A DNA stretch of 64,000 nt from Ignavibacteria bacterium (GTDB lineage Bacteria > Bacteroidota > Ignavibacteria > Ch128b): positions 1,101,231-1,165,230 of the forward strand of contig JABLYA010000001.1 of assembly GCA_013177855.1 (NCBI GenBank), in the 5' to 3' direction. Below, one piece after another: positions 1 through 64,000 of the stretch. Below the pieces are notes generated by a model. That model saw only the letters and a list, made by a program, of their open reading frames with translations, was not told where the DNA came from and searched no databases. Every line of letters begins with the position of its first letter. Positions within the stretch are counted from its first letter, which is position 1. Position numbers and translations under genes: made by a program.

Positions 1-352
1 TAATATCTAGGTTATATTTTTTTAAGATATAATTGATGTATAAATCAAGTCCATCACTTATGATAATCAAATCAAGATTTTTTTCTTTGCAGAATTTTAC
101 GAAGTCAATGAATGTTTCGTCAATTTTTTGTTGATCAATAAAATCGTAAGCTTTTTCGAGAGTTAGATTTCTAATTGTTCGGCATTCTGTACTCAGGCAT
201 CCGATTGAGGTAATTTTACCTTCTCTCCATTTAGATACAACATCGTCACAAATTTGTGGGTCACCAAATTCTCGATAGAATAAATTTCCGATATCTTCAA
301 CTGCTATTGTTCCATCGAAATCGCAAAAGATTTTGATCTCAGGTTTTTTCAT
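1..352 (-). CDS. HAD-superfamily phosphatase, MtnX-like (partial, C-terminus off the left edge)
   Basis: About 117 codons of the N-terminal part are visible; the gene continues past position 1. The protein opens with KIFCDFDGTI, the HAD motif I in which the two aspartates are nucleophile and acid/base, and later has LIIISDGLD, which fits motif II (Ser). The sequence between them (EDIGNLFYREFG) resembles the HAD-IB/MtnX-like phosphatases, which act on small phosphorylated metabolites in the cytoplasm. The exact substrate cannot be read from this fragment. The ATG overlaps the stop of the upstream T9SS gene in an ATGA arrangement, so translation is probably coupled. Family level is fairly sure, substrate unknown. 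Confidence 0.8.
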   Translation of the reverse strand, partial: MKKPEIKIFCDFDGTIAVEDIGNLFYREFGDPQICDDVVSKWREGKITSIGCLSTECRTIRNLTLEKAYDFIDQQKIDETFIDFVKFCKEKNLDLIIISDGLDLYINYILKKYNLDI

Positions 353-2256
353 TTTGAGTAAATCATTTTTTTAACATCATAAAAATTCGAAGCAAAAATT
401 CTGTAAAAGTAAATTCCACTTTCCATTGAACTAAATGGAACAAATTCAAAATCGTATGTTCCGGGTTCAAAAATATCATTTAGAATTGTTCCAATTTCTT
501 CAAGGCGTGAATTATATAATTTAATTACGACTTTTGTTTTAATTGGAACTCTAAAAGCAATTTTTGTTGATTGACTGAAAGGATTAGGTGAATTCTGAAA
601 CAAGTAAAAACCCTCAGCTGGTGGAACAACATCTACTTCAATTTCTTCTTTGAAAAATTCATTCCCTTCAGGGTCAAACCCAGTTAAACGATAACGCAAA
701 TTTTCTGAGTAAAGCACCTGATCATCATAGGACATTTGCTTTATTACAGACTTTTCATTTGAATGATAACTAAAAATTTTTTTCCACTCTTCATTTTCAG
801 CTTCATTTCTTTCAAGAAAAATTTTTGTATTTGGTCTTTCATTAATTAAATCCCAACGAAGTTTCACAAGCCCATCAAAGTATGCAGCAGTAAAATTTTG
901 AAGTTTTGGATTTTTGTAATCGCTCAAATCGAAAAGCAGAAAACTGATACTGTTTTTATTATGATAATTGTAAGCCACACATTCAACTGGATTATCTAGA
1001 CTTAAATAAAATTTAGAAGCTGCATCAATATCATCATTGTTAATTTTTAATCCATCGGATTTTAAGATTTCGCCTTTGGTGGTAATCGTCTGGATGAATA
1101 ATGAAATTTTATTTTTTTCATTATGATGACAGGTCCAGTAAATAAAAAATCCTTTGTCATCAATTTTCATTTCTGGTTTTTGATGAAAGTCACAGCCTGA
1201 ATGAATTTTAATTGGATTTTTAAACTTAGGTTTTTCACCTTGACTAAAAATTTGTAAGTAAGCTGTCTGTAAGTTTTCCTGTTCTTCAATTAAAAACAAA
1301 ACAGCTAAATCGTTGTTTAGAAATTGAAAAGCTTTTAATAATTCCTGATTTCCATTTTTCAAACAAATTTCTTTCCCATATTGACCGAATTTCTTTGCGC
1401 CTTTTTTAGAAAGTTTCTGAAAGTAAACTTTGCTTTTTTGGTCTCTACTTGTGTAGAAAATAATCAGCTCATTTCTGTGATTGGTAATAATATTTTGAGC
1501 TGTACAGTCTTCCATCGGATTGGAGATGAAAATTCCATACTCACCAAACGATTTTTTGCCTGCTGAATCAATTCGTTGAACATACAGCTTTTGTATTTTT
1601 AAGATTGCTTCGATCCAAGAAACAAAACAACCACCATTATCATCAGCCACAACTTCAGGATAAAATTCTTCTCCTCTCAAATTCGAGACAACAAGTCCAT
1701 TTCTTTTCCAGAGTGAATTACCAAATAAATCCAGTTTCTGGACATAAATATCACCCTGAGGATCATCACGAAAATCCTGCCAGGCAACAAAAATATTTTT
1801 TGAGCTGTCAACACTAACAGATAGATTTCTTTGTTTTCCTTTTACTGTTGCGATTGGAATTCCACTGCCATCCCACAGAATTCCATTTTCATCAATCAAT
1901 TGAGAATAGATATCTCCTTCTGCATCATCTCTAAAATCAACAAACGAGAGAAAAATTAGATTATTAGAGATGATTGAATATTTTAATTCATCTTGAAAGG
2001 TTGAAAGATTTGGAGTAATAAAAAACTCTTTTTGTTTTCTGGGATTATTTTTAGAAAAAACTTTGCATTTGATTCTTTTGTCAAAAAAAGTTGAGTCCTG
2101 ATAGAAAACAAAATATTTCGAATTTAAATTGACAACCTCTAACAGATTAGTTTTATCTCTTGAAGAGTGAATATTATAAATTTCCTGTGCAAAAATTTGA
2201 GAGTGAAGAAAAAAAATTGAAATCAGGAAAAATGTTTTATAAATGTTTTCAAGCAA
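349..2256 (-). CDS. T9SS-exported protein with beta-propeller-like repeats
   Basis: A 635-residue secreted protein. Residues 1-24 form a signal peptide (hydrophobic core, cleavage probably after IFAQ). The middle carries repeats of the type WQDFRDDPQGDIYVQKLD, which suggests a beta-propeller or similar all-beta fold. The last ~85 residues are a type A T9SS sorting domain: QNSPNPFSQST, then SGIYFYRI and the terminal KKMIYSK. Such proteins cross the inner membrane by Sec and the outer membrane by T9SS, and are released or anchored at the surface. The start is a TTG at 2256, six bases after a strong GAGGAGG that lies inside the last codons of smc; no ATG fits as well. It overlaps smc by 8 bases. 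Substrate or partner unknown. Confidence 0.85.
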   Translation of the reverse strand: MLENIYKTFFLISIFFLHSQIFAQEIYNIHSSRDKTNLLEVVNLNSKYFVFYQDSTFFDKRIKCKVFSKNNPRKQKEFFITPNLSTFQDELKYSIISNNLIFLSFVDFRDDAEGDIYSQLIDENGILWDGSGIPIATVKGKQRNLSVSVDSSKNIFVAWQDFRDDPQGDIYVQKLDLFGNSLWKRNGLVVSNLRGEEFYPEVVADDNGGCFVSWIEAILKIQKLYVQRIDSAGKKSFGEYGIFISNPMEDCTAQNIITNHRNELIIFYTSRDQKSKVYFQKLSKKGAKKFGQYGKEICLKNGNQELLKAFQFLNNDLAVLFLIEEQENLQTAYLQIFSQGEKPKFKNPIKIHSGCDFHQKPEMKIDDKGFFIYWTCHHNEKNKISLFIQTITTKGEILKSDGLKINNDDIDAASKFYLSLDNPVECVAYNYHNKNSISFLLFDLSDYKNPKLQNFTAAYFDGLVKLRWDLINERPNTKIFLERNEAENEEWKKIFSYHSNEKSVIKQMSYDDQVLYSENLRYRLTGFDPEGNEFFKEEIEVDVVPPAEGFYLFQNSPNPFSQSTKIAFRVPIKTKVVIKLYNSRLEEIGTILNDIFEPGTYDFEFVPFSSMESGIYFYRIFASNFYDVKKMIYSK

Positions 2257-5200
2257 CTGTTGCCTCCTCAGTAAATCTCACCGCCACAATTTTTGAAACA
2301 CCTTCTTCTTCCATTGTAACGCCGTAAAGCGTCTGAGCTGCTTCCATTGTCAGTTTGTTATGCGTGACGATGATAAACTGGGTGTTCTCGGAAAATTTAT
2401 TTATCAGCCTGATAAACCGTTTAATGTTTGCATCATCAAGAGGAGCATCAACTTCATCTAAAATGCAGAAGGGACTTGGCTTAACTAAATAAATTGCAAA
2501 AAGGAGAGCTGTTGCTGTTAATGTTTTTTCACCCTGTGAAAGTAAATCAATTGAAGTTGGTCTTTTACCTTTAGGCTTTGCAATTATTTCAATTCTTGCT
2601 TCAAGTGGATCGACACCTTCCTCAAGTTTTAAATCAGCTTCATCGCCTGGATCAAATAGAGTTCGAAATGTTTCAATAAAGTTTTGACGGATTTTTTCAA
2701 ATGTATCGAGAAATTGCTTTTGAGCTGTTTGATTGATTTCTTCAATTACCTGCATCAATTCTTTTTCTGATTCAATTAAATCATTTCTCTGCTCGGTTAA
2801 AAATTCAAGCCTTTTCTTTTCTTCTTCATATTCTTGAAATGCAAGAGAGTTTACAGGACCAAGGGAACGAATTTTATTTTTCAAGAATTGTAATCTCTCT
2901 TCGGCTTCGGCAAAATTGAAAGTATCGAGGTCATCAAATTCTTTGTATTCAGGTTTGTACTGATATTCTTCATTTAAACGATCGATCAGAGTTTTTGAAT
3001 TTAATTTACTTTCATTGATTATCATCTCGTCGGAGTGAATTCTTTCACTGACTGCATCAAGTTCGCTTCTTTTTTGATGAAGTATTTTATCGTTCTCCGA
3101 GACTTTTTGTCTGATTGCGTTTAATTCGCCAAGAATGATGTTTAATTCTTCGTTAAGTATTTTCTTGCCATCCTCAAGAGTTTTCTCTTGAAGATCAAGT
3201 TCCTGTATTAAATTTTTTAACTGAATATTTTCATTATTTATTTGTTCAATTTCTTTTTTGAATTTTTCGATATCTTGTTCTAAGGAAATTATTTCATTCT
3301 TATTTCTTTCAATTAAATTCCTGAGATTTACAACTTCACTTTCAAGTTTTGTAAGGTTAATTTTAGCTTCATTAGCTTTGACGAGATTCTTGTTATGAAC
3401 ACTTTCAATTTCTTTTATTTTAGCTGACTGTTCATTTAGTTCGCTTCTTTTTTGATTAATGACAAGTTGTCTGCTTTCTAACTCTTGATTTAGAATTTCT
3501 AATTTTTGATTAAGCTCGTCATTAATTTTCTGGAAATTTGAAATTTCAAGATTAAGTTTTTCAACTTCTTCAATGGCTTTGTTTCTCTCGAATTGAAGCT
3601 GCGAGAGTTGTTTCTCAATTGCAGCTTCATCATTTTTCATCATATTCAGATTGTCCTGGTAGGCTTTGATATTGATTGATTTTAATTCAGAATTTAAATC
3701 AGAAAGTTTGTTAGTCAATTGTTCAAGTTTGTAGGTCTCTTTAATAAAAATATCATTCAACTCAGAGAGGATTTTCTTTCTTCCAAAAGCAGTTTCAGTT
3801 GAAGCTTTTTCGCCGCTCACATCTACAAATCCAGACGACCGTATCACATCACCATCAATTGTCACAAAATCAAAGTGTGGATATTTTTCAACGAGATATT
3901 GTGCAGTTTCAAGTTTATCAACAATACAAACATTACCGAGTGCTCGTTTAAAAAATTTCTCCCAGCTTTTAGAGTATTCGATTACATCTACCAACCAGGA
4001 AATGAATCCATTTTCTCTTTCTAATTTTTTTCTACTTCTTTTTTGAGAGAATGAATTAAGTTTTTCCCAGAGATTTTGTTTTTGTTCAAATGGATAATAA
4101 AAATTCGCCTGACCCAATTGATTATTTTTCAGATATTCAATACCGCTTTTCAAATCTTCTTTGACTTGCAGAAGAATGTAACTCAAATAATTTCTAAGAG
4201 CATTATCAACTGCAATTCGATATTTCTCTTCAGTTGAACCAGCATCAGCAACCAGAATTCTTTCGCCTTTATTCCAATCCGATTTTAAAATTAACTCTTT
4301 TGTACCTCTCGTAATTCCTTCGAGATTATCAATTAAGTTCTGAATGAAATCTATTTTATTTTTAATAGCATTAAGAGCTGACCTTGTTTCAAGTTCTTCC
4401 TGTTTTAGTTTTGAAATTTGCTGTTCAATTTCAGCTTTTCGATCCTGAGCTTTTGAAAGCTCAATTTCAGCTTCACTTACTCGATTTTTAGCTCTGTAAT
4501 GCTCCTGCGTTAATTCCTCGATATACTTGGAGAGTTTTTCAATTGTCTGTTCAGCTTTTGTAATTTTTTCATTGAGTGATTTAATACTATCAGAATTGTT
4601 TTGAATCCTGAGATTTAATTTTTCGTGTTGACTTTTAATCTCATTGTATTCAGAATAAAATTGTTGAAGCTCTTTTCGTTTTTCTTCTAACTCTTTGTTT
4701 CTTTCTTGTAGATAATTCTCATATTCAACCTTCTTCTCTTCGAGTTCTGCCAGAAGTTGTCGAGTTTCTTCGATATCAATCTGAGTTTGGTTGATCTTAT
4801 TTTCTGTTTCAACTATTGAATTGTTCAGTGTAGAAATTTTTTCTGTATTATCGAGAATATTTTTATTTAGTCGATTAAGATTATTTTCGTTATTGTTCAG
4901 CCTTTCCCTATTTCTTATAATGTTTTCTTTGATCTTGTAAATATCTTCAGTGCTTCGAAGAATTTCCTCTCTTTTCTTTTCAAGCTTGACTTCAATTTCA
5001 TCAAGTTGTTTGTAGAATAATTGCTGTTGATTATCGAGCTCATTTATTTCATTTATAAATTTTTGCTTTTCATCTTTAAGTAAGGAAAGATTTTGCTGAG
5101 CTTCTTCAATTCTCTTTTTCAGTCTAACCAGCTCTCGTTCGGCTAAGTTTATTTCAAGCTCTCGTAATTCCTGATATAATTTATTGAACTGTTCAGCTTT

Positions 5201-5830
5201 CTTTGATTGTCTTTCGAGAGAATTTACTTTCTTCTGAACTTCAGCATAAATATCATTAACTCTAACTAAATCCTGTTTAACTGCCTCGAGTTTTCGCAGA
5301 GCTGCTTTTCTGCGGTGTTTGTACTTATTTACACCCGCTGCTTCTTCAAATAAAACTCTTCTGTCGTCAGCACGATTGCTTAAAATATCTTCGATCATTT
5401 TTAATTCGATTACGGAATAAGCATTAGAGCTCATTCCAGTATCCATAAAGAGATTTTGAATATCTTTCAGGCGGCAGGGTGTATTGTTAATTAAATACTC
5501 ACTTTCACCAGACCTGAATAACCTTCTCGTGATTTTTACTTCACTGTATTCGATTGGCAGGATGTGTCTATTATTTTGAATTGTTAAAGAAACTTCAGCC
5601 ATTCCAAGAGGTTTGCGGCTTGATGTTCCATTGAAGATGACATTATCCATTTTATCACTTCGAAGGACACTTGTTCTTTGTTCACCAAGTGCCCAACGAA
5701 TCGCATCGACTACATTTGTTTTGCCGCAACCGTTAGGACCGACAATAGCCGTTAATCCAGAATTAAATTTTATTTCAACTTTATTTGCAAAAGATTTGAA
5801 GCCAAAAATTTCTACTTTAGATAAATACAT
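2249..5830 (-). CDS. smc: chromosome segregation ATPase SMC
   Basis: A full-length 1193-residue SMC protein, the usual size. Walker A is GPNGCGKT at residues 31-38. It is followed by a long coiled coil, a hinge around residues 510-620, a second coiled coil, the ABC signature LSQGEK at ~1097 and Walker B FCILDE at ~1121-1126. SMC forms a dimeric ring with ScpA/ScpB that compacts and segregates chromosomes. The scpA/scpB partners are not in this window. The start ATG lies 3 bases after the stop of the upstream GH2-like gene, whose TAG sits within a TTTAGGAT SD-like stretch. The 3' end contains the SD of the next gene. The shared transcription unit probably only reflects gene packing. Confidence 0.97.
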   Translation of the reverse strand: MYLSKVEIFGFKSFANKVEIKFNSGLTAIVGPNGCGKTNVVDAIRWALGEQRTSVLRSDKMDNVIFNGTSSRKPLGMAEVSLTIQNNRHILPIEYSEVKITRRLFRSGESEYLINNTPCRLKDIQNLFMDTGMSSNAYSVIELKMIEDILSNRADDRRVLFEEAAGVNKYKHRRKAALRKLEAVKQDLVRVNDIYAEVQKKVNSLERQSKKAEQFNKLYQELRELEINLAERELVRLKKRIEEAQQNLSLLKDEKQKFINEINELDNQQQLFYKQLDEIEVKLEKKREEILRSTEDIYKIKENIIRNRERLNNNENNLNRLNKNILDNTEKISTLNNSIVETENKINQTQIDIEETRQLLAELEEKKVEYENYLQERNKELEEKRKELQQFYSEYNEIKSQHEKLNLRIQNNSDSIKSLNEKITKAEQTIEKLSKYIEELTQEHYRAKNRVSEAEIELSKAQDRKAEIEQQISKLKQEELETRSALNAIKNKIDFIQNLIDNLEGITRGTKELILKSDWNKGERILVADAGSTEEKYRIAVDNALRNYLSYILLQVKEDLKSGIEYLKNNQLGQANFYYPFEQKQNLWEKLNSFSQKRSRKKLERENGFISWLVDVIEYSKSWEKFFKRALGNVCIVDKLETAQYLVEKYPHFDFVTIDGDVIRSSGFVDVSGEKASTETAFGRKKILSELNDIFIKETYKLEQLTNKLSDLNSELKSINIKAYQDNLNMMKNDEAAIEKQLSQLQFERNKAIEEVEKLNLEISNFQKINDELNQKLEILNQELESRQLVINQKRSELNEQSAKIKEIESVHNKNLVKANEAKINLTKLESEVVNLRNLIERNKNEIISLEQDIEKFKKEIEQINNENIQLKNLIQELDLQEKTLEDGKKILNEELNIILGELNAIRQKVSENDKILHQKRSELDAVSERIHSDEMIINESKLNSKTLIDRLNEEYQYKPEYKEFDDLDTFNFAEAEERLQFLKNKIRSLGPVNSLAFQEYEEEKKRLEFLTEQRNDLIESEKELMQVIEEINQTAQKQFLDTFEKIRQNFIETFRTLFDPGDEADLKLEEGVDPLEARIEIIAKPKGKRPTSIDLLSQGEKTLTATALLFAIYLVKPSPFCILDEVDAPLDDANIKRFIRLINKFSENTQFIIVTHNKLTMEAAQTLYGVTMEEEGVSKIVAVRFTEEATVA

Positions 5831-5833
5831 ATC

Positions 5834-8302
5834 CTAAACGAAATACTCCATTAAATAATCAATTGACCTGTAATTAATCTGTAAATATAAAATTAAACTT
5901 GCAAGTGTAATAAAAATGAATATAAGAGCCACAAAATATACTTTGGATTTTTTCACTTCGAAGACAACCGAAATTCCCTTTAATGTTCTTGTGAAAGCCC
6001 AGAGATGAAAGATTATTAAAATTGCATAAATCAAAAGATTATATTTTTCAGTCGAAAGAATTTTGAAAATAACAATCCCAAAAGGTAAAAGAATAAGAAA
6101 TGGAATTGCACTCCAAACAACAATTAGGAAAGAATGATTCAAGAATATTTTATTCCTTACAAAAAGATTGAAAAATCGAACAATAAGAGTTAAAAATAGA
6201 ATCCAGAGAAACACAATTAATGTAAAATATAAAATTGCTTCAATTGGTCGCCAGGCAAGGTAGCTTATAAACTCAAATGTTGTCAATGAATTAAAGAGAG
6301 ATACAAAGCGTTCAAAATTGATTTTATCTTTCCAGTAATAGAATAAACCAGAATATATCAAGCCAAGTGAGAGAGCAATATTAGCTGCAAGAATTACGGA
6401 ATGAAATGAAGAAATAATCCAACCATCCCGAATATCAGAAAAGAAATTGTATGTCTTGAGAATTGCTCTCCAAACATTTTCTTTAAAGCGATGAGTTGAA
6501 TTGATTGATAGAATTGTTAATGCAAGTAAGATCAATCCGGCGAAAGCATAAATATAATTAGCCTTTTCAGAGTAACTGCCCTGCATTATGATTGGCAGCT
6601 TATTGTCAGTGAAATAACTTCTGACAACTTGATACGAAAGTTTTCTTGAATTGCGATACTCATTAACCAAACCTGTCTTCATTAATGTATTATCAATTTT
6701 GCCAGAAATAATTGAATGATAAGGCAGACGATAATCAGCAAAGGTGTGAATAAAAACTGAAGCATTCCTTTCTTTCAATAATTCCAGAACATCAGAAAGA
6801 AATTTAGCTTGTGCTTGAATTGAATATGGATTCGAGTAACCTTCTTTCTCTTCAAGTCCGTGATTGTATCCTAAGGAGCTCACCAATAAAAGTTTGTCTT
6901 CAGTAAAATTCTCGATGAACTTTTTAATTTCTTCAAAATTCTTGTGTAAAAGATTGTAACCGATGAAATCAAATTTACCAGATTGATTTATCGTGAAATT
7001 ATTAGTTTCAAAAAATCTCAGAATATTTAGATTTGATTGTTCCGACTTTTTAATTAATTGATGAAGACTTTGGATTTCTGATTCTCTAAAAATTAATCCA
7101 AAGTTTAAACCGACAAAGCTCGCATAATTTGAATAATGATTAAAAATAAAATCAAGTTTTTTATCTCGATCATAAGTTTGAAATGATTTTGAAGGATAAA
7201 TTTTGCTGTCAAGATCAACAAAAACTAAAATTCCATTTTTCTCGCATTGTTGAATTAACTCATCGGAGGGTAGAGAATTTTTTACAAAAATTGCATTTAC
7301 ATTTAATTCTTTAATTAGTTTGATGTCTCTCTCATAATCACTTAATCTGTAGAATGAATTTTTCACTCCATTTGATTCAAAATAAGTTACACCATTCAAA
7401 ATCAAAGAATGTTTGTTTAAGAAAATTTTGCCCTCTCGAACTTCAATATATCTAAAACCAACCTGCGAATTTATTTGATCAATAAATTCATTAGTGCTGA
7501 ATAATTTTACTTCTAATCTGTAATTGTACGGTTTCTGAATTTCCCACAAAATTGGATTTTTGATTACTAATTCTCCATTCAGAACTTTAGACATTCCTGT
7601 GAAATTCAGATTAAATGTCATTGAACCAACTAAATTCGAGTTAGTTTGATCAAGGACATTAATTATCAACATTAAATTTTTTGATGAGTCTGCCTGTATC
7701 TGTCTTGATGAAGAGATTTCGATTCTAAAATTTATTTTTCCATTTGTGAGATTTTGATCAATCTCGGGTGTTAACTTTAAGTTTGTAATCGAAATTGAAG
7801 GGAGAATTTCAAGATAAACATCTTTATAAATTCCAGCTTTTCTTTCAGGCAATTCAACTTTACTTGCAAGAACATTTTGCTCAACCTGTCGCATCTTCTT
7901 TGAAAGAATAAGCTTAACAAAATTCTCTCCATTCTCTTTGACAATATTCGATGGTATCCTGAATTCAAATTCTTCTAATTCAACTGGATCGAAAGGAATT
8001 CTTTCATCATTAAAATATACTGCTTCAAGTCCGCGTATACCTTCAAATTTCAAATAATAATTGTAAAAAGTTTTTTGCTCATTAAGTTTGAATCTCTTCT
8101 CAATTATTAGTTGATCATCATCAACCCAGAATGGAACATTTAATTTCTTTGGTTCTTCATCAGTTTTATCTATCCAGTTTTTATTCAAAAGAACAAGTTT
8201 TCTTGTTTGACCTGAAGAATTTTCGTTGATTGAAAATTCAAGATTTTCTCCATAAACAAAATTTAAAGCAAGCAAAAAAAGAATTACTAAATATCTTGAC
8301 AC
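5834..8302 (-). CDS. GH2-fold protein with C-terminal membrane domain, probable pseudoenzyme
   Basis: An 822-residue protein. Residues 1-18 are a signal peptide. Residues ~20-285 look like the jelly-roll and immunoglobulin-like domains of glycoside hydrolase family 2, and ~290-560 like its TIM barrel (YERDIKLIKELNVNAI, then CEKNGILVFVDLD). The GH2 acid/base motif (normally WSLGNE) reads SFVGLNFG near residue 400. The nucleophile motif (normally SEYG) reads VSSLGYN near 474. Both catalytic glutamates therefore appear lost. From ~580 to the end there are about six membrane segments. I infer a membrane-held carbohydrate-binding or structural protein with its GH2 part in the periplasm. The GH2 family call rests on pattern recognition. 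Upstream of smc, 80 bases after tpiA. Confidence 0.7.
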   Translation of the reverse strand: MSRYLVILFLLALNFVYGENLEFSINENSSGQTRKLVLLNKNWIDKTDEEPKKLNVPFWVDDDQLIIEKRFKLNEQKTFYNYYLKFEGIRGLEAVYFNDERIPFDPVELEEFEFRIPSNIVKENGENFVKLILSKKMRQVEQNVLASKVELPERKAGIYKDVYLEILPSISITNLKLTPEIDQNLTNGKINFRIEISSSRQIQADSSKNLMLIINVLDQTNSNLVGSMTFNLNFTGMSKVLNGELVIKNPILWEIQKPYNYRLEVKLFSTNEFIDQINSQVGFRYIEVREGKIFLNKHSLILNGVTYFESNGVKNSFYRLSDYERDIKLIKELNVNAIFVKNSLPSDELIQQCEKNGILVFVDLDSKIYPSKSFQTYDRDKKLDFIFNHYSNYASFVGLNFGLIFRESEIQSLHQLIKKSEQSNLNILRFFETNNFTINQSGKFDFIGYNLLHKNFEEIKKFIENFTEDKLLLVSSLGYNHGLEEKEGYSNPYSIQAQAKFLSDVLELLKERNASVFIHTFADYRLPYHSIISGKIDNTLMKTGLVNEYRNSRKLSYQVVRSYFTDNKLPIIMQGSYSEKANYIYAFAGLILLALTILSINSTHRFKENVWRAILKTYNFFSDIRDGWIISSFHSVILAANIALSLGLIYSGLFYYWKDKINFERFVSLFNSLTTFEFISYLAWRPIEAILYFTLIVFLWILFLTLIVRFFNLFVRNKIFLNHSFLIVVWSAIPFLILLPFGIVIFKILSTEKYNLLIYAILIIFHLWAFTRTLKGISVVFEVKKSKVYFVALIFIFITLASLILYLQINYRSIDYLMEYFV

Positions 8303-8382
8303 TTTAATTCCCTCTTAATTGTATCATCAAACAAAAATAATTTTTGAAGAGAGTTTATTCAATTTTTTCCTAAAGCCTGCAA

Positions 8383-9144
8383 CTAAAATTGAGCTGCAAG
8401 AATAATTTCATAAAATGAATCTGCTTTCAAACATGCACCTCCAATTAAACCACCGTCAATATCTGGTTGCTTGAATAAATTTTTTGCATTATCAGGTTTA
8501 ACGCTTCCACCATAAAGAATTTTAATTTCCTGAGAAATTTCTGAGTCAAAAAGCTCGGCAATTTTTCTGCGCAAAAAAGAATGAACTTCCTGAGCCTGTT
8601 CAGGGCTTGCTGTTCGACCTGTTCCAATTGCCCAGACTGGTTCATAAGCAATTACTATTTTTCGAAGGTCTAATCTTGAAACACCTGAAAGTCCTTTTGT
8701 AAGTTGATTTTCAACTACTTCAAAAGTTTTTCCTGCCTCTCTTTCTTCCAGTGTCTCTCCCAAACAAAAGATTGGTTTTATGTCAAATTCAATTGCTCTT
8801 TTGATTTTTTGATTTATAAACTCGTCACTTTCTTTAAAGTAAGTCCGTCTTTCAGAGTGACCCAAAATTACATATTCAACTCCGAATGATTTAAGCATTT
8901 TCGCTGAAATTTCACCAGTGTAGGCTCCCTCAATTTCAGTGTGCATATTTTGAGCGCCTAAATGAATCGGAGAATTTTTTATTAATTCACCTGCAAGTTC
9001 AATTGATGTAAAAGGTGGGCAAATTGCGATTTCCACATCAGGAGTATTTTCTTTTAGTTTTTCCTTCAATTGTGAAATTAATTCAGCTGTTTCGGATTTA
9101 TCTTTATACATTTTCCAATTACCAGCAACAAGTTTCTTCCGCAT
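8383..9144 (-). CDS. tpiA: triosephosphate isomerase
   Basis: A 253-residue cytoplasmic enzyme that interconverts dihydroxyacetone phosphate and glyceraldehyde 3-phosphate in glycolysis and gluconeogenesis. The family signatures are complete: AGNWKM (Asn9, Lys11), GHSERR (His96), AYEPVWAIGTG with catalytic Glu168, and the phosphate-binding YGGSV near the C-terminus. Length is normal. A GTG two codons earlier (9150) is open, but AAGGAG overlaps that GTG and lies five bases before the ATG at 9144, so I chose the ATG. It is divergent from the plus-strand 7-TM gene and heads the minus-strand run toward smc. Confidence 0.97.
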   Translation of the reverse strand: MRKKLVAGNWKMYKDKSETAELISQLKEKLKENTPDVEIAICPPFTSIELAGELIKNSPIHLGAQNMHTEIEGAYTGEISAKMLKSFGVEYVILGHSERRTYFKESDEFINQKIKRAIEFDIKPIFCLGETLEEREAGKTFEVVENQLTKGLSGVSRLDLRKIVIAYEPVWAIGTGRTASPEQAQEVHSFLRRKIAELFDSEISQEIKILYGGSVKPDNAKNLFKQPDIDGGLIGGACLKADSFYEIILAAQF

Positions 9145-9230
9145 TATCACTCCTTAATATTATTCTATTTTTGTTAAAAATTTTTGTAAAATTACAAAAC
9201 AACTTAACGCTTACAAAGTGAGTTTGAATA

Positions 9231-9896
9231 ATGCAGAATTATAATGGAATTCTCTCATTATTGATTTTTTGTATTGAGCTGGTTCTCTTGATCAATGTTC
9301 TTTATTTTTCTAAATCAAAACATAAAAATTTGAGCGTTGTAATTCTTGCACTTCTTGCACTTTATCAATTCTTTGAATTTTTAATTTGTGGTTTGGGATT
9401 TAAAGAAGGTTTTGCAGTTTATCTTGCTTTTGTCAGTATTTCATTTTTACCACCAACTGGACTTCTTTTAATCGCCAGAGTTAATAAAATTAATTTGAAA
9501 AAGTTAGAAGGAGTAATTTTTGCGCCTGCTTTATTTTTTACCCTCTATTATTTCTTCACAATTAAGCAATTTAGAGTTCGTGAGTGCAGCGTGATTTATG
9601 CATCTTACCATTATCCTCTCGGTTTTCTTTATGGTTTATTTTACTATTTGCCGATTTTAATTGCTCTCTATTTTGCAATTAAAAATTTAATCTCCTCAGA
9701 GGATAAAACACTAAAAAGGAAGAACTCAATTTTGATTTTTGGATATCTCTCATTTCTGCTGCCAATGATTGTAACGCTTTTAATTTATCCACAATCAATA
9801 AATTTTATCGAAAGCTTAATGTGTAAATTTGCTTTTGTTTTATCATTAACAATTTCTTACTTTGCACTGGACTTAAAAAGAAAGGGCAATAAATGA
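9231..9896 (+). CDS. seven-TM integral membrane protein of unknown function
   Basis: A 221-residue, very hydrophobic protein with about seven membrane helices. The spacing and short loops resemble the N-terminal 7-TM sensor region found on some histidine kinases, but no kinase domain follows. Conserved-looking polar positions are few. The SD is weak (GTGAG about ten bases before the ATG). The stop overlaps the start of the next alpha/beta hydrolase gene as ATGA, so the two are co-translated. It is divergent from tpiA. I do not recognise a named family and assign no function. Confidence 0.7.
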   Translation: MQNYNGILSLLIFCIELVLLINVLYFSKSKHKNLSVVILALLALYQFFEFLICGLGFKEGFAVYLAFVSISFLPPTGLLLIARVNKINLKKLEGVIFAPALFFTLYYFFTIKQFRVRECSVIYASYHYPLGFLYGLFYYLPILIALYFAIKNLISSEDKTLKRKNSILIFGYLSFLLPMIVTLLIYPQSINFIESLMCKFAFVLSLTISYFALDLKRKGNK

Positions 9897-10681
9897 AATA
9901 TAATGTTCCAAACTGTTCTCTTTTTGCACGAGTAGAGGGTGAAGGTGAGCCTTTAATTTTTATCCATGGGTTTCCTTTAAATCATAGAATGTGGGAACCT
10001 CAAATTCAATTTTTATCCTCATCTGGTTTCAAAGTCATTGCCCCAGACTTACGAGGTTTTGGAGATTCTTTGGTAGACATTCAGGAATGGACTATGGATG
10101 ATTTTGCAAATGATATCATCTGCCTGGCAGATAATTTGGGAATACAAAAATTTGTAGTTGCAGGTATGAGTATGGGAGGTTATATAACCTTTAATCTTTT
10201 AGAAAGATTTGGTGATAGAATCTCCAAAGCGATTTTGATTGCAACTAAAGCACAAGCTGATGACGAAGCAGCAAAAAACCGACGCAATGAATTAATCCAG
10301 GCTGCAAAAACTTCTGGAAAAACACCTGTTATTGAAGCATTCAAGAAAATTTTATTTGCTCCAATAACCTGGGAAAGAAATATTAGACTTGTTGAGAAGG
10401 TCTCAATTCTAATGGAACGAGCAAGCTTAAATGGAATAATTGGTTCATTGGGTGCAATGAGAGATCGGAAAGATTATGTTGATTTTCTTGAAAAAATTGA
10501 AATACCTGTCTTGATAATCCATGGCAAAAGTGATCTTGCAAGTCCGCTCCAGAATGCTGAATTAATGGTAAGTAAAATTAAAAATGCACAATTTTATTTT
10601 TCTGATGTAGCTGGTCATATGGTAAACCTTGAAGACACTGATAATGTGAATCAGGCAATCTTACAATTTCTTAAGAACTAA
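9893..10681 (+). CDS. alpha/beta-fold hydrolase
   Basis: A 262-residue cytoplasmic alpha/beta hydrolase. The oxyanion region is IHGFPLNHRMW at ~24-34, the nucleophile elbow GMSMGG places Ser93, the acid is Asp214 (HGKSDLASP) and the base is His242 (AGHMVNLED). A helical cap lies at ~130-190. The closest general match is the 3-oxoadipate enol-lactonase / esterase type, but no aromatic-catabolic neighbours are present, so the substrate is open. The start overlaps the stop of the 7-TM gene (ATGA). A 129-base gap separates it from the Mla genes, so it may end its own operon. Confidence 0.85.
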   Translation: MKYNVPNCSLFARVEGEGEPLIFIHGFPLNHRMWEPQIQFLSSSGFKVIAPDLRGFGDSLVDIQEWTMDDFANDIICLADNLGIQKFVVAGMSMGGYITFNLLERFGDRISKAILIATKAQADDEAAKNRRNELIQAAKTSGKTPVIEAFKKILFAPITWERNIRLVEKVSILMERASLNGIIGSLGAMRDRKDYVDFLEKIEIPVLIIHGKSDLASPLQNAELMVSKIKNAQFYFSDVAGHMVNLEDTDNVNQAILQFLKN

Positions 10682-10810
10682 GGTCATATTTTTACTTTTT
10701 GGGGCATAATCGATTAATTTGTTTCTTTAATTTCTATACAATATTAAAGTGAATTATTTAATTCCTTTAATTATTTTGTAAAAAATTGCATAATCAATCT
10801 GGATATTTTT

Positions 10811-11035
10811 ATGGATTTCATCGAACTTCAAATTGCAGATGATATTCAAAAGCTCAAAGAGCTTGATACTTACACAATAAAACTCATTAAAATCATATAC
10901 AATCCGAAATTACATTCACCAAAAGAACTCGAAGAATTTCAGCATTTCATTGAAAAATCTTTTTCGAAAATTCCAATAACTTTTGAAGAAAACCTTGAAG
11001 CAAAAAAAATTAGTTTTGCCTTAGGAATAGAATAA
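10811..11035 (+). CDS. small protein of unknown function ahead of mlaE
   Basis: A 74-residue, charged, mainly helical protein without signal peptide or membrane segment. I recognise no family. It is likely real because its stop lies one base before the mlaE ATG, and the only SD-like sequence for mlaE (TTAGGAATAG) lies within its last codons, which suggests translational coupling. No clear SD precedes its own ATG. The position suggests a small cytoplasmic accessory to the lipid transporter, but this is only context. A chance ORF is the alternative. Confidence 0.5.
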   Translation: MDFIELQIADDIQKLKELDTYTIKLIKIIYNPKLHSPKELEEFQHFIEKSFSKIPITFEENLEAKKISFALGIE

Positions 11036-11036
11036 A

Positions 11037-11804
11037 ATGAACCTGACGGAAAGAGTAAATCAATTTTTTCTAACAATCGGGGGTTTAACTGCATTTTCAA
11101 TAAGATTTTTCGCAGAAGCTTTTCGCCCACCTTATGAAATTGGCGAAATAAAAAAACATATGGATGAACTCGGTGTAAAAACTTTTTCAATTGTTAGTGT
11201 AACTGGTTTTATCATTGGACTTGTTTTGGGGATGCAAACTCAGCCAGTACTCGCTCGATTTGGTGCTGAAATGTTTTTACCAGGAACAATTGCACTCTCT
11301 GTAATTCGTGAACTTGGTCCTGTTCTGACTGCATTAATCTTTGCTGGAAGGGTTGGTTCGGGTATTGGAGCCGAACTCGGTTCAATGAGAGTGACTGAAC
11401 AAATTGATGCAATGGAAGTTTCTGCGGTTGATCCATTTAGATTCCTGGTTGTCACTCGAGTAATTGCAACGACATTAATGCTTCCATTACTTACAGTTTA
11501 TGTTGATTTTATCGCTTTAATTGGCGGATATATTGCAGTAATAATTACACAAAATTTAACTTTTGCATATTACATTCAACTTGTCCTTGAAGCTGTAACC
11601 TTTTCTGATGTAATTCCGGGCATTGCTAAGACATTTGTTTTTGGTTTCATTGTTGGAATCGTTGGTTCATATCTTGGCTTCAATGCGAGCAAAGGAACTG
11701 AAGGAGTCGGCAAAGCTAGCACAACTGCTGTTGTAATTTCTTCTCTTTTAATTCTGCTTTTTGATTCAATTCTTGTTAGAATAACTCTTATAATTTTTCC
11801 CTGA
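11037..11804 (+). CDS. mlaE: MlaE-family ABC transporter permease
   Basis: A 255-residue inner-membrane permease of the MlaE/YrbE family with five to six membrane helices. The family core is clear: LPGTIALSVIRELGPVLTAL, then GRVGSGIGAELGSM and TEQIDAMEVSAVDP. In characterised systems a dimer forms the membrane part of the Mla phospholipid transporter that moves lipid between inner and outer membranes. ATPase and MCE-domain genes follow immediately (5 and 14 bases), so this is a compact mlaE-mlaF-mlaD unit. MlaA, MlaB and MlaC are absent here. The small ORF before it may be coupled. Confidence 0.93.
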   Translation: MNLTERVNQFFLTIGGLTAFSIRFFAEAFRPPYEIGEIKKHMDELGVKTFSIVSVTGFIIGLVLGMQTQPVLARFGAEMFLPGTIALSVIRELGPVLTALIFAGRVGSGIGAELGSMRVTEQIDAMEVSAVDPFRFLVVTRVIATTLMLPLLTVYVDFIALIGGYIAVIITQNLTFAYYIQLVLEAVTFSDVIPGIAKTFVFGFIVGIVGSYLGFNASKGTEGVGKASTTAVVISSLLILLFDSILVRITLIIFP

Positions 11805-11809
11805 CTAAA

Positions 11810-12538
11810 ATGATAAAAATTGAAAATCTTCACAAAAGATTTGGAAATTTAATTGTTCTTGACGGAGTAACTTTTGAAGTTCCTGAAGGAAAAACTTATG
11901 TAATTCTTGGTAGAAGTGGAACAGGGAAAAGCGTTTTATTGAAATGCATTGTGCGTTTGCTTGAACCCGATGATGGAAAAATTTTTATAAATGGTAATGA
12001 CATTCTGAAACTTTCTCACAAAGAGCTTAACGAACTCAGGAAAGAAATCGGTTTTCTTTTTCAAAGTGCTGCATTGTACGACTCGATGTCTGTTAGAGAA
12101 AACTTGTCATTCCCTTTGATAAGACACACGAAAATGCGAGAAGGTGAAATTGAAGAAAGAGTTAAAGAAATGTTAAGACTTGTTGGTCTGGAAGAAGCTA
12201 TAGATAAAATGCCTTCAGAGCTTTCAGGTGGTATGCGAAAAAGAATTGGACTTGCTCGTGCTTTAATTCTCCATCCAAAAATTATGCTGTATGATGAACC
12301 TACAACAGGACTTGACCCAGTTACTTCGAAAGAAATTGCTAAGCTCATTTTAGATATGCAAAAAAAGTTTCAGATGACCAATATTGTTGTAACTCACGAT
12401 ATGGTTGTTGCTTTAAGCACAGCTGATAAAATTTTACTTCTGGACAAAGGCAAATTCATTTTTGAAGGAACATCGGAGGAATTGATTAATTCTAATCTTG
12501 ATATTGCTCAAAAATTTCTTTCAAATAAGTTGGACTAA
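11810..12538 (+). CDS. mlaF: MlaF-type ABC transporter ATPase
   Basis: A 242-residue ATPase that powers the Mla lipid transporter from the cytoplasmic side. Walker A is LGRSGTGKS at ~33-41, the Q-loop is FLFQSAALYD, the signature is LSGGMRKR, Walker B is IMLYDEPTTGLDP, and the switch His is in VVTHDM. The FQSAALYDSMSV stretch and the methionine in the signature are typical of MlaF rather than of other importers. Five bases separate it from mlaE; no clear SD is visible, which fits coupled translation. Confidence 0.94.
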   Translation: MIKIENLHKRFGNLIVLDGVTFEVPEGKTYVILGRSGTGKSVLLKCIVRLLEPDDGKIFINGNDILKLSHKELNELRKEIGFLFQSAALYDSMSVRENLSFPLIRHTKMREGEIEERVKEMLRLVGLEEAIDKMPSELSGGMRKRIGLARALILHPKIMLYDEPTTGLDPVTSKEIAKLILDMQKKFQMTNIVVTHDMVVALSTADKILLLDKGKFIFEGTSEELINSNLDIAQKFLSNKLD

Positions 12539-12552
12539 AAAGGAGTTTTGAT

Positions 12553-13602
12553 ATGAATGGTAAATTAAAAGGAGCGAGGCTGGGACTTTTCACTTTTCTG
12601 GGAACAGTAATTTTAGTGATTGGAATTTTCATAATTGGTAATAAAGATTTTCTATTTCTCGAAACTTTTGAATTAAAAGCTTACTTCCCAACTGTCGAAG
12701 GTTTAAGAGTAGGTGCGCCAGTCAGACTAACTGGTATTGATGTCGGCTCAGTCAAATCAATTGAGTTTATTTCCGATACGACGAGTAAAATTTTAGTCAC
12801 AATGAAAATCAGAAAAGATGTTAAACAATTCATTAAAAAAGATTCAAAAGCAAGCATTGAAACAGAAGGATTGGTTGGAAACAAAGTATTAATCATCTAC
12901 GGCGGAAGTGGTCAGGTTCCTGCTGTTGAAGATGGTGATGTTCTTCCAACAAAGACAACTGTAACTTATGCCGAGATTGTTGAAGAAACTCAAGGTATCT
13001 TAAATTATATCAAAGAAATTGCTAAAGAATTTTCTATTACATTGAAAAAAGTTAACGAAGGCGAAGGAACCATTGGTAAACTTTTGAACGATAAGAAACT
13101 TTACCAGAGTTTAGATCAAGCAACTCAAACTGCCAATCAAACTATGATTGGCTTGACTACAAGTCTTGAAGAAATTACAAATGTTGTAACCGGACTTGGA
13201 AATAATCTTGTTAATGTTATTTCAGGAGTTGATTCGATTGTTAAGAAAGTTGATAATCTCGTTTTAAGAGTCAATCAGGGTGAAGGTGTGCTCGGTGCTT
13301 TAGTTAGTGATAAAAGTGCTTATGACTCAGTAAAAGCGATTATTAATAATTTAATTATAACAGCTAATCAGGCAAGGCTCGGAGCTGAAAGATTTGCAGA
13401 TAATATGGAAGCCCTGAAACATAACTGGCTTTTCAAAGGCTATTTTGAAAGAAGAGGATACTGGGAACGATCAGAGTATGAACGAGAACTTGATATGAAA
13501 CTTGAAGAAATTAAGAAACAACAAAAAGAGCTGGAAAAAAGGATTCAAGAATTAAGAGAGCTTGAAAAACGAGTGCCCCTGGAACCAATAAAGAAAGAAT
13601 AA
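12553..13602 (+). CDS. mlaD: MlaD-like MCE-domain protein
   Basis: A 349-residue protein with one N-terminal membrane anchor (~8-28) and a single MCE domain at ~38-115 ([20 protein letters not shown] is the family core, then VLIIYGG). A long helical region follows with [11 protein letters not shown] and [11 protein letters not shown] repeats, and a charged coiled coil at the C-terminus. MCE proteins form hexameric periplasmic rings that bind lipid and dock to MlaE. The extended C-terminus is longer than in E. coli MlaD (183 aa) and could help span the periplasm, an inference. SD AAGGAG precedes the ATG. Confidence 0.92.
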
Positions 13603-13681
13603 GTCCTTAAATTCTGGTCAAATTGTTTTTGCAAATCCTGTTTCGTATTTTGCAACGGAAATTTTAAAAAATGGAGTAAAA

Positions 13682-13891
13682 ATGAAGAAAGGTATTCATC
13701 CAGTTTATAGAAAATCGGTTGTTACTTGCGTTTGTGGTAATACATTTGTTACAAGATCCACAGCGGGAGATTTAAAATTAGAAATTTGCTCAAATTGTCA
13801 TCCGTTTTTTACTGGAAAACAAAAATTAGTTGACTCAGCAGGTCGCGTTGAAAAATTCATGAAAAAATACGGGAAAAAGGCTACTCAATAA
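13682..13891 (+). CDS. rpmE: 50S ribosomal protein L31, zinc-binding form
   Basis: A 69-residue L31. It has the four zinc ligands of the C+ type: Cys16 and Cys18 (TCVCGN), Cys36 and Cys39 (CSNCHPF). The [17 protein letters not shown] stretch is diagnostic. It binds the large-subunit surface near the central protuberance. In many bacteria zinc shortage swaps this form for a C- paralogue; none is seen here. SD GGAG sits five bases before the ATG. It is spaced 79 bases from mlaD and probably has its own promoter. Confidence 0.96.
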
Positions 13892-13951
13892 CCTTCTTTC
13901 ACCGAGCTCATCTCTTACCAAAATAAAAATCAACAAAAATGGAGCGAACCG

Positions 13952-14695
13952 ATGCTGGTTATCATAAAAGAAAATTACGACGAGATGAGCAAAGAAGCTG
14001 CAAAAATAGTTGCTGCTCGTCTTCGTCGTAAACCTAACTTAGTTCTTGGTCTCGCTACTGGAAGTACTCCCGTTGGGCTTTACAAAGAGCTCATCAGAAT
14101 GCACAAAGAAGAAGGCTTAGATTTTTCCAAAGTCGTTACATTCAATTTAGATGAGTATATCGGTTTACCTCCGCACCATGATCAAAGCTATCGATATTTT
14201 ATGGATGTAAATCTTTTTAATCATATCAATATTGATAAAAGATACATCCACGTGCCAAATGGAATGGCTGATGATATTGAAGCACACTGCGAATGGTATG
14301 AAGAACAAATCAAAAAATTTGGCGGAATTGATTTGCAAATCCTCGGTATCGGTGCAAATGGTCATATCGCTTTTAATGAACCTGGTTCTTCACTCGGTTC
14401 ACGAACAAGAATTAAAACTTTAACTGAACAAACGGTTAAAGATAACGCAAGATTTTTCAAATCAATTGACGAAGTTCCAAGATACGCAATTACTATGGGC
14501 ATCGGCACCATAATGGAAGCAAAAGAAATTATCTTACTTGCAAATGGCAAAAACAAAGCTGATGCAATAAAAGCAGCTATTGAAGGTCCAATTACTGCAA
14601 TGTGCCCGGCTTCAATAATTCAAATGCATCGTAAAGCTTATGTAATTGTAGATAAAGATGCTGCTTCCAAATTAGAAAGACAGTACAACGGATAG
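13952..14695 (+). CDS. nagB: glucosamine-6-phosphate deaminase
   Basis: A 247-residue cytoplasmic enzyme that converts glucosamine 6-phosphate into fructose 6-phosphate and ammonia. Signatures: LATGSTPVGLY (phosphate binding), TFNLDEYIGL, LGIGANGHIAFNEPG (the catalytic Asp/His/Glu region) and the closing GPITAMCPASIIQ stretch. Length is typical of the shorter bacterial form. A GGAGCG SD precedes the ATG. The alternative GlmU gene follows 11 bases later, so breakdown or balance of amino sugars and UDP-GlcNAc synthesis are encoded together. Confidence 0.95.
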   Translation: MLVIIKENYDEMSKEAAKIVAARLRRKPNLVLGLATGSTPVGLYKELIRMHKEEGLDFSKVVTFNLDEYIGLPPHHDQSYRYFMDVNLFNHINIDKRYIHVPNGMADDIEAHCEWYEEQIKKFGGIDLQILGIGANGHIAFNEPGSSLGSRTRIKTLTEQTVKDNARFFKSIDEVPRYAITMGIGTIMEAKEIILLANGKNKADAIKAAIEGPITAMCPASIIQMHRKAYVIVDKDAASKLERQYNG

Positions 14696-14706
14696 GAAGG
14701 GCTTTT

Positions 14707-15969
14707 ATGCACATTTGTATTTTTGAGGGCATCTATTATTCAAGATTATTACCTTTAGTTTACACACGCCCAACATACGAGTTGAGATGCGGAATCTTAA
14801 CATTAAAAGATAAAATTTTAAGACACTTTCCAAATGCCAAAGTTACTTTGCATTGCAGAAATTACTTAGCCGAATATTTGACAGAAATTTATCCTCAATA
14901 TGAAATTAATCAAATCAGCAGTGAGGATGTATGTTTATTTATTAATGGCAGAGTAATAGCTGATAACGATTTTCTTGAGAAAATTGACTTGAATAATCCT
15001 AATGATATTCTTTATGTGAATGGCGAATATATTATTGCGGCTAAAGTAAGTGGCTCAAAATTAAGTGATCTAAAAAATTCTCTCCATGATTTATTTACTC
15101 TTTCAGATTTTGATGGTCTATTCAAGCAACAGGTTGATGTAAAACTAATCAATTATCCCTGGGATTTAGTCAACAATAATGCAGAACAAATTGAAAAAGA
15201 TTTTGAGTACTTAGTTAAATCGAAAGACAAAAAAATCAATGGAAAGATTTACAATGGCGTTCACCTATTAAATGAAGATTATATTTTTATTGATGAAGGA
15301 ACAAAGGTAAAGCCCGGAGTAGTTTTAGATGCTGAAAATGGTCCCATCTATATTGGCAAAAATGTAACCATATTCCCAAATGCTGTGATTGAAGGTCCTG
15401 CTTTTATTGGTGATAAAAGTCAGATCAAAATATCAGCAAAGATTTATGAAGGAACTTCAATTGGAGAAGTTTGTAAAGTCGGTGGTGAGGTAGAAAACAG
15501 TATTATTCATTCTCATTCGAACAAACAACATGAAGGTTTCTTAGGACATAGTTATTTAGGAAAATGGGTAAATATTGGAGCCGATACAAACAACAGTGAT
15601 TTGAAAAATAATTATGGAAGTGTAAAAGTTTATATTAATGGCGAATTAATTGACAGCGGTTCTCAATTTGTTGGACTTACAATGGGAGATCATTCAAAGA
15701 CTGGAATTAATACAATGTTTAATACTGGGACTGTTGTGGGAGTATCTTGCAATATTTATGGTTCAGGTATACCGCCCAAATATGTTCCATCATTCTCGTG
15801 GGGCGGTGCAGATATGCTGACAACATATGATCTTGAAAGAAGTCTTGAAGTTGCAAAAAGAGTTATGGCAAGACGAAATATCACAATGTCTTTAGCCGAA
15901 GAAAAATTACTTCGTAAAGTTTTCGATTTGACACGAGAAGAAAGAAGAAAACGAGGAATGCCAAATTAG
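14707..15969 (+). CDS. GlmU-like sugar nucleotidyltransferase / acetyltransferase (alternative Bacteroidetes type)
   Basis: A 420-residue protein that resembles the alternative GlmU family (TIGR03991-like). Its N-terminal ~200 residues (starting CIFEGIYYSRLLPLVYTRP) replace the classical nucleotidyltransferase sequence. The C-terminal ~210 residues form a left-handed beta helix of hexapeptide repeats (IYIGKNVTIFPNAVIEGPAFIG), as in acetyltransferases. The predicted role is synthesis of UDP-GlcNAc from glucosamine 1-phosphate for wall and LPS precursors. It shares an operon with nagB (11-base gap, GGAAGG SD) and is followed by a strong terminator. The exact reaction is by family analogy. Confidence 0.82.
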   Translation: MHICIFEGIYYSRLLPLVYTRPTYELRCGILTLKDKILRHFPNAKVTLHCRNYLAEYLTEIYPQYEINQISSEDVCLFINGRVIADNDFLEKIDLNNPNDILYVNGEYIIAAKVSGSKLSDLKNSLHDLFTLSDFDGLFKQQVDVKLINYPWDLVNNNAEQIEKDFEYLVKSKDKKINGKIYNGVHLLNEDYIFIDEGTKVKPGVVLDAENGPIYIGKNVTIFPNAVIEGPAFIGDKSQIKISAKIYEGTSIGEVCKVGGEVENSIIHSHSNKQHEGFLGHSYLGKWVNIGADTNNSDLKNNYGSVKVYINGELIDSGSQFVGLTMGDHSKTGINTMFNTGTVVGVSCNIYGSGIPPKYVPSFSWGGADMLTTYDLERSLEVAKRVMARRNITMSLAEEKLLRKVFDLTREERRKRGMPN

Positions 15970-15991
15970 TTATTCCCTTTCTAATCAATAC

Positions 15992-16024
15992 AAAGCGGAG
16001 TTCATTGTCTCCGCTTTTTTATTT
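15992..16024 (+). terminator. intrinsic terminator after the nagB-glmU unit
   Basis: A perfect 9-bp stem, AAAGCGGAG / CTCCGCTTT, with an 8-base loop, runs straight into a T-run. It lies 22 bases after the stop of the GlmU-like gene. Confidence 0.9.
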
Positions 16025-16182
16025 TAAATCTTTCTTATCAACAAATTAGAACCCCACTCCCGATTATTTCCTAACTCATTGAAGAAACATTTAGATTAAA
16101 AACTTAAATATTAGTTTTTTAAATTTTAACTTTGCAATGCTTGAGAAGTTTTTTGTTGAATTAACTAAAATGTGAAAGTAAA

Positions 16183-17538
16183 ATGGAAGAATTAAAAGAT
16201 TTGTATGTTGGACCTCGCGGAATTGCTGTTAAAATTCTTAATCGAGTAGATAGGACTGATGCTTATTTAGATAAATTAATTGATATCGAACTCAAATACG
16301 GCGACTTATCTGGTCCTGATAAAGCATTACTTAATGAAATCGTACATGGAGTTGTTCGCTGGGAACGACGACTTGATTGGATTCTTCGAGGTTTTTATAA
16401 GGGAGAATTTTCAAAGTGCATTCCTAATCTAAAAAATGCAATGCGCGTTGCTCTTTATCAAATTCTTTTCCTTGATAACATTCCTGATTATGCAGCTGTC
16501 AACGAAGCAGTTGAATTTGTCAAAAAAATTCAAGGTGAAAAATCAGCAAATCTTGTAAATGCTGTTTTAAGAAATATCATTCGCACTATCGAAGAAGCAG
16601 AAATCAGATATCCTGACCCCGAACAGGATGAAATCAATTACTTAGGAACTTATTATTCTCATCCAAACTGGCTTGTAAAAAGATGGCTTAAAAGATACGG
16701 AAGAGAATTCACTGAAAAATTGATGGAAGAAAATAATCAAAGACCTAAACTTACTTTGAGATTTAACCGTCTTCTAACAAACCGTGAATCATTCATTAAA
16801 AAACTTGAAGAAGCAGAACTCAAATTTCGTCCTTCAAAATATCTCGAACATTTTTTCGTTCTCTTACATTTAACTAACATCACAGACTGGAATTACTTTC
16901 AACAAGGATACTTTTCAATTCAGGATGAAAGTGCAGGCCTCCCCTGCATTCTTTTAGATCCTAAACCTGGCGAGACTGTTCTTGATTTATGTGCTGCTCC
17001 TGGTGGTAAAAGCACTTATTTAGCTGAATTGATGAACAATGAAGGAAAAATTATTGCAGTTGATAAGTATCAAAGTCGAATTAAATTAATGAAAAAAAAT
17101 GTAGAGAGATTAAAGATCACCAACATTGAATTTCTTGAAGCGGATAGTGAAACTTTACAAATACCTCCAGTTGATAAAGTATTATTGGATGCGCCTTGCT
17201 CTGGTCTCGGTGTCCTAAAAAAGAAACCCGAAATTAAATGGAAAAAAGATCTGGAAGATATAAAAAGACTTACTGCTACTCAGACAAAATTAATCAACAA
17301 TGCTGCAACTCTGGTTAAAGTCGGCGGAGTATTGGTTTACAGCACCTGTACAATCGAACCTGAAGAGAATTTCGATATCATTTCAAAATTTCTTGAGACA
17401 CATCCAAACTTTGAACTAGTTAAAAATCACCCAAATATTCATCCTGATTTAATTGATGAGAATGGCTGCATTGTAACTTACCCAAATGTTCACGATATGG
17501 ATGGAAGTTTTTCAGCAAAATTAATTCGACTTTATTAA
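16183..17538 (+). CDS. rsmB: 16S rRNA m5C methyltransferase RsmB
   Basis: A 451-residue RNA cytosine-C5 methyltransferase. The N-terminal ~140 residues are the NusB-like RNA-binding domain (ALLNEIVHGVVRWERRLDWI, AVNEAVEFVK). The C-terminal Rossmann domain has LDLCAAPGGKSTYLAELM (SAM), DAPCSGLGVL and VYSTCTIEPEEN; the cysteines in PCSG and STCT are the pair used in catalysis and release. E. coli RsmB modifies C967 of 16S rRNA. It has its own promoter region after the glmU terminator: TAACTTTG at 16127-16134 resembles the Bacteroidota -7 element, but no matching -33 box is evident. Confidence 0.93.
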   Translation: MEELKDLYVGPRGIAVKILNRVDRTDAYLDKLIDIELKYGDLSGPDKALLNEIVHGVVRWERRLDWILRGFYKGEFSKCIPNLKNAMRVALYQILFLDNIPDYAAVNEAVEFVKKIQGEKSANLVNAVLRNIIRTIEEAEIRYPDPEQDEINYLGTYYSHPNWLVKRWLKRYGREFTEKLMEENNQRPKLTLRFNRLLTNRESFIKKLEEAELKFRPSKYLEHFFVLLHLTNITDWNYFQQGYFSIQDESAGLPCILLDPKPGETVLDLCAAPGGKSTYLAELMNNEGKIIAVDKYQSRIKLMKKNVERLKITNIEFLEADSETLQIPPVDKVLLDAPCSGLGVLKKKPEIKWKKDLEDIKRLTATQTKLINNAATLVKVGGVLVYSTCTIEPEENFDIISKFLETHPNFELVKNHPNIHPDLIDENGCIVTYPNVHDMDGSFSAKLIRLY

Positions 17539-17606
17539 TTTCAATTGTAGAGAGCTTTCTTTTTTAATAAAAGATTCAAAACAACAACTGGAGGTTCGGG
17601 AATGAA

Positions 17607-20433
<2,827 letters not shown>

Positions 20434-20446
20434 CTACTTCCTTTCA

Positions 20447-20968
20447 ATGAAATCACTTATTCAGCAACTCCTAATTTTTCTTCACTCAAAACAGAAATCT
20501 CAATTCGATTACTTCACTGCCAGAAACATTTTTAAGAATTCTTCAAATATTCTTGTTCTAATCCCTGAACAAAAAGAACTGCTGAAAGAAATTAGTTTTG
20601 TTATTCGAGTTCTTCAAAATTTTCCAAAGCAAATTTCCTTTCTAATTGAATCCTCTTTATTTAAGGAATTAAATTTTGAACCATCAGAAAATTTTATTCT
20701 CTATTCTAAAAAGGATAAAAATTTCATTGACCTTCCAACCAGAAATTTAATTGATCGTCTTCAACAAAGAGATTTTGATTTAGTCATTGACTTCAATCTC
20801 GATGCCTCTAATTTCCACTACTGGATCACTAAAAATCTAAATGCAAAGTTTAAGTTTGGATTATACAGGAAAAATTCTACGCTATTTAATAACTTAGTAA
20901 TGAAAGTTAACAATATTGAAAATGTTCGATCTATTTATGAGAACTTCTTATTCCTACTAAAACTTTGA
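20447..20968 (+). CDS. conserved hypothetical protein, GT9/DUF6913-like
   Basis: A 173-residue soluble protein. Its pattern, a strand-rich ILVLIPEQKE start and then DFDLVIDFNLDASNFHYWI followed by AKFKFGLY, resembles the N-terminal half of ADP-heptose-type (GT9) glycosyltransferases and the small Bacteroidetes family DUF6913. No nucleotide-sugar-binding C-terminal half is present, so catalysis is doubtful. It begins 13 bases after ligA without a clear SD and lies 9 bases before the STAS gene. Function unknown; the family link is tentative. Confidence 0.65.
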   Translation: MKSLIQQLLIFLHSKQKSQFDYFTARNIFKNSSNILVLIPEQKELLKEISFVIRVLQNFPKQISFLIESSLFKELNFEPSENFILYSKKDKNFIDLPTRNLIDRLQQRDFDLVIDFNLDASNFHYWITKNLNAKFKFGLYRKNSTLFNNLVMKVNNIENVRSIYENFLFLLKL

Positions 20969-20977
20969 AGGAGCGTT

Positions 20978-21328
20978 ATGAATTTCGAAATAAAGCACAT
21001 CGACGATATAACAATATTCAAACTTAACGAGAGAAAAATGGACTCTACTCTCTCGGGATTATTGAAGGGTGAATTTACAATTCTATGTCAGGCAGAAAAT
21101 GTAAGAAAATTAATAATTGATCTGGAACAAGTAGAAATTTGTGACAGCTCAGGCTTAAGTGCTTTACTTCTTGCTCAAAGACAAATTAGAGAAAAAGGCG
21201 GCGCAATTAGACTTATCAATGTAAACGAAAAAGTTCATAACCTCATTAAAATATCTTTCCTTGAAAATGTTTTACCAGTTTGCAATTCAAAGGAAGAAGC
21301 AATTGAAGAATTAGAAAACTTAGAGTAG
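20978..21328 (+). CDS. STAS-domain protein, anti-sigma-factor-antagonist type
   Basis: A 116-residue single STAS domain. The conserved phosphorylation loop is CDSSGLSALLLAQRQIREKG, with serines at the SpoIIAA-type position. Proteins of this type bind anti-sigma factors or partner kinases when unphosphorylated. No RsbW-type kinase or sigma gene is adjacent, so the partner is elsewhere. It has a good SD (AAGGAG, five bases from the ATG), and the next symporter gene starts 4 bases after its stop. Confidence 0.88.
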   Translation: MNFEIKHIDDITIFKLNERKMDSTLSGLLKGEFTILCQAENVRKLIIDLEQVEICDSSGLSALLLAQRQIREKGGAIRLINVNEKVHNLIKISFLENVLPVCNSKEEAIEELENLE

Positions 21329-21332
21329 CGAA

Positions 21333-22778
21333 GTGCAAAATATCCTTCCCTCCACTTTTGATTATATTATCATCATTGCTTATTTAATTATAATTACTGT
21401 AGTTGGTATTATCTCTGGCGGAAAACAGAAGTCAATAAAAGATTATTTCTTAGGTGCCGATGTTGTTCCTTGGTGGGCTGTTTGCTTTGCAATCGTTGCA
21501 GCTGAAACAAGTACACTGACTTTTATTTCTATTCCTGGACTTGCTTATCTCACCAATCTGAATTTCTTACAATTAACATTCGGCTACTTACTCGGAAGAA
21601 TTATTGTCGCATTCCTTTTCTTGCCTGCATACTTTCAAGGAGAACTTTCGACAGCTTACGCTTTTTTAGAAAATCGATTTGGATATAAAACGAGAAGTTT
21701 CGCGTCAATAATTTTTATGTTCACAAGAACAGCAGCAGACGGTGTGAGACTCTTCGCAACTGCAATTCCTCTAAAACTAATGCTTAACATTGATTATCCG
21801 CTCGCAATTTTAATCATTGGTCTTGTAGCTTTGCTTTACACATCATTTGGTGGAGTGCGTGGAATCATCTGGGTTGATGTGATTCAATTTTTGATCTATA
21901 TAGGCGGTGCCTTCGTATCAGGAATTTTATTGATCAATCTTATTCCTGGAGGATTCGAAAAAATCATTTCCGTTGCATCAGAATTCAAAAAATTTGATCT
22001 CATTAATCTTGGTTTATCAGATGGTTTATCTTCATTCTTTACCAAACCTTATACTTTAATTGCTGGAATAATTGGAGGGGCTTTCCTTTCAATGGCTTCT
22101 CATGGAACAGATCAATTAATAGTTCAGCGTTTACTGGCAACTAAAAATTTAAAAAACGCCCAGAAGGCAATCATTGGAAGTGGAGTGATTATAGTTTTTC
22201 AATTTGCAATTTTTCTTTTAGTTGGTGTGTTGCTTTTTGTTTACTATGGAAAATTAAATATGCGTTCAGATGAAGTATTCCCTTATTTTATCATTAATGT
22301 TATTCCTACTGGATTAAAAGGTTTAATCATTGCTGGACTTTTTGCTGCTGCACTATCAACTCTTGCAGGTTCGATCAGTTCGCTTTCATCAGCAACTGTA
22401 TTGGACATCTTAGTCCCATATTTCAAGAAATTTGATGATGATAAGAAAAAGCTTTTTGCGTCCAGACTAATTACAATTATTTGGGCTGTATTATTAATCC
22501 TTGTTGCATTTCTATTTATGGAAAGTTCGCAAGCAGTCGTTGAAATTGCTTTAAGTATCGCATCTTTCACCTATGGCGGATTGCTTGGAACATTCTTGCT
22601 CGGTATACTGAATAAAAAAGCAAGTCAGGAAGACGCTCTCGCTGGATTTGTTGCTGGTATCTTTCTGATGATTACTGTAATCTCACTAAAATTGACTGCC
22701 TGGACCTGGTTCACTTTAATTGGAGTTACAGCAACTTTAATTATTGGTTCCTTCTTAGCTTCTTTACAAAAAAAATAG
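21333..22778 (+). CDS. sodium/solute symporter (SSS family)
   Basis: A 481-residue inner-membrane transporter with about 13 helices. SSS-family features: the N-terminal YLIIITVVGIISGGKQKSIK followed by DYFLGADVVPWWAV, then AAETSTLTFISIPGLAY around TM2-3, SHGTDQLIVQRLLATKN, and the AALSTLAGSISSLSSATVLD region that contributes to Na+ binding. Substrate (sugar, amino acid or organic acid) cannot be told. It starts at GTG 21333, four bases after the STAS gene. A second SSS gene follows, so the two are tandem transporters. Confidence 0.9.
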   Translation: MQNILPSTFDYIIIIAYLIIITVVGIISGGKQKSIKDYFLGADVVPWWAVCFAIVAAETSTLTFISIPGLAYLTNLNFLQLTFGYLLGRIIVAFLFLPAYFQGELSTAYAFLENRFGYKTRSFASIIFMFTRTAADGVRLFATAIPLKLMLNIDYPLAILIIGLVALLYTSFGGVRGIIWVDVIQFLIYIGGAFVSGILLINLIPGGFEKIISVASEFKKFDLINLGLSDGLSSFFTKPYTLIAGIIGGAFLSMASHGTDQLIVQRLLATKNLKNAQKAIIGSGVIIVFQFAIFLLVGVLLFVYYGKLNMRSDEVFPYFIINVIPTGLKGLIIAGLFAAALSTLAGSISSLSSATVLDILVPYFKKFDDDKKKLFASRLITIIWAVLLILVAFLFMESSQAVVEIALSIASFTYGGLLGTFLLGILNKKASQEDALAGFVAGIFLMITVISLKLTAWTWFTLIGVTATLIIGSFLASLQKK

Positions 22779-22801
22779 ACAAATCTAAGTGAGGTGACGA
22801 T

Positions 22802-24550
22802 ATGGTTTTTATTGATTACTTTATAATCGTTCTTTATTTCATTCTTAGTTTTTCTATTGCAATTATTTATTCAAGAAGAGCTGGTAAAGATACAAGCGAG
22901 TTTTTCCTCTCCGGTAGAAATCTTCCATGGTATCTTGCGGGACTTTCAATGGTTGCAACAACTTTCGCAGCAGATACTCCTCTTGCAGTTACTGAATTAG
23001 TTGTTAAAAATGGAATCTCAGGAAATTGGATGTGGTGGAATTATGTTTTTGGTGGATTACTAACTGTGTTTTTCTTTGCAAAACTCTGGCGTCGAGCTGG
23101 AATTATGACCGAAGTCGAATTTGCGGAGATTCGTTATTCAGGTAAACCTGCAAAATTTCTTAGAGGATTCAGGGCTTTGTACTTAGGGCTTTTTATGAAT
23201 GTGATAATTATGGGATGGGTCAATAAAGCAATGGTTACTGTTTTAGTTGGAATGTTTAATCTGCCCGAAGATTCTGTCTTTATTTATGTATTAATCGCTA
23301 TGACTATTGTTGCAATTTATTCAGCACTTTCTGGTCTCTGGGGTGTTGTGATTACTGATGCAGTTCAATTCGTAATTGCAATGACTGGATGCATTATCCT
23401 TGCAATTTATGTTGTTAATTCGTCTCAGGTTGGCGGTATAGCTGGAATGAAAGCTCAATTGCCCGATTTTGTTTTTGATTTTTTCCCAAGAATCTCAAGT
23501 GAGGCTTCTACATTTGGAAATGTACTTGCTTTAACTCCAACAATGTTTTTAGCTTATATAGGACTTCAATGGTGGGCATCCTGGTATCCCGGTGCCGAAC
23601 CCGGTGGCGGTGGCTATGTTGCTCAAAGAATGATGTCGGCTAAAAACGAGAAACATTCCCTTTTCGCTACTCTCTTTTTCCAGATTGCACATTATGCATT
23701 ACGTCCCTGGCCCTGGATCTTAGTAGCTTTAGGAGTTATGATAATTTATCCTGAGCAGCTTTTGAAATTAAACCCCAAGATGGGTTATGTTTACGCAATT
23801 CGTGATTTCTTACCAGCTGGTCTAAAAGGTTTGTTGATTGCTGCATTCTTTGCAGCTTATATGTCGACAATTGCAACTCAGTTAAATTGGGGTACTTCTT
23901 ATTTAATTAATGATTTTTATAGAAGATTTCTTGCTCGTGAGAAAAAAGAAAAACATTATGTTTTAATTTCAAGGATAGCGACAATTTTGCTGATGATTAT
24001 TTCGGTTATTGTGACTTTGTTTATCGATAAAATTTCTGGTGCCTGGCAATTCATAATTGAATGTGGTGCAGGTTTAGGTTTAGTTTTGATCTTAAGATGG
24101 TATTGGTGGAGGATAAATGCGTGGTCAGAAATATCTGCAATGTTTGCTCCATTTATTCTGCTTCCAATTGTAAGATTATTAGGAATTGAATTTCCAACTT
24201 CTCTATTTTATTTAGTTGCGGGAACAACGATTATCTGGCTGATTGTAACTTTTTTGACTAAACCAACTGATGAAAAAGTATTAATTGAATTTTATAAAAG
24301 AATTCATCCGGGTGGAAAACTTTGGAAGCCTATTTCATCAAAATTGCCAGACATAAAAGAAGAAGCAAATTTTAGCAAAATGTTTTTGAACTGGATACTT
24401 GGAGTTATTTTAGTTTATACTACTTTGTTTGGAATTGGAAGTTTAATCTTAGCCGACTACTTCACAGCATTGATATATTTTGTTTTAGCTCTTATTTCAA
24501 TAGTTATTATTGCCCGTAATCTTTCTGATGATTTTAAGTTGCTTGAATAG
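22802..24550 (+). CDS. sodium/solute symporter (SSS family), long form
   Basis: A 582-residue SSS-family transporter with 13-15 helices. It has the family N-terminus (SRRAGKDTSEFFLSGRNLPW), MVATTFAADTPLAVTELV, and AAYMSTIATQLNWGTSYLIND near the sodium site. About 100 more C-terminal residues than the preceding paralogue add two further helices after a cytoplasmic segment (PTDEKVLIEFYKRIHPGG). Substrate unknown. SD GAGGTG precedes the ATG. It ends the plus-strand run and is followed by a strong bidirectional hairpin. Confidence 0.9.
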   Translation: MVFIDYFIIVLYFILSFSIAIIYSRRAGKDTSEFFLSGRNLPWYLAGLSMVATTFAADTPLAVTELVVKNGISGNWMWWNYVFGGLLTVFFFAKLWRRAGIMTEVEFAEIRYSGKPAKFLRGFRALYLGLFMNVIIMGWVNKAMVTVLVGMFNLPEDSVFIYVLIAMTIVAIYSALSGLWGVVITDAVQFVIAMTGCIILAIYVVNSSQVGGIAGMKAQLPDFVFDFFPRISSEASTFGNVLALTPTMFLAYIGLQWWASWYPGAEPGGGGYVAQRMMSAKNEKHSLFATLFFQIAHYALRPWPWILVALGVMIIYPEQLLKLNPKMGYVYAIRDFLPAGLKGLLIAAFFAAYMSTIATQLNWGTSYLINDFYRRFLAREKKEKHYVLISRIATILLMIISVIVTLFIDKISGAWQFIIECGAGLGLVLILRWYWWRINAWSEISAMFAPFILLPIVRLLGIEFPTSLFYLVAGTTIIWLIVTFLTKPTDEKVLIEFYKRIHPGGKLWKPISSKLPDIKEEANFSKMFLNWILGVILVYTTLFGIGSLILADYFTALIYFVLALISIVIIARNLSDDFKLLE

Positions 24551-24582
24551 CTGCAAACAGATGGAAATTTATTCTATAAAAT

Positions 24583-24623
24583 AAAAATGTCAGTCAAGCA
24601 CTAATTACCTGACTGACATTTTT
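24583..24623. terminator. bidirectional intrinsic terminator
   Basis: AAAAATGTCAGTCA and TGACTGACATTTTT form a perfect 14-bp inverted repeat with a 13-base loop. It has A-rich and T-rich flanks, so it can serve the plus-strand symporter gene and the minus-strand Yip1 gene that converge here. Confidence 0.9.
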
Positions 24624-24714
24624 ACTATCAAATTCGAAAAACAAAAAGTTACTTAAATCTCAACAAAATCAATTTCAGAGTAACAATTTATCCATCAAAT
24701 AAATATCTAAGTTA

Positions 24715-25512
24715 TTATGTCCCAAAAGATAAAAATGGGATAAACTTTCCAATCACAACATAAATTAACCACAGGATAAAAATTGTAACGAGAGATTTAT
24801 TTTTCGGTACTGAATAAACTTTACCCAGCCCAACTCCAAGAACATACAACCACCAGAAAGTAAAAGGATTAATTTTTGAAAGAATGTAATTTAAGGTTGT
24901 GCCTTTCTCAAGATCAATAAATGCTGCAATACTAAAGCTGTTCAACAACTTAACCATCAGTAAAGACAAAATTGCAACAAGAATTACTTCAATCATATTA
25001 ATAAACAAAGAAAGACCGTAAACACTTAAAGCGTGATTATAACTTCCCTCCCCTTTCAAAATAAAAATCCAGATTAAATAATAAACTGCCGCAAGCAAAA
25101 AGGTAAAAACAAACATAAAGATAACAATACTTACATATTGAATAACTCTCATTGCAGGACCTGAAGTAAATTTCTCAATCTGTTCCAATTGTTCTTCTTT
25201 TTGCTGCTGAGTGATTTTTCCTTCCTTAACTAATTTATCAAGCCTTTCCTCTGTCGCCTGACGAGTCCGATGGTCCAATTCTGCTTTAATTTCAGGATTT
25301 GATGTAGTTATGTAACTTGATAATATGACCAATACAATCAAAATTAATAATGGGAAGAACCAATCAGTGAATTTTGGACCAAATAGTTTTACATTCTCGA
25401 AAACTTTACTTGGTTCAGTTAGAACACCAACCATTTTGTCTGTAAAGGTAAGCTCTTCAACCTGAGTTGAGATTTCTTCGGATGGTTGTTGGTTTTGAAT
25501 TTGTTCATCCAT
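24715..25512 (-). CDS. Yip1-family membrane protein
   Basis: A 265-residue integral membrane protein: an acidic cytoplasmic N-terminus (~1-50), one helix at ~51-68, a charged coiled-coil-like insertion at ~73-115, then four helices. The pattern TDKMVGVLTEPSKVFENVK then FTDWFFPLLILIVL matches the Yip1 domain proteins of Bacteroidetes and relatives. Bacterial Yip1 proteins have no firmly known role. SD AAGGAG lies eight bases before the ATG. It sits alone between a terminator upstream (25600-25637) and the convergent terminator. Confidence 0.85.
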   Translation of the reverse strand: MDEQIQNQQPSEEISTQVEELTFTDKMVGVLTEPSKVFENVKLFGPKFTDWFFPLLILIVLVILSSYITTSNPEIKAELDHRTRQATEERLDKLVKEGKITQQQKEEQLEQIEKFTSGPAMRVIQYVSIVIFMFVFTFLLAAVYYLIWIFILKGEGSYNHALSVYGLSLFINMIEVILVAILSLLMVKLLNSFSIAAFIDLEKGTTLNYILSKINPFTFWWLYVLGVGLGKVYSVPKNKSLVTIFILWLIYVVIGKFIPFLSFGT

Positions 25513-25599
25513 TTAGATCACTCCTTTTTCTTCAAATATAAAAAAATAAAGCAGGGAATTTTTGAGAGTAGGGATATTTAATTTTCTATAAAAAAACAA

Positions 25600-25637
25600 A
25601 AAGTTCAGAGAAATATTGCCAAATTTCTCTGAACTTT
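25600..25637 (-). terminator. intrinsic terminator after microprotein A
   Basis: A perfect 15-bp inverted repeat (AAAGTTCAGAGAAAT / ATTTCTCTGAACTTT, 8-base loop). On the minus strand it is followed by a TTGTTTTTTT tract. It ends whatever minus-strand transcript carries the microprotein at 25671-25790. Confidence 0.88.
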
Positions 25638-25670
25638 CCGGAAAATACATCCTAATTTATTTTAATTCTA

Positions 25671-25790
25671 TCACGACCAGATTTGAGAAGATATAAAAAA
25701 CAAAAAAGTTATTATTAGTACAATAACAAATAGAATTATATCCCCGGCCGAATTTCTTTGAGTAGTTGTATTTGTAGTTTTTCTTATCAT
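25671..25790 (-). CDS. 39-residue single-TM microprotein A (paralogue of microprotein B)
   Basis: A 39-residue ORF, not recognised as any known family. The polar, Thr-rich and basic N-terminus (~1-12) is followed by RNSAGD, a hydrophobic helix (~18-33) and the end FFISSQIWS. The 29 C-terminal residues share 16 identities with the ORF at 29621-29737, including N-S-x-G-D, LFFxSSxIWS and the identical C-terminal end, while the N-termini differ. Two such frames on either side of one gene are unlikely by chance, so I believe it is expressed. No good SD is seen. It lies 10 bases after a T9SS-tail remnant and before a strong terminator. Probably an inner-membrane peptide with its N-terminus in the cytoplasm (positive-inside inference). 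Confidence 0.65.
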   Translation of the reverse strand: MIRKTTNTTTQRNSAGDIILFVIVLIITFLFFISSQIWS

Positions 25791-25800
25791 TTCAAAACCA

Positions 25801-25881
25801 TTACTTTAATAAGATCATTTTCTTAATCGATGTATATTCCGGTGTTTTCAATTGATAGAAATAAACCCCGGAACTGAACAT
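25801..25881 (-). pseudogene. remnant of a T9SS C-terminal sorting domain
   Basis: Twenty-six codons, ending in a TAA at 25801, read SSGVYFYQLKTPEYTSIKK then MILLK. This is the last third of a T9SS type A sorting domain and resembles the tail of the neighbouring 1193-residue protein (PSGVYFYKIEA ... KKMILMK). In-frame sequence upstream of the Met at 25881 shows no homology and runs into the hairpin of the preceding gene. A T9SS substrate gene therefore seems to have lost its body and kept its tail, with microprotein A following directly. Confidence 0.75.
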
Positions 25882-25897
25882 AAACCAAATTATAAAG

Positions 25898-25930
25898 AAG
25901 TCAGCTTCACTTAAAGTATGAAGCTGACTT
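25898..25930 (-). terminator. hairpin after the FN3/T9SS gene
   Basis: A perfect 11-bp stem (AAGTCAGCTTC / GAAGCTGACTT) with an 11-base loop lies 14 bases after the stop of the 1193-residue gene. The following T-content on the minus strand is modest (CTTTATAATTT), so read-through into microprotein A is possible. Confidence 0.6.
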
Positions 25931-25943
25931 TCTTTGTTAATCA

Positions 25944-28900
25944 TTATTTCATCAAAATCATCTTCTTAACCGACGAGAAATCCTTAGCTTCAATCTTATA
26001 GAAATACACACCACTTGGCAAATTATTCAAATTAACAGTTTTCGAATAACTACCAGCTTTTAAAAACTCATTATTAATTATAGAAATAACTTCTTGACCT
26101 AACATATTATAAATCTTCAACGAAACTGTCGCAGCTTCTGGTAAATCAAATTTGATCATTGTAGAGGGGTTAAAGGGATTTGGATAGTTTTGATATAAAT
26201 TATACTTATTTGGAATATCAGGGTTAGAACTACTAACATCCGTAGCAGATTCAATTCCGAATCTACCAGTATTTGAATAGTATGATGATAAGCCATCGAT
26301 GTTTCTTGATCTTACTCTCCAAAAGTATTGTTTACCTGCTTCAAGCGAACTAATAGAAATATGATTTGTTGATATATTTTCAATTTTAGTCGAATTTATG
26401 AAGTAAGGATTATCTGCATATTCTAAATCATAAGTTACATTTACAGAAACTGGCACAGGTAGGTACCATGAGAACTCTGGTGAAGTAATTTTCAATAGTA
26501 CATTATGTGGACTTGCCACAACAGGTTGAGCGATTACTATCGATGAACCCCCTTGAATTGTAAAAGAAGTTACTGTTGAAAATGATGTATATGTATTATC
26601 AGCATATCGCGCTCTTACTCTCCAATAGTAAGTTGCACCATTTTCTAAACCACTTACATCATAATATTGGTGTGTAATATTGGAAACAGTCGTTGTTACA
26701 CTTGGATCAAAAACATCTGATTGACTATAAACTAATTCATAATCAACTATACCCAGTGTAGAACCAACTATATACCAACTAAATCTAATTGATGTTTGAT
26801 TGACAACTATTCCATCATATGGCCAATTGTTAACCACTGTCGTTGAACTTGGTCCGCCAACGACTGTAAAGTGACCTTGACCAAGAGGGTTAAATGTTGT
26901 AGTGCCAACTGCATACACAGCCCAATAATATGTTGCTCCATAGGTCAAATCAACATCAATTTGTTTACTAAATGTAGTAGAACTTAAACCAGTATATACT
27001 CCTCCATCAGCGTCATTGCTTCCCGGTGAATAAGTTAACCAATTGGCTGGTGGTGATGATTTTTTATATTTAACAATAAAACCAGTAATACCAAGATTAT
27101 ATCCTTCAAGATACCAGCTTAATTCGGGTCTATTTGTATATACTGTTACGCCACCTATTGGCCAATTAGCAACTGCGTATGTTGCTGTAGTTCCACCCGC
27201 TATTACAAATGATGCAGTTGAGGACCAAGCAGAGTTTGCCGGAACTGAATTAACAGATCTAACTCTCCAGTAATAAGTTTGACCAGGTGTTAACCCAGTT
27301 ATTTGAACTTGCATAATTGATGATGTGTAATCTGGATTACCATCTAACCCAACTAATGATGTTGCAAAATCGATCTCATAAGTTAATCCAGATGAATAAG
27401 GATTCAAATACCAAGTTAAAATTGGATTTGTTGTGTAAACAGTTATTCCACCTGTTGGCCAATTAGGTGTTGGAACCACTAATGTTCCAGGTCCATTCGT
27501 CACAAAAGAAGCTACCGATGACCAGTTAGAAAATGCTTGTGGATCACCATCTCCGGGGGTTCCATCAACTAATTCATCAATTACTGCTGAATATGATCTA
27601 ACCTGCCAGTAATAAGTTGTTCCTGGAGTTAATGTTGGAAGTGTTAAATATTTTTCCGATGGAAAAGAGGAAATCGCACTTGGATAATTAGTGGCATCTA
27701 GACCATCTAACATACCAGAACCATCAGTTGAAGATGATGTCGAATATCTAACCTGGTAACTTAATCCCGTACCATTTGTAGATAACACCCAATCGAGTCT
27801 CGGAGTATTTGTATATACTGATACACCACCTATCGGATAATTAGGTATAGGTACCTCTAATGTACCAGGACCGTATACCACAAAATCTTCTACTGATGAC
27901 CAAGCTGAATATTCAGAAGTAGTTGAATAATATGCTCTAACCTGCCAGTAATAAGTTTGCCCAGGGTACAGAGTATTTGGAAGCGTTAAATATTGTACAC
28001 TTGGAAATGACGCTGGATTAGTAGGATAACTTGTTGCATCCGCTCCATTTAACATTCCATCAACATCTGTTGAATTCGATGTGCTATAACGAATTTGATA
28101 AGTCAATCCACCAGTATAACCATTTACTATCCAATCGAATCTTGGATTATTAGTATATACATACGCTCCATCTTTTGGCCAATTTGGAGTTAGAGTTACC
28201 GTTGCACCACCGACAGTTACAAAATACTTATATGTCGTTGGTGAAGGATAGTGCACATACTCACCCGTTGAAGTTCTCTTAATTAACACTCTCCAGTAAT
28301 ATGTTCTACCAAGCACAACAGAAATTGTAGTAGAATAAGAACTGTTTCCACTTCCAACTACATTAGTTGAAATTGCACTACTCCAATTACTTTCTGTAGT
28401 AGGTGCTGATGTTGCAGCCATATATTGAATTTCAAATGTTAATCCATTGGCAGAATGACCCAAAGACCATTGTAAAATTACAGAAGTAGTTTGTATCTGT
28501 TGACCATTAGATGGAGAATCCTGACTTACTGTAAATCCAGGGGCTGTCGTGAAATGATATGTACTAGAAGCGAATTCATTACTATTATTATCTATGGCAG
28601 CAACCTTCCACCAGTACATCGTTCCATTAGCTAATGGAAAATTTGGGATTAACGCTGTAAACGTTTTGGAAGTATTTGTTCCCTCATTTGCCTCATAAAT
28701 CGGTGTAGTAAAATTGTTCGCGTCATCTACATATAATTTATAAGAAACAGCACCCGGAACAGTATTCCAGGACATAGTGGGTAAAACCGATACACCGGTT
28801 AATCCATTGACTGGAGCAGTTAATGTAGGAGGTGGTAAAGTCATTGTAAAGGTAAAGATGGATGAGGTAGTTGTTTCACCATTATTTGGTGCACCACCAT

Positions 28901-29525
28901 CATCAACTATTGCTTTAACTCTCCAATAATAGGTTCCAGCGTAAGAAATTGTAAAATTATGTGACAAACTACCGGGATTTATACCCGTCGTAAATGTTGA
29001 AATTATATTCGCATCAAAATTAACACCACCTTGTGTAGATAAGTCAATTGTATATTTTACATTTGACTTATTATCATTTTGTGACCATGTTACAGTGACT
29101 GTTGGAATATAGGTAAAGGAAGATCCATTACTTGGTGTAATAAGAAGAGGTGTTGCAAGTTCGGTTGTAAAACTATATGTATGCCAAGAACCATCTCCAC
29201 CAGATCCATCAACATCAGTATCTCGAACCCTCCAATAATAAGTTTTATTATAATTCAGTGATGGAAGAGATAAATTAATGGCTGTAGTATTGTATGCAGA
29301 AGCATCAACACTACTAAATAGTGGGTCATCGTCGAATTCAACATCATAAGGACCGTTGCCATTACCATCATCAAAATCAGTCCATGATACTTGAGTCAAT
29401 GTCTGCGATACATTTATTGCACCATCGTTTGGTGTAATTGGTGTCTGAGCGAATAATCCCTGGGCTAATATTATTATCAGCACAAAGAATAAAAATAAAA
29501 CGAAAGATATAGATAATCTTTTCAT
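25944..29525 (-). CDS. T9SS-exported protein of about ten fibronectin-III-like repeats
   Basis: A 1193-residue secreted protein. Residues 1-26 are a signal peptide (cleavage likely at LFAQ). Then come about ten units of ~90-110 residues, each ending in a strand of the form TYYWRVR or TYYWQVR (also YWWKV, YYWAV, YFWRV), followed by WSSxxSF: fibronectin-III-like sandwiches. Units 5-8 share a near-identical opening (WPxGGVTVYTNxP), so recent duplication is likely. The end is a T9SS sorting domain (QNYPNPFNPST, SGVYFYKI, KKMILMK). No catalytic domain is seen; a surface fibre or spacer is inferred. SD GAGGG lies before the ATG. A 31-codon ORF overlaps its start, and paralogous microproteins flank the gene. 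Confidence 0.88.
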   Translation of the reverse strand: MKRLSISFVLFLFFVLIIILAQGLFAQTPITPNDGAINVSQTLTQVSWTDFDDGNGNGPYDVEFDDDPLFSSVDASAYNTTAINLSLPSLNYNKTYYWRVRDTDVDGSGGDGSWHTYSFTTELATPLLITPSNGSSFTYIPTVTVTWSQNDNKSNVKYTIDLSTQGGVNFDANIISTFTTGINPGSLSHNFTISYAGTYYWRVKAIVDDGGAPNNGETTTSSIFTFTMTLPPPTLTAPVNGLTGVSVLPTMSWNTVPGAVSYKLYVDDANNFTTPIYEANEGTNTSKTFTALIPNFPLANGTMYWWKVAAIDNNSNEFASSTYHFTTAPGFTVSQDSPSNGQQIQTTSVILQWSLGHSANGLTFEIQYMAATSAPTTESNWSSAISTNVVGSGNSSYSTTISVVLGRTYYWRVLIKRTSTGEYVHYPSPTTYKYFVTVGGATVTLTPNWPKDGAYVYTNNPRFDWIVNGYTGGLTYQIRYSTSNSTDVDGMLNGADATSYPTNPASFPSVQYLTLPNTLYPGQTYYWQVRAYYSTTSEYSAWSSVEDFVVYGPGTLEVPIPNYPIGGVSVYTNTPRLDWVLSTNGTGLSYQVRYSTSSSTDGSGMLDGLDATNYPSAISSFPSEKYLTLPTLTPGTTYYWQVRSYSAVIDELVDGTPGDGDPQAFSNWSSVASFVTNGPGTLVVPTPNWPTGGITVYTTNPILTWYLNPYSSGLTYEIDFATSLVGLDGNPDYTSSIMQVQITGLTPGQTYYWRVRSVNSVPANSAWSSTASFVIAGGTTATYAVANWPIGGVTVYTNRPELSWYLEGYNLGITGFIVKYKKSSPPANWLTYSPGSNDADGGVYTGLSSTTFSKQIDVDLTYGATYYWAVYAVGTTTFNPLGQGHFTVVGGPSSTTVVNNWPYDGIVVNQTSIRFSWYIVGSTLGIVDYELVYSQSDVFDPSVTTTVSNITHQYYDVSGLENGATYYWRVRARYADNTYTSFSTVTSFTIQGGSSIVIAQPVVASPHNVLLKITSPEFSWYLPVPVSVNVTYDLEYADNPYFINSTKIENISTNHISISSLEAGKQYFWRVRSRNIDGLSSYYSNTGRFGIESATDVSSSNPDIPNKYNLYQNYPNPFNPSTMIKFDLPEAATVSLKIYNMLGQEVISIINNEFLKAGSYSKTVNLNNLPSGVYFYKIEAKDFSSVKKMILMK

Positions 29526-29617
29526 AATTCCCTCACAAATTTATTTGTAAAAACTTTTTGTTGTAGATTTGAGTTTACCAATCTTATTATCCCTCCGGTG
29601 TTAATAAATATTTTCAT
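29522..29617 (-). CDS. possible 31-residue leader ORF between microprotein B and the FN3/T9SS gene
   Basis: An open frame of 31 codons begins with an ATG 3 bases after the microprotein B stop. It ends in a TGA that overlaps the ATG of the large gene (ATGA) and contains that gene's SD. It matches no family I know. Tight stop-start spacing at both ends favours an operon of three frames, but the length is short enough for chance. No SD precedes it, so translation would depend on coupling. Confidence 0.3.
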   Translation of the reverse strand: MKIFINTGGIIRLVNSNLQQKVFTNKFVREL

Positions 29618-29620
29618 TTT

Positions 29621-29737
29621 TCAGCTCCATATTTTTGATGAAGCAAAAAATAGAATGGAGACAATTACAATAATTGATAGCAGTAAATAATCTCCAATTG
29701 AATTCGTGCGTTGACGAGGTTGTCTGTTTTTTGTCAT
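29621..29737 (-). CDS. 38-residue single-TM microprotein B (paralogue of microprotein A)
   Basis: A 38-residue ORF with a basic, glutamine-rich N-terminus (several Lys/Arg in the first ten residues), then TNSIGDYLLLS, one membrane helix (~17-32) and the end FFASSKIWS. It aligns without gaps to microprotein A over 29 residues with 16 identities. A fair SD (AAAGGGTG) lies before the ATG. Three bases after its stop the small leader ORF begins, then the large T9SS gene, so B heads that transcription unit. I know no family with this NSxGD-TM-SSxIWS pattern. A structural membrane peptide, a T9SS- or adhesin-linked accessory, or a type I toxin-like peptide are all conceivable. Confidence 0.68.
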   Translation of the reverse strand: MTKNRQPRQRTNSIGDYLLLSIIVIVSILFFASSKIWS

Positions 29738-29972
29738 ATTATCACCCTTTCTGTTTTGTTTGTAAAGTTAATTAGTTATTAATTAAATTTTTATAACTAA
29801 GTAACTACTCCCTTCCCGCATATGCATTATAGAACCATTAAATACATTTGGCGAAAAAATTAACAGCGATGCCTATTAATAAAGTTCCATTCAGAACATA
29901 GAGATTATTTTTTTTAGAAACAAATTATTAATGTGAGGAAATATTAATTTTTTATTAAGAAATCTCTTACAA

Positions 29973-30815
29973 TTAAATAACTTTAATAAAATCTAAAACT
30001 TCTTTGTTGAATATATCTGGCTTTTCAAATTGAATGAAGTGACCACAATTTTCAACTAAAACTAATTTGCATTTTTTAAGCCTATTACATGCTTCATTTG
30101 CCAGTTTCTCAACCAATATGGGATGCAGAGCTTTATTGGGGATTAGTGCGTCCTGTTTTCCGAAGAATAATAAAGTTGGTTGGTTAATATATTGGAGGGA
30201 ATCAGGTAAAGAATTTCTTAAAATATCTTGAAAAGCTCTTTCAACAGTTAAACAATAGAAATCAAAAGAAGGGTCGTTTCGGAGCTCAATTCTATCCGTA
30301 ATCATAAATTCTGCTTCTGGAGGGAAATTGTAAAAGTTCAACTTTACATTAAATTTAATTTGCTCATCGCTCATATTTTTTATCGAATCAAAGGTAAAAA
30401 TTTTTTCTAATCTTTTAATTTCATCTGATGTAAATTTTTCTAAACCTGCCGGAGCTGCTAAAATTAATGCCGCAATTAATTTAGGATAATTTAGGGCAGT
30501 CAGAATTGCAATCTGACCACCCATTGAATGACCGCATAAAATCACATCATTCAAATTTAAAGTCTGAACGAATTCTATTACTATATCAGAAAAAAATCTT
30601 AATGTCGAAGGATAATCTCCTTTCGATGAATTACCATAATTTGGCAGGTCAATTGCAATTATTCTTGCGTGTTGACTTAATTCATCAATATTTCTCAAAA
30701 AAGCTTTTTTATTGCTGCCAAGTCCATGAATACAGATTATTGTCTTATCGGAAATTCCTTTATCAAAATATGATATTTCAATACCCGATTGAAGTTTTAC
30801 TTTAAGCTCTTTCAT
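29973..30815 (-). CDS. alpha/beta-fold hydrolase (cytoplasmic member of a tandem pair)
   Basis: A 280-residue alpha/beta hydrolase without signal peptide. Oxyanion loop ICIHGLGSNKKAF, nucleophile elbow GHSMGGQIA, acid in GKQDALIPN and base in ENCGHFIQFEKPD are all present. It is clearly paralogous to the preceding lipoprotein hydrolase (shared DLPxYGxSxKG, GHSMGGQI, GxEKF and the final GHxIxxEKPDxFNK). It begins one base after that gene's stop, so they are co-translated. Likely an esterase or lipase-type enzyme acting in the cytoplasm on a product of, or the same substrate as, its exported twin (inference). Confidence 0.85.
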   Translation of the reverse strand: MKELKVKLQSGIEISYFDKGISDKTIICIHGLGSNKKAFLRNIDELSQHARIIAIDLPNYGNSSKGDYPSTLRFFSDIVIEFVQTLNLNDVILCGHSMGGQIAILTALNYPKLIAALILAAPAGLEKFTSDEIKRLEKIFTFDSIKNMSDEQIKFNVKLNFYNFPPEAEFMITDRIELRNDPSFDFYCLTVERAFQDILRNSLPDSLQYINQPTLLFFGKQDALIPNKALHPILVEKLANEACNRLKKCKLVLVENCGHFIQFEKPDIFNKEVLDFIKVI

Positions 30816-30816
30816 T

Positions 30817-31767
30817 TTAATTTTTTAAGAAATTAATTACCGCTTTGTTAAATTCATCTGGTTTTTCCATCATTATCATATGACCACATTTTTTTATCTC
30901 GTGCAAAATCGAATTTTGAATTTTTTGGTGACCAATCTTAAAGACATCAGCTGGAAAACCAGGATGTAAATATGGATTAGGTATAAGTCCGTCATTCTCG
31001 CCATAAATAATAAGTGTTGGAGATTTAATTAAAGCAAGTTTATCATAAGTTGGTTCGTCAATCATTCCTGCAACGGAACGAGTAACCGCTTGAGCGAATA
31101 AATCAAAATCTTTTGCTTTTGCCATTCTAACTCTTTCTTCGACCATCCATTCGAGTTCCGAACGCCAGTTGTAGAAATTATTGGAAAGATTTCTTCTCAC
31201 ACCTTCTTCGTTTGTGCTTTTTACACTTCGAATTGTTACTACACTTTTTAACCATTCACCTTCTCCACGATTGAATTTTTCAATTCCAGCAGTTGAAGCA
31301 AGAACAAGTTTATTAACTCTTTCCGGATATAAAATGGAGAACCAAATTCCAATCTGCCCACCCATTGAATGACCAATAAAGTTTACTTTCTCAATTTGAA
31401 GTTCATCGAGTAATTGTTTTAAAGTATTTGCGAAAAATTTCATTTTGTAAGAGTAATTTCCTTTATCCGATTTACCATAACCGGGCAGATCAACTGCGAT
31501 CACTCTAAAATGTTTAGCAAGTTCTGGAATGTTGTATCTCCAGAAACCCAGATTGCTTGCAAGTCCATGAACCAATAAAATAACTTCACCTTTGCCTTCA
31601 TCAATATAAGCTAATTTGGGTGAAGTGTGAGAATATCTTACATCAAAGCCGTAGTTAATCTCAGAAAATTCAAGCGGAGGCATATTAGTATAAAGAAAAC
31701 CTGATGAACAGGCGGAAAAAATCAAAATCATCAAGATTGCCAATGAGTGGAAAATCATTTTTTTCAT
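30817..31767 (-). CDS. alpha/beta-fold hydrolase lipoprotein
   Basis: A 316-residue protein with a lipoprotein signal (hydrophobic core, lipobox FSAC, Cys20), so it is membrane-anchored outside the cytoplasm. The hydrolase core follows: LLVHGLASNLGFW, GHSMGGQIG, GENDGLIPNPYL and CGHMIMMEKPD provide oxyanion loop, Ser, Asp and His. The SD is strong (AAGGAGGT). It lies 9 bases after the outer-membrane beta-barrel gene and 1 base before its soluble paralogue, suggesting a three-gene unit for uptake and hydrolysis of an ester or lipid. Confidence 0.86.
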   Translation of the reverse strand: MKKMIFHSLAILMILIFSACSSGFLYTNMPPLEFSEINYGFDVRYSHTSPKLAYIDEGKGEVILLVHGLASNLGFWRYNIPELAKHFRVIAVDLPGYGKSDKGNYSYKMKFFANTLKQLLDELQIEKVNFIGHSMGGQIGIWFSILYPERVNKLVLASTAGIEKFNRGEGEWLKSVVTIRSVKSTNEEGVRRNLSNNFYNWRSELEWMVEERVRMAKAKDFDLFAQAVTRSVAGMIDEPTYDKLALIKSPTLIIYGENDGLIPNPYLHPGFPADVFKIGHQKIQNSILHEIKKCGHMIMMEKPDEFNKAVINFLKN

Positions 31768-31776
31768 AATACCTCC

Positions 31777-33312
31777 TTAAAACATCAACCAATTTAAAGT
31801 AGTGAAAATTACAAATGGATTTTTAGGTCGTGATTGGAAATAAGTTGTGTTTGGTGAATTATAGAAATCGCCAAGGAATAGATATGCTGCACTTAAAGTC
31901 CAGGAAAGATAAACTTTGAGATTATATCTTAATTCAAGATTAATTTCATTTCCAATCAAAGTTCCACCACCTTGAGGAGCAACATTTGAAATTGCAGAAG
32001 CTAAACCAAATTTCCCGTTAAAGCGATTTGGTATAAAGTCTTTCGAGAAATTTATGAAGAATGCAGTCACACCTAAACCCATATTAGAAATATCGTGAAC
32101 CGCAGAATAATATCTGTTCACCACCTGTGGATCTGGGAATAAAAGATAAGCTCGGTGAGCACTGTAAATTCCGACAGGAGATCCATAAACATTTCCAGTA
32201 ATTACTGAATTAATTTTTCCATCCTGAGCATTATTTGCATCACCTGTTGAGAAAAGCATTTCAAGACTTACCTTATCATTAGCAGTCATTCCATACTTGT
32301 AAGAAACCATCGCATTAGCAGAAAGTCCGAATATACTTGCAGCCTTATAAGATTTATTTTCAAAAACAGAATCAACTTTCCCGAAATTTGTCATCACAAA
32401 GGCATCATACCACCATCTACCCATTAAAAAATCACGATTGTATGATAAATGACCACCAAGCCAAAAAATATCTGCATCATAAATTTGCGACTCACCTGGC
32501 AACTTCAATCTAAAAGCTCCATTATATTCAGCTAAAGCAGAATTTAAGCCCTGACCAAGTACTGAAATTCCACCTGCGCTTTTTGCTCGATCGTAGACAT
32601 ACCATAAATCTGCACCAACTTCAAGCAAAGGTTTAATTCGTGATTCAATATCGAACATCCATAAAACAACATCATCATCTTTTCTAATTTCATTTTCCCA
32701 TAACTGAAACATTCCAAATCTTGCTTTTGTAACTGGATTTATGTTGAAGAACGAATTAATTCCAACTGCCTGCGTTCCCCAATAGGAAAGTTTATAAGAA
32801 CTTGTTTGGAAAGTTTGAAGTGCATTTACATTTGGATCTCGAACATTATCAAAAAGTCGCTGAAGCCCTACAACAACATTCCATTCATCTGAGGGCTTAA
32901 TTTCTACATTTGCCATCAAAGTTTGTAAATTAATTTGCCCTGCGTTAATCGCACCTCCACGATTATTTCCAACTCCATAAGCTTGATCACCCCATGTATA
33001 ATCAATTTTGAATAGAGAGCGAAATGTTGCATATCCGTCTAAAATTTTTGGCTGATAAACAAAAAACGGAACAAATCGTTGTTCGACATATACGCACGTT
33101 TGAGGAACAGTATTAGTTGAGTTTTGTCCAAATAACCTTCCAATTACCTGACCTTGAAGGATATCATTGGTCGGCGAAATATTTGAAGCTGTCAGCCTTG
33201 TAAACGAATAACCAATAAATTGAAATTCGCGGATTGGGGTATCGTCTACAAAATCTTCTTGCGCTAATAAAAATAGATTTGAAAGAAATAAAAGGAAAAG
33301 AATTTTCTTCAT
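31777..33312 (-). CDS. outer-membrane beta-barrel protein, alginate-export/porin-like
   Basis: A 511-residue protein starting with a clear signal peptide (KKILFLLFLSNLFLLAQ). The frame is open 22 codons further upstream, but AAGGAG and the signal peptide fit the ATG at 33312. The body consists of alternating strands with many aromatic residues, as in large porins of the alginate_exp type (DGYATFRSLFKIDYTWG, WNVVVGLQRLFD), and it ends in TTLNWLMF, a terminal aromatic typical for BAM-assembled barrels. It probably passes a hydrophobic or sugar substrate; the hydrolases downstream hint at an ester. Substrate not known. Confidence 0.78.
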   Translation of the reverse strand: MKKILFLLFLSNLFLLAQEDFVDDTPIREFQFIGYSFTRLTASNISPTNDILQGQVIGRLFGQNSTNTVPQTCVYVEQRFVPFFVYQPKILDGYATFRSLFKIDYTWGDQAYGVGNNRGGAINAGQINLQTLMANVEIKPSDEWNVVVGLQRLFDNVRDPNVNALQTFQTSSYKLSYWGTQAVGINSFFNINPVTKARFGMFQLWENEIRKDDDVVLWMFDIESRIKPLLEVGADLWYVYDRAKSAGGISVLGQGLNSALAEYNGAFRLKLPGESQIYDADIFWLGGHLSYNRDFLMGRWWYDAFVMTNFGKVDSVFENKSYKAASIFGLSANAMVSYKYGMTANDKVSLEMLFSTGDANNAQDGKINSVITGNVYGSPVGIYSAHRAYLLFPDPQVVNRYYSAVHDISNMGLGVTAFFINFSKDFIPNRFNGKFGLASAISNVAPQGGGTLIGNEINLELRYNLKVYLSWTLSAAYLFLGDFYNSPNTTYFQSRPKNPFVIFTTLNWLMF

Positions 33313-33400
33313 AACGACTTCACTCCTTTTTTTACGAGGAGAATGTACATTAAAATTTTTGTTTCGAATAAAAACCAAAATGTTCTGATTAATTTAAAAG

Positions 33401-33439
33401 TGATAATGTCAGCCTCGACAAATTGGGCTGACATTATCA
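33401..33439 (-). terminator. intrinsic terminator of the acyl operon
   Basis: A perfect 14-bp inverted repeat, TGATAATGTCAGCC / GGCTGACATTATCA, with an 11-base loop lies 45 bases after the lipoprotein stop. On the minus strand CTTTTAAATT follows. It separates the acyl-ligase operon from the beta-barrel gene. Confidence 0.82.
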
Positions 33440-33484
33440 TATGAAATAAGATTAAGTCCTAATTTATAGAGCTTAAAATTCCAC

Positions 33485-33985
33485 TTATTGTTTTACAAAA
33501 ACTTGAACCCAGGTTACTCCAAGCGGAACACCATTATATTTGGTACTTCCGAATCCTTCTTGAACCGTTGGTGGAGTAAATCCTTGAATTGGTGGATTAA
33601 CCTGGATTACTTCATATGTCATCACATTACCTTTAATTTGGTAAATACCTTGAGATTGAAGTGCAACAGGATTTTGTTGATTTAATGTTATCGGATGGAT
33701 TAAAGTATCAGTTACACCAGCAGATTGATAAGTTCCAGTATATGTAACTGAAACATTGTTGCTATCCGTTGCAACTACGGTATAAGTATTATTTTCATTA
33801 AAGGTTGCAACAATCTTTTTAGTTTTAAGAGTCATTCTCAAACCAATAGCAACATTATTGCCCTCTGAGACCCATGTTCCAACAATTGCATCTCTTGGAG
33901 CTGTGGGTCCCGACGAACTTTCTTCTTTTTTGCAAGCGGCAAAAAGAAGCGACAATGCAAGAAGTGAATAGAGTAGTTTTTTCAT
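33485..33985 (-). CDS. small lipoprotein, lipocalin-like
   Basis: A 166-residue lipoprotein: signal ending LLFAAC with Cys18, then a Lys/Glu/Ser-rich tether. The folded part opens with VGTWVSEGNN and alternates strands (KKIVATFNENNTYTVVA, VTYTGTYQSAG), as in lipocalin-like domains of Bacteroidetes lipoproteins. SD GGAGG precedes the ATG. It follows the acyl-CoA ligase by 12 bases, so it seems part of that operon, and a terminator follows. It might hold a hydrophobic ligand for uptake, which is an inference. Confidence 0.8.
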   Translation of the reverse strand: MKKLLYSLLALSLLFAACKKEESSSGPTAPRDAIVGTWVSEGNNVAIGLRMTLKTKKIVATFNENNTYTVVATDSNNVSVTYTGTYQSAGVTDTLIHPITLNQQNPVALQSQGIYQIKGNVMTYEVIQVNPPIQGFTPPTVQEGFGSTKYNGVPLGVTWVQVFVKQ

Positions 33986-33997
33986 TGCTACCTCCGT

Positions 33998-35524
33998 TTA
34001 TTTTTGTTTGTTAATTGATTTTAAGTGAATTTGAAGCAGAGTTTTCCGATCAATTTTACCGGTTTCACTCTTCGGAATTTCATCAATCATTTCAAAGTAC
34101 TTGGGAATTTTATAACGAGCCAGATTCCCTTCACAATATTTTCTGAGTTCTTCTGAACTAATTGAAGCTCCTTCTTTTAATTTTATAAAAGCTTTTCCAA
34201 CTTCTCCCCATTTTTCATCTGGAACTCCAATAACTGCAACTTCTTGTATCAAAGGATGAGTATATAAAAATTTTTCGATCTCAGCGGGATACACATTCTC
34301 TCCACCCGAGATGAACATATTTTTCTTTCTATCAACCACATAAAGAAAACCTTCATCATCTTCACGAACAAGATCTCCAGTATAAAACCAGCCATCTTTC
34401 AAACTTTCTTTTGTTGCTTCAGGATTGTTCCAATAACCTGGGGTAACTGATGGACCCTTAAGAATAAATTCCCCAACTTTCCCCTGTTTCACCTCCTCTC
34501 CATTATCATCAACAATTTTATATTTCAAATAAAAATTTATCTTTCCAATTGAACCTATTTTTCTAACTGCATCATCTTGATGAAGTGAAGTTACACTGGG
34601 ACCAACTTCAGTCAAACCATAACCCTGACGGATTGGGACACCTTTCTTATGCCAGATTTCAATTAAGGGCAATGGCATTGGTTCACCGCCAATTATAAAA
34701 TATTTAACTGAAGATAAATCTACTTTTTCGAAATAAGATGATTGAGCCATCATCGATAACATTGTAGGTACAGCCATAAACATTGTTGCTTTTTCCTCTT
34801 CAAGAAGTTTCAAGACAATTTCAGGATCAAATTTTTTCATCAAACATACATAAGCTCCGTGGTGCAAGAATGGGGTTGGTATTACATTCCATCCACCCGT
34901 ATGAAACATTGGAGTACAACTAACTGATCTATCATTTGAAGTAATGTCCAATCTTAAAGCTGTATTGATACTATTCCAGAAAAGCATTTTGTGCGTGTAA
35001 AGTGCACCTTTGGGCACACCAGTAGTTCCACTTGTATAAAGAATAAATAAAGGATGATTTTCATCAAAATTTTCAATTGATTTAAATAAATGTTCGTGAT
35101 TTTTTTCCTTTTCAATCAGACTAATAAAAGAATTGAAATCAATTTTGTTTCTTATTAACTGAAATGATTTTAAGCCCGAGATATTATTGAAATATTTTTC
35201 TTCATAAATAATCAGTTGTGGTTTCGAATCATTTAATTGATAATCAATTTCACGCGATGCAAGTCTGTAATTTAGTGGAACAAGGATTAATCCAGTTTTC
35301 TGTGCAACAGAGAAAAGCACAATATGTTCAAGTGAGTTTTCAGCAAGAATTACAATTCTATCTCCAGTTTTTAATTCTAATTCATTTAAGAAATAATTCG
35401 AAAGATAATTTGCGATGTTATTGAGCTGGCGATAAGTCAGAGTTCTACCCGTCTCAAATTCTTTAATAGCAATTTTCTCAGGATAGTAAACAGCCCATTT
35501 AGAGGTCCAATCGTATGGAATCAT
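33998..35524 (-). CDS. AMP-forming acyl-CoA ligase
   Basis: A 508-residue member of the ANL superfamily. The P-loop LYTSGTTGVPKG, the A5-type GYGLTEVGP, the FYTGDLVREDDEGFLYVVDRKK hinge region and the closing KSETGKIDRKTL with its catalytic lysine are intact, so it should adenylate and thioesterify a carboxylic acid. It looks most like medium/long-chain fatty-acid ligases. It overlaps the symporter gene as ATGA, and its SD GAGGG lies within that gene's end. An acid imported by the symporter could be activated here (inference). Confidence 0.9.
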   Translation of the reverse strand: MIPYDWTSKWAVYYPEKIAIKEFETGRTLTYRQLNNIANYLSNYFLNELELKTGDRIVILAENSLEHIVLFSVAQKTGLILVPLNYRLASREIDYQLNDSKPQLIIYEEKYFNNISGLKSFQLIRNKIDFNSFISLIEKEKNHEHLFKSIENFDENHPLFILYTSGTTGVPKGALYTHKMLFWNSINTALRLDITSNDRSVSCTPMFHTGGWNVIPTPFLHHGAYVCLMKKFDPEIVLKLLEEEKATMFMAVPTMLSMMAQSSYFEKVDLSSVKYFIIGGEPMPLPLIEIWHKKGVPIRQGYGLTEVGPSVTSLHQDDAVRKIGSIGKINFYLKYKIVDDNGEEVKQGKVGEFILKGPSVTPGYWNNPEATKESLKDGWFYTGDLVREDDEGFLYVVDRKKNMFISGGENVYPAEIEKFLYTHPLIQEVAVIGVPDEKWGEVGKAFIKLKEGASISSEELRKYCEGNLARYKIPKYFEMIDEIPKSETGKIDRKTLLQIHLKSINKQK

Positions 35525-36990
35525 TTTTTAACCCTCTGAAAAATGATAGATATTAAAATAAAAGCACCACTGAAAATTAAAGCAAATGCTGCAGTTACAC
35601 CAGGGTTATTATGATATTTAGTGATTTCCAGGTAATAAAAGCCAAAGTGCGTGAAAAAAGCAATTAGACTTGCAATAAAAACAGAACCCTTCGAAATTTT
35701 GGTTTTAAATAATCCAAGTAAAATAGGCCAGAAGGTTGTAACAAATAATCCATAGACACCATTCTGCGCAAAAATTGCAACCGATAAATTTGGATGATAA
35801 ATCTGATCAATCGAGAGAAAATAAATAATTATAGCCAGAATAATTAAGAAAAGCTTCGATGAAATGAGCAGTGTACTCTTAAGATTATCTTCACTTAATT
35901 CTGGTTTAATTTTTACCAAAATTTCCTTTAAAATATTAACAGAGAAAATTGATGAAAGAGCAACAAGGATATTATCAAGGGTAGAAAATCCTGCCGATAA
36001 AATTCCAAGAGTTACAATTGCAAGTAGATAAGGTGGGAACACAGAATTAATATACTTTGAAATTGCTTGATCTGGTTTTAGCAATTCACTACCAAGTGCA
36101 ACTCGAGCATATAATCCTGTGAATAAAACGAAAAAGAACAAAGTTCCTACTACAATTACTGTTATAAGATATTTATTTAAATCTTTTTCCGATTTTAAGT
36201 AAAGTGCCTTCGAAATAATGTGAGGTTGACAGATTATTGCAATTCCCACAAGAAAATTAGCAATAAAAACTTCAAAGAGATCTCTAAATAGTAAGCTTTC
36301 AGGATTAACAATGTTTACAAGATTGGGATTTATTTTTTCAAGCTCACCAAACAATTTGATAGGATTAAGACCTAAAAAAATTGGTCCCGAAATTAAAAAC
36401 AAAATTGCTGTTACAATCATAAAGAAAGATTGGAAAGCATTTGAAAACAAAAGTACATTTACACCTCCGCCAAAAAATAAATAGATAACTGAAAAAAGCA
36501 GAACGAGCAAAAGAACAACCTCGTAAGATGCATTAAAAGAATTAGCAAGAACAATTGTAATTCCAACAGCAATTAAGACTGCAAAGGTGATTTGTAGTAA
36601 TGAGATTAGAGCATAAAAAATTGTAAAGAATTTGTTTTGATACCTTTCACCTATCCAATGAGGTACAGTAAGGACTTTAGTTTGTTCACCAAATCTTAAA
36701 AAACTTTTTGACATTACAATCAATGCAAGAAAAATTCCGAGTGGCGCTGCAATCCCATAACCTAAAAAACCAGATATTCCATAAAGATAAATCAAGCCTG
36801 GATTGATGACGAAAGTTGCGGCGCTTGTCATTCCAACCGCAAGTGATAATCCAACAACTACTGGACTAACGGTTTTACTGCCGATAGAAAAACTTTCTAT
36901 AGACTGTTTTTTCTTTTTACCAAGAATAGTAAGAATAATAATTCCAACTACATATATAATTACAGCTGAAAAGAGATAAACGTTATTCAT
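35521..36990 (-). CDS. sodium/solute symporter (SSS family) in the acyl operon
   Basis: A 489-residue transporter with about 13 helices and the SSS-family hallmarks (SIGSKTVSPVVVGLSLAVG, SAATFVINPGLIYLYG, QPHIISKALYLKSEKDLNK, SAGFSTLDNILVALSSIF). A GTG four codons earlier (37002) is open, but GAGG lies six bases before the ATG at 36990, so I start there. It lies 11 bases after the KAS III-like gene and overlaps the acyl-CoA ligase gene by 4 bases. Genetic context suggests a carboxylate such as a short-chain or fatty acid as substrate, but the sequence does not prove it. Confidence 0.9.
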   Translation of the reverse strand: MNNVYLFSAVIIYVVGIIILTILGKKKKQSIESFSIGSKTVSPVVVGLSLAVGMTSAATFVINPGLIYLYGISGFLGYGIAAPLGIFLALIVMSKSFLRFGEQTKVLTVPHWIGERYQNKFFTIFYALISLLQITFAVLIAVGITIVLANSFNASYEVVLLLVLLFSVIYLFFGGGVNVLLFSNAFQSFFMIVTAILFLISGPIFLGLNPIKLFGELEKINPNLVNIVNPESLLFRDLFEVFIANFLVGIAIICQPHIISKALYLKSEKDLNKYLITVIVVGTLFFFVLFTGLYARVALGSELLKPDQAISKYINSVFPPYLLAIVTLGILSAGFSTLDNILVALSSIFSVNILKEILVKIKPELSEDNLKSTLLISSKLFLIILAIIIYFLSIDQIYHPNLSVAIFAQNGVYGLFVTTFWPILLGLFKTKISKGSVFIASLIAFFTHFGFYYLEITKYHNNPGVTAAFALIFSGAFILISIIFQRVKK

Positions 36991-37001
36991 ATTCCACCTC
37001 A

Positions 37002-38024
37002 CTATAATCTGAATAATGCTGATGCAAATGCAAGCCCTCCGCCTGAACCAACAAACACAGCAAGTTGATTTTTGCCAAGCTTACCATTCTTATAAGCATC
37101 ATCTAAAGCCATAGGAATACAGGCAGAACCAGTATAAGCGAATCTATCCATTATTGTGTGAGCTCTTTCGAAAGGTACATTTAAATTTTCCATAGTCTCT
37201 TTTATTGAATTAATGTTGATTTGAGTAAATAAGAAATGGTCAATATCAAGTGGTGAAATTTCCATCTCCAAACAAATATTCTGAATCATTTCAGTCCAGG
37301 TCGTTGGATTAATTTCTTTTGGAAATTTTTTAACAAATTTCAGCAGATGATCTTTTCTTCTTATAACCTCTTCATTAACGGGCAAATGGGTTCCGCCAGC
37401 ATAGATTCCCATCCAATCATGATATTGCCCTTGAGAAATTAAATCAGCTGTCAGATATCCACGATTAGTGAATTCCTCAGCTGAAAGTATAATAGCACCA
37501 GCGCCATCAGCAAAAAGCGTGACCGTTTTTTTATCAGTCAAATCCAAATATTTACTCATTGCATAAGCACCAATCACAAGAACATTTTTATATTTCTCAT
37601 CTGCAATAATGAATTTACTTCCAACATTTAAGGCAGTAACAAATCCAGCGCAAGCAGTGTTGATATCAAAAGTTCCAGCATTTACAGCATTTAGTCTATA
37701 CTGCACAACTGACGCTGTTGAAGGTGAAATATATTCTGGAGTATCTGTTGCAACGATTAATAAATCAATTTGTTCAGGCGAGAGCTTTGCATCTTTCAAA
37801 GCATTTTTTGCAGCTTCAACACATAAATCAGCAGTTGATTGATTTTCATTACACCATCTTCTTTCTTTAATAGTTAAATTTTCTTGAAGCCAGGTATCAA
37901 CATCCTCACCAAGTAAATCATTAAAAAATTTATTTGTTAGAATTCTCTCAGGTGCGTAAGAACCAATTCCCTTAATAACAGCATTCCGTTTTTTAATTTC
38001 AAATAATTTTTTTGACTCACTCAT
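37002..38024 (-). CDS. KAS III (FabH)-like protein lacking the catalytic His and Asn
   Basis: A 340-residue thiolase-fold protein. The nucleophile is kept: DINTACAGF, Cys125. Where FabH has HQAN, this protein has TQIN (Thr267 for His), and where FabH has GNTSAAS it has AYTGSAC (Tyr297 for Asn). The rest of the fold, including the GGG loop before the C-terminus, is intact. Decarboxylative condensation needs the His/Asn pair, so acyl transfer or another reaction on an acyl-Cys is more likely. An in-frame TTG lies one codon upstream. The start overlaps the SDR stop, and the symporter follows after 11 bases. Confidence 0.85.
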   Translation of the reverse strand: MSESKKLFEIKKRNAVIKGIGSYAPERILTNKFFNDLLGEDVDTWLQENLTIKERRWCNENQSTADLCVEAAKNALKDAKLSPEQIDLLIVATDTPEYISPSTASVVQYRLNAVNAGTFDINTACAGFVTALNVGSKFIIADEKYKNVLVIGAYAMSKYLDLTDKKTVTLFADGAGAIILSAEEFTNRGYLTADLISQGQYHDWMGIYAGGTHLPVNEEVIRRKDHLLKFVKKFPKEINPTTWTEMIQNICLEMEISPLDIDHFLFTQININSIKETMENLNVPFERAHTIMDRFAYTGSACIPMALDDAYKNGKLGKNQLAVFVGSGGGLAFASALFRL

Positions 38025-38764
38025 CAAATTGTAATTCCTCCATCAACACTTAAAACTGCACCATTAATGAAATCTGCTTCTTCAGAGGCAAGAAACAGAT
38101 AAGCATTTGCAATGTCTTCCGGTTTTCCGAGTCTGCCAAGTGGAGTTTTCTCTTTCATCATTTGGAGAACTTTCTCGGGCATCGTCTGAACCATTTCCGT
38201 TTCAATAAAACCTGGTGCGACTGCATTTACATTGATTCCTTTTCTGCCTAATTCTCGTGCCCAAACTTTTGTTAAACCAATTATTCCCGATTTAGTCGCC
38301 ACATAATTTGATTGACCAAAATTTCCATAAAGCGCAACAACCGACGATGTATTGATTATTTTACCTTTGCCTCTTTCAACCATGAAAGGTGCAATTGCTT
38401 TAGTGCAATTAAAAACTCCAGTTAAGTTAACATTCAGGACAGTTTGCCATTGTTCTTCTGTCATCTTAAGAAGAGTTGCATCTTTTGTAATTCCAGCATT
38501 GTTAATTAAAATATCAATCTGTTTTAATTCATCAATTACTTTTTTAGTTGCTTCTTCAACATTCTGAAAATTCGTCACATCGACTTTTTGAAAAATACAG
38601 GAGTAATTTTGCACTCTCATTTCATTTTCTAATTCATGACCTTCTTTTTCAAGTAAATCCCAGATGACAACTTTAGCGCCTTCTTCACAAAATTTTTTGA
38701 CTGCTGCCCTACCAATTCCCCTTGCTCCTCCAGTTATAACAACGACTTTATTTGTTAATCTCAT
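38024..38764 (-). CDS. short-chain dehydrogenase/reductase, FabG-like
   Basis: A 246-residue classical SDR: TGGARGIGRA (cofactor loop), NNAGIT, a SSVVALYG...YVATK active site with Ser, Tyr and Lys, and a C-terminal SVDGGITI. An Asp after the second strand (VVIWDLLEKEG) suggests NAD(H) preference. The closest general function is 3-oxoacyl-ACP/CoA reductase or 3-hydroxyacyl dehydrogenase. An ATG two codons upstream (38770) touches the GGAG; the ATG at 38764 has normal spacing. First gene of the acyl operon, with a near-copy of the regulator's palindrome upstream. Confidence 0.92.
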   Translation of the reverse strand: MRLTNKVVVITGGARGIGRAAVKKFCEEGAKVVIWDLLEKEGHELENEMRVQNYSCIFQKVDVTNFQNVEEATKKVIDELKQIDILINNAGITKDATLLKMTEEQWQTVLNVNLTGVFNCTKAIAPFMVERGKGKIINTSSVVALYGNFGQSNYVATKSGIIGLTKVWARELGRKGINVNAVAPGFIETEMVQTMPEKVLQMMKEKTPLGRLGKPEDIANAYLFLASEEADFINGAVLSVDGGITI

Positions 38765-38777
38765 AATCATCTCCTTT

Positions 38778-38789
38778 TTAATCGTTTGA
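38778..38789. promoter_or_regulatory. putative operator before the acyl operon
   Basis: TTAATCGTTTGA (minus strand TCAAACGATTAA) matches 10 of 12 positions of the perfect palindrome TCAAACGTTTGA found before the neighbouring GbsR/MarR-type gene. It lies just upstream of the SDR SD. Function as an operator is inferred. Confidence 0.4.
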
Positions 38790-38815
38790 AAATTTTAAAA
38801 CACAAACCAAAAAAA

Positions 38816-39310
38816 TTATACACGATACTTTGTTTTTATTTTATTCCATTTATCCAGAAACTCTTGATAATTTTCTACCATCACGGTATAAAATTCTTCC
38901 ATTTCATCAAGTCGTTTTAATATCTCACCAATTGCTTCGTGATCCGATTTCTTTGCTTTACTTTTTAGCTCAGCGGCAAGTTTTTTGTTTTTCTTTATCA
39001 ATTCGAAATTATTTCGAAATGCATTTTCAAAAATATCGGGATGAGCTTCATAATAATCTTTTCTGCTACCGGGAACCCAAACTTTACGCAAAAGATTTCG
39101 ATCTCTTAATCTTCTAATAATTTGACTGACAGGTCCTTTGCTTCTTTTAAGTTGCTTACAAATATCATCAAGCGAGAGAGGATGAGGGGAAAAAATCATT
39201 AATGCAACAATGTGCCCCATCAATTTACTTAACCCAAAAGCCTTATAAGCTTCACCAAAACTCTGAATTATTTCTCGTTTTATTTTTTCATCAAGATTTA
39301 GTGTTTTCAT
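38816..39310 (-). CDS. GbsR/MarR-family winged-helix transcription regulator
   Basis: A 164-residue regulator. The winged helix lies at ~20-90 (AFGLSKLMGHIVALMIFSPH, LSLDDICKQLKRSKGPVSQI, RRLRDRNLLRKVWVPG), in the GbsR pattern, and a C-terminal helical dimerisation part follows. GbsR of Bacillus represses glycine-betaine genes, including an aldehyde dehydrogenase, and senses choline. Here an aldehyde dehydrogenase is divergent and the acyl operon starts 52 bases downstream. A perfect palindrome lies 4 bases before the ATG, so it probably represses itself. Effector unknown. Confidence 0.85.
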   Translation of the reverse strand: MKTLNLDEKIKREIIQSFGEAYKAFGLSKLMGHIVALMIFSPHPLSLDDICKQLKRSKGPVSQIIRRLRDRNLLRKVWVPGSRKDYYEAHPDIFENAFRNNFELIKKNKKLAAELKSKAKKSDHEAIGEILKRLDEMEEFYTVMVENYQEFLDKWNKIKTKYRV

Positions 39311-39314
39311 TTTT

Positions 39315-39326
39315 TCAAACGTTTGA
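39315..39326. promoter_or_regulatory. perfect palindrome, putative operator of the GbsR-type regulator
   Basis: TCAAACGTTTGA is a perfect 12-base palindrome directly upstream of the regulator's ATG, in the region shared with the divergent aldehyde dehydrogenase gene. A 10/12 copy lies before the SDR gene. Confidence 0.5.
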
Positions 39327-39416
39327 TTTAGTTAAAACTTATAAAATTCTGATTTCATATTCAAGTTGTTAATCTCAATTAATTTGCCATCAGTTAAGTA
39401 ATTAATTTTTTTAGAG

Positions 39417-39445
39417 TTGACAACCTTAAAACTTTTTTCTAATTA
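39417..39445 (+). promoter_or_regulatory. possible promoter of the aldehyde dehydrogenase gene
   Basis: TTGACA at 39417-39422, a 17-base spacer and TAATTA at 39440-39445 resemble a sigma70 -35/-10 pair, 30 bases before the gene's ATG. The -10 box is weak and the region is AT-rich. Confidence 0.3.
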
Positions 39446-39475
39446 GAAATTGACAATTAAATTTTGGAGGTTCAG

Positions 39476-40897
39476 ATGCAACATTATGGATTTGTAATCA
39501 ATGGAAATATTGTACTGACATCAAAGAAATATAATGTCAAGAATAAATCTACACATCAAATATTTGCAACCTGTTCACTTGCTTTCGAAAACGATATTGA
39601 GAATGCAATAGATGCAGCAGCAAAAACTTTTGAGATCACAAAAAAATTACCCGCATATAAACGTAAAGAGATCCTATCTAAAATTGCATCTGAAATATCC
39701 AGACAGAAAGAAGAATTGGCTCAGTCAATATCTATTGAGACTGGTAAACCTATAAAATTATCTCGAATTGAAGTTGATAGAGCTGTAAATACTTTTCAAA
39801 TCGCTGCTGAAGAAGTTGATAAAGTTTGCGGTGAAGTTTTAAACTTAGATATAACCCCTCAATCTGAAAACAGAATTGGTATAACAAAAAGATTTCCATT
39901 AGGGCCAGTTCTAGCAATTACACCTTTCAATTTCCCAATAAATCTGGCTGCACATAAAATTGCACCAGCAATTGCAGCAGGGAACACGATTATATTTAAA
40001 CCTGCAACAGCTGCAATGTTAACAGGTACTAAATTGGCTTTGATAATAAACGAAGTTTCTGAAATTCCGGGATTAATTAATTCCATTAATTGCTCGGGTT
40101 CGATGATTGAAAAATTCCTTAATGACGAAAGAATCAAAAAAATTAGTTTTACAGGAAGCTGCGAAGTTGGCTGGAGAATAAAACAACTTGCAAGTAAACA
40201 AAAAGTAACGCTCGAATTGGGTGGAAATGCTGGAGTAGTCGTAGATAAAGATGCTGATCTCGAATTCGCAGTACCTAGACTTGTATCTGGTTCGTTTGCT
40301 CATGCGGGACAAATTTGTATTTCGGTTCAAAGGATTTTTGTCTTAAAGGAAATTTTTGAAAGCTTCATTCAAAAATTTGTAGATGAAACATCAAAAGTAA
40401 AATGTGGAGACCCGCTTGATGAAAATGTGATTGTCGGTCCGATGATTACTGAAAATGATGCAAAAAGAATTGAAGAATGGGTTAACGAAGCTCAGGCTTA
40501 TGGTGCAAAAGTTTTAATTGGTGGAAAACGAAAAGGAGAATTTTATAAACCGACAGTTTTGACAAACACCAGACCAGAAATGAAAGTAAATGCTCTTGAA
40601 GCGTTTGCTCCAATCGTTACAATCGAACCAGTTGATTCATTTGAAGAAGGCATTCGACAAGTTAATAATTCAAAATATGGTTTACAGGCTGGTGTCTTTA
40701 CGAATAATCTTAAAAATGCACTCTATGCAATGGAAAATCTTGAGGTCGGCGGTGTAATGATTAATGATTATCCAACCTTTAGAGTTGATAATATGCCTTA
40801 CGGCGGTGTAAAAGAAAGCGGAACTGGAAGAGAAGGCTTGAAATACGCTATTGAAGATATGACTGAATTGAAATTGATAGTGTTTAATAAACTTTAA
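39476..40897 (+). CDS. aldehyde dehydrogenase (NAD(P)-dependent)
   Basis: A 473-residue ALDH. FNFPINLAAHKIAPAIAAGN, FTGSCEVGWRI (cofactor), TLELGGNAG with Glu247 and the nucleophile Cys281 in AGQICISVQR are present. The pattern is closest to lactaldehyde / non-phosphorylating glyceraldehyde-3-phosphate dehydrogenase-like ALDHs; the aldehyde cannot be named. A TTG four codons earlier is open, but GGAGG sits five bases before the ATG at 39476, which is the better start. Divergent from the GbsR-type gene, hence probably under its control. The 185 bases after it, up to the kinase gene, show no feature. Confidence 0.92.
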   Translation: MQHYGFVINGNIVLTSKKYNVKNKSTHQIFATCSLAFENDIENAIDAAAKTFEITKKLPAYKRKEILSKIASEISRQKEELAQSISIETGKPIKLSRIEVDRAVNTFQIAAEEVDKVCGEVLNLDITPQSENRIGITKRFPLGPVLAITPFNFPINLAAHKIAPAIAAGNTIIFKPATAAMLTGTKLALIINEVSEIPGLINSINCSGSMIEKFLNDERIKKISFTGSCEVGWRIKQLASKQKVTLELGGNAGVVVDKDADLEFAVPRLVSGSFAHAGQICISVQRIFVLKEIFESFIQKFVDETSKVKCGDPLDENVIVGPMITENDAKRIEEWVNEAQAYGAKVLIGGKRKGEFYKPTVLTNTRPEMKVNALEAFAPIVTIEPVDSFEEGIRQVNNSKYGLQAGVFTNNLKNALYAMENLEVGGVMINDYPTFRVDNMPYGGVKESGTGREGLKYAIEDMTELKLIVFNKL

Positions 40898-41082
40898 AAA
40901 TTTATTAAGCTAAATTATCCTTTCATTGAGGTGCATGAATAACAGTTGATTTTTAAGAATTAAGCCCTCAAATACTTACCGAAGTGATAAAAATAAGACA
41001 AGATTAGAATATTCAATTATTACTTAAATCATTTAAGGCAATGAATCTTTAAAGAACTTGGAATCTGCTCTTGTAAAAAAAA

Positions 41083-43023
41083 TTATTTAGTTTTTTGATC
41101 CTGAGAAAAAACTGTTATCAATGCATTTAACAAATCCGCTCTTCTAATTGGTTTTGGAATAAAAATAATTCCCATCTCCTCCATTTGTTCTTTTAATCCA
41201 CTTAAAATATCCGCTGATGTTGTAACTATCTTAAGGTTCTGAAGTCTTTCTCGTTTTTTAATTTCCTTAATTACTTCCATTCCTGGAATGTCAGGTAATC
41301 TTAAATCAAGAACAATTCCATCATATTCTTCTGTGATTAATTTATTCAAAGCAAGCTTACCAGAAAAAACAGTTTCAACTTCACATTCTGTCAGCATTAA
41401 TTTAAAGAGCTTATGATTGTACTCTTGATCATCAACGACAAGAATTTTTTTGCCTTTGATAATGGATAAATCTTTTGGAATTTGAACAACTTCAGCTTCT
41501 TCGATCTGTTCGGTTCGTGACGCAGGATAAGTAAAGGTTACTGTAGTTCCCACATTTTTCTTGCTTTCGATTTTAATATCACCTTTCCATAGATTTATTA
41601 TTTCTTTTGAGATTGCAAGACCTAATCCTGAGCCGCCATATTTTTGAGAAATTTCTGGAGCCTGTTCAAAAGGAATAAACAATCGATTTAATTCTTCCTG
41701 AGTCATCCCAATACCAGTATCGCTTATCTTAAAGACCAGCATACCATCATTATAGCGAACATCAACAGAGATCAAACCTTCTTCTGTAAATTTGACAGCG
41801 TTATCAAGAATATTTAATAAAACTCTTTGCAAGTTATGAGCATCAATTAAAAAGTAAGCATCAGGTTCGATATTGGAATTATAATCAAGGGCAACTTTCT
41901 TTCCTATCAATTTCACTTCAATCATTGAAAGGACTGATTTCATCAATGCAATTAAATTATAAGGCTTCTCAATTATTTTAATCTTGCTGGCTTCTGCTTT
42001 AGAAAGATCTAAAATATCATTTAAGACTTTCAAAAGATGTTCAGCACTTTTTTGAATGTATGTAAGGAATTCTTTCAAATCACCATCAATATCCATACTG
42101 ATAAGAATATCAACATAACCCAAAATTATATTGATTGGCGAACGAAGCTCGTGAGACATATTTGCCATAAATCTTGATTTAGTTGCAGCGAGTAAGTCTT
42201 TTTGTTTAACAGTTTCTTCGAGCGATTTGATGTAATCTTTTTCTTTTGAAACATCTATAAATGCAATTAGATAACAAGGTCTACGATGGTATGTAATTTC
42301 GGCTGGATATAAATTTGTCCAGATTTTCCTTTTATCATGATAACGTTGCATTTTTATTAAGTAAGGAGATTTGTCGAGAGTTAAGCCTTCATTAAAAATT
42401 TTTTCAAGAGTACTGATGCTTTCAGAGTCAATTAAATCCCAAATTTTTCTTCCAAGATTTTCACTACTGGAAATCTGAAGTAAATCCATTCCTTTCTTGT
42501 TGGTGAATAATATATCATAAGTTTCTTTATCGATGATCAACAAACCAATATTTACATTCTCAAGAATTTCAGTATGAAGATTTTGCAATTGATTGAATTT
42601 ATCCTGAAAATTTTTTTCTTCAGTATTGTCTTGAACAACTAACAAAAAATATAGACTTTTTTTACCCTTGAGTTTGATTGGATATAGAGAAATATTTGTA
42701 AAGATTTCTGTTCCGTTCTTTGTCAATAAATATGTTTCGTAATCGATTAACGATTTCTCTGAGAGTATAGCTCTAACTAATACATTTTTATTTTTCTCAT
42801 AATCAGATATTAATGCGCCTATATGTTTATTCTTTATCGATCGTTCGCTAAAGCCAAAGATACTGCCCGCTGCCCCTCCCCAGAATTCAATTAATCCACG
42901 ATTGTTGACCAGTATGAATGCCTCTTTAGAATAATCGAGAAATGATTTAAAGAAAGAATAATCTTGATTAAGATTTAATTTAGTTGATGATTTTGTCTTT
43001 TTTTTATTCTCTTTCATTGTCAT
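41083..43023 (-). CDS. hybrid sensor histidine kinase (PAS-PAS-HisKA-HATPase-receiver)
   Basis: A 646-residue soluble kinase without membrane segments. Two PAS domains (~22-140 and ~145-265) are followed by a HisKA with His291 (FMANMSHELRSPINIILGY), a HATPase domain with N, G1 and G2 boxes (LLNILDNAVKFT, KISDTGIGMT, GGSGLGLAI), and a C-terminal receiver with Asp573 (IVLDLRLP) and the switch lysine (PKP). It should sense a cytoplasmic cue and phosphorylate its own receiver; an HPt partner is not in the window. A second ATG two codons later is possible. No SD is visible. The lone receiver at 44897 could be a partner. Confidence 0.92.
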   Translation of the reverse strand: MTMKENKKKTKSSTKLNLNQDYSFFKSFLDYSKEAFILVNNRGLIEFWGGAAGSIFGFSERSIKNKHIGALISDYEKNKNVLVRAILSEKSLIDYETYLLTKNGTEIFTNISLYPIKLKGKKSLYFLLVVQDNTEEKNFQDKFNQLQNLHTEILENVNIGLLIIDKETYDILFTNKKGMDLLQISSSENLGRKIWDLIDSESISTLEKIFNEGLTLDKSPYLIKMQRYHDKRKIWTNLYPAEITYHRRPCYLIAFIDVSKEKDYIKSLEETVKQKDLLAATKSRFMANMSHELRSPINIILGYVDILISMDIDGDLKEFLTYIQKSAEHLLKVLNDILDLSKAEASKIKIIEKPYNLIALMKSVLSMIEVKLIGKKVALDYNSNIEPDAYFLIDAHNLQRVLLNILDNAVKFTEEGLISVDVRYNDGMLVFKISDTGIGMTQEELNRLFIPFEQAPEISQKYGGSGLGLAISKEIINLWKGDIKIESKKNVGTTVTFTYPASRTEQIEEAEVVQIPKDLSIIKGKKILVVDDQEYNHKLFKLMLTECEVETVFSGKLALNKLITEEYDGIVLDLRLPDIPGMEVIKEIKKRERLQNLKIVTTSADILSGLKEQMEEMGIIFIPKPIRRADLLNALITVFSQDQKTK

Positions 43024-43122
43024 TTACCAATTGATTTTCAGTTTAAAATAAGAAATTTTGAATCCAGAGTATAACCTAGATTTTTCAGATAGTTCAATTT
43101 TGTTTATTTTTGGAGTAGAATT

Positions 43123-44205
43123 ATGGAAACAAAAATTAAGAACCTCACCGTTATTAAAACCTCCAATCCTAAACCGATTCCAAAATCAAATGAATTAGGT
43201 TTTGGGAAAATTTTTACGGATCATATTTTCACAATGGACTATGATCCAGAACACGGCTGGCATAACCCGACAATTCAACCATACGATGCATTACCTATAG
43301 AGCCTGGAAATATAACATTCCATTATGGTCAAACAGTCTTTGATGGACTAAAATGTTATTATGGGATTGATGGAAAGATAAGATTTTTCAGGGTCAAAGA
43401 TTATATCAAAAGATTTAATAACTCTGCTCGTGCGATGGTAATCCCACAATTTAATGAAGAAGAATTGATTGAATATCTAACAGAGTTAATTCTAATAGAA
43501 AAAGATTGGGTTCCAAAAGAATCAGGTACATCGTTATATATTCGTCCATTAATTATTTCAATGGATAATGCACTTGGTGTTAGAAGTTCTAATACTTATA
43601 AAATGTTCATCATCTTAAGTCCAGTTGGTTCATATTACGCTGAAGGTTTTAATCCCGTAAAAATTCTTGTGGAAGAGACATATTCAAGAACAGCACCGGG
43701 TGGATTAGGTTCTTGCAAAACTGCCGCCAATTATGCAGCCAGTTTATTTGGTGCCGAACTCGCAAAGAAAAAAGGTTTTACTCAAGTTCTCTGGCTCGAT
43801 GCATGCCAGAAAAAATATGTTGAAGAAGTTGGAACGATGAATATATTCTTCCGCATTGATGATGATTTAATTACTCCACCACTTGAAGGTACAATTTTAC
43901 CTGGAATTACACGCGACAGCATAATCAAAATTGCTAAGAAAGAAAATATGCGTGTTTGTGAGAGAAAAATTTCTATTGATGAAGTACTTCAAGCTCACCG
44001 AGATGGAAGATTAAAAGAAGTTTTTGGTTCAGGAACCGCCGCTGTCATTTCCCCTGTTGGATTACTGAGTTACAAAGGTGAAGAATTTATAATTAATGAT
44101 TTTAAAGTGGGTGAATGGAGTCAATATTTTTATGATTTAATCACCTCATGGTATTACGGAATGGCGGAAGATCCGTTCGACTGGATTACCATAATTAAAG
44201 ATTAA
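43123..44205 (+). CDS. ilvE: branched-chain amino acid aminotransferase
   Basis: A 360-residue fold-type-IV PLP enzyme that makes valine, leucine and isoleucine from their 2-oxo acids and glutamate. The schiff-base lysine is Lys199 in GGLGSCKTAANYAAS; other family motifs are NITFHYGQTVFDGLKCYYG, EEVGTMNIFF and LEGTILPGITRDSI. The length and the CYYG pattern match the larger (BCAT group II) form. A TGGAG SD lies seven bases before the ATG. It is divergent from the histidine kinase, with a 100-base gap. Confidence 0.95.
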   Translation: METKIKNLTVIKTSNPKPIPKSNELGFGKIFTDHIFTMDYDPEHGWHNPTIQPYDALPIEPGNITFHYGQTVFDGLKCYYGIDGKIRFFRVKDYIKRFNNSARAMVIPQFNEEELIEYLTELILIEKDWVPKESGTSLYIRPLIISMDNALGVRSSNTYKMFIILSPVGSYYAEGFNPVKILVEETYSRTAPGGLGSCKTAANYAASLFGAELAKKKGFTQVLWLDACQKKYVEEVGTMNIFFRIDDDLITPPLEGTILPGITRDSIIKIAKKENMRVCERKISIDEVLQAHRDGRLKEVFGSGTAAVISPVGLLSYKGEEFIINDFKVGEWSQYFYDLITSWYYGMAEDPFDWITIIKD

Positions 44206-44208
44206 GTT

Positions 44209-44895
44209 TTGGCTGGTACTCTTTTCATCGTTTCAACACATATTGGTAATATTGATGATTTAACTTTCAGAGCAAGAAGAATTCTTGCTGATTGTGATCT
44301 TATTATTTGTGAAGAACCAAAACCCGCAAAACTCCTTTTAAAAAATTTAGGCCTTTTCAAAGAACTTATCTTACTAAATGAACACACCGAAAAAGAGAAC
44401 GCTCCTTTAATCATTGAAGAATTAAAGCAAGGTAAGAATTGTTGTTTGATTTCCGATGCAGGAACTCCTGTTTTTTCAGACCCAGGTAAATATTTAATTG
44501 AGCTTGCACGAGAAAACAATATTCCTATTTCAATTGTACCGGGTCCCGATTCTTTAATTCCATCTTTAATAGTTTCAGGTTTTGATATCAGTAAATTTTA
44601 TTTTGCTGGCTGGTTATCACCCAAGTCCGACGAAAGAAAAAATGAATTGCGAAAGTTAAAAAACATTAACGAAACTATTGCAATCATGGAAACCCCTTAC
44701 AGACTTAAGCATTTGTTATCGGATATAATCGAAATTTTTGGTAAAGATACAATTATCTCTCTCGCCTGTGATATTACTACTTCAAATGAAAGAATAATTA
44801 GAGGTGAAGCAGATCAAGTTTATCAGAAAATCTTAAATGAGTATACTAAGTGTGAATTTGTGCTGGTAATTAACAATAAAAAGAAAAGGGAGTAA
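44209..44895 (+). CDS. rsmI: RsmI-like SAM-dependent methyltransferase, short form
   Basis: A 228-residue tetrapyrrole-methylase-fold protein. THIGNIDDLTFRARRIL, then LISDAGTPVFSDPGKYLI and VPGPDSLIPSLIVSGF match RsmI, which 2'-O-methylates C1402 of 16S rRNA. E. coli RsmI is 286 residues; here the C-terminal helical domain is missing, as in short Bacteroidetes homologues. The start is a TTG at 44209, three bases after ilvE, with no ATG nearby. The stop is one base from the stop of the convergent receiver gene. The rRNA target is by family only. Confidence 0.85.
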   Translation: MAGTLFIVSTHIGNIDDLTFRARRILADCDLIICEEPKPAKLLLKNLGLFKELILLNEHTEKENAPLIIEELKQGKNCCLISDAGTPVFSDPGKYLIELARENNIPISIVPGPDSLIPSLIVSGFDISKFYFAGWLSPKSDERKNELRKLKNINETIAIMETPYRLKHLLSDIIEIFGKDTIISLACDITTSNERIIRGEADQVYQKILNEYTKCEFVLVINNKKKRE

Positions 44896-44908
44896 TTTAA
44901 ACTCCCTT
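44886..44908 (-). terminator. hairpin spanning both convergent stop codons
   Basis: AAGGGAGT / ACTCCCTT, 8 bp with a 7-base loop, covers the last codons and stops of the rsmI-like and receiver genes. On the minus strand a TTTTCTTTTT tract follows inside rsmI, so it likely ends the polysaccharide operon. Confidence 0.7.
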
Positions 44909-45277
44909 CAATCCAAGTGCATCTTTCACTTTTTCCATTAAAGATTGGTATGAAACTGGAGAGGTTACGAAATAATTTGCACCAAGTTGAAAACACAATT
45001 CGACCACTTCTTTATCATTTAATGCAGAGGCAACGATTACTTTTGTTCTATCATTTTTAGGATTTGCACGAATTGTTTTTAAAACATCAAATCCACTAAC
45101 TTCTGGCATCATCAAGTCAAGAATAACTAAGTCATAAGTTTTTTCAGCAATTTTAGCTTTTGCTTCTTTTCCATTAGAAGCTGTTTCGGCGTCCAGACCG
45201 GCACGCTTTAAGTAGTGTAAATGCATTTTAACCACTAAGGGGTTATCATCTACAATTAGTATTTTGTAATTATTCAT
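44897..45277 (-). CDS. single-domain response regulator with atypical switch residue
   Basis: A 126-residue receiver with no output domain. Acidic Asp10/Asp11, phospho-acceptor Asp54 (VILDLMMPE) and Ser84 are in place. The conserved lysine of the KP motif is replaced: the strand reads YFVTSPVS, giving Ser106. The lysine normally contacts the phosphate, so signalling may be altered or phosphorylation-independent. It is the last gene of the polysaccharide operon and overlaps the GT-C gene as ATGA (SD GAGGAACA). A role in controlling the glycosyltransferase complex is suggested by context only. Confidence 0.88.
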   Translation of the reverse strand: MNNYKILIVDDNPLVVKMHLHYLKRAGLDAETASNGKEAKAKIAEKTYDLVILDLMMPEVSGFDVLKTIRANPKNDRTKVIVASALNDKEVVELCFQLGANYFVTSPVSYQSLMEKVKDALGLKGV

Positions 45278-46788
45278 TGTTCCTCTATTGGTATTTGTTG
45301 TTGCTGCATTAATGACTTATAAACTCTCCATTTCGGAGTTTGATATACTAATGTAGTAAATTCAAAGCCCTTTTCAAAAGCATCTGGATACATTGCTGTT
45401 AACTGATCAAAACCAGTATAGGTTATATCCGGTCGTGGAACAACTATATAATTAGCTGCAAATTGTGGTTTCTGAATTACTCTAACATAATCGTATTGAT
45501 AAGGAAGATAAAATTGTTTCGGACTTGAATAGAAACAAACAATCGGATAACCAACAGCATCATCTATAAGTATCATATCGTTTTCCGTTGTATTCTCTTT
45601 TAAAAACTTTGCAACTTCTAATTCTTCTTTGAAAATATCTTCAACTGGTTCTCCTTTCAATACTGTTGCAAAATTTTTCTCTGTTACATCAACCGAATTA
45701 TCCAATGATTTATAACTGAAATATAAAGAGAATGCCATTGCCACTATTACAACAAAAGCATAAGCTGGACGATAAAGCGGTGAATTAATGAAATAATACA
45801 TTATTATTATGCTTAGTGGAATTAAAACTCCAAACCAGCTATATGTTAAAGCAGATATTCCAAGAAAGATTACGATAATTTGCAGGATTATAGGAGCAAA
45901 TGCAGCTACAAAAATTGTGATGGTTCGAATTGTTGGAAGTGTAAAATAGTAAGCTGGATAAGTCAAGAAAGACATCTTAATTACAATCCATATTGCCCAC
46001 AAAATATTACCTTTGCCCTCAGCTAATTCAGGCCTTAACAACATCTCCTTAGAAACTTGTTTAAAGTATGAGTAAGGACTGAAATAAAAATAAAATGGTT
46101 CTCCTGCAAAAATCCAGTTTAAGTAAACCCATGAACCAAGAACAATAAATGTTGGAAGAACAAGCATCAAAGTTAGAGCAAAGATTCTAACAACATTAAA
46201 TTCAATTGTTTCACTAATTAAAAACGGAGCAAATGGAATTAAAGCTAAAGTCAAAAAGAATGTATCGTATCTTATTCCTGACATCGCACCAAGCGCAACA
46301 CCCGAAAGAACAATGTAATATGGTATTCTTGTCTCATGGAATCTGAAGAAAGAGTAAACAAAGATTACAAAAAATAAAATATAAAGCGTCTGACTTGGTT
46401 GGGCAAAAATTAAATAAAGGAAAACTGGGTTAACAAACATTAAAATTGTAATCAACAATTTTACAAGCGTATTCCCTGGAATCCATCTTAAATATCTGAT
46501 ACAAAGAGCAACAATCAATGCACCCCAGAATGTTGAAATCACAAGAGAGGCAATAGGTGATGATGATATTGCAAGAGGCAGATAAAACAGGTATGGAAGT
46601 GGAGGATAAATTAATCCTAAATTTTCAAGTCTTGGTGGATTGCCCCTCATAGCAAGTTGAGCTTTCTCCATCAAGAAGATACCTTCTTGAGCATAGAAAT
46701 TATAGTTGAGATAAAGGAACGTACCTATAAGGAAAAATCCAATCCAGAAGAGAAGAAAAACAATTATATCTCGTGGTTTTATTGCCAT
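45274..46788 (-). CDS. GT-C-fold membrane glycosyltransferase (GT39/ArnT-like)
   Basis: A 504-residue protein with about 11 membrane helices and a C-terminal soluble part (~385-504). The first periplasmic loop (NYFNFYAQ-like, here NYNFYAQEGIFLMEKAQLA) and the LIYPPLPYLFYLPLA stretch resemble PMT/ArnT-type glycosyltransferases that use lipid-linked sugars at the periplasmic face. The usual acidic pair is reduced to a Gln-Glu. It starts at the base directly after the GT2 stop, with only a weak SD. It might add side sugars to the polymer or make the lipid-linked donor; this is inference. Confidence 0.78.
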   Translation of the reverse strand: MAIKPRDIIVFLLFWIGFFLIGTFLYLNYNFYAQEGIFLMEKAQLAMRGNPPRLENLGLIYPPLPYLFYLPLAISSSPIASLVISTFWGALIVALCIRYLRWIPGNTLVKLLITILMFVNPVFLYLIFAQPSQTLYILFFVIFVYSFFRFHETRIPYYIVLSGVALGAMSGIRYDTFFLTLALIPFAPFLISETIEFNVVRIFALTLMLVLPTFIVLGSWVYLNWIFAGEPFYFYFSPYSYFKQVSKEMLLRPELAEGKGNILWAIWIVIKMSFLTYPAYYFTLPTIRTITIFVAAFAPIILQIIVIFLGISALTYSWFGVLIPLSIIIMYYFINSPLYRPAYAFVVIVAMAFSLYFSYKSLDNSVDVTEKNFATVLKGEPVEDIFKEELEVAKFLKENTTENDMILIDDAVGYPIVCFYSSPKQFYLPYQYDYVRVIQKPQFAANYIVVPRPDITYTGFDQLTAMYPDAFEKGFEFTTLVYQTPKWRVYKSLMQQQQIPIEEQ

Positions 46789-48717
46789 TTATACATTTCT
46801 CAATATTTCTGGTTTTTTGACTGTAGTTACACCATGAGTAGTTTTTTCCCAGTAGAACGGTTTAAAAATTAATTGCCATAACGCTTTATAGGCACCAAGT
46901 GAATGCAAAATCCAATAAAATGGATTTAACAAGGCATAAACCACAAGTCCGTATAATCTTCTTCTAAAGACTGCAAGCATATTCATATAAACAACCATCG
47001 CGTTTCCTATTAATAAATTGAACAAAGAAATATATAAAACCCATGCAGGGAAAATTTCCGAAATCCATTGTGGTCGGAAAATTAGCCATGTTATAAATAA
47101 AATCCATAAAGGCAAGTTGATTAAAAATGTTGCAGGAGTTCCACCAATAAAGAGGAAGAAAGCAAACATACCTCTGAAACCAATTTTTCTGTACAACTCA
47201 ATCGGATTTCTCATATGCACGAGGAATGTTTGCATATAACCTTTAACCCATCGTGATCTTTGACGTATCCAGCTTCTAACTCTTTTATTAGCTTCTTCGT
47301 ATGTAGTAGAATTAATAGTTCCAACTTTATAACCTTTTGCATAAGCTCTAACTCCAAGATCAGCGTCTTCGGTCACATTGAATGGATCCCATGCATTTAG
47401 CTCAACAAGTTTATCTTTAATAAAGTGATTACTTGTCCCTCCTAATGGAATAGGAACATTTAATCTATCCATACCTGGTAACATATAATCAAACCAATAA
47501 GAGTATTCAAGCGTGAACATTTTGGTCAAGAAATTCTCATTAGCATTGAAGTAATTTAATTGTGCTTGAATACAGATTACATCTTCCGGGAATTTTTTGA
47601 ATCCAACTATTGCCTTCTTAAGTTGGTCGGGTTCAGGAATATCTTCAGCATCGTAAATTGTTACAATTTCACCTCTGCAGAATACAAGCCCATAGTTGCA
47701 AGCTTTGGGTTTGGTTTTGGGCTGCATATTTGGAACAACAATGCATTCAAATATCGAAGGAATATTCAAATTTCTGATTTTGTTTATTGTGGCAAAATCA
47801 TCTTCTTCAAGTAGAATTTTTATATCTAATTTATCTTTCGGATAATCAAGTTGACTTAATGCATATATTAAAGTTTCTATTACTTCTGGTTCCTTATAGA
47901 CAGGAAGTAAAATGCTGTAAACTGGTAAATCTTCATCATGAAGTTCTCTAATTTCAGCTTGCGTCACTGCTTCATAAAGCTCAAATCTTGCTCCCGCTAA
48001 AGTTAAGACAAACTTAAATCCAATTGAAAATAGATAAAGAAGGTTTACAACAGCCATTAAAATTGTAAACGTCAAAGATGTATCAACTGCAACACCAATT
48101 ATAAACAGAGTTCCGAGTATTGCAATAGAAATAACTTGTGGAAGTGTGAAAGTTTCTATAGCAGAACTTCGTTCATCTTCAATAAATAAACTATAAACTG
48201 CACTTTCAGCTAATTCCTGGCCAAATGCTTTATGTAAAACCCATTGAATATCAACATCAGTTGCATAAAAAATTTTTAGCGGTGTTTGAACCCGTTCATA
48301 AATATAATCAATGGCTTCTTGATCAAGTGGATTGAGCATCGCTACGTAAAGATAATCCCCATTCCTTCTGAAAGGACAAATTAATCTATCCTGTAAATAA
48401 GTTTGATCAAAAGACATTAAGAGTTCATAATCTATCTCTTGAATTAATAAATCTACTTTACCAACAGGAATTGCTTTTCTTATAACAGCTTCATAATCCG
48501 TTCTTGAAATATATCCATAGAAAAGTAAAGCTTTAGGAAAGTATAATTTTTCTCTCTCAGCAAAAGCCTCTATTTCTTCAATTTTCTCCTGCGAGAAAAT
48601 CTTTTCTTTAATTAATATTTTTTGTAACGCCTTTTTATGATTGGAACCAGATGCCGAGCTTGAAAGCTCTTCCGGCACCAACATCTCGTCCAAAGGCGTC
48701 CACGCTGTATCCGACAT
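46789..48717 (-). CDS. processive GT2 glycosyltransferase (BcsA-like) with N-terminal MshEN-like domain
   Basis: A 642-residue inner-membrane synthase. Residues ~28-175 look like the MshEN/GSPII_E N-terminal domain, which binds cyclic di-GMP in MshE and NfrB, although its Arg/Gly motif residues look degenerate. Two helices (~190-238) follow, then the GT2 domain with LLPVYKEPEV, DAED near 354, TEDADLG near 447 and RQRSRW near 484 (QxxRW), then four or so helices. The BcsA PilZ domain is missing. The BcsB-like gene upstream makes a secreted beta-glucan-like polymer likely. The start overlaps the outer-membrane gene by 83 bases; Met12 (48684) is an alternative. Confidence 0.87.
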   Translation of the reverse strand: MSDTAWTPLDEMLVPEELSSSASGSNHKKALQKILIKEKIFSQEKIEEIEAFAEREKLYFPKALLFYGYISRTDYEAVIRKAIPVGKVDLLIQEIDYELLMSFDQTYLQDRLICPFRRNGDYLYVAMLNPLDQEAIDYIYERVQTPLKIFYATDVDIQWVLHKAFGQELAESAVYSLFIEDERSSAIETFTLPQVISIAILGTLFIIGVAVDTSLTFTILMAVVNLLYLFSIGFKFVLTLAGARFELYEAVTQAEIRELHDEDLPVYSILLPVYKEPEVIETLIYALSQLDYPKDKLDIKILLEEDDFATINKIRNLNIPSIFECIVVPNMQPKTKPKACNYGLVFCRGEIVTIYDAEDIPEPDQLKKAIVGFKKFPEDVICIQAQLNYFNANENFLTKMFTLEYSYWFDYMLPGMDRLNVPIPLGGTSNHFIKDKLVELNAWDPFNVTEDADLGVRAYAKGYKVGTINSTTYEEANKRVRSWIRQRSRWVKGYMQTFLVHMRNPIELYRKIGFRGMFAFFLFIGGTPATFLINLPLWILFITWLIFRPQWISEIFPAWVLYISLFNLLIGNAMVVYMNMLAVFRRRLYGLVVYALLNPFYWILHSLGAYKALWQLIFKPFYWEKTTHGVTTVKKPEILRNV

Positions 48718-49471
48718 AACCTGATATATGTTTGTTAAACTTATAAATTATTGCAGGTTCAACTTTAAATAGTGAGAAGTCAAGATTTCTTAAAAAGATT
48801 TGACTGAATGTTAGATTTTGATCTACTTTATCTTGATTACCTAATCCTAATATCAAACTGCCTTGAAGTAAAAAAGACATTCGGGGTGAAATATTTAATC
48901 CCAAAGTGGCTCCAGCTCTCAATTGATCTGATGGCGCTTCGAACCTTTTTCTTATTCCTATATAAATTTCCCAGAATCCTTGAGACATTGTATAACCAAA
49001 AGGTGAACCGACTAACATTGTAACTTGAAGATCTACCTGACCATTACCTAATGGCGGATCGCCCGGATTTGTGTAAAATGGAAATGCAACAAGAAATTGC
49101 AATGCCGCTGTTGGAACATCATCAAGTATCTTGAATTGAATTCCAACCTCTTGATCTCCAAATCCACCGTTAGTTACCATCCCAATACTATCACGATAGC
49201 TTAATCCGTAATAAAATAAATTCGCTAAAAACATTACATCATTTTCAAGACCATATTCGTAATAAATGTTTGTTTCATACTTAGTAAAAACTCCCCCAAG
49301 TGGTAAAAAGAATCTTTCGCCATTTCTATTAAAAATTGTTTCCGAAGAATAAAATGACTGAGTTCCTGAAAGAAAATACCGATTCATCTTTTGCTGCCAG
49401 ACACTACTATATGCTTCTGCATAAAGAGCAATAAGTAGAACAAGTATCAGGTTAATGATTCTTTTAACCAC
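48635..49471 (-). CDS. outer-membrane beta-barrel protein of the polysaccharide locus
   Basis: A 278-residue protein: signal peptide (~1-20, ending AEAYS) and an all-beta body with GGFGDQEVGIQFK, GLNISPRMSFLLQGSLILGLG and a C-terminal strand ending FKLGIWFQS, as in BAM-assembled barrels. It resembles small outer-membrane transporters (phenol-degradation MetA-like) but not BcsC, so it may be the export pore or a structural barrel for the polymer. It starts at GTG 49471, overlapping the end of the BcsB-like gene by 8 bases; no ATG is available. Confidence 0.78.
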   Translation of the reverse strand: MVKRIINLILVLLIALYAEAYSSVWQQKMNRYFLSGTQSFYSSETIFNRNGERFFLPLGGVFTKYETNIYYEYGLENDVMFLANLFYYGLSYRDSIGMVTNGGFGDQEVGIQFKILDDVPTAALQFLVAFPFYTNPGDPPLGNGQVDLQVTMLVGSPFGYTMSQGFWEIYIGIRKRFEAPSDQLRAGATLGLNISPRMSFLLQGSLILGLGNQDKVDQNLTFSQIFLRNLDFSLFKVEPAIIYKFNKHISGYVGYSVDAFGRDVGAGRAFKLGIWFQS

Positions 49472-51566
49472 GAGCTATTCTAACTCCTCTTCTACTTCTT
49501 GTATAAAGTAAAATTGATAATCCTATAATAATCACCCACGCAAGAATAATCCAGACATATTTAAATTTATCCCACCGAATTTTTAGAGGTTCTTTCTGAA
49601 CAGATTCAGTTGTATAAAATACCTTATCAAGAGCCTCAGCAGTTTTAAAGACAAGTGGATAATCTGCGCCACTCATAATCGCAACATTTCCATCTATCGT
49701 TCCAATTCTTTGGCTGAATTGATCAGCAAGTTTAACAAGATAGCCTTTTCCTTCTTGTCCATAACTTGAAACAAGCAAAACATTATTACTTGTTAGTGTT
49801 TTTGTTAATTGCATAACTGCAATTGGCATATTATCAGAATATTCAAACATAACCTGTTTAGTTGAACTACTTATTATTTTGAAATTTTGACTTAAGTCTA
49901 ATGGTAAATACTCAAATGACTCTTTATTGTATCTAACATCAGACGAAACCACTATGTAATTATTATTTGAATTTTCCATTGTTGCAAACATCTCTGCAAA
50001 AGACATTATCGGAGGGAAATATTGTTCTTGTTTAGATATTTTTTGAATTGCATTAACAATGGAGGAAGCAGCCTGTATATGCTCTGGCAGTGGATTTGAT
50101 TGAAAAACAACATAAGTATTTGTTAAAAATGCATTTGGGAAATTACTGAAATTTGAAGCCTTTCCAACATTTTCTGCGGTTACATCAAAGTAAGAGTAAG
50201 AATAAACTTCTCCAACAAATTGAGTTAAATCATCTCTACACTCACCTTCATCTGGGAAATAACTGAATTCAATCTCGAAAGTATTCATTTTTTTGAATAA
50301 ATATTTGGGAAGTGAAACAAGCAATCCATTAATAGTCCCAGTTTGATCTAATCGTTTACTTTCAACTAAAACATCATTTAAATAGACATTAATGAAACCA
50401 TTTTGAAATTGTTCTTTGACGGGTGTGTATTTTGAATAAAGATAGAAATCAACTGAACCGATGTATTTTGCCAATTCGAGTTCTGATATAAACATTGTAA
50501 TTCTTAAACTTCCAATTCCTTTAGTCTGGATTCTTTCGAACCCAAGTTCATCTAAGGTCAATTTGTATTTATTGCCGACAAATGACTTTATCTTGAAAGG
50601 TTCTATGTATCTAATTAGAGAAAAATTTGATAAGAGCTTAACAAATTGTTTAGGATTGACAATGCTTGCAGCTGATTTCTGTACAGATTTATCATTATCC
50701 CCTGTTACATAAAGTATTTTTGTTCCATCATAGAGTTTAACAAATAAAACACCATCTTCGGTTGTAAATTGTTGCTTCGCAAGATTATTAATCTCATTTC
50801 TTTCAACTGAGAAAGGCACTGGTAGACTCATTAATTCATCAGTTTTTCCAATTGCTATTACATGACTAAAACTCTTTATCCTCATTGGGTCAATTTCTTC
50901 AAAGCTACTGTAAAATATATTTTCAGACTTAACGAGATCAAGTAATCTCGTGTTAAGCCACATAGTACTTCCTGCAAGATTTGGATTTATTCTTTTGGGT
51001 GTAAGAATTAAAATTTTCTCAAATTTATCGAAGAAGAAATCTGCTATTGTATTTTTTAATTGTTCTGAATAATTCAAGACAAGTTTAGATCTTTGTCGAA
51101 TAACCATCCACAATCCCTGGGTTGCAAGATCTCTACATCTATCATCAGTTATGTTCAAATATCCACCGACCTCAATTTTAAGAAGAGGTTTTTCGCTGAC
51201 CAATAAATCCTCAAGTTTTACATCATTTAATGGAATTTTAATTACGGGATTCGTTGATACATTTCTTACAAATGCTGTATAAACCGGAACATCGTTAACT
51301 GAAATTTTAATATTGGAATAATCGCTTAAAATTGTTGAAACACTCATATACAATTCAAAATAGCTGTTTTGAAAATCTATACCTCCTCTTGGAACTGGGA
51401 AAAAGAAAGTTTGGGCTGGTGTAATTCCATACAAAACTACATCCTTTTGATACCCAATGTCTTTCAACGAAATCTCCTTATAATTTTGAGCATTCATTCG
51501 TAAAGGAAAGAAAAAAATTAGAGCTAAGACGAGGCTAAATAAAATAAAGTAGATTTTTTTATTCAT
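49464..51566 (-). CDS. BcsB-like periplasmic subunit of a polysaccharide synthase
   Basis: A 700-residue protein: signal peptide (1-27, cut near MNAQ), a periplasmic body with BcsB features (PRGGIDFQNSYFELY, INVYLND-type jelly-roll strands, and the DDRCRDLATQGLWM cysteine motif near 140, a second CRDD motif near 430) and one C-terminal membrane helix (~672-690) with a basic tail. In cellulose synthase BcsB guides the emerging glucan through the periplasm and supports BcsA through its anchor. It begins behind an SD-hiding hairpin, 63 bases from rlmD, and heads the five-gene operon. Confidence 0.85.
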   Translation of the reverse strand: MNKKIYFILFSLVLALIFFFPLRMNAQNYKEISLKDIGYQKDVVLYGITPAQTFFFPVPRGGIDFQNSYFELYMSVSTILSDYSNIKISVNDVPVYTAFVRNVSTNPVIKIPLNDVKLEDLLVSEKPLLKIEVGGYLNITDDRCRDLATQGLWMVIRQRSKLVLNYSEQLKNTIADFFFDKFEKILILTPKRINPNLAGSTMWLNTRLLDLVKSENIFYSSFEEIDPMRIKSFSHVIAIGKTDELMSLPVPFSVERNEINNLAKQQFTTEDGVLFVKLYDGTKILYVTGDNDKSVQKSAASIVNPKQFVKLLSNFSLIRYIEPFKIKSFVGNKYKLTLDELGFERIQTKGIGSLRITMFISELELAKYIGSVDFYLYSKYTPVKEQFQNGFINVYLNDVLVESKRLDQTGTINGLLVSLPKYLFKKMNTFEIEFSYFPDEGECRDDLTQFVGEVYSYSYFDVTAENVGKASNFSNFPNAFLTNTYVVFQSNPLPEHIQAASSIVNAIQKISKQEQYFPPIMSFAEMFATMENSNNNYIVVSSDVRYNKESFEYLPLDLSQNFKIISSSTKQVMFEYSDNMPIAVMQLTKTLTSNNVLLVSSYGQEGKGYLVKLADQFSQRIGTIDGNVAIMSGADYPLVFKTAEALDKVFYTTESVQKEPLKIRWDKFKYVWIILAWVIIIGLSILLYTRSRRGVRIARG

Positions 51567-51571
51567 TACTT

Positions 51572-51609
51572 TAACTCCTTAATCTAACTACTGCATATAT
51601 AAGGAGTTA
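51572..51609 (-). promoter_or_regulatory. SD-sequestering hairpin before the BcsB-like gene
   Basis: TAACTCCTTA and TAAGGAGTTA form a perfect 10-bp stem with an 18-base loop. On the minus strand the 3' arm is the SD (AAGGAG) of the BcsB-like gene, eight bases before its ATG, so the folded mRNA hides the ribosome site. No T-run follows, so it is not a usual rlmD terminator. Confidence 0.65.
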
Positions 51610-51629
51610 TTTATTAAAAGTCAAGTGGA

Positions 51630-53048
51630 TTATGAAAAAATTTTGAGTATCACAATATTTTCTATATGGTAAGTTTGAGGGAACATATCAACTGGTTGGA
51701 TCAATTCAATTGAATAATCATTTTTAAATTTAACTAAATCACGAGCTTGGGTATCAGGATTACAACTTATATAAATTATTTTTTCTGGTTTTATTTTTAA
51801 GATTGCTTCAATAGTTTTTTCGCTCATTCCTGCTCGAGGTGGGTCAGCTATCAAAGTAATATTTTTCGATAAATATTCGCTTGATATTGTGAAGCCTTCA
51901 TTTAAATTCTTTTGAAAGAAATGAATATTAGAAACTTGATTCTTAGATGCATTTTTCTTTGCAGCTTCAACTGATTCTTTTATATCTTCAAATGATAAAA
52001 CTTCTTTGAAATACTTAGAAAAAATTATCCCGATTACACCGACACCGCTATATAAGTCAATTAATATTGAATTATTTTTCTTACTATCATCAAAATTCGA
52101 CTCAATATATTTTTTTACAACACCGAATAATTTTTCTGCCTGATTTGTGTTAGTTTGAAAAAATGTATTAGGATAAATCTCAAATTCATAATTAAATAAT
52201 CTTTCGGTAATGTACCCTTCTCCGAAAATAACTTTGAAATCAAAAGGTAAAGTTGAGCTTAAATCTGGACTGCTTAAAACATTTACGAAAGTACTTGTTT
52301 CAGGGAAATTTATTTTTAATTCATTTCCCAGTTCATAAATTAATTCTCTTTCGAAGCGAGTTGTTACCAAAGCGACTAATTTCCCATCAGTGTTTTTAGC
52401 TTCTCTGATCACGAGAGCTTTTAGTAAACCATCTTTATTTTTTAATGAATGAATTGTACTATTTTTTCTAAATAAAAATTCTCCGACAAAGTTTTTTACT
52501 TTATTCGAATAATCAGATTGAAGATAACATTCATCAATATTTATAACTTTTTCATATTGCTTAGGGATATGAAATCCAAGAGCAAATTGTTTTTCTCTTT
52601 CATTGTAGATTTCACTTTCAAATAACCAGCGTTTTGCAAATGAAAATTCTATTTTATTTCTGTAAAAGTATTGTGTTTCACATCCAATTACATCATTGAT
52701 ACTAAAATCAGATATTCGTCCAATTCTTTTCAATGCTTCTTCAACAAAATTCTTTTTTATTCTTAACTGTTCTTGATATTCCAAATCCTGTAACTTACAT
52801 CCACCACATAATCCAAAATATTTACATCTAGGCTCAATTCTAAATGGAGAGGGCTCCAAAATTTTTTCGGCCTTTACTTCTAAATAATCTTTCTTTACTT
52901 TAATAACTCTTGCTTCTACAAGCTCGTCAGGTAAACAATTTTCAATTAGTACAATTTTACCATCTAACTTGCCCAAACATTTACCTTGACTAATCATCTT
53001 TTCCGAACGAACTACAATTAATTCATTTTTCTTTATGTTCATCTCCAT
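51630..53048 (-). CDS. rlmD: 23S rRNA (uracil-C5)-methyltransferase, RlmD/RumA type
   Basis: A 472-residue RNA m5U methyltransferase. The N-terminal TRAM domain (~5-65) is followed by the iron-sulfur cysteines CKYFGLCGGCKLQ, the SAM-binding IDLYSGVGVIGIIFS, an ADPPRAGM motif and the catalytic cysteine in ISCNPDTQARDL. E. coli RlmD methylates U1939; the exact base here is not certain, RlmC and TrmA being relatives. AGGTTAG lies before the ATG at 53048. It stands alone on the minus strand, and the polysaccharide operon begins 63 bases on. Confidence 0.9.
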   Translation of the reverse strand: MEMNIKKNELIVVRSEKMISQGKCLGKLDGKIVLIENCLPDELVEARVIKVKKDYLEVKAEKILEPSPFRIEPRCKYFGLCGGCKLQDLEYQEQLRIKKNFVEEALKRIGRISDFSINDVIGCETQYFYRNKIEFSFAKRWLFESEIYNEREKQFALGFHIPKQYEKVINIDECYLQSDYSNKVKNFVGEFLFRKNSTIHSLKNKDGLLKALVIREAKNTDGKLVALVTTRFERELIYELGNELKINFPETSTFVNVLSSPDLSSTLPFDFKVIFGEGYITERLFNYEFEIYPNTFFQTNTNQAEKLFGVVKKYIESNFDDSKKNNSILIDLYSGVGVIGIIFSKYFKEVLSFEDIKESVEAAKKNASKNQVSNIHFFQKNLNEGFTISSEYLSKNITLIADPPRAGMSEKTIEAILKIKPEKIIYISCNPDTQARDLVKFKNDYSIELIQPVDMFPQTYHIENIVILKIFS

Positions 53049-53139
53049 TCTAACCTGTATTTTTTACATTGATATGTAATTTTTTCCGTAAATAACTTTT
53101 AACAGTTGCAATTTTATTAAAATTTTTAAGATTTATTAC

Positions 53140-53232
53140 CTGGCATTGATTTTGACTTTTCTGAAATAGAATTTAATGAATGTACTCTCCTGAACCTCCT
53201 AAATCCCGGATCAAATCCGGGATTTCTTTTTT
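53140..53232 (+). ncRNA. possible small RNA with a CU-rich segment and own terminator
   Basis: CTGGCATTGATTTTGAC at 53140-53156 resembles a sigma54 -24/-12 element (TGGCAY-N5-TTGC) except for A in place of the final C. About 65 bases later a strong terminator ends. Between them lies CTCCTGAACCTCCT, which is complementary to an SD. No minus- or plus-strand gene explains the terminator. Confidence 0.3.
53201..53232 (+). terminator. orphan intrinsic terminator
   Basis: A perfect 11-bp stem, AAATCCCGGAT / ATCCGGGATTT, with a 3-base loop, is followed by CTTTTTT on the plus strand. No plus-strand gene lies upstream in this gap. Confidence 0.85.
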
Positions 53233-53573
53233 AAATGCATTTCCAAATTAATCAACTAATTTGGTTAATCTTATTTTTAAGTTTATTTATTCAAATTGTA
53301 ATAAACTTTAGTAAAGAATAAATCGAACAATACCTTAACTAACTAATTTTTACCTTCTTTACAAAATAAACTTAAAAGCAATAAAAAAATTCTTTCAAAG
53401 CCAAGTCCTCGATATTTCAAATTCATACACATCTCAATTTAATACACGGGCGAATAATAAAAGTTTATAAAATCCTTCAAAAATTAACTTTTTAATGGGG
53501 CATATAACTTGGCATTCTAAAATGAATGAAAAAGAGTTTTAATATTTAATAACTAAAAATCTCGGGGGTAGCA

Positions 53574-56500
53574 ATGATTACAAATCTACAAAATCGGATA
53601 TCAATAGTGAGGTTTTTTCTAATGATCTCACTATTCATCTTTTCCGTCATTTTCCCCAATTCTGTTAAAGCTCAAGGTAATTCCTGTGATTTGAGCAATT
53701 TCGTTACATACACTCAGGGTGGCTGGGGAAATAAAGGAGGGAAACTCTGCAATGGTGTAACTTTTATTACAGTAAAACAAATTGAAACTGGTGCAGAGAT
53801 TTCTAAAGGAGATGGAACAAATAAATTAGGAGCTAATACAACTTTTACTTTTCCGAACGGAAAATCGGTTGTAATTCACACCTCATGTTCTCAGCCTATC
53901 TACATTGGAATGAGAGTTTCATCAGATGGATTTACTTATGAGATAACTCAATTAACAACTATCCCGTCTTCATCGGTAAATCCTGGGAATATTAGAGATT
54001 TATATTTTTCAGAAGTATTTCCTTCTGGACTACAAGTTGGGGGAAATTATACTCTTAAACTAACAAGCGCTAAAGCAGTTGAAAACTTTTTACCACAAGG
54101 TGGATCTCCTAAAGCACTTGACAAAAACTACATAGATCCCAAAAGCACTAAAGCTGGTGTTTTTGCTGGTCAGGTAGTAGCTCTCAAACTAAATGTCGCT
54201 TTTAGCGATGCTGGTAAAATTGGTACTGGTTCAGTTAAACTTGGTGAATTAATTGTTAATGCCGGTCCTCTTGCTGGTAAAACAGTCTATGAAGTTTTAA
54301 ATCTTGCAAATATTGCCTTAGGAGGTGGAACCACTTCTTACACCATCACTCAATTAAATGAAGCAGTAACTGCAATAAACGAAAACTTTGATGGTGGAAA
54401 GGTAAACAAGAATTATTTAAGATGTCCTGATTTACCTCAACTTGGATCACTTTCAGGCACTGTATTTTTCGATGTAAATGGTAATGGAGTTTTTGACCTA
54501 GGTGAATTCGGATTACCCAATGTCAAAGTATATTTGTTTTCAAATTCAATCTTAATTGATTCGACATTAACAGATGCATCAGGCTTTTATAAATTTTCTA
54601 ATTTAAATGCCGGGAACTATAGCATACAGGTTATTGATCCTTACTTATTAGTTCTTACAACTCCACCTAATCCTAGAAACGTATCTCTTACAAGTGGTGA
54701 AAATAAGATTAACATAAATTTTGGTTATAAATGTGGTCAACAACTTGCAAAGATTTCCGGTTATGTTTATGTCGACGCAAATAAAAACGGAGTAAAAGAT
54801 GCAGGAGAATCACCACTAGCAAATGTGACAATTAAATTATACGACGAAAATGGTGCGATCATTAATACGACTACAACAAATGCAAGTGGATTTTATGAAT
54901 TTTCAGGACTAATTCCTGGTTTTTATACAGTTGAAGAAATTGACCCTGATATGTATCGAAGCACTACTCCTAATTATATCAACATAACTCTTTCCTCAGG
55001 TCAGAATTCTCAGAACAATAATTTTGGGGATATTCTATCAGCAGATATCTGTGGATTAGTATTTAACGATGAGAATGGTGATGGAATAAAACAACCATCA
55101 GAACTTGGAATTGCTGATGTTTTGATAGAATTGTATGAAATGCCTTCAGGAAACTTTGTCGCCTCTACAGTCACTGGCGTTAATGGTGAATATTGCTTCC
55201 CATACTTAATTCCTAATACTTATAAGATTAAAGAACACGATTTGCCCGGTTATATTAGCACTACCCCAAATGAAATTTCTTTAACTGTTAATCAAGGTGA
55301 CAAAAGTTACAATAATAACTTTGGTGATAAAATTCATACCATTCAAAAAGGTTCAATCGGTGATTTTGTCTGGAATGATTTAAATAAAAACGGCATTCAA
55401 GATCCTAATGAACCAGGAATGGCGAATGTTATAGTTAAACTTTACGATTGCAACAACAACTGGATCAAAGAAATTACTACAGATGCAAATGGCTTCTATA
55501 AGTTTGACAGCTTAAATCCAGGTTCATACCAAATCTTAGTACAATTACCAAATGGATTTACTTTCTCACCAGTAAATCAAGGCTCTGATGATACTAAGGA
55601 TTCAGATATTGATCCATTAACCTGGAAATCTCATTGCATCAATTTAATGAGTGGACAAAACTTAACCAGCGTTGATGCAGGTATGTATGCTCTACCTACT
55701 TGTTCAATTGGCGACAGAGTATGGAATGATCTCAACAAAAATGGTATACAGGATCCATTTGAACCTGGAGTACCAAATATTAAAGTTAAGCTAATTGATT
55801 GTTCCAATTCAAATGTCGTTCAAACCATAACAACAAATTCAAATGGAAATTATCTATTCACAAATGTTGTGTCAGGAACATACAAGTTGAAATTTTATGA
55901 CTTACCGAGTGGTTGGCAATTCACATCAAAAGATGTCGGTTCAAATGATTTAATTGATTCAGATGTCGACCCATCAACTGGTATGACCGTTTGCTTCCCA
56001 ATCGATGTTTTCAATTGTGATAGTAATTCAACTCGTTGGGATGCTGGAATTTATTTTGAAGCTCCGCAACTCTATTGCTCAATCGGTGATAAAGTTTGGG
56101 ATGATTTGAACAAGAATGGCATTCAGGATCCAAACGAACCAGGAGTATCAAACATCACGGTGAAGTTATTCTCCTGCTCAACATCAATCCCAATCGATGT
56201 AAAAATTACTAATGCTCAAGGAAATTATAAGTTTGATAATGTCCCTGCAGGAAATTATTACATTAAATTTGAAAATCTTCCTACGGGTTATGTTTTCACC
56301 GTTAAAGATGCTGGTTCTAATGATTTATTGGATTCCGATGTTGATCCATTAACAGGAAAAACTGCTTGCTTCCCAATTGATCCACAGAATTGTGACAGCA
56401 ATTCAATACGCTGGGATGCTGGTATTTATTTGTGCCCGCCTACCTATGAAGTTAGCGGAATGGTATTTAATGATGTCAATGGAAATGGAATTAAAGATTT

Positions 56501-58991
56501 TGGTGAAGTTGGAATTCCTAATGTTCTAATCAAATTGTGGGGTACATCTGCTAATTTAATTGCAACCACTTTGACTAATACACAAGGTATGTTCAAATTT
56601 ACAGGTGTTGTTCCTGGTGATTATCATGTGCAAGAGATAGATCCTCCAGGATATGTTAGTACAACACCAAATTCGTTCTTCATAACAGTTGCTGGTTCTA
56701 ATGTAAGCAATATACTTTTTGGTGATAAAGTTAAACCACAGCCTGAACCATGTGACCTAACAAAATATAAGACTTATACTCAAGATCAGTGGTGCCTCGA
56801 ACCAGCAAGATCATTATTACTTACAAAATTCTCTCAAGTATTTTCATCTGGAATGAAAATAGGCGATGCTGGTTCACCATATTCAATAACATTTACAAAC
56901 GCTAATGCTCTGCTTTCATTCTTACCACAAATTGGCTCACCTGGAGCTCTTAATATGAGCTACATAAATCCAACTTCAACAACTGCTGGCCAATTTGCTG
57001 GTAATGTTGCATCATTAGCATTGAATATTGCATTGAATGATTCCGGCTTCCTTGGCTCTACTTCTACAACTAAACTTGGTAATCTTGTCGTTGCATCAGG
57101 TCCATTGAAAGATTACAAAGTCTATGAAGTTCTATTACTTGCAAATAAGGCACTCGGTGGTGGTACAACTCCATTCTCCATCCAGACATTAAACGATGTA
57201 GTCAGTTCAATTAATTACAACTTTGCATGCGATTGCAACTATGGATATTTGACCTGCCCGCCTCCACCAGATTCTTGCGGCGGTGGATTTGACGCTGGCG
57301 TTGAATCTAATGCAAATCTTGCTGACCTGTTACTACAAAGATTAACCAAGATAGAATATGGAATGACAACAAAGATTCTTAAGAATTCAAGATTTGTTTT
57401 CAAAGGTTCATTTGGATTACAAGAAATTTTCCCACAGGTTGGTCCAATGGGTTCCAGACCGGTTGAAACAACTCCATTCGATATTCTTGGAATTTCAAAT
57501 GCAACTTCAGCTTATGCAGTTGACTACAACCTCTCACTTGCTAAGGGTGATGTAAGAGTTGCGAGCGTATTCGCAACAACTACAAATCCGCCATATATCT
57601 ATGAACATACAAAAGCAATTTGTGACAGATTGATAAACGCTGAGCTGGATTATATTTCTCAGGTTAAGATCGATAACCACTACTTCTTTGCTTCAGTACT
57701 TGATAAGGTTGAAGAAGGAGTAAAAGATTATACAATTCATTTCAGCATCTATGAAGTTGGTAACCGATATTTGGTTGACTCGAGATGGTTAATTGAAGAA
57801 TATGATGTTCCTTCAAGTGCAAACAATGTTTACAACTTCCAGGTTTGGGGTAACAATTTCCAGAATGCTATCTATCTAACTGAATTGATACTTGAACAAT
57901 TTAAGGCAAAAGGACAAGTTGAATATCTAAATAGCAATCCAATTGCTCCATCATTGGTTTATGTGAAAAAAGGTAAATACAACCACAATGGTACCATCGA
58001 ATTGATTATAAATAATGAACAGGTTGTTTCTGACAATATCACAATTAGATTTAAAGCTCGTGAAATTCAAGGTGGTGATAGAAATGAATTTGTGAGAATA
58101 TATCAGATCAATCCTGGCTTGAACACATTAATTATTAATACAGGCATTCTCTCAGACGCAAATGTTTATATCTCATCCACCAATGGATTTAAAGATGAAA
58201 TCTTTGTGAGCGGTGGTGCTTATACTTACTTAAATGGCAGTTCATCCAGAGTTGATGAATTTATAACAAATACATTCGTCAATCCTAACCTGAGCTCATT
58301 GCCAAAAGAATCAATGGTTCTGAGCGGTGGTGCAAGAGTTCGTGGACAGCTCGGCGATTGGATTACAATATTCCGTTCGCTCACTGCCAACACTGCACCT
58401 TATGATTTAAGTGATTACGATGCAGTTAGAATTACAATTCACGGATATGGAAAAGTTCAGCTTAGATTAGAGCAAGATGGTATAAAGAATTTCGATTTCC
58501 ACATAAAGCAACTTACTCTTGATGGTTCTGAGCAAACAATTACAATTCCATTCAATGAATTCAAACAGATGAGTGGAAATAGTAAACTTGATCCAAGATT
58601 AATCAGAAAGATTTCGCTGATGATACTCAAGACCGATAATCCATCAATGACAAATGTAGATATTGAGATTAAGAACATTGCGTTCTTAAAGAATCACAGC
58701 GATGAAAATACTGGTGTTGAGATACCAAAAGAATTCAAACTTTCTCAGAACTATCCAAACCCGTTCAATCCAAGTACATTGATTGAATACTCGGTTGCAA
58801 AACCAGAACACATAACTATAAAAGTGTATAATGTTTTAGGTAAAGAGGTTGCAACACTTGTTGATGAAATGAAAGAACCAGGTGTCTATTCAGTAAGATT
58901 TGATGCAAGCAATCTAAGCTCAGGAATATACTTCTACAAGTTACAGAGTGAATCTTACAATGCTGTGAAGAAGATGATTTTGCAGAAGTAA
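53574..58991 (+). CDS. giant T9SS-exported adhesin with seven SdrD B-like domains
   Basis: A 1805-residue surface protein. A signal peptide (1-34, ending VKAQ) leads into a domain at ~38-284. Seven SdrD/Cna-B-like domains follow at ~288-1055, each with a calcium-type DxNxNGxxDxxE loop (for example NDLNKNGIQDPNEPG). The first domain then recurs at ~1062-1226 in shorter form (CDLTKYKTYTQDQW, FLPQIGSPGAL, LGGGTTPFSI, GYLTCP). After ~300 unassigned residues a beta domain at ~1560-1705 resembles carbohydrate-binding modules (CBM11/CIA30-like). A T9SS sorting domain ends the protein (QNYPNPFNPST, SGIYFYKL, KKMILQK). It likely mediates attachment. SD GGGGG; a terminator follows. Confidence 0.9.
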   Translation: MITNLQNRISIVRFFLMISLFIFSVIFPNSVKAQGNSCDLSNFVTYTQGGWGNKGGKLCNGVTFITVKQIETGAEISKGDGTNKLGANTTFTFPNGKSVVIHTSCSQPIYIGMRVSSDGFTYEITQLTTIPSSSVNPGNIRDLYFSEVFPSGLQVGGNYTLKLTSAKAVENFLPQGGSPKALDKNYIDPKSTKAGVFAGQVVALKLNVAFSDAGKIGTGSVKLGELIVNAGPLAGKTVYEVLNLANIALGGGTTSYTITQLNEAVTAINENFDGGKVNKNYLRCPDLPQLGSLSGTVFFDVNGNGVFDLGEFGLPNVKVYLFSNSILIDSTLTDASGFYKFSNLNAGNYSIQVIDPYLLVLTTPPNPRNVSLTSGENKININFGYKCGQQLAKISGYVYVDANKNGVKDAGESPLANVTIKLYDENGAIINTTTTNASGFYEFSGLIPGFYTVEEIDPDMYRSTTPNYINITLSSGQNSQNNNFGDILSADICGLVFNDENGDGIKQPSELGIADVLIELYEMPSGNFVASTVTGVNGEYCFPYLIPNTYKIKEHDLPGYISTTPNEISLTVNQGDKSYNNNFGDKIHTIQKGSIGDFVWNDLNKNGIQDPNEPGMANVIVKLYDCNNNWIKEITTDANGFYKFDSLNPGSYQILVQLPNGFTFSPVNQGSDDTKDSDIDPLTWKSHCINLMSGQNLTSVDAGMYALPTCSIGDRVWNDLNKNGIQDPFEPGVPNIKVKLIDCSNSNVVQTITTNSNGNYLFTNVVSGTYKLKFYDLPSGWQFTSKDVGSNDLIDSDVDPSTGMTVCFPIDVFNCDSNSTRWDAGIYFEAPQLYCSIGDKVWDDLNKNGIQDPNEPGVSNITVKLFSCSTSIPIDVKITNAQGNYKFDNVPAGNYYIKFENLPTGYVFTVKDAGSNDLLDSDVDPLTGKTACFPIDPQNCDSNSIRWDAGIYLCPPTYEVSGMVFNDVNGNGIKDFGEVGIPNVLIKLWGTSANLIATTLTNTQGMFKFTGVVPGDYHVQEIDPPGYVSTTPNSFFITVAGSNVSNILFGDKVKPQPEPCDLTKYKTYTQDQWCLEPARSLLLTKFSQVFSSGMKIGDAGSPYSITFTNANALLSFLPQIGSPGALNMSYINPTSTTAGQFAGNVASLALNIALNDSGFLGSTSTTKLGNLVVASGPLKDYKVYEVLLLANKALGGGTTPFSIQTLNDVVSSINYNFACDCNYGYLTCPPPPDSCGGGFDAGVESNANLADLLLQRLTKIEYGMTTKILKNSRFVFKGSFGLQEIFPQVGPMGSRPVETTPFDILGISNATSAYAVDYNLSLAKGDVRVASVFATTTNPPYIYEHTKAICDRLINAELDYISQVKIDNHYFFASVLDKVEEGVKDYTIHFSIYEVGNRYLVDSRWLIEEYDVPSSANNVYNFQVWGNNFQNAIYLTELILEQFKAKGQVEYLNSNPIAPSLVYVKKGKYNHNGTIELIINNEQVVSDNITIRFKAREIQGGDRNEFVRIYQINPGLNTLIINTGILSDANVYISSTNGFKDEIFVSGGAYTYLNGSSSRVDEFITNTFVNPNLSSLPKESMVLSGGARVRGQLGDWITIFRSLTANTAPYDLSDYDAVRITIHGYGKVQLRLEQDGIKNFDFHIKQLTLDGSEQTITIPFNEFKQMSGNSKLDPRLIRKISLMILKTDNPSMTNVDIEIKNIAFLKNHSDENTGVEIPKEFKLSQNYPNPFNPSTLIEYSVAKPEHITIKVYNVLGKEVATLVDEMKEPGVYSVRFDASNLSSGIYFYKLQSESYNAVKKMILQK
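54440..56730 (+). repeat. seven tandem SdrD B-like domain repeats
   Basis: Units begin near aa 288, 392, 488, 593, 711, 835 and 957 of the adhesin. Units 4-6 share nearly the same DNA over the calcium loop (for example AAAAACGGCATTCAAGATCC), indicating recent duplication, while units 1-3 and 7 have diverged. Confidence 0.85.
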
Positions 58992-59019
58992 CTCTGCAAT
59001 TAACGCTCCCTTCCTGCGG

Positions 59020-59053
59020 AAAGCCCGGGCAGTTTGTCCGGGTTTTCTTTTTT
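59020..59053 (+). terminator. intrinsic terminator of the adhesin gene
   Basis: AAAGCCCGG pairs with CCGGGTTTT (one G-U pair) over 9 bp with a 9-base loop, and a CTTTTTT tract follows. It lies 29 bases after the stop codon. Confidence 0.88.
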
Positions 59054-59109
59054 AAAGAGACTTTATAAAAACTAAAATTTCTAAAAAATTATATCCAGCA
59101 AAAAGAAAT

Positions 59110-59556
59110 TTAATCCAGATTAAATTCTTGAGTTACCTCAGTCGTTTGACCGCCCAACAAATCTTTTCCACGAATTATTGCCTGGTATTTCCCTGGTGTA
59201 TATGTCTTATCAAGCACAAAAGAGAGCTCAAGATTGACATATTTGTCGAACTTTTCTTTTTGAACAGCGATGGAGTCAATTTTAGTAATTCCATTGATGG
59301 TTTTATTGTCGGGTGTGATCAAGTCAATCTCGAGTTGAAGATGAAATTTATAATTACCCTCATTTTTTACGACTTTAAATCCCTCACTCTTTAATGAGAC
59401 TATCACCTCTTGAGTTGTCCCCTCTTCATCCATAGGCATTGCAAATATATCAACATCATAAAATCGCAATTGAAGATTTTCTTTTTGGCAATTAATTGAT
59501 AAGAACAAGAATGGGATTATAAGCATTAACTGAATTATTTTAATTCTAAAAGGCAT
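59110..59556 (-). CDS. small lipoprotein of unknown function
   Basis: A 148-residue protein with a lipoprotein-like signal ending LFLSINC; Asn before the Cys (about Cys23) is unusual for a lipobox. The mature part is mostly beta and may be a single sandwich (FKVVKNEGNYKFHLQLEIDL, GKYQAIIRGKDLLGG). I recognise no family. A strong SD (GAAGGAGAGAAT) precedes the ATG. It is convergent with the adhesin gene and has no obvious operon partner; the next minus-strand gene upstream starts 181 bases away. That gap (59557-59737) shows no feature. Confidence 0.72.
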   Translation of the reverse strand: MPFRIKIIQLMLIIPFLFLSINCQKENLQLRFYDVDIFAMPMDEEGTTQEVIVSLKSEGFKVVKNEGNYKFHLQLEIDLITPDNKTINGITKIDSIAVQKEKFDKYVNLELSFVLDKTYTPGKYQAIIRGKDLLGGQTTEVTQEFNLD

Positions 59557-59737
59557 ATTCTCTCCTTCTTTTTCTGCAATAATTCATAAAAATTTTTGAA
59601 AATAAAATCGGGGAAATTCAGGGAGGGAAATTTTTAATTTACCAGCTAAATGATTAAAAATATTTTTATATCAAACCTACGGCTAAATTTTAATTCAAAT
59701 CGATAAAACTTAAAGCAATAAAAATTTCCTAAACTAA

Positions 59738-61618
59738 TTAATCTTTTTCTTTCTTCTTACCAAATTCTGGATCAACTTTTACAAATTTGACGACAAGAAA
59801 TGAAGGTATAGTTGCAAGACAAACCCAGATAAAGAAATTCTTATAACCAATAATTTCCTGCAGCCATCCACTAAACATTCCTGGTATCATCATACCTAAA
59901 GCCATAATGCCAGTTGTAATTGCAAAATGTGCAGTCTTATGTTCCCCTTCGGATATGTAAATCATAAATAGCATATAAGCAGTAAATCCAAATCCATATC
60001 CAAATTGCTCAATTGCAACGCAAGCATTAATTATCCAGAAATTATCAGGAAGAGTTTGAGAAAGATAGACATAAACAAAATCTGGAAGATTTATTGCAGC
60101 AACCATCCACCACAACCAGTATTTCAATCCTTTCTTAGCAGCGACAAATCCGCCAAGTAAGCCGCCGAGTGTTAAAGAAATTATTCCAACTGTTCCATAT
60201 ACAAAACCAACTTGCCCTGTTGTTAATGCTAATCCCCCAGCCTCTCTAATATCAAGTAAAAATGGAGAAGCCATTTTCACCAACTGAGCTTCAGCAAATC
60301 TATAAAACAATAGAAATCCAAGTGCAGCAACAATTCCTCTTTTCTTAAAGAATAAGACAAATGTTCTGAAAAATTCGGTGAAGAAATTTTTCGATGGATC
60401 TTGAATAACTGGTTTATCATCCTTAGGATAAGGCAGAATGAAAAAGTGATAAACAAAGAAAATTAAAAACATTCCTGCAAGAACCAAAAAAGTTACTTTC
60501 CAGGCAAATGGAATGTCTCCTGATCGAACCTGAAAAACAGCTGTTGTCTGATAATTTAATTTCGGATCAAGTTGAATAACTGCAAAGGCAGGTTTATTCC
60601 AGTTACTTTCATTAAAAATAAATCTTGAACCTTCAATTAAATTAATGCTGTTATCACCTTTTTCTCGACCAAAATGAAGTATATATTCTTTGTCTGGCTT
60701 CTTAGTTAGATAGAAATAAATAATTCCAATATTTCCAGTATAATCAGATCTTTTTACAACTGGCTTCTTTTCACCAAAATTTTCTCGCAAAAAATTTTCA
60801 AGTGGTTTGGCAATATTTTTATCCCACCAGGAAGGTTCATTGTGTTGAACATTAGTTTGAGAGTTTGACTTTTCTACAGAATAAAAACCGTTCTTTAAGT
60901 TCCATTGTTTAATTATATTAACTATTGAATCAACTTCAGCTTTAAGTCTTGGTTGAGTTCCAATTTCAAGAAATTCAGCTGAGGATTTAACTATCAATTG
61001 ATCTGTTTCAGTTAAAACCAAATTTGTATCAGGTAAAACAATTTGATTTACATAATTCGGTTTTGAAATCACATTTATTTCAACTGGAGATAAGCCTGTA
61101 TGACTTTCCACATAACCTGCAAGTATAACCAGCAAACCCTGACCTGTAATCATCGCAAGTCGATAAAATGTACTTCGGATACCAACAAAAAAAGCTTGTT
61201 CATGCTGATTCAAACCAAGCATATAAAATCCATCAGCTGCGATATCGTGAGTGGCAGAACTGAAAGCAAGAAGCCAGAAAAACAAAAGTGTATACTGGAA
61301 AAATGTCGGTAATGGAATAGTTAAGGCAACTCCTCCAAGTCCAATAGCAATAATAAATTGCATTAAAATGATCCAGAATCTCTTGGTCTTTAATAAATCT
61401 ACAATTGGACTCCACAGAGGTTTAATAACCCAGGGAAGATACAGCCAGCTCGTATACAATGCGATATCAGTGTTTGATACACCTAAACGCTTGTACATTA
61501 TTACAGAGACTGTCATCACAACGATGTATGGAATTCCTTCAGCAAAATAAAGAGAAGGAACCCACAACCAGGGATTCCTTTTTTCTGGTTTCATTGAGGG
61601 TGATAAAAAATTTTTCAT
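59738..61618 (-). CDS. AmpG-like MFS permease with a ~200-residue periplasmic insertion
   Basis: A 626-residue MFS transporter of the AmpG/PAT type, recognised by WLWVPSLYFAEGIPYIVVMT and YTSWLYLPWVIKPLWSPIVD. AmpG imports GlcNAc-anhydroMurNAc wall fragments. Between the fifth and sixth helices (~170-375) lies a hydrophilic insertion containing QPRLKAEVDSIVNIIKQWNL, FYLTKKPDKEYILHFG and a beta-rich end, placed in the periplasm by the expected topology. Typical AmpG homologues lack it (E. coli AmpG is 491 aa). A GlcNAc-kinase-type gene lies 59 bases upstream on the same strand, which supports wall recycling. Confidence 0.85.
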   Translation of the reverse strand: MKNFLSPSMKPEKRNPWLWVPSLYFAEGIPYIVVMTVSVIMYKRLGVSNTDIALYTSWLYLPWVIKPLWSPIVDLLKTKRFWIILMQFIIAIGLGGVALTIPLPTFFQYTLLFFWLLAFSSATHDIAADGFYMLGLNQHEQAFFVGIRSTFYRLAMITGQGLLVILAGYVESHTGLSPVEINVISKPNYVNQIVLPDTNLVLTETDQLIVKSSAEFLEIGTQPRLKAEVDSIVNIIKQWNLKNGFYSVEKSNSQTNVQHNEPSWWDKNIAKPLENFLRENFGEKKPVVKRSDYTGNIGIIYFYLTKKPDKEYILHFGREKGDNSINLIEGSRFIFNESNWNKPAFAVIQLDPKLNYQTTAVFQVRSGDIPFAWKVTFLVLAGMFLIFFVYHFFILPYPKDDKPVIQDPSKNFFTEFFRTFVLFFKKRGIVAALGFLLFYRFAEAQLVKMASPFLLDIREAGGLALTTGQVGFVYGTVGIISLTLGGLLGGFVAAKKGLKYWLWWMVAAINLPDFVYVYLSQTLPDNFWIINACVAIEQFGYGFGFTAYMLFMIYISEGEHKTAHFAITTGIMALGMMIPGMFSGWLQEIIGYKNFFIWVCLATIPSFLVVKFVKVDPEFGKKKEKD

Positions 61619-61677
61619 CAGTTCTCGCCTGAAAAATGTAGATAAAAATTTATTAAGATTTCAGATTGCTAATTACC

Positions 61678-62649
61678 CTAACCAGCTTCGCTTTCTAATG
61701 TATCCAATGCTAAGAGGACAGCACCATATGCTGGAGGATGCTCAGGTAAGATTACATTTACACCTTCGACTTTCTGAAGTATAATCTTTCTTAAAAGTTT
61801 TGAGTAGTAATTATCTGCAGAAAGTAATCCACCAATAAATGCGATATACACAGTTCTGACTTTAATTTTGTCTTTTATTGCTTTAATATGTAATACAAGT
61901 TCTTCGGCTTCTTTTCTTAAAATTTCTCTGCAAGCCTCATCACCTTCTTCGGCGCATCGAATTACGAGAGGTGCTATTTCAGCAAAATCAAGATTGTCTT
62001 TATAGACTTTATTAATCAAGTCTTCAGCAGAATTAATTCCATACTTTTCCTGTAATAATGAAAATAGTTTGGTTTCAGGTCCTCTGCCATCGAGCGATTT
62101 GGCAACAGCCTGAAGACCGAGTCTTCCAATTGAATAACCACCGCCCTCGTCTCCAATGTATCTTCCAAAACCACCAACTCGATAAAGTGTACCTGCTCTA
62201 TCTTTTCCAAAAATAATCGAGCCAGTTCCAGCAATTAAAATAATTCCTGGTCTGCCAGAAAAAGCTCCTTCCAGAGCTATTCTAGCATCACTTGTAACTA
62301 TTAAATTTTTCAAACTTGTTGAATAAGATTTTTCCCAATAATCAACTATAGCTTTTTTAATTCTTTCTGCATCTTCGGTTCTACCCGCTCCTGTTAAGCC
62401 AATACATATTGCTTCAATATTCTGAAAATTTACTTCAGCTTCATTACAAGTATCAAGAATTAAATCGCAAATGGTCTTTGCAACTTTATCAGTTCCAATA
62501 ATCATAAAATTTGCTGGACCGGAGGATTTTTCAGCAAGAACATTACGGTTTAGATCTGCTAAGACAGCGGTTGTTTTAGTTGCACCACCATCGATGCCAA
62601 TAACGTATTTCCCATTTGTATTTACAGTTTGCTCCATTTTATCACTCAT
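61678..62649 (-). CDS. N-acetylglucosamine kinase-like protein (BadF/BadG/BcrA/BcrD ATPase family)
   Basis: A 323-residue ASKHA-fold kinase: phosphate-1 loop GIDGGATKTTAVLAD, CIGLTGAGR, phosphate-2 region ILIAGTGSIIFGK, then FGRYIGDEGGGYSIGRLGLQ, which is typical of GlcNAc kinases. It would phosphorylate N-acetylglucosamine or a related amino sugar to feed NagA/NagB or wall synthesis. Its position just before the AmpG-like permease fits recycling of wall sugars. The ATG at 62649 has no SD; an ATG four codons on (62637) is an alternative. Confidence 0.85.
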   Translation of the reverse strand: MSDKMEQTVNTNGKYVIGIDGGATKTTAVLADLNRNVLAEKSSGPANFMIIGTDKVAKTICDLILDTCNEAEVNFQNIEAICIGLTGAGRTEDAERIKKAIVDYWEKSYSTSLKNLIVTSDARIALEGAFSGRPGIILIAGTGSIIFGKDRAGTLYRVGGFGRYIGDEGGGYSIGRLGLQAVAKSLDGRGPETKLFSLLQEKYGINSAEDLINKVYKDNLDFAEIAPLVIRCAEEGDEACREILRKEAEELVLHIKAIKDKIKVRTVYIAFIGGLLSADNYYSKLLRKIILQKVEGVNVILPEHPPAYGAVLLALDTLESEAG

Positions 62650-62718
62650 TTTTCGTTAAAATTACAAAAAAATATTAGCATTTGATAGATGTTGGCTGAA
62701 AAAATTCCTGAATATGAA

Positions 62719-64000
62719 TCAAATAACAATCAGCCAAACGAATTTTGTGAGCAAAGTTAAATCTTTGGTTTTCAATTTTTCTTCTGTTGATAAAAGATGA
62801 TTTAAAACGATATAAAAGTTGCTTCCAATTTTAGGTTGCCACATAAACCTATAATTTATGTTCAACTCTTTCATCTCATTGTTCCATTGTGCGAAAATTG
62901 AACTGTAAGTCATAGTAGAGAAATCATATCGTAACCTCAAACCAAACTCTCGAGTGTAGAATCTCATCCCAGAAATTTCTATTCGATTAATATCAAAATC
63001 AGAACTAATTGATAAATGTTTCGAAAACATATAAGTAAGCTCAGATGAAATGTTTTTTCTTTTTCCTGAGTAGTATGTTCCGTCGTTGTAGCTTAGTTCC
63101 ATAAATAAAGTTCGACTACGGGATGTATTCAAGTCAAATCCAATTGAATTAAAATTGTATTTACCAACCGGGATGTTGACTGTATCGAACAAAGTAAAAT
63201 CACTTTCTACATAATCAAAATTTCTTTTGATCTCGATCTTGAAGAAATCATCTGAGTTAGTGATAAAACCAAAAGGAGAAATAGTTAGATTAGATGTTGA
63301 GAGTGTTTTATCTTCATTCCAGTAAAGATCTGATTCAAATAATGTGAAATTTAATTTTTTTATTCCCAGATAATTAATCCGTGGTGAAATTCTTAAATGA
63401 GATGTAACTGATTTAAATCCTGTTCTAAAGAAGAATCCCATCGCAGGATTAAAATCTCTCTGAGCTTCTCGATAACTCAAAAAAGCATTGATGAAATCGT
63501 TCGGAAAGCTGAAGAAGAATTTGTAAGCGTTATTTCTTCTACCGCCATTAGTTTCATCTGATCTGAGGGCACCACCGCCAATTGTTAAGGTTTGATCACC
63601 AAGAAAATCTGTAAAATTCAAATTAAAATCAGCTCCATAGACTCGATTAAAACCCTTTTTAGAAATTTTGTTTGTAATTATAAAACCAGCGTAAGATTGC
63701 TCGAACAAATCATATTTAATTCTGGCAACACTATAATTGGTTGCAGGTTCAGTTCCTTTAGCTGCAGTTTGAACATTTAAGAGTCCAATTTCAAATTCAT
63801 TCATTCTGCCAACCAGTCTTGCACCAGCATTGATTGGAATTTCTTCTCCCTCGCTAATCCCAATTCTTCGACTATAAAAAACATTATTTCTGAAACCGAA
63901 AGTGTAATCAAAAACGCTTGAATTTTCTAAGAAAAATTCTCTCTTCTCGGGGAAGAAAAGTGGAAATCTTGTAAGATTTATTCTTGCTCGATCTGATTCA
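62719..64000 (-). CDS. DUF5916-type outer-membrane protein (partial, N-terminus off the right edge)
   Basis: The frame stays open to the window edge, beyond the first internal Met at 63804, so only the C-terminal ~426 residues are visible. The start of the visible part reads RINLTRFPLFFPEKREFFLE, then FYSRRIGISEGEEIPI and GARLVGR, the hallmark of DUF5916 proteins, whose missing N-terminus usually holds a family 9 carbohydrate-binding domain. The rest is a beta-barrel of alternating strands. It probably sits in the outer membrane; function unknown. It is separated by 69 bases from the kinase gene. Confidence 0.85.
   Translation of the reverse strand, partial: ESDRARINLTRFPLFFPEKREFFLENSSVFDYTFGFRNNVFYSRRIGISEGEEIPINAGARLVGRMNEFEIGLLNVQTAAKGTEPATNYSVARIKYDLFEQSYAGFIITNKISKKGFNRVYGADFNLNFTDFLGDQTLTIGGGALRSDETNGGRRNNAYKFFFSFPNDFINAFLSYREAQRDFNPAMGFFFRTGFKSVTSHLRISPRINYLGIKKLNFTLFESDLYWNEDKTLSTSNLTISPFGFITNSDDFFKIEIKRNFDYVESDFTLFDTVNIPVGKYNFNSIGFDLNTSRSRTLFMELSYNDGTYYSGKRKNISSELTYMFSKHLSISSDFDINRIEISGMRFYTREFGLRLRYDFSTMTYSSIFAQWNNEMKELNINYRFMWQPKIGSNFYIVLNHLLSTEEKLKTKDLTLLTKFVWLIVI

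Follow-up and report, generated by a model that had tools for sequence, protein, structure and literature searches.

Two paralogous microproteins flank interchangeable T9SS surface-protein genes in one family of Ignavibacteria and may assist their export

According to the general view, a Sec signal peptide and a C-terminal sorting domain are all that T9SS cargo requires, and the shuttles are located in the outer membrane. In the window, by which we mean the whole 64-kb stretch of DNA analyzed here (genome G000, an Ignavibacteria bacterium), a gene for such a cargo protein of 1,193 residues is flanked on the same strand by two unlisted open reading frames (ORFs) of 38 and 39 codons, designated microproteins A and B. 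This arrangement raises the question of whether such short frames are genes at all and, if they are, what they might do for the protein encoded between them. The positions assigned to both ORFs in the original prediction were confirmed (Table 1).

Table 1. Features of the locus, in window coordinates
Feature	Coordinates	Strand	Description
Conserved promoter/leader box	29787..29862	-	About 76 nt, upstream of A; TTTTTCnCCAAA...TATAAT...ATGCGGGAAGGGAGTAGTTA
Sigma-70-like promoter	29826..29854	-	TCGCCA-17-TATAAT, inside the leader box; consensus match, weight from conservation
Microprotein A	29621..29737	-	MTKNRQPRQRTNSIGDYLLLSIIVIVSILFFASSKIWS; 38 aa, single TM helix, conserved C-terminus LFFASSKIWS; orthologues in G001, G003, G004
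T9SS type A cargo	25944..29525	-	1,193 aa; FN3-type repeats (fn3 and fn3-like domains)
Signal peptide	29448..29525	-	MKRLSISFVLFLFFVLIIILAQGLFAQ; start of the 1,193-aa cargo
Por_Secre_tail / TIGR04183 T9SS sorting domain	25956..26186	-	Residues 1114-1190 of the 1,193-aa cargo
Terminator-like hairpin	25898..25930	-	After the T9SS gene; intrinsic-terminator-like
T9SS remnant	25801..25884	-	3' end (27 codons and stop) of a 261- to 265-aa T9SS gene that is otherwise deleted
Microprotein B	25671..25790	-	MIRKTTNTTTQRNSAGDIILFVIVLIITFLFFISSQIWS; 39 aa, paralogue of A, C-terminus LFFISSQIWS; orthologues in G001, G002, G003
Intrinsic terminator	25597..25640	-	After B; similar one after B in G001 and G002

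The likeness of A and B goes far beyond chance. They agree at 15 of the last 29 positions, one fewer than first counted. Among all 46,056 pairs formed by the 304 short ORFs (29 to 60 aa) in the window, the runner-up pair had 10 matches, and shuffling B 20,000 times gave at most 11 matches to A. When its own genome was searched, A alone retrieved B at E = 2e-5, and this single-query search yielded no credible third copy. Hydropathy and AlphaFold2 both gave the expected membrane helix, a single one covering residues 13 to 37 with a mid-helix pLDDT of about 96. The N-termini carry a net charge of +4 (A) and +3 (B), and the best 19-residue hydropathy is 2.46 for A and 2.91 for B. From the basic N-terminus, the one helix, and the short polar C-terminus, both proteins are predicted to sit in the inner membrane with the N-terminus inside and the C-terminus outside. 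Both combine the traits of small bitopic subunits: a length below about 50 aa, one transmembrane helix, and purifying selection at the protein level.

The two paralogues are strongly conserved at the extreme C-terminus, as might be expected if A and B were processed to release a secreted signal peptide from that end, in the style of short hydrophobic peptides. We find this highly improbable: the GD where the helix begins is no less conserved than the end, the block contains no peptide receptor or exporter, and the end is not fixed, since B of G003 finishes in SSQLFV. A kinship with ExbD/TolR-like helices, suggested by an Asp at the helix start and paired Ser at the end, was also considered and dropped, there being no Pfam or PDB match.

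To place A and B among relatives, we used each as a single-sequence query against 149 genomes. Matches had E values of 1e-6 to 1e-18 and came from the same taxonomic family only, in which five of six genomes contain the A/B family. There are four homologues of A (G000, G001, G003, and G004) and four of B (G000, G001, G002, and G003, the last read from a contig end), for a total of eight sequences; most of the five genomes that contain them are fragmented assemblies. In the sixth genome, G005, itself a fragmented assembly, we found no A, no B, and no copy of the signal peptide of the A-linked cargo. A profile built from these eight sequences, whose own high scores are not independent evidence, had no match at E < 9e-4 beyond the A/B loci in 391 genomes of the class and 296 of the phylum. 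The weak matches that we inspected (about E 1e-3 and above) were attributed to chance, as they lay inside larger frames, ran across stop codons, or fell in unrelated ORFs; the one in G121 reads on into a CcoQ-like protein, and those in G136 and G029 overlap SecD-like frames. The other Bacteroidota T9SS genomes searched were without the family. Neither protein had a credible match in Pfam, NCBIfam, PHROG, or PDB, which agrees with the initial view that the pattern belongs to no known family, and the database and genome searches returned no homologue of known function.

Mismatches among homologues fall mainly at third codon positions. Between the A genes of G000 and G004, for example, there are 7, 2, and 22 mismatches at positions 1, 2, and 3. 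Where dS was estimable, dN/dS ranged from 0.08 to 0.20; two A pairs were saturated at synonymous sites, and the ratio is not estimable for them. Given homologues in five of six family genomes, divergence at third codon positions, and low dN/dS, we conclude from sequence comparison that A and B are genuine genes; across all genomes searched, they occur in a single taxonomic family. Both are presumably translated. The A proteins of three genera are closer to each other than to the B of their own genome, with B of G003 intermediate. A and B are two old paralogues. The original prediction had staked its case on homologues beside T9SS genes in relatives and on purifying selection among orthologues; the rate test bore out the second, and the first was found, but in one taxonomic family only.

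Length, hydrophobicity, and a single transmembrane helix would also suit type I toxin-like or lysis peptides, an option that had been raised for this pair at the outset. However, A and B matched no phage or plasmid record and had no credible PHROG match. Their protein sequence is under selection across genera, and the paralogue pair has been retained along with T9SS genes. The promoter lies on the sense strand, purine-rich sequences precede the starts, the genes are placed inside a T9SS unit, and promoter-like sites in the region are no commoner than in shuffled sequence. A toxin or lysis function is thus very unlikely in our estimation. In a type I system, an antisense or divergent RNA gene would block translation; for this feature, the observations are the background number of promoter-like sites and the lack of an Rfam match.

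In every genome where they were found (G000 to G004), A and B adjoin T9SS genes, and SprA/Sov is encoded in all six family genomes, so that there is a T9SS to serve. In G000, the order is A, FN3 cargo, remnant, and B. The T9SS tail reported before B is real: it is 74% identical over 27 aa to the C-terminus of a 261-aa T9SS protein of G001, and the 261- to 265-aa gene is intact beside B in the sister species G001 and G002. The gap from stop codon to B is 10 nt for the remnant and 8 and 9 nt in these relatives. In G001, A is followed by a 1,194-aa LamG-like cargo, its 731-aa partial paralogue, the 261-aa cargo, and B, with successive gaps of 58, 75, 56, and 8 nt. The G002 assembly contains the end of a 731 homologue, the 265-aa cargo, and B, the other end being unassembled. 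G003 has A, an orthologous FN3 cargo (1,262 aa; 53% identical over 1,204 columns), and B. The signal peptide MKRLSISFVLFLFFVLIIILAQGLFAQ is common to the A-linked cargo of G000, G001 (731 aa), and G003, and this type was found nowhere else in the family at E < 1e-8; in G004, the first codons of a similar T9SS-type signal peptide follow A at the contig end. A supposed decayed T9SS tail before B in G003 was rejected (27% over 22 residues, E = 0.6).

Together, A and B enclose one to three T9SS genes in G000, G001, and G003. The number and architecture of these cargo genes vary (FN3 repeats versus LamG-like and other domains), whereas A and B are constant. By these comparisons, evolution has kept the protein sequence of A and B while the intervening surface-protein genes were swapped. 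The idea of a cassette made of a microprotein plus a T9SS protein survives in part: the linkage occurs in every genome with the family, but there is not one microprotein per T9SS gene, and A and B instead flank a variable block.

The three cargo genes of G001 stand in tandem (L062:6985-13682). By eye, repeats in the 1,194- and 731-aa proteins (DHDGDVDLDDVSALA...DHNGDGRVGNLD) are dockerin-like, whereas the 261-aa protein appears cohesin-like, so that a cellulosome-like pairing is conceivable; Pfam reported neither dockerin nor cohesin in this cargo at E 0.01.

Upstream of A, the promoter in the leader box is directly followed by a GCGGGAAGGGAGTAGTT stretch. A sequence model of the box matched at E of about 1e-21 in the four genomes with A. 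There was one other strong match (E = 5e-7), a second, weaker copy in G003 (L171:3285-3355, G003:C54) some hundreds of bases before a T9SS gene with FG-GAP repeats and a sorting domain, whose signal-peptide region looks disrupted. Because the leader recurs before a second T9SS gene, the box appears to belong to T9SS expression, with A inside that transcription unit, and the T9SS surface-protein genes that have it may form a small regulon. A leader match in G005 was discarded, as it lies within the coding end of an unrelated gene. Against Rfam, the leader had no match at the gathering threshold, and those at the E-value threshold were implausible chance matches; a riboswitch reading, to which AAGGGAGTAGTT might point through its resemblance to the yybP-ykoY core, was given up. 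A tiny leaderless ORF in the leader (MREG.S) reads alike over only a short stretch, and its frames end at different places. In G003, an orphan signal-peptide ORF (MKRLGTSFLLFSIFLILILLAQQLVAMYPPL; L064:4988-5074, minus strand) lies between leader and A; it is a weaker copy of the A-linked signal peptide and apparently a leftover of a lost T9SS gene.

SecM and TnaC are short leader or arrest peptides that precede an exported or regulated gene, and A is likewise a short ORF ahead of an exported-protein gene. A might then be a cis-acting leader peptide that, by arrest or attenuation, links T9SS gene expression to insertion into the membrane, with its paralogue B doing the same for the gene downstream. 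Its position between the conserved promoter/leader and the cargo in G000, G001, and G004 fits this idea, as does the strong conservation of the extreme C-terminus. Unlike SecM and TnaC, however, A is matched by a paralogue at the opposite end of the unit, and its codons vary freely, synonymous sites having diverged without restraint. The spacers between A and cargo (58 to 342 nt) have no sequence in common, and no conserved RNA structure or spacer was found. Moreover, A but not B is upstream of a cargo gene; B is followed by a terminator, and the Yip1-like gene after it has no B upstream in G004. We regard regulation in cis as unlikely. The absence of B beside the Yip1-like gene of G004 also led us to reject B as a partner of that gene. 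In G004, a tRNA-Asn-like sequence recognized by eye lies directly upstream of the Yip1-like gene (L108:1-379; also L115), where the other genus has B.

Purine-rich runs resembling ribosome-binding sites precede the starts of A, and a strong terminator lies 3' of B in each of the genus's three species (G000, G001, and G002). In G000, cotranscription of B with the FN3 cargo is doubtful because of the terminator-like hairpin between them; G001 also has such a hairpin within the unit, between the 731- and 261-aa genes. With these internal hairpins, expression of B may require that transcription reads through them or starts at a separate promoter.

The genes upstream of A differ across three genera. 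An aminotransferase gene precedes A in G003 and a gene for a YchF-like GTPase does so in G004; their G000 counterparts lie about 34 and 234 kb into contig 2, away from the block. Since these genes are on a different contig in G000, the block appears to occupy at least three chromosomal contexts and to have moved as one, a rearrangement deduced from assemblies in which, for G002, G003, and G004, the contig stops near the block. Joint movement of neighbors can reflect hitch-hiking instead of function. In the window, two tandem, similar alpha/beta hydrolase genes lie upstream of A (29973-31767, minus strand), where G001 has just one.

By linkage and selection, A and B are real genes that are probably tied to export of the surface proteins that they bracket. 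With the predicted topology added, our leading, still tentative reading, in line with the export accessory suggested at the outset, is that they are small accessory subunits that act while the linked cargo is at the inner-membrane stage of its export. As small bitopic inner-membrane proteins, A and B would keep the basic N-terminus inside and expose the SS[KQ]IWS tail to the periplasm. A would head and B would end a transcription unit whose middle is made up of interchangeable T9SS surface-protein genes, and from these positions we propose that they are produced together with the cargo. Helix and tail would bind the Sec exit, a membrane chaperone, or the T9SS motor during passage of large repeat proteins. 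Cotranscription, a binding partner, and a role in export are what we infer from this arrangement.

Known small subunits offer a partial parallel. Like AcrZ, CydX, and KdpF, A and B have fewer than 50 residues and one helix and are kept with or near what they would serve, as their genes stay beside the proposed client genes. CydX is 37 aa long (PMC4325964), and AcrZ binds the membrane part of AcrB (PMC7267776). A and B are not related to these proteins in sequence, and they differ in that two paralogues flank secreted-protein genes rather than enzyme or pump genes, with a partner that is only proposed. PorP/SprF shuttle genes, which encode dedicated partners, are commonly found directly downstream of T9SS type B cargo genes (PMC12618676), an arrangement that A and B recall. 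Those shuttles, however, are outer-membrane beta-barrels for type B sorting domains, whereas A and B are single helices of 38 and 39 aa beside type A cargo (TIGR04183); with one helix and no family match, they do not qualify as PorV/PorP-family beta-barrels. GldL and GldM (PorL and PorM) have inner-membrane helices at the base of the T9SS, and the one N-terminal in-to-out helix of GldM (PMC10202324) has the topology predicted for A and B. Unlike GldL and GldM, A and B have no detectable Pfam or PDB-chain match, and the motor is only a possible place of action.

The linkage of A and B to T9SS genes would also fit if they were membrane proteins of envelope stress or membrane physiology during abundant surface-protein synthesis, standing outside the export path, for instance as ligands of a protease or sensor that report export load. 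Small stress-related membrane proteins are common, YohP being an example (PMC12719787). Linkage, however, is to cargo only; none of the genes that move with the block encodes a regulator, protease, or sensor. We consider a stress role possible but rather doubtful. Returning to accessory subunits in export, a bolder proposal is that, in one Ignavibacteria family, A and B are dedicated inner-membrane accessories, coproduced with cargo, without which large T9SS surface proteins would not be exported or displayed efficiently. This, too, we advance with considerable reserve.

In a partial library of literature on T9SS with small proteins or on Ignavibacteria, no title or abstract describes such a peptide. 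We know of no precedent for an inner-membrane layer of microproteins in the handling of T9SS cargo. A and B present a clean case of genes overlooked because of their small size, and the leader common to four genomes suggests that some surface proteins form a small regulon. If our reading is true, small inner-membrane proteins that flank a changing set of T9SS cargo would point to an unrecognized step before the outer membrane.

Follow-up and report, generated by a model that had tools for sequence, protein, structure and literature searches.

The locus described here raises the question of which signal reaches a polysaccharide synthase through an N-terminal MshEN domain, synthase-dependent polysaccharides being usually discussed as c-di-GMP-controlled. 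The DNA comes from an Ignavibacteria bacterium (assembly GCA_013177855.1; GTDB lineage Bacteria; Bacteroidota; Ignavibacteria; Ch128b), and the window is the whole stretch analysed, 64,000 nt at positions 1,101,231–1,165,230 of the forward strand of contig JABLYA010000001.1. Within it, five tightly packed genes, all on the minus strand, form an operon whose products are, in order, a BcsB-like protein, a probable barrel, the MshEN::GT2 synthase, a protein of GT-C fold and a lone receiver; the ORF layout and domain matches bear out the coordinates and gene order of the initial annotation. Following this order, the junctions are an 8-nt overlap, an 83-nt overlap, an abutting pair and a 4-nt overlap. 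A terminator-like hairpin after the receiver gene (44885–44909, minus strand) is a weak candidate (3 such hairpins in the region against 3.5 expected), a promoter scan was uninformative (29 found against 44 expected), and two 1193-aa ORFs of equal length were unrelated when compared. The operon also adjoins phosphate-based (two-component) signalling genes.

The synthase (642 aa; 46789–48717, minus strand) matched the GT2 models PF13632 (73.6 bits) and PF13641, and BcsA was the top PDB fold match of its AF2 model (pLDDT 86, pTM 0.85). The catalytic domain (residues 263–500; 47218–47931, minus strand) carries DAED, TED and QxxRW (here QRSRW) residues that are invariant across the 22 rows of the synthase alignment. 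Together with the PF03170 match of the first operon gene, this agrees with a processive synthase that has a BcsB partner, as originally suggested. The N-terminal domain has a genuine MshEN fold. PF05157 (MshEN) matched residues 84–170 with 44.3 bits (cut-off 23.1), a PDB profile search matched MshE (5htl, E 2.1e-18) as well as PilB and XpsE, and the model places helices at residues 30–82 next to an alpha/beta part, so that both profile and structure uphold the MshEN-like domain of the initial annotation. The four-helix subdomain MshEN_N spans residues 29–84 (48466–48633, minus strand) and the alpha/beta subdomain MshEN_C residues 85–170 (48208–48465, minus strand). The protein did not reach the cut-off of the NfrB equivalog model PRK11234 (22.6 against 1170 bits), and MshEN::GT2 proteins form a family of their own, conserved across several phyla.

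The first gene encodes a 700-aa BcsB-like periplasmic co-polymerase (49464–51566, minus strand), which matched PF03170 with 93.2 bits (cut-off 21; E 1.6e-26), stayed far below the cut-offs of the NCBIfam BcsB models and gave no match in a PDB sequence search. The 278-aa protein encoded between bcsB and the synthase gene (48635–49471, minus strand) is a probable outer-membrane beta-barrel, judging from its position, its sequence and family alignment, a PF13557 match in one relative only (locus L034; 30.2 bits, cut-off 22) and a marginal PDB match to 4rl8, a protein of the outer-membrane barrel kind (E 0.017). Pfam matched neither the window protein nor any of the 11 members of its family alignment. 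The same was true of the 504-aa GT-C protein (45274–46788, minus strand) and the 16 members of its alignment, and a PDB sequence search with the GT-C protein found nothing. Its AlphaFold model (pLDDT 77, pTM 0.80) predicts a GT-C fold, with OST, PglB, AftA and ArnT as Foldseek matches (best E 1.3e-4), and relatives are labelled PMT_2-like or 'GT39'; we regard it as a putative polymer-modifying transferase. In its first periplasmic loop no acid is invariant in 16 rows, while D409 is invariant and E370 and D410 are nearly so. The window operon encodes neither BcsZ nor BcsC (TPR plus barrel), as the initial annotation had noted, and the scan of eight operon-region proteins revealed no glycoside hydrolase.

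The linked core of BcsB, synthase and GT-C genes recurs across many phyla. Linkage in relatives was among the checks proposed initially and is confirmed by this recurrence, on which ground we also rejected a chance assembly of unrelated genes. A similar core has been published. The xag-like, sfz and sfb stalk-formation clusters of Ferriphaselus and Mariprofundus are reported to comprise genes for BcsB, for a T2SSE-type::GT2 fusion and for a third protein of ∼500 aa (PMC4643136, PMC8250860), and xagABCD of Xanthomonas is a related cluster (PMC3609779). The xag/sfz synthase is described there with an N-terminal T2SS-E-type domain (IPR007831), taken by the authors for EpsE-like and not MshEN, and a C-terminal GT2 domain with TED/QxxRW; the ∼500-aa third protein has no assigned function in these reports (PMC4643136, PMC8250860). 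Compared by published architecture only, the order BcsB, MshEN::GT2, ∼500-aa protein is common to both, whereas in the window a barrel gene separates the first two and a receiver gene is added, neither of which appears in the parts of these descriptions consulted. The published clusters also continue with a GH10-type gene (Sfz4/XagD, a glycoside hydrolase), which has no counterpart among the eight operon-region proteins of the window, and their host organisms are described as having c-di-GMP genes. The initial view that no described system matched the locus was therefore only partly right: the core architecture is on record (xag/sfz/sfb), and we found no literature description of ligand-site loss jointly with two-component linkage. 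The NfrB-NfrA-YbcH system (E. coli NGR) likewise combines a GT2 fused to MshEN with a secreted glycan and an outer-membrane pore, but NfrB has its domains the other way round, with GT2 preceding MshEN, as well as an intact motif and measured c-di-GMP binding, NfrA is a TPR-barrel, and a BcsB homologue was noted solely in Achromobacter (PMC8669469, PMC8669472).

We scored the published c-di-GMP motif (53 residues: two 24-residue ligand motifs and a 5-residue linker) at 22 positions and counted it as kept at ≥15/22, a threshold chosen post hoc on bimodal scores. The window synthase scored 8/22, which is the level of shuffled controls (6–12), and 11 of its 12 key positions are changed, the first Leu alone being kept. 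Scores of 15–21 were obtained for 47 of 142 rows, corresponding to 42 distinct loci, none in Bacteroidota. The motif was kept in 42/44 distinct non-Bacteroidota loci with the N-domain and lost in 79/79 scored Bacteroidota rows, all at ≤13; a counterexample is the distant Neorhizobium plasmid homologue L201, which scored 8. The MshEN domain of relatives outside Bacteroidota probably reads c-di-GMP, and the direction of change would be loss rather than gain. At the former half-motif II lies a patch from K62 to Y75 (48493–48534, minus strand) that varies little or not at all within the motif-lost clade, K62 being kept in 31/32 rows and L65, G68, R72 and Y75 in 32/32 each.

In agreement with the motif, the source genome shows no working c-di-GMP machinery. 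EAL and PilZ domains are both absent from the whole genome, the latter extending an initial remark that there was no PilZ, the single GGDEF match is a relic that lacks the signature, and the motif of another MshEN protein is likewise degenerate (10/22). Strong GGDEFs were present in 7 of 47 genomes (a set drawn from 39 of 80 named loci and from 8 genomes of a phylum search), exactly the 7 with an intact motif, and likewise in 36/37 additional non-Bacteroidota genomes; the EAL search covered 21 genomes. On a separate branch, motif loss at locus L040 coincides with a genome (G180) devoid of GGDEF and with a histidine kinase and a response regulator at the operon. There are counterexamples: Mucilaginibacter gossypiicola carries a single signature-bearing GGDEF, L140 and L141 have lost the motif although their genomes carry GGDEFs, and L154 scores 20/22 yet has no GGDEF at E 1e-20.

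The last operon gene encodes a single-domain receiver (126 aa; 44897–45277, minus strand; PF00072, 92.3 bits) that keeps the acidic pocket and the phosphoacceptor Asp and has Ser in place of the usual Lys. It plausibly is phosphorylated by a nearby PAS-PAS-HisKA-HATPase-REC hybrid kinase (41083–43023, minus strand), a candidate partner recognised by domain scan and by its location on the same operon side in L044 and L045. A precedent is EpsW of Myxococcus xanthus, also a lone receiver with a phosphoacceptor Asp, which reportedly switches on the EPS enzyme EpsZ through direct contact and presumably acts post-translationally on this polysaccharide enzyme (PMC12802240). In contrast, EpsZ is a phosphoglycosyl transferase of the Wzx/Wzy pathway (PMC12802240), and the NCBIfam model that bears the name EpsW (cut-off 200) gave the window receiver, with its Lys to Ser change, 56.1 bits.

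Across the family, a two-component gene touches the operon in 65/67 motif-lost loci with flanks compared with 0/23 motif-intact loci ('touching' being defined by 600 bp distances with 1500/600 bp flank limits), and in 56/58 compared with 0/22 after merging at 95% identity. L116 and L120 have lost the motif and have no two-component gene at the operon, and plasmid locus L200, found afterwards and outside the 0/23 count, keeps the motif (16/22) yet has a response regulator and a histidine kinase directly after the GT-C gene. In most relatives, a gene upstream of bcsB encodes a membrane histidine kinase. The missing Lys of the receiver and the loss of catalytic residues in 21/67 operon kinases raise the possibility that the signal is something other than phosphotransfer. 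For the tree, 142 rows were reduced by 14 (N-domain missing or frame disrupted) and 6 duplicates to 122, of which 69 remained at <85% identity. A single clade of motif-lost rows was rejected (AU test; P = 0.0118), so the motif changed more than once. Four changes were placed on the tree, with two supported independent pairs for GGDEF and one for the two-component genes; with so few independent events, neither association can reach statistical significance.

From these computational observations (domain content, fold, gene linkage, loss of the ligand motif, a lack of c-di-GMP genes, and two-component linkage), we propose, as a reading somewhat better than even, that the operon encodes xag/sfz-type machinery for synthase-dependent exopolysaccharide production in which a c-di-GMP receptor domain has become a docking input for two-component proteins. 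The GT2 enzyme would polymerise sugar and move the chain, whose identity we infer rather than observe, across the inner membrane with its BcsB-like partner, the GT-C enzyme may decorate it with the help of a lipid-linked donor, and release of the polymer to the outside would be through the barrel. The MshEN domain, derived from a c-di-GMP receptor domain, would no longer bind c-di-GMP and in the Bacteroidota branch would be retained as a protein-docking surface, the activating input having been handed to operon-encoded two-component proteins: here the single receiver, in most relatives the kinase upstream of bcsB. More tentatively, and short of an even chance, the receiver or a (partly pseudo-)histidine kinase may dock on the rewired MshEN domain of this branch and gate the synthase directly, the input having been swapped on at least two branches; such direct contact would be how the partner affects activity.

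The domain might instead still recognise c-di-GMP, or some other cyclic dinucleotide, by way of a site that has diverged. Its true MshEN fold and the canonical motif of relatives outside Bacteroidota speak for this, as do several single motif substitutions in NfrB with mild or no effect (PMC8669469, PMC8669472). However, XpsE, for which eight motif changes are listed, has lost c-di-GMP binding (PMC5013675), the window synthase has 11 of 12 key positions changed, and its genome is without EAL, PilZ or a signature-bearing GGDEF. XpsE/GspE share with the window an MshEN fold stripped of its c-di-GMP residues (PMC5013675), fused there to a secretion ATPase and here to a synthase. We judge diverged sensing decidedly unlikely, and the c-di-GMP input via MshEN put forward in the initial annotation is rejected for this organism, with both motif and genome against it. 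Rather easier to entertain, though still unlikely, is that MshEN is a mere structural remnant on a constitutively active synthase, with the kinase or receiver controlling transcription or something else. In line with this, MshEN_N is slightly less conserved in the motif-lost clade than in the intact set (2.36 and 2.56 bits), all other regions being more conserved there, and many operon kinases have no adjacent receiver. Against it stand the new invariant patch that replaced half-motif II and a receiver that has no DNA-binding domain and whose gene overlaps the GT-C gene.

An ordinary cellulose (bcs) operon stripped of PilZ and BcsC and lacking any special input would fit the PF03170 and BcsA matches, since a processive GT2 and a BcsB-family partner are common to the window and the BcsA-BcsB-BcsZ-BcsC system. 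A GH5 endoglucanase-like gene, whose PDB matches are endoglucanases, also lies beside 42/67 motif-lost loci with ≥4 kb upstream. In contrast to Bcs, the window lacks PilZ, BcsC and BcsZ, its regulatory domain is N-terminal and of another fold, and it has an extra GT-C protein and receiver. ManC-like genes near 7/27 motif-intact loci hint at mannose chemistry there. As the synthase reached only 62.1 bits in the CelA/BcsA catalytic model TIGR03030 (cut-off 699.1) and belongs to the distinct MshEN::GT2 family, we rejected this explanation as scarcely credible.

The comparison ties operons as yet uncharacterised in Mucilaginibacter, Chitinophagaceae, Ignavibacteria, Aquificota, Chloroflexota and other groups to the stalk-cluster architecture of iron oxidisers, and it cautions that the annotation 'MshEN' does not equate to c-di-GMP sensing. 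If the docking proposal is true, the family would be a natural experiment in allosteric input exchange, in which a receptor domain was kept, its ligand site replaced, the c-di-GMP enzymes lost and two-component neighbours gained.

The operon lies on the minus strand (51566-44897) of a 3.66 Mb genome and comprises five genes, with neighbours abutting or overlapping. Domain searches identified BcsB (PF03170), a synthase combining GT2 (PF13632) with an N-terminal MshEN domain (PF05157), and a lone receiver (PF00072), confirming these members of the five-gene locus proposed in the initial annotation; genes 2 and 4 matched no family in Pfam or NCBIfam. The identity of the second gene as a barrel is weakly supported, and no barrel was recognised in Mucilaginibacter loci. 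The fourth protein has a GT-C fold in its predicted model by fold comparison, with no catalytic acid assignable. Its homologue on a Geobacillus conjugative plasmid is annotated 'glycosyltransferase family 39' and follows genes for a nucleotidyltransferase, BcsB and a glycosyltransferase. Among named relatives, the genome is closest to metagenome-assembled genomes of Ignavibacteria; two of these (loci L043 and L045) encode synthases 94% identical to that of the window. When the first ATG is taken, the barrel and synthase frames share 83 nt (48635-48717); the extra ~25-residue synthase N-terminus is similar in L045, missing from most other members and modelled with low confidence. An upstream gene on the other strand (53574-58991) encodes a protein of 1805 aa that carries a type IX secretion tail and seven SdrD B-like repeats.

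The AlphaFold model of the synthase (mean pLDDT 86, pTM 0.85) has a four-helix bundle (residues 30-82), an alpha/beta part and a membrane GT2 domain, with cellulose synthase BcsA and hyaluronan synthase as closest PDB folds. The DAED, TED and QxxRW residues are invariant across 22 diverse members. Searched against PDB sequences, the N-domain profile matched PilB, MshE (5htl, E 2.1e-18) and XpsE; therefore, the earlier call of an MshEN-like domain was correct.

The MshEN ligand site has been defined as two 24-residue motifs, changes in which cost XpsE its binding (PMC5013675, in excerpt); a Leptospira survey likewise regards XpsE as degenerate (PMC12943098, in excerpt). We scored 22 motif positions across 142 family rows, taking at least 15 as intact and fewer as lost, and the scores were bimodal. 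Scores of 15-21 were found in 47 rows, representing 42 distinct loci once same-genome second copies were removed, all outside Bacteroidota. Their record titles include Aquificaceae, Synergistaceae, Sporomusaceae, Desulfobacterales and 'Bacterium HR27/HR28', and further intact rows came from searching the phyla of four of those genomes. All 79 Bacteroidota rows, including the window, scored 13 or less. Outside Bacteroidota the low-scoring exceptions were L140 and L141, and the remaining 14 low rows were without the N-domain or had broken frames. The window synthase scored 8/22, with 1/12 key residues, and shuffled-sequence controls scored 6-12. The c-di-GMP input that had been proposed through MshEN is thus not supported in this organism. 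Two side observations concern family members elsewhere: a conjugative Geobacillus stearothermophilus plasmid (L199; CP128455.1) carries a motif-intact copy (19/22) adjoining a nucleotidyltransferase gene, and several very long frames (792-1412 aa; L157-L163, phylum search round G334) contain the same synthase, apparently fused to other sequence.

The genome likewise speaks against this input, having no PilZ, no EAL and a single GGDEF-family protein whose signature is gone. That protein (611 aa; L001:1480-3315, G000:C2:95789-96247) reads ETLKF at the signature position; similar signature-less matches in three Ignavibacteria relatives suggest a conserved relic. The only other MshEN protein (595 aa; L041:3862-5646, G000:C1, ~855 kb) has a degenerate motif (10/22). 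Strong GGDEFs occurred in 7 of 47 genomes searched, and these 7 are precisely the ones whose motif is intact. A further six had weak matches only: the window's genome, three Ignavibacteria-type relatives and G328, the last four also without the signature, and Mucilaginibacter gossypiicola, in which one GGDEF signature is present. Among further non-Bacteroidota genomes, 36/37 had GGDEFs (E <1e-20), the single miss being G1156 (L154) despite its motif score of 20. Genomes G725 and G726 have GGDEFs and a lost motif.

A same-strand histidine kinase or receiver gene touches the operon in 65/67 motif-lost loci with adequate flanks versus 0/23 motif-intact loci (56/58 versus 0/22 after merging at 95% identity). 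Plasmid locus L200, found after these counts, is a counterexample: its motif scores 16, and a receiver gene, followed by a kinase, overlaps the GT-C gene. The kinase gene immediately precedes bcsB in most Bacteroidota. The window and two close relatives instead have a receiver gene directly after the GT-C gene, and a hybrid kinase gene another ~1.9 kb on. The roles assigned to kinase and receiver residues are general knowledge. Six checked catalytic positions were all kept in 46/67 upstream kinases and not in 21/67 (the table has 68 entries, including the window kinase as reference). The latter have lost H-, N-, D- or G-box residues and so resemble pseudokinases; their genes precede bcsB in L038/L095, L100 and loci of the Chitinophagaceae type. 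In the window receiver the acidic residues are intact, but the customary Lys is replaced by Ser, and in that of L034 by Val.

Neighbouring genes also offered clues to the polymer. A GH5 endoglucanase-like gene, identified from PDB matches, flanks 42 of the 67 lost loci for which 4 kb or more of upstream sequence was available, and a ManC-like GDP-mannose enzyme gene is near 7/27 motif-intact operons (L093, L096, L117, L182, L186, L188 and L192). The polymer may therefore differ between lineages: perhaps a glucan in some, with mannose present in others.

We take IPR007831 to be the MshEN family. In the excerpts of PMC8250860 and PMC4643136, the sfz/sfb 'stalk formation' and xag-like clusters contain a BcsB-like protein, an 'EpsE-like' T2SS domain (IPR007831) with GT2, a ~500-aa protein of unknown function and GH10. 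The initial annotation could match the whole set to no described system; its core is already described, whereas for ligand-site loss combined with two-component linkage we found no paper in the open-licence literature searched. The authors of the cluster papers take the N-domain for part of an ATPase, whereas here it is MshEN; it is named T2SSE_N/MshEN in PMC5013675 (excerpt). Xanthomonas xagAB contribute to biofilm (PMC3609779, in excerpt). NfrB, for which c-di-GMP binding was measured, has the opposite domain order to the window synthase (PMC8669469 and PMC8669472, in excerpt), and a lone receiver has been reported to act on a polysaccharide enzyme before, namely EpsW of Myxococcus (PMC12802240, in excerpt).

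A phylogeny built from the GT2 region of 69 representatives places the window within a clade of 32 rows (bootstrap 96, SH-aLRT 92), all of them motif-lost. The tree requires 4 changes of motif state; grouping all motif-lost rows together was rejected (AU p 0.0118). L040 forms another lost lineage, separate from the first and likewise with kinase and receiver, though on a long branch. Although strong by count, the association is not significant on the tree, which offers just 2 supported independent contrasts for GGDEF and 1 for two-component linkage. In the main motif-lost clade, MshEN_N is slightly less conserved overall (2.36 bits) than in intact rows (2.56). At the former half-motif II (the second ligand motif), K62 is kept in 31/32 rows and L65, G68, R72 and Y75 each in 32/32; of these, G68 alone reaches similar fixation in intact rows (33/34). 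This patch looks like a new constraint, not plain decay. It is plausible, if tentative, that a second-messenger input was swapped for a two-component input on a conserved synthase.
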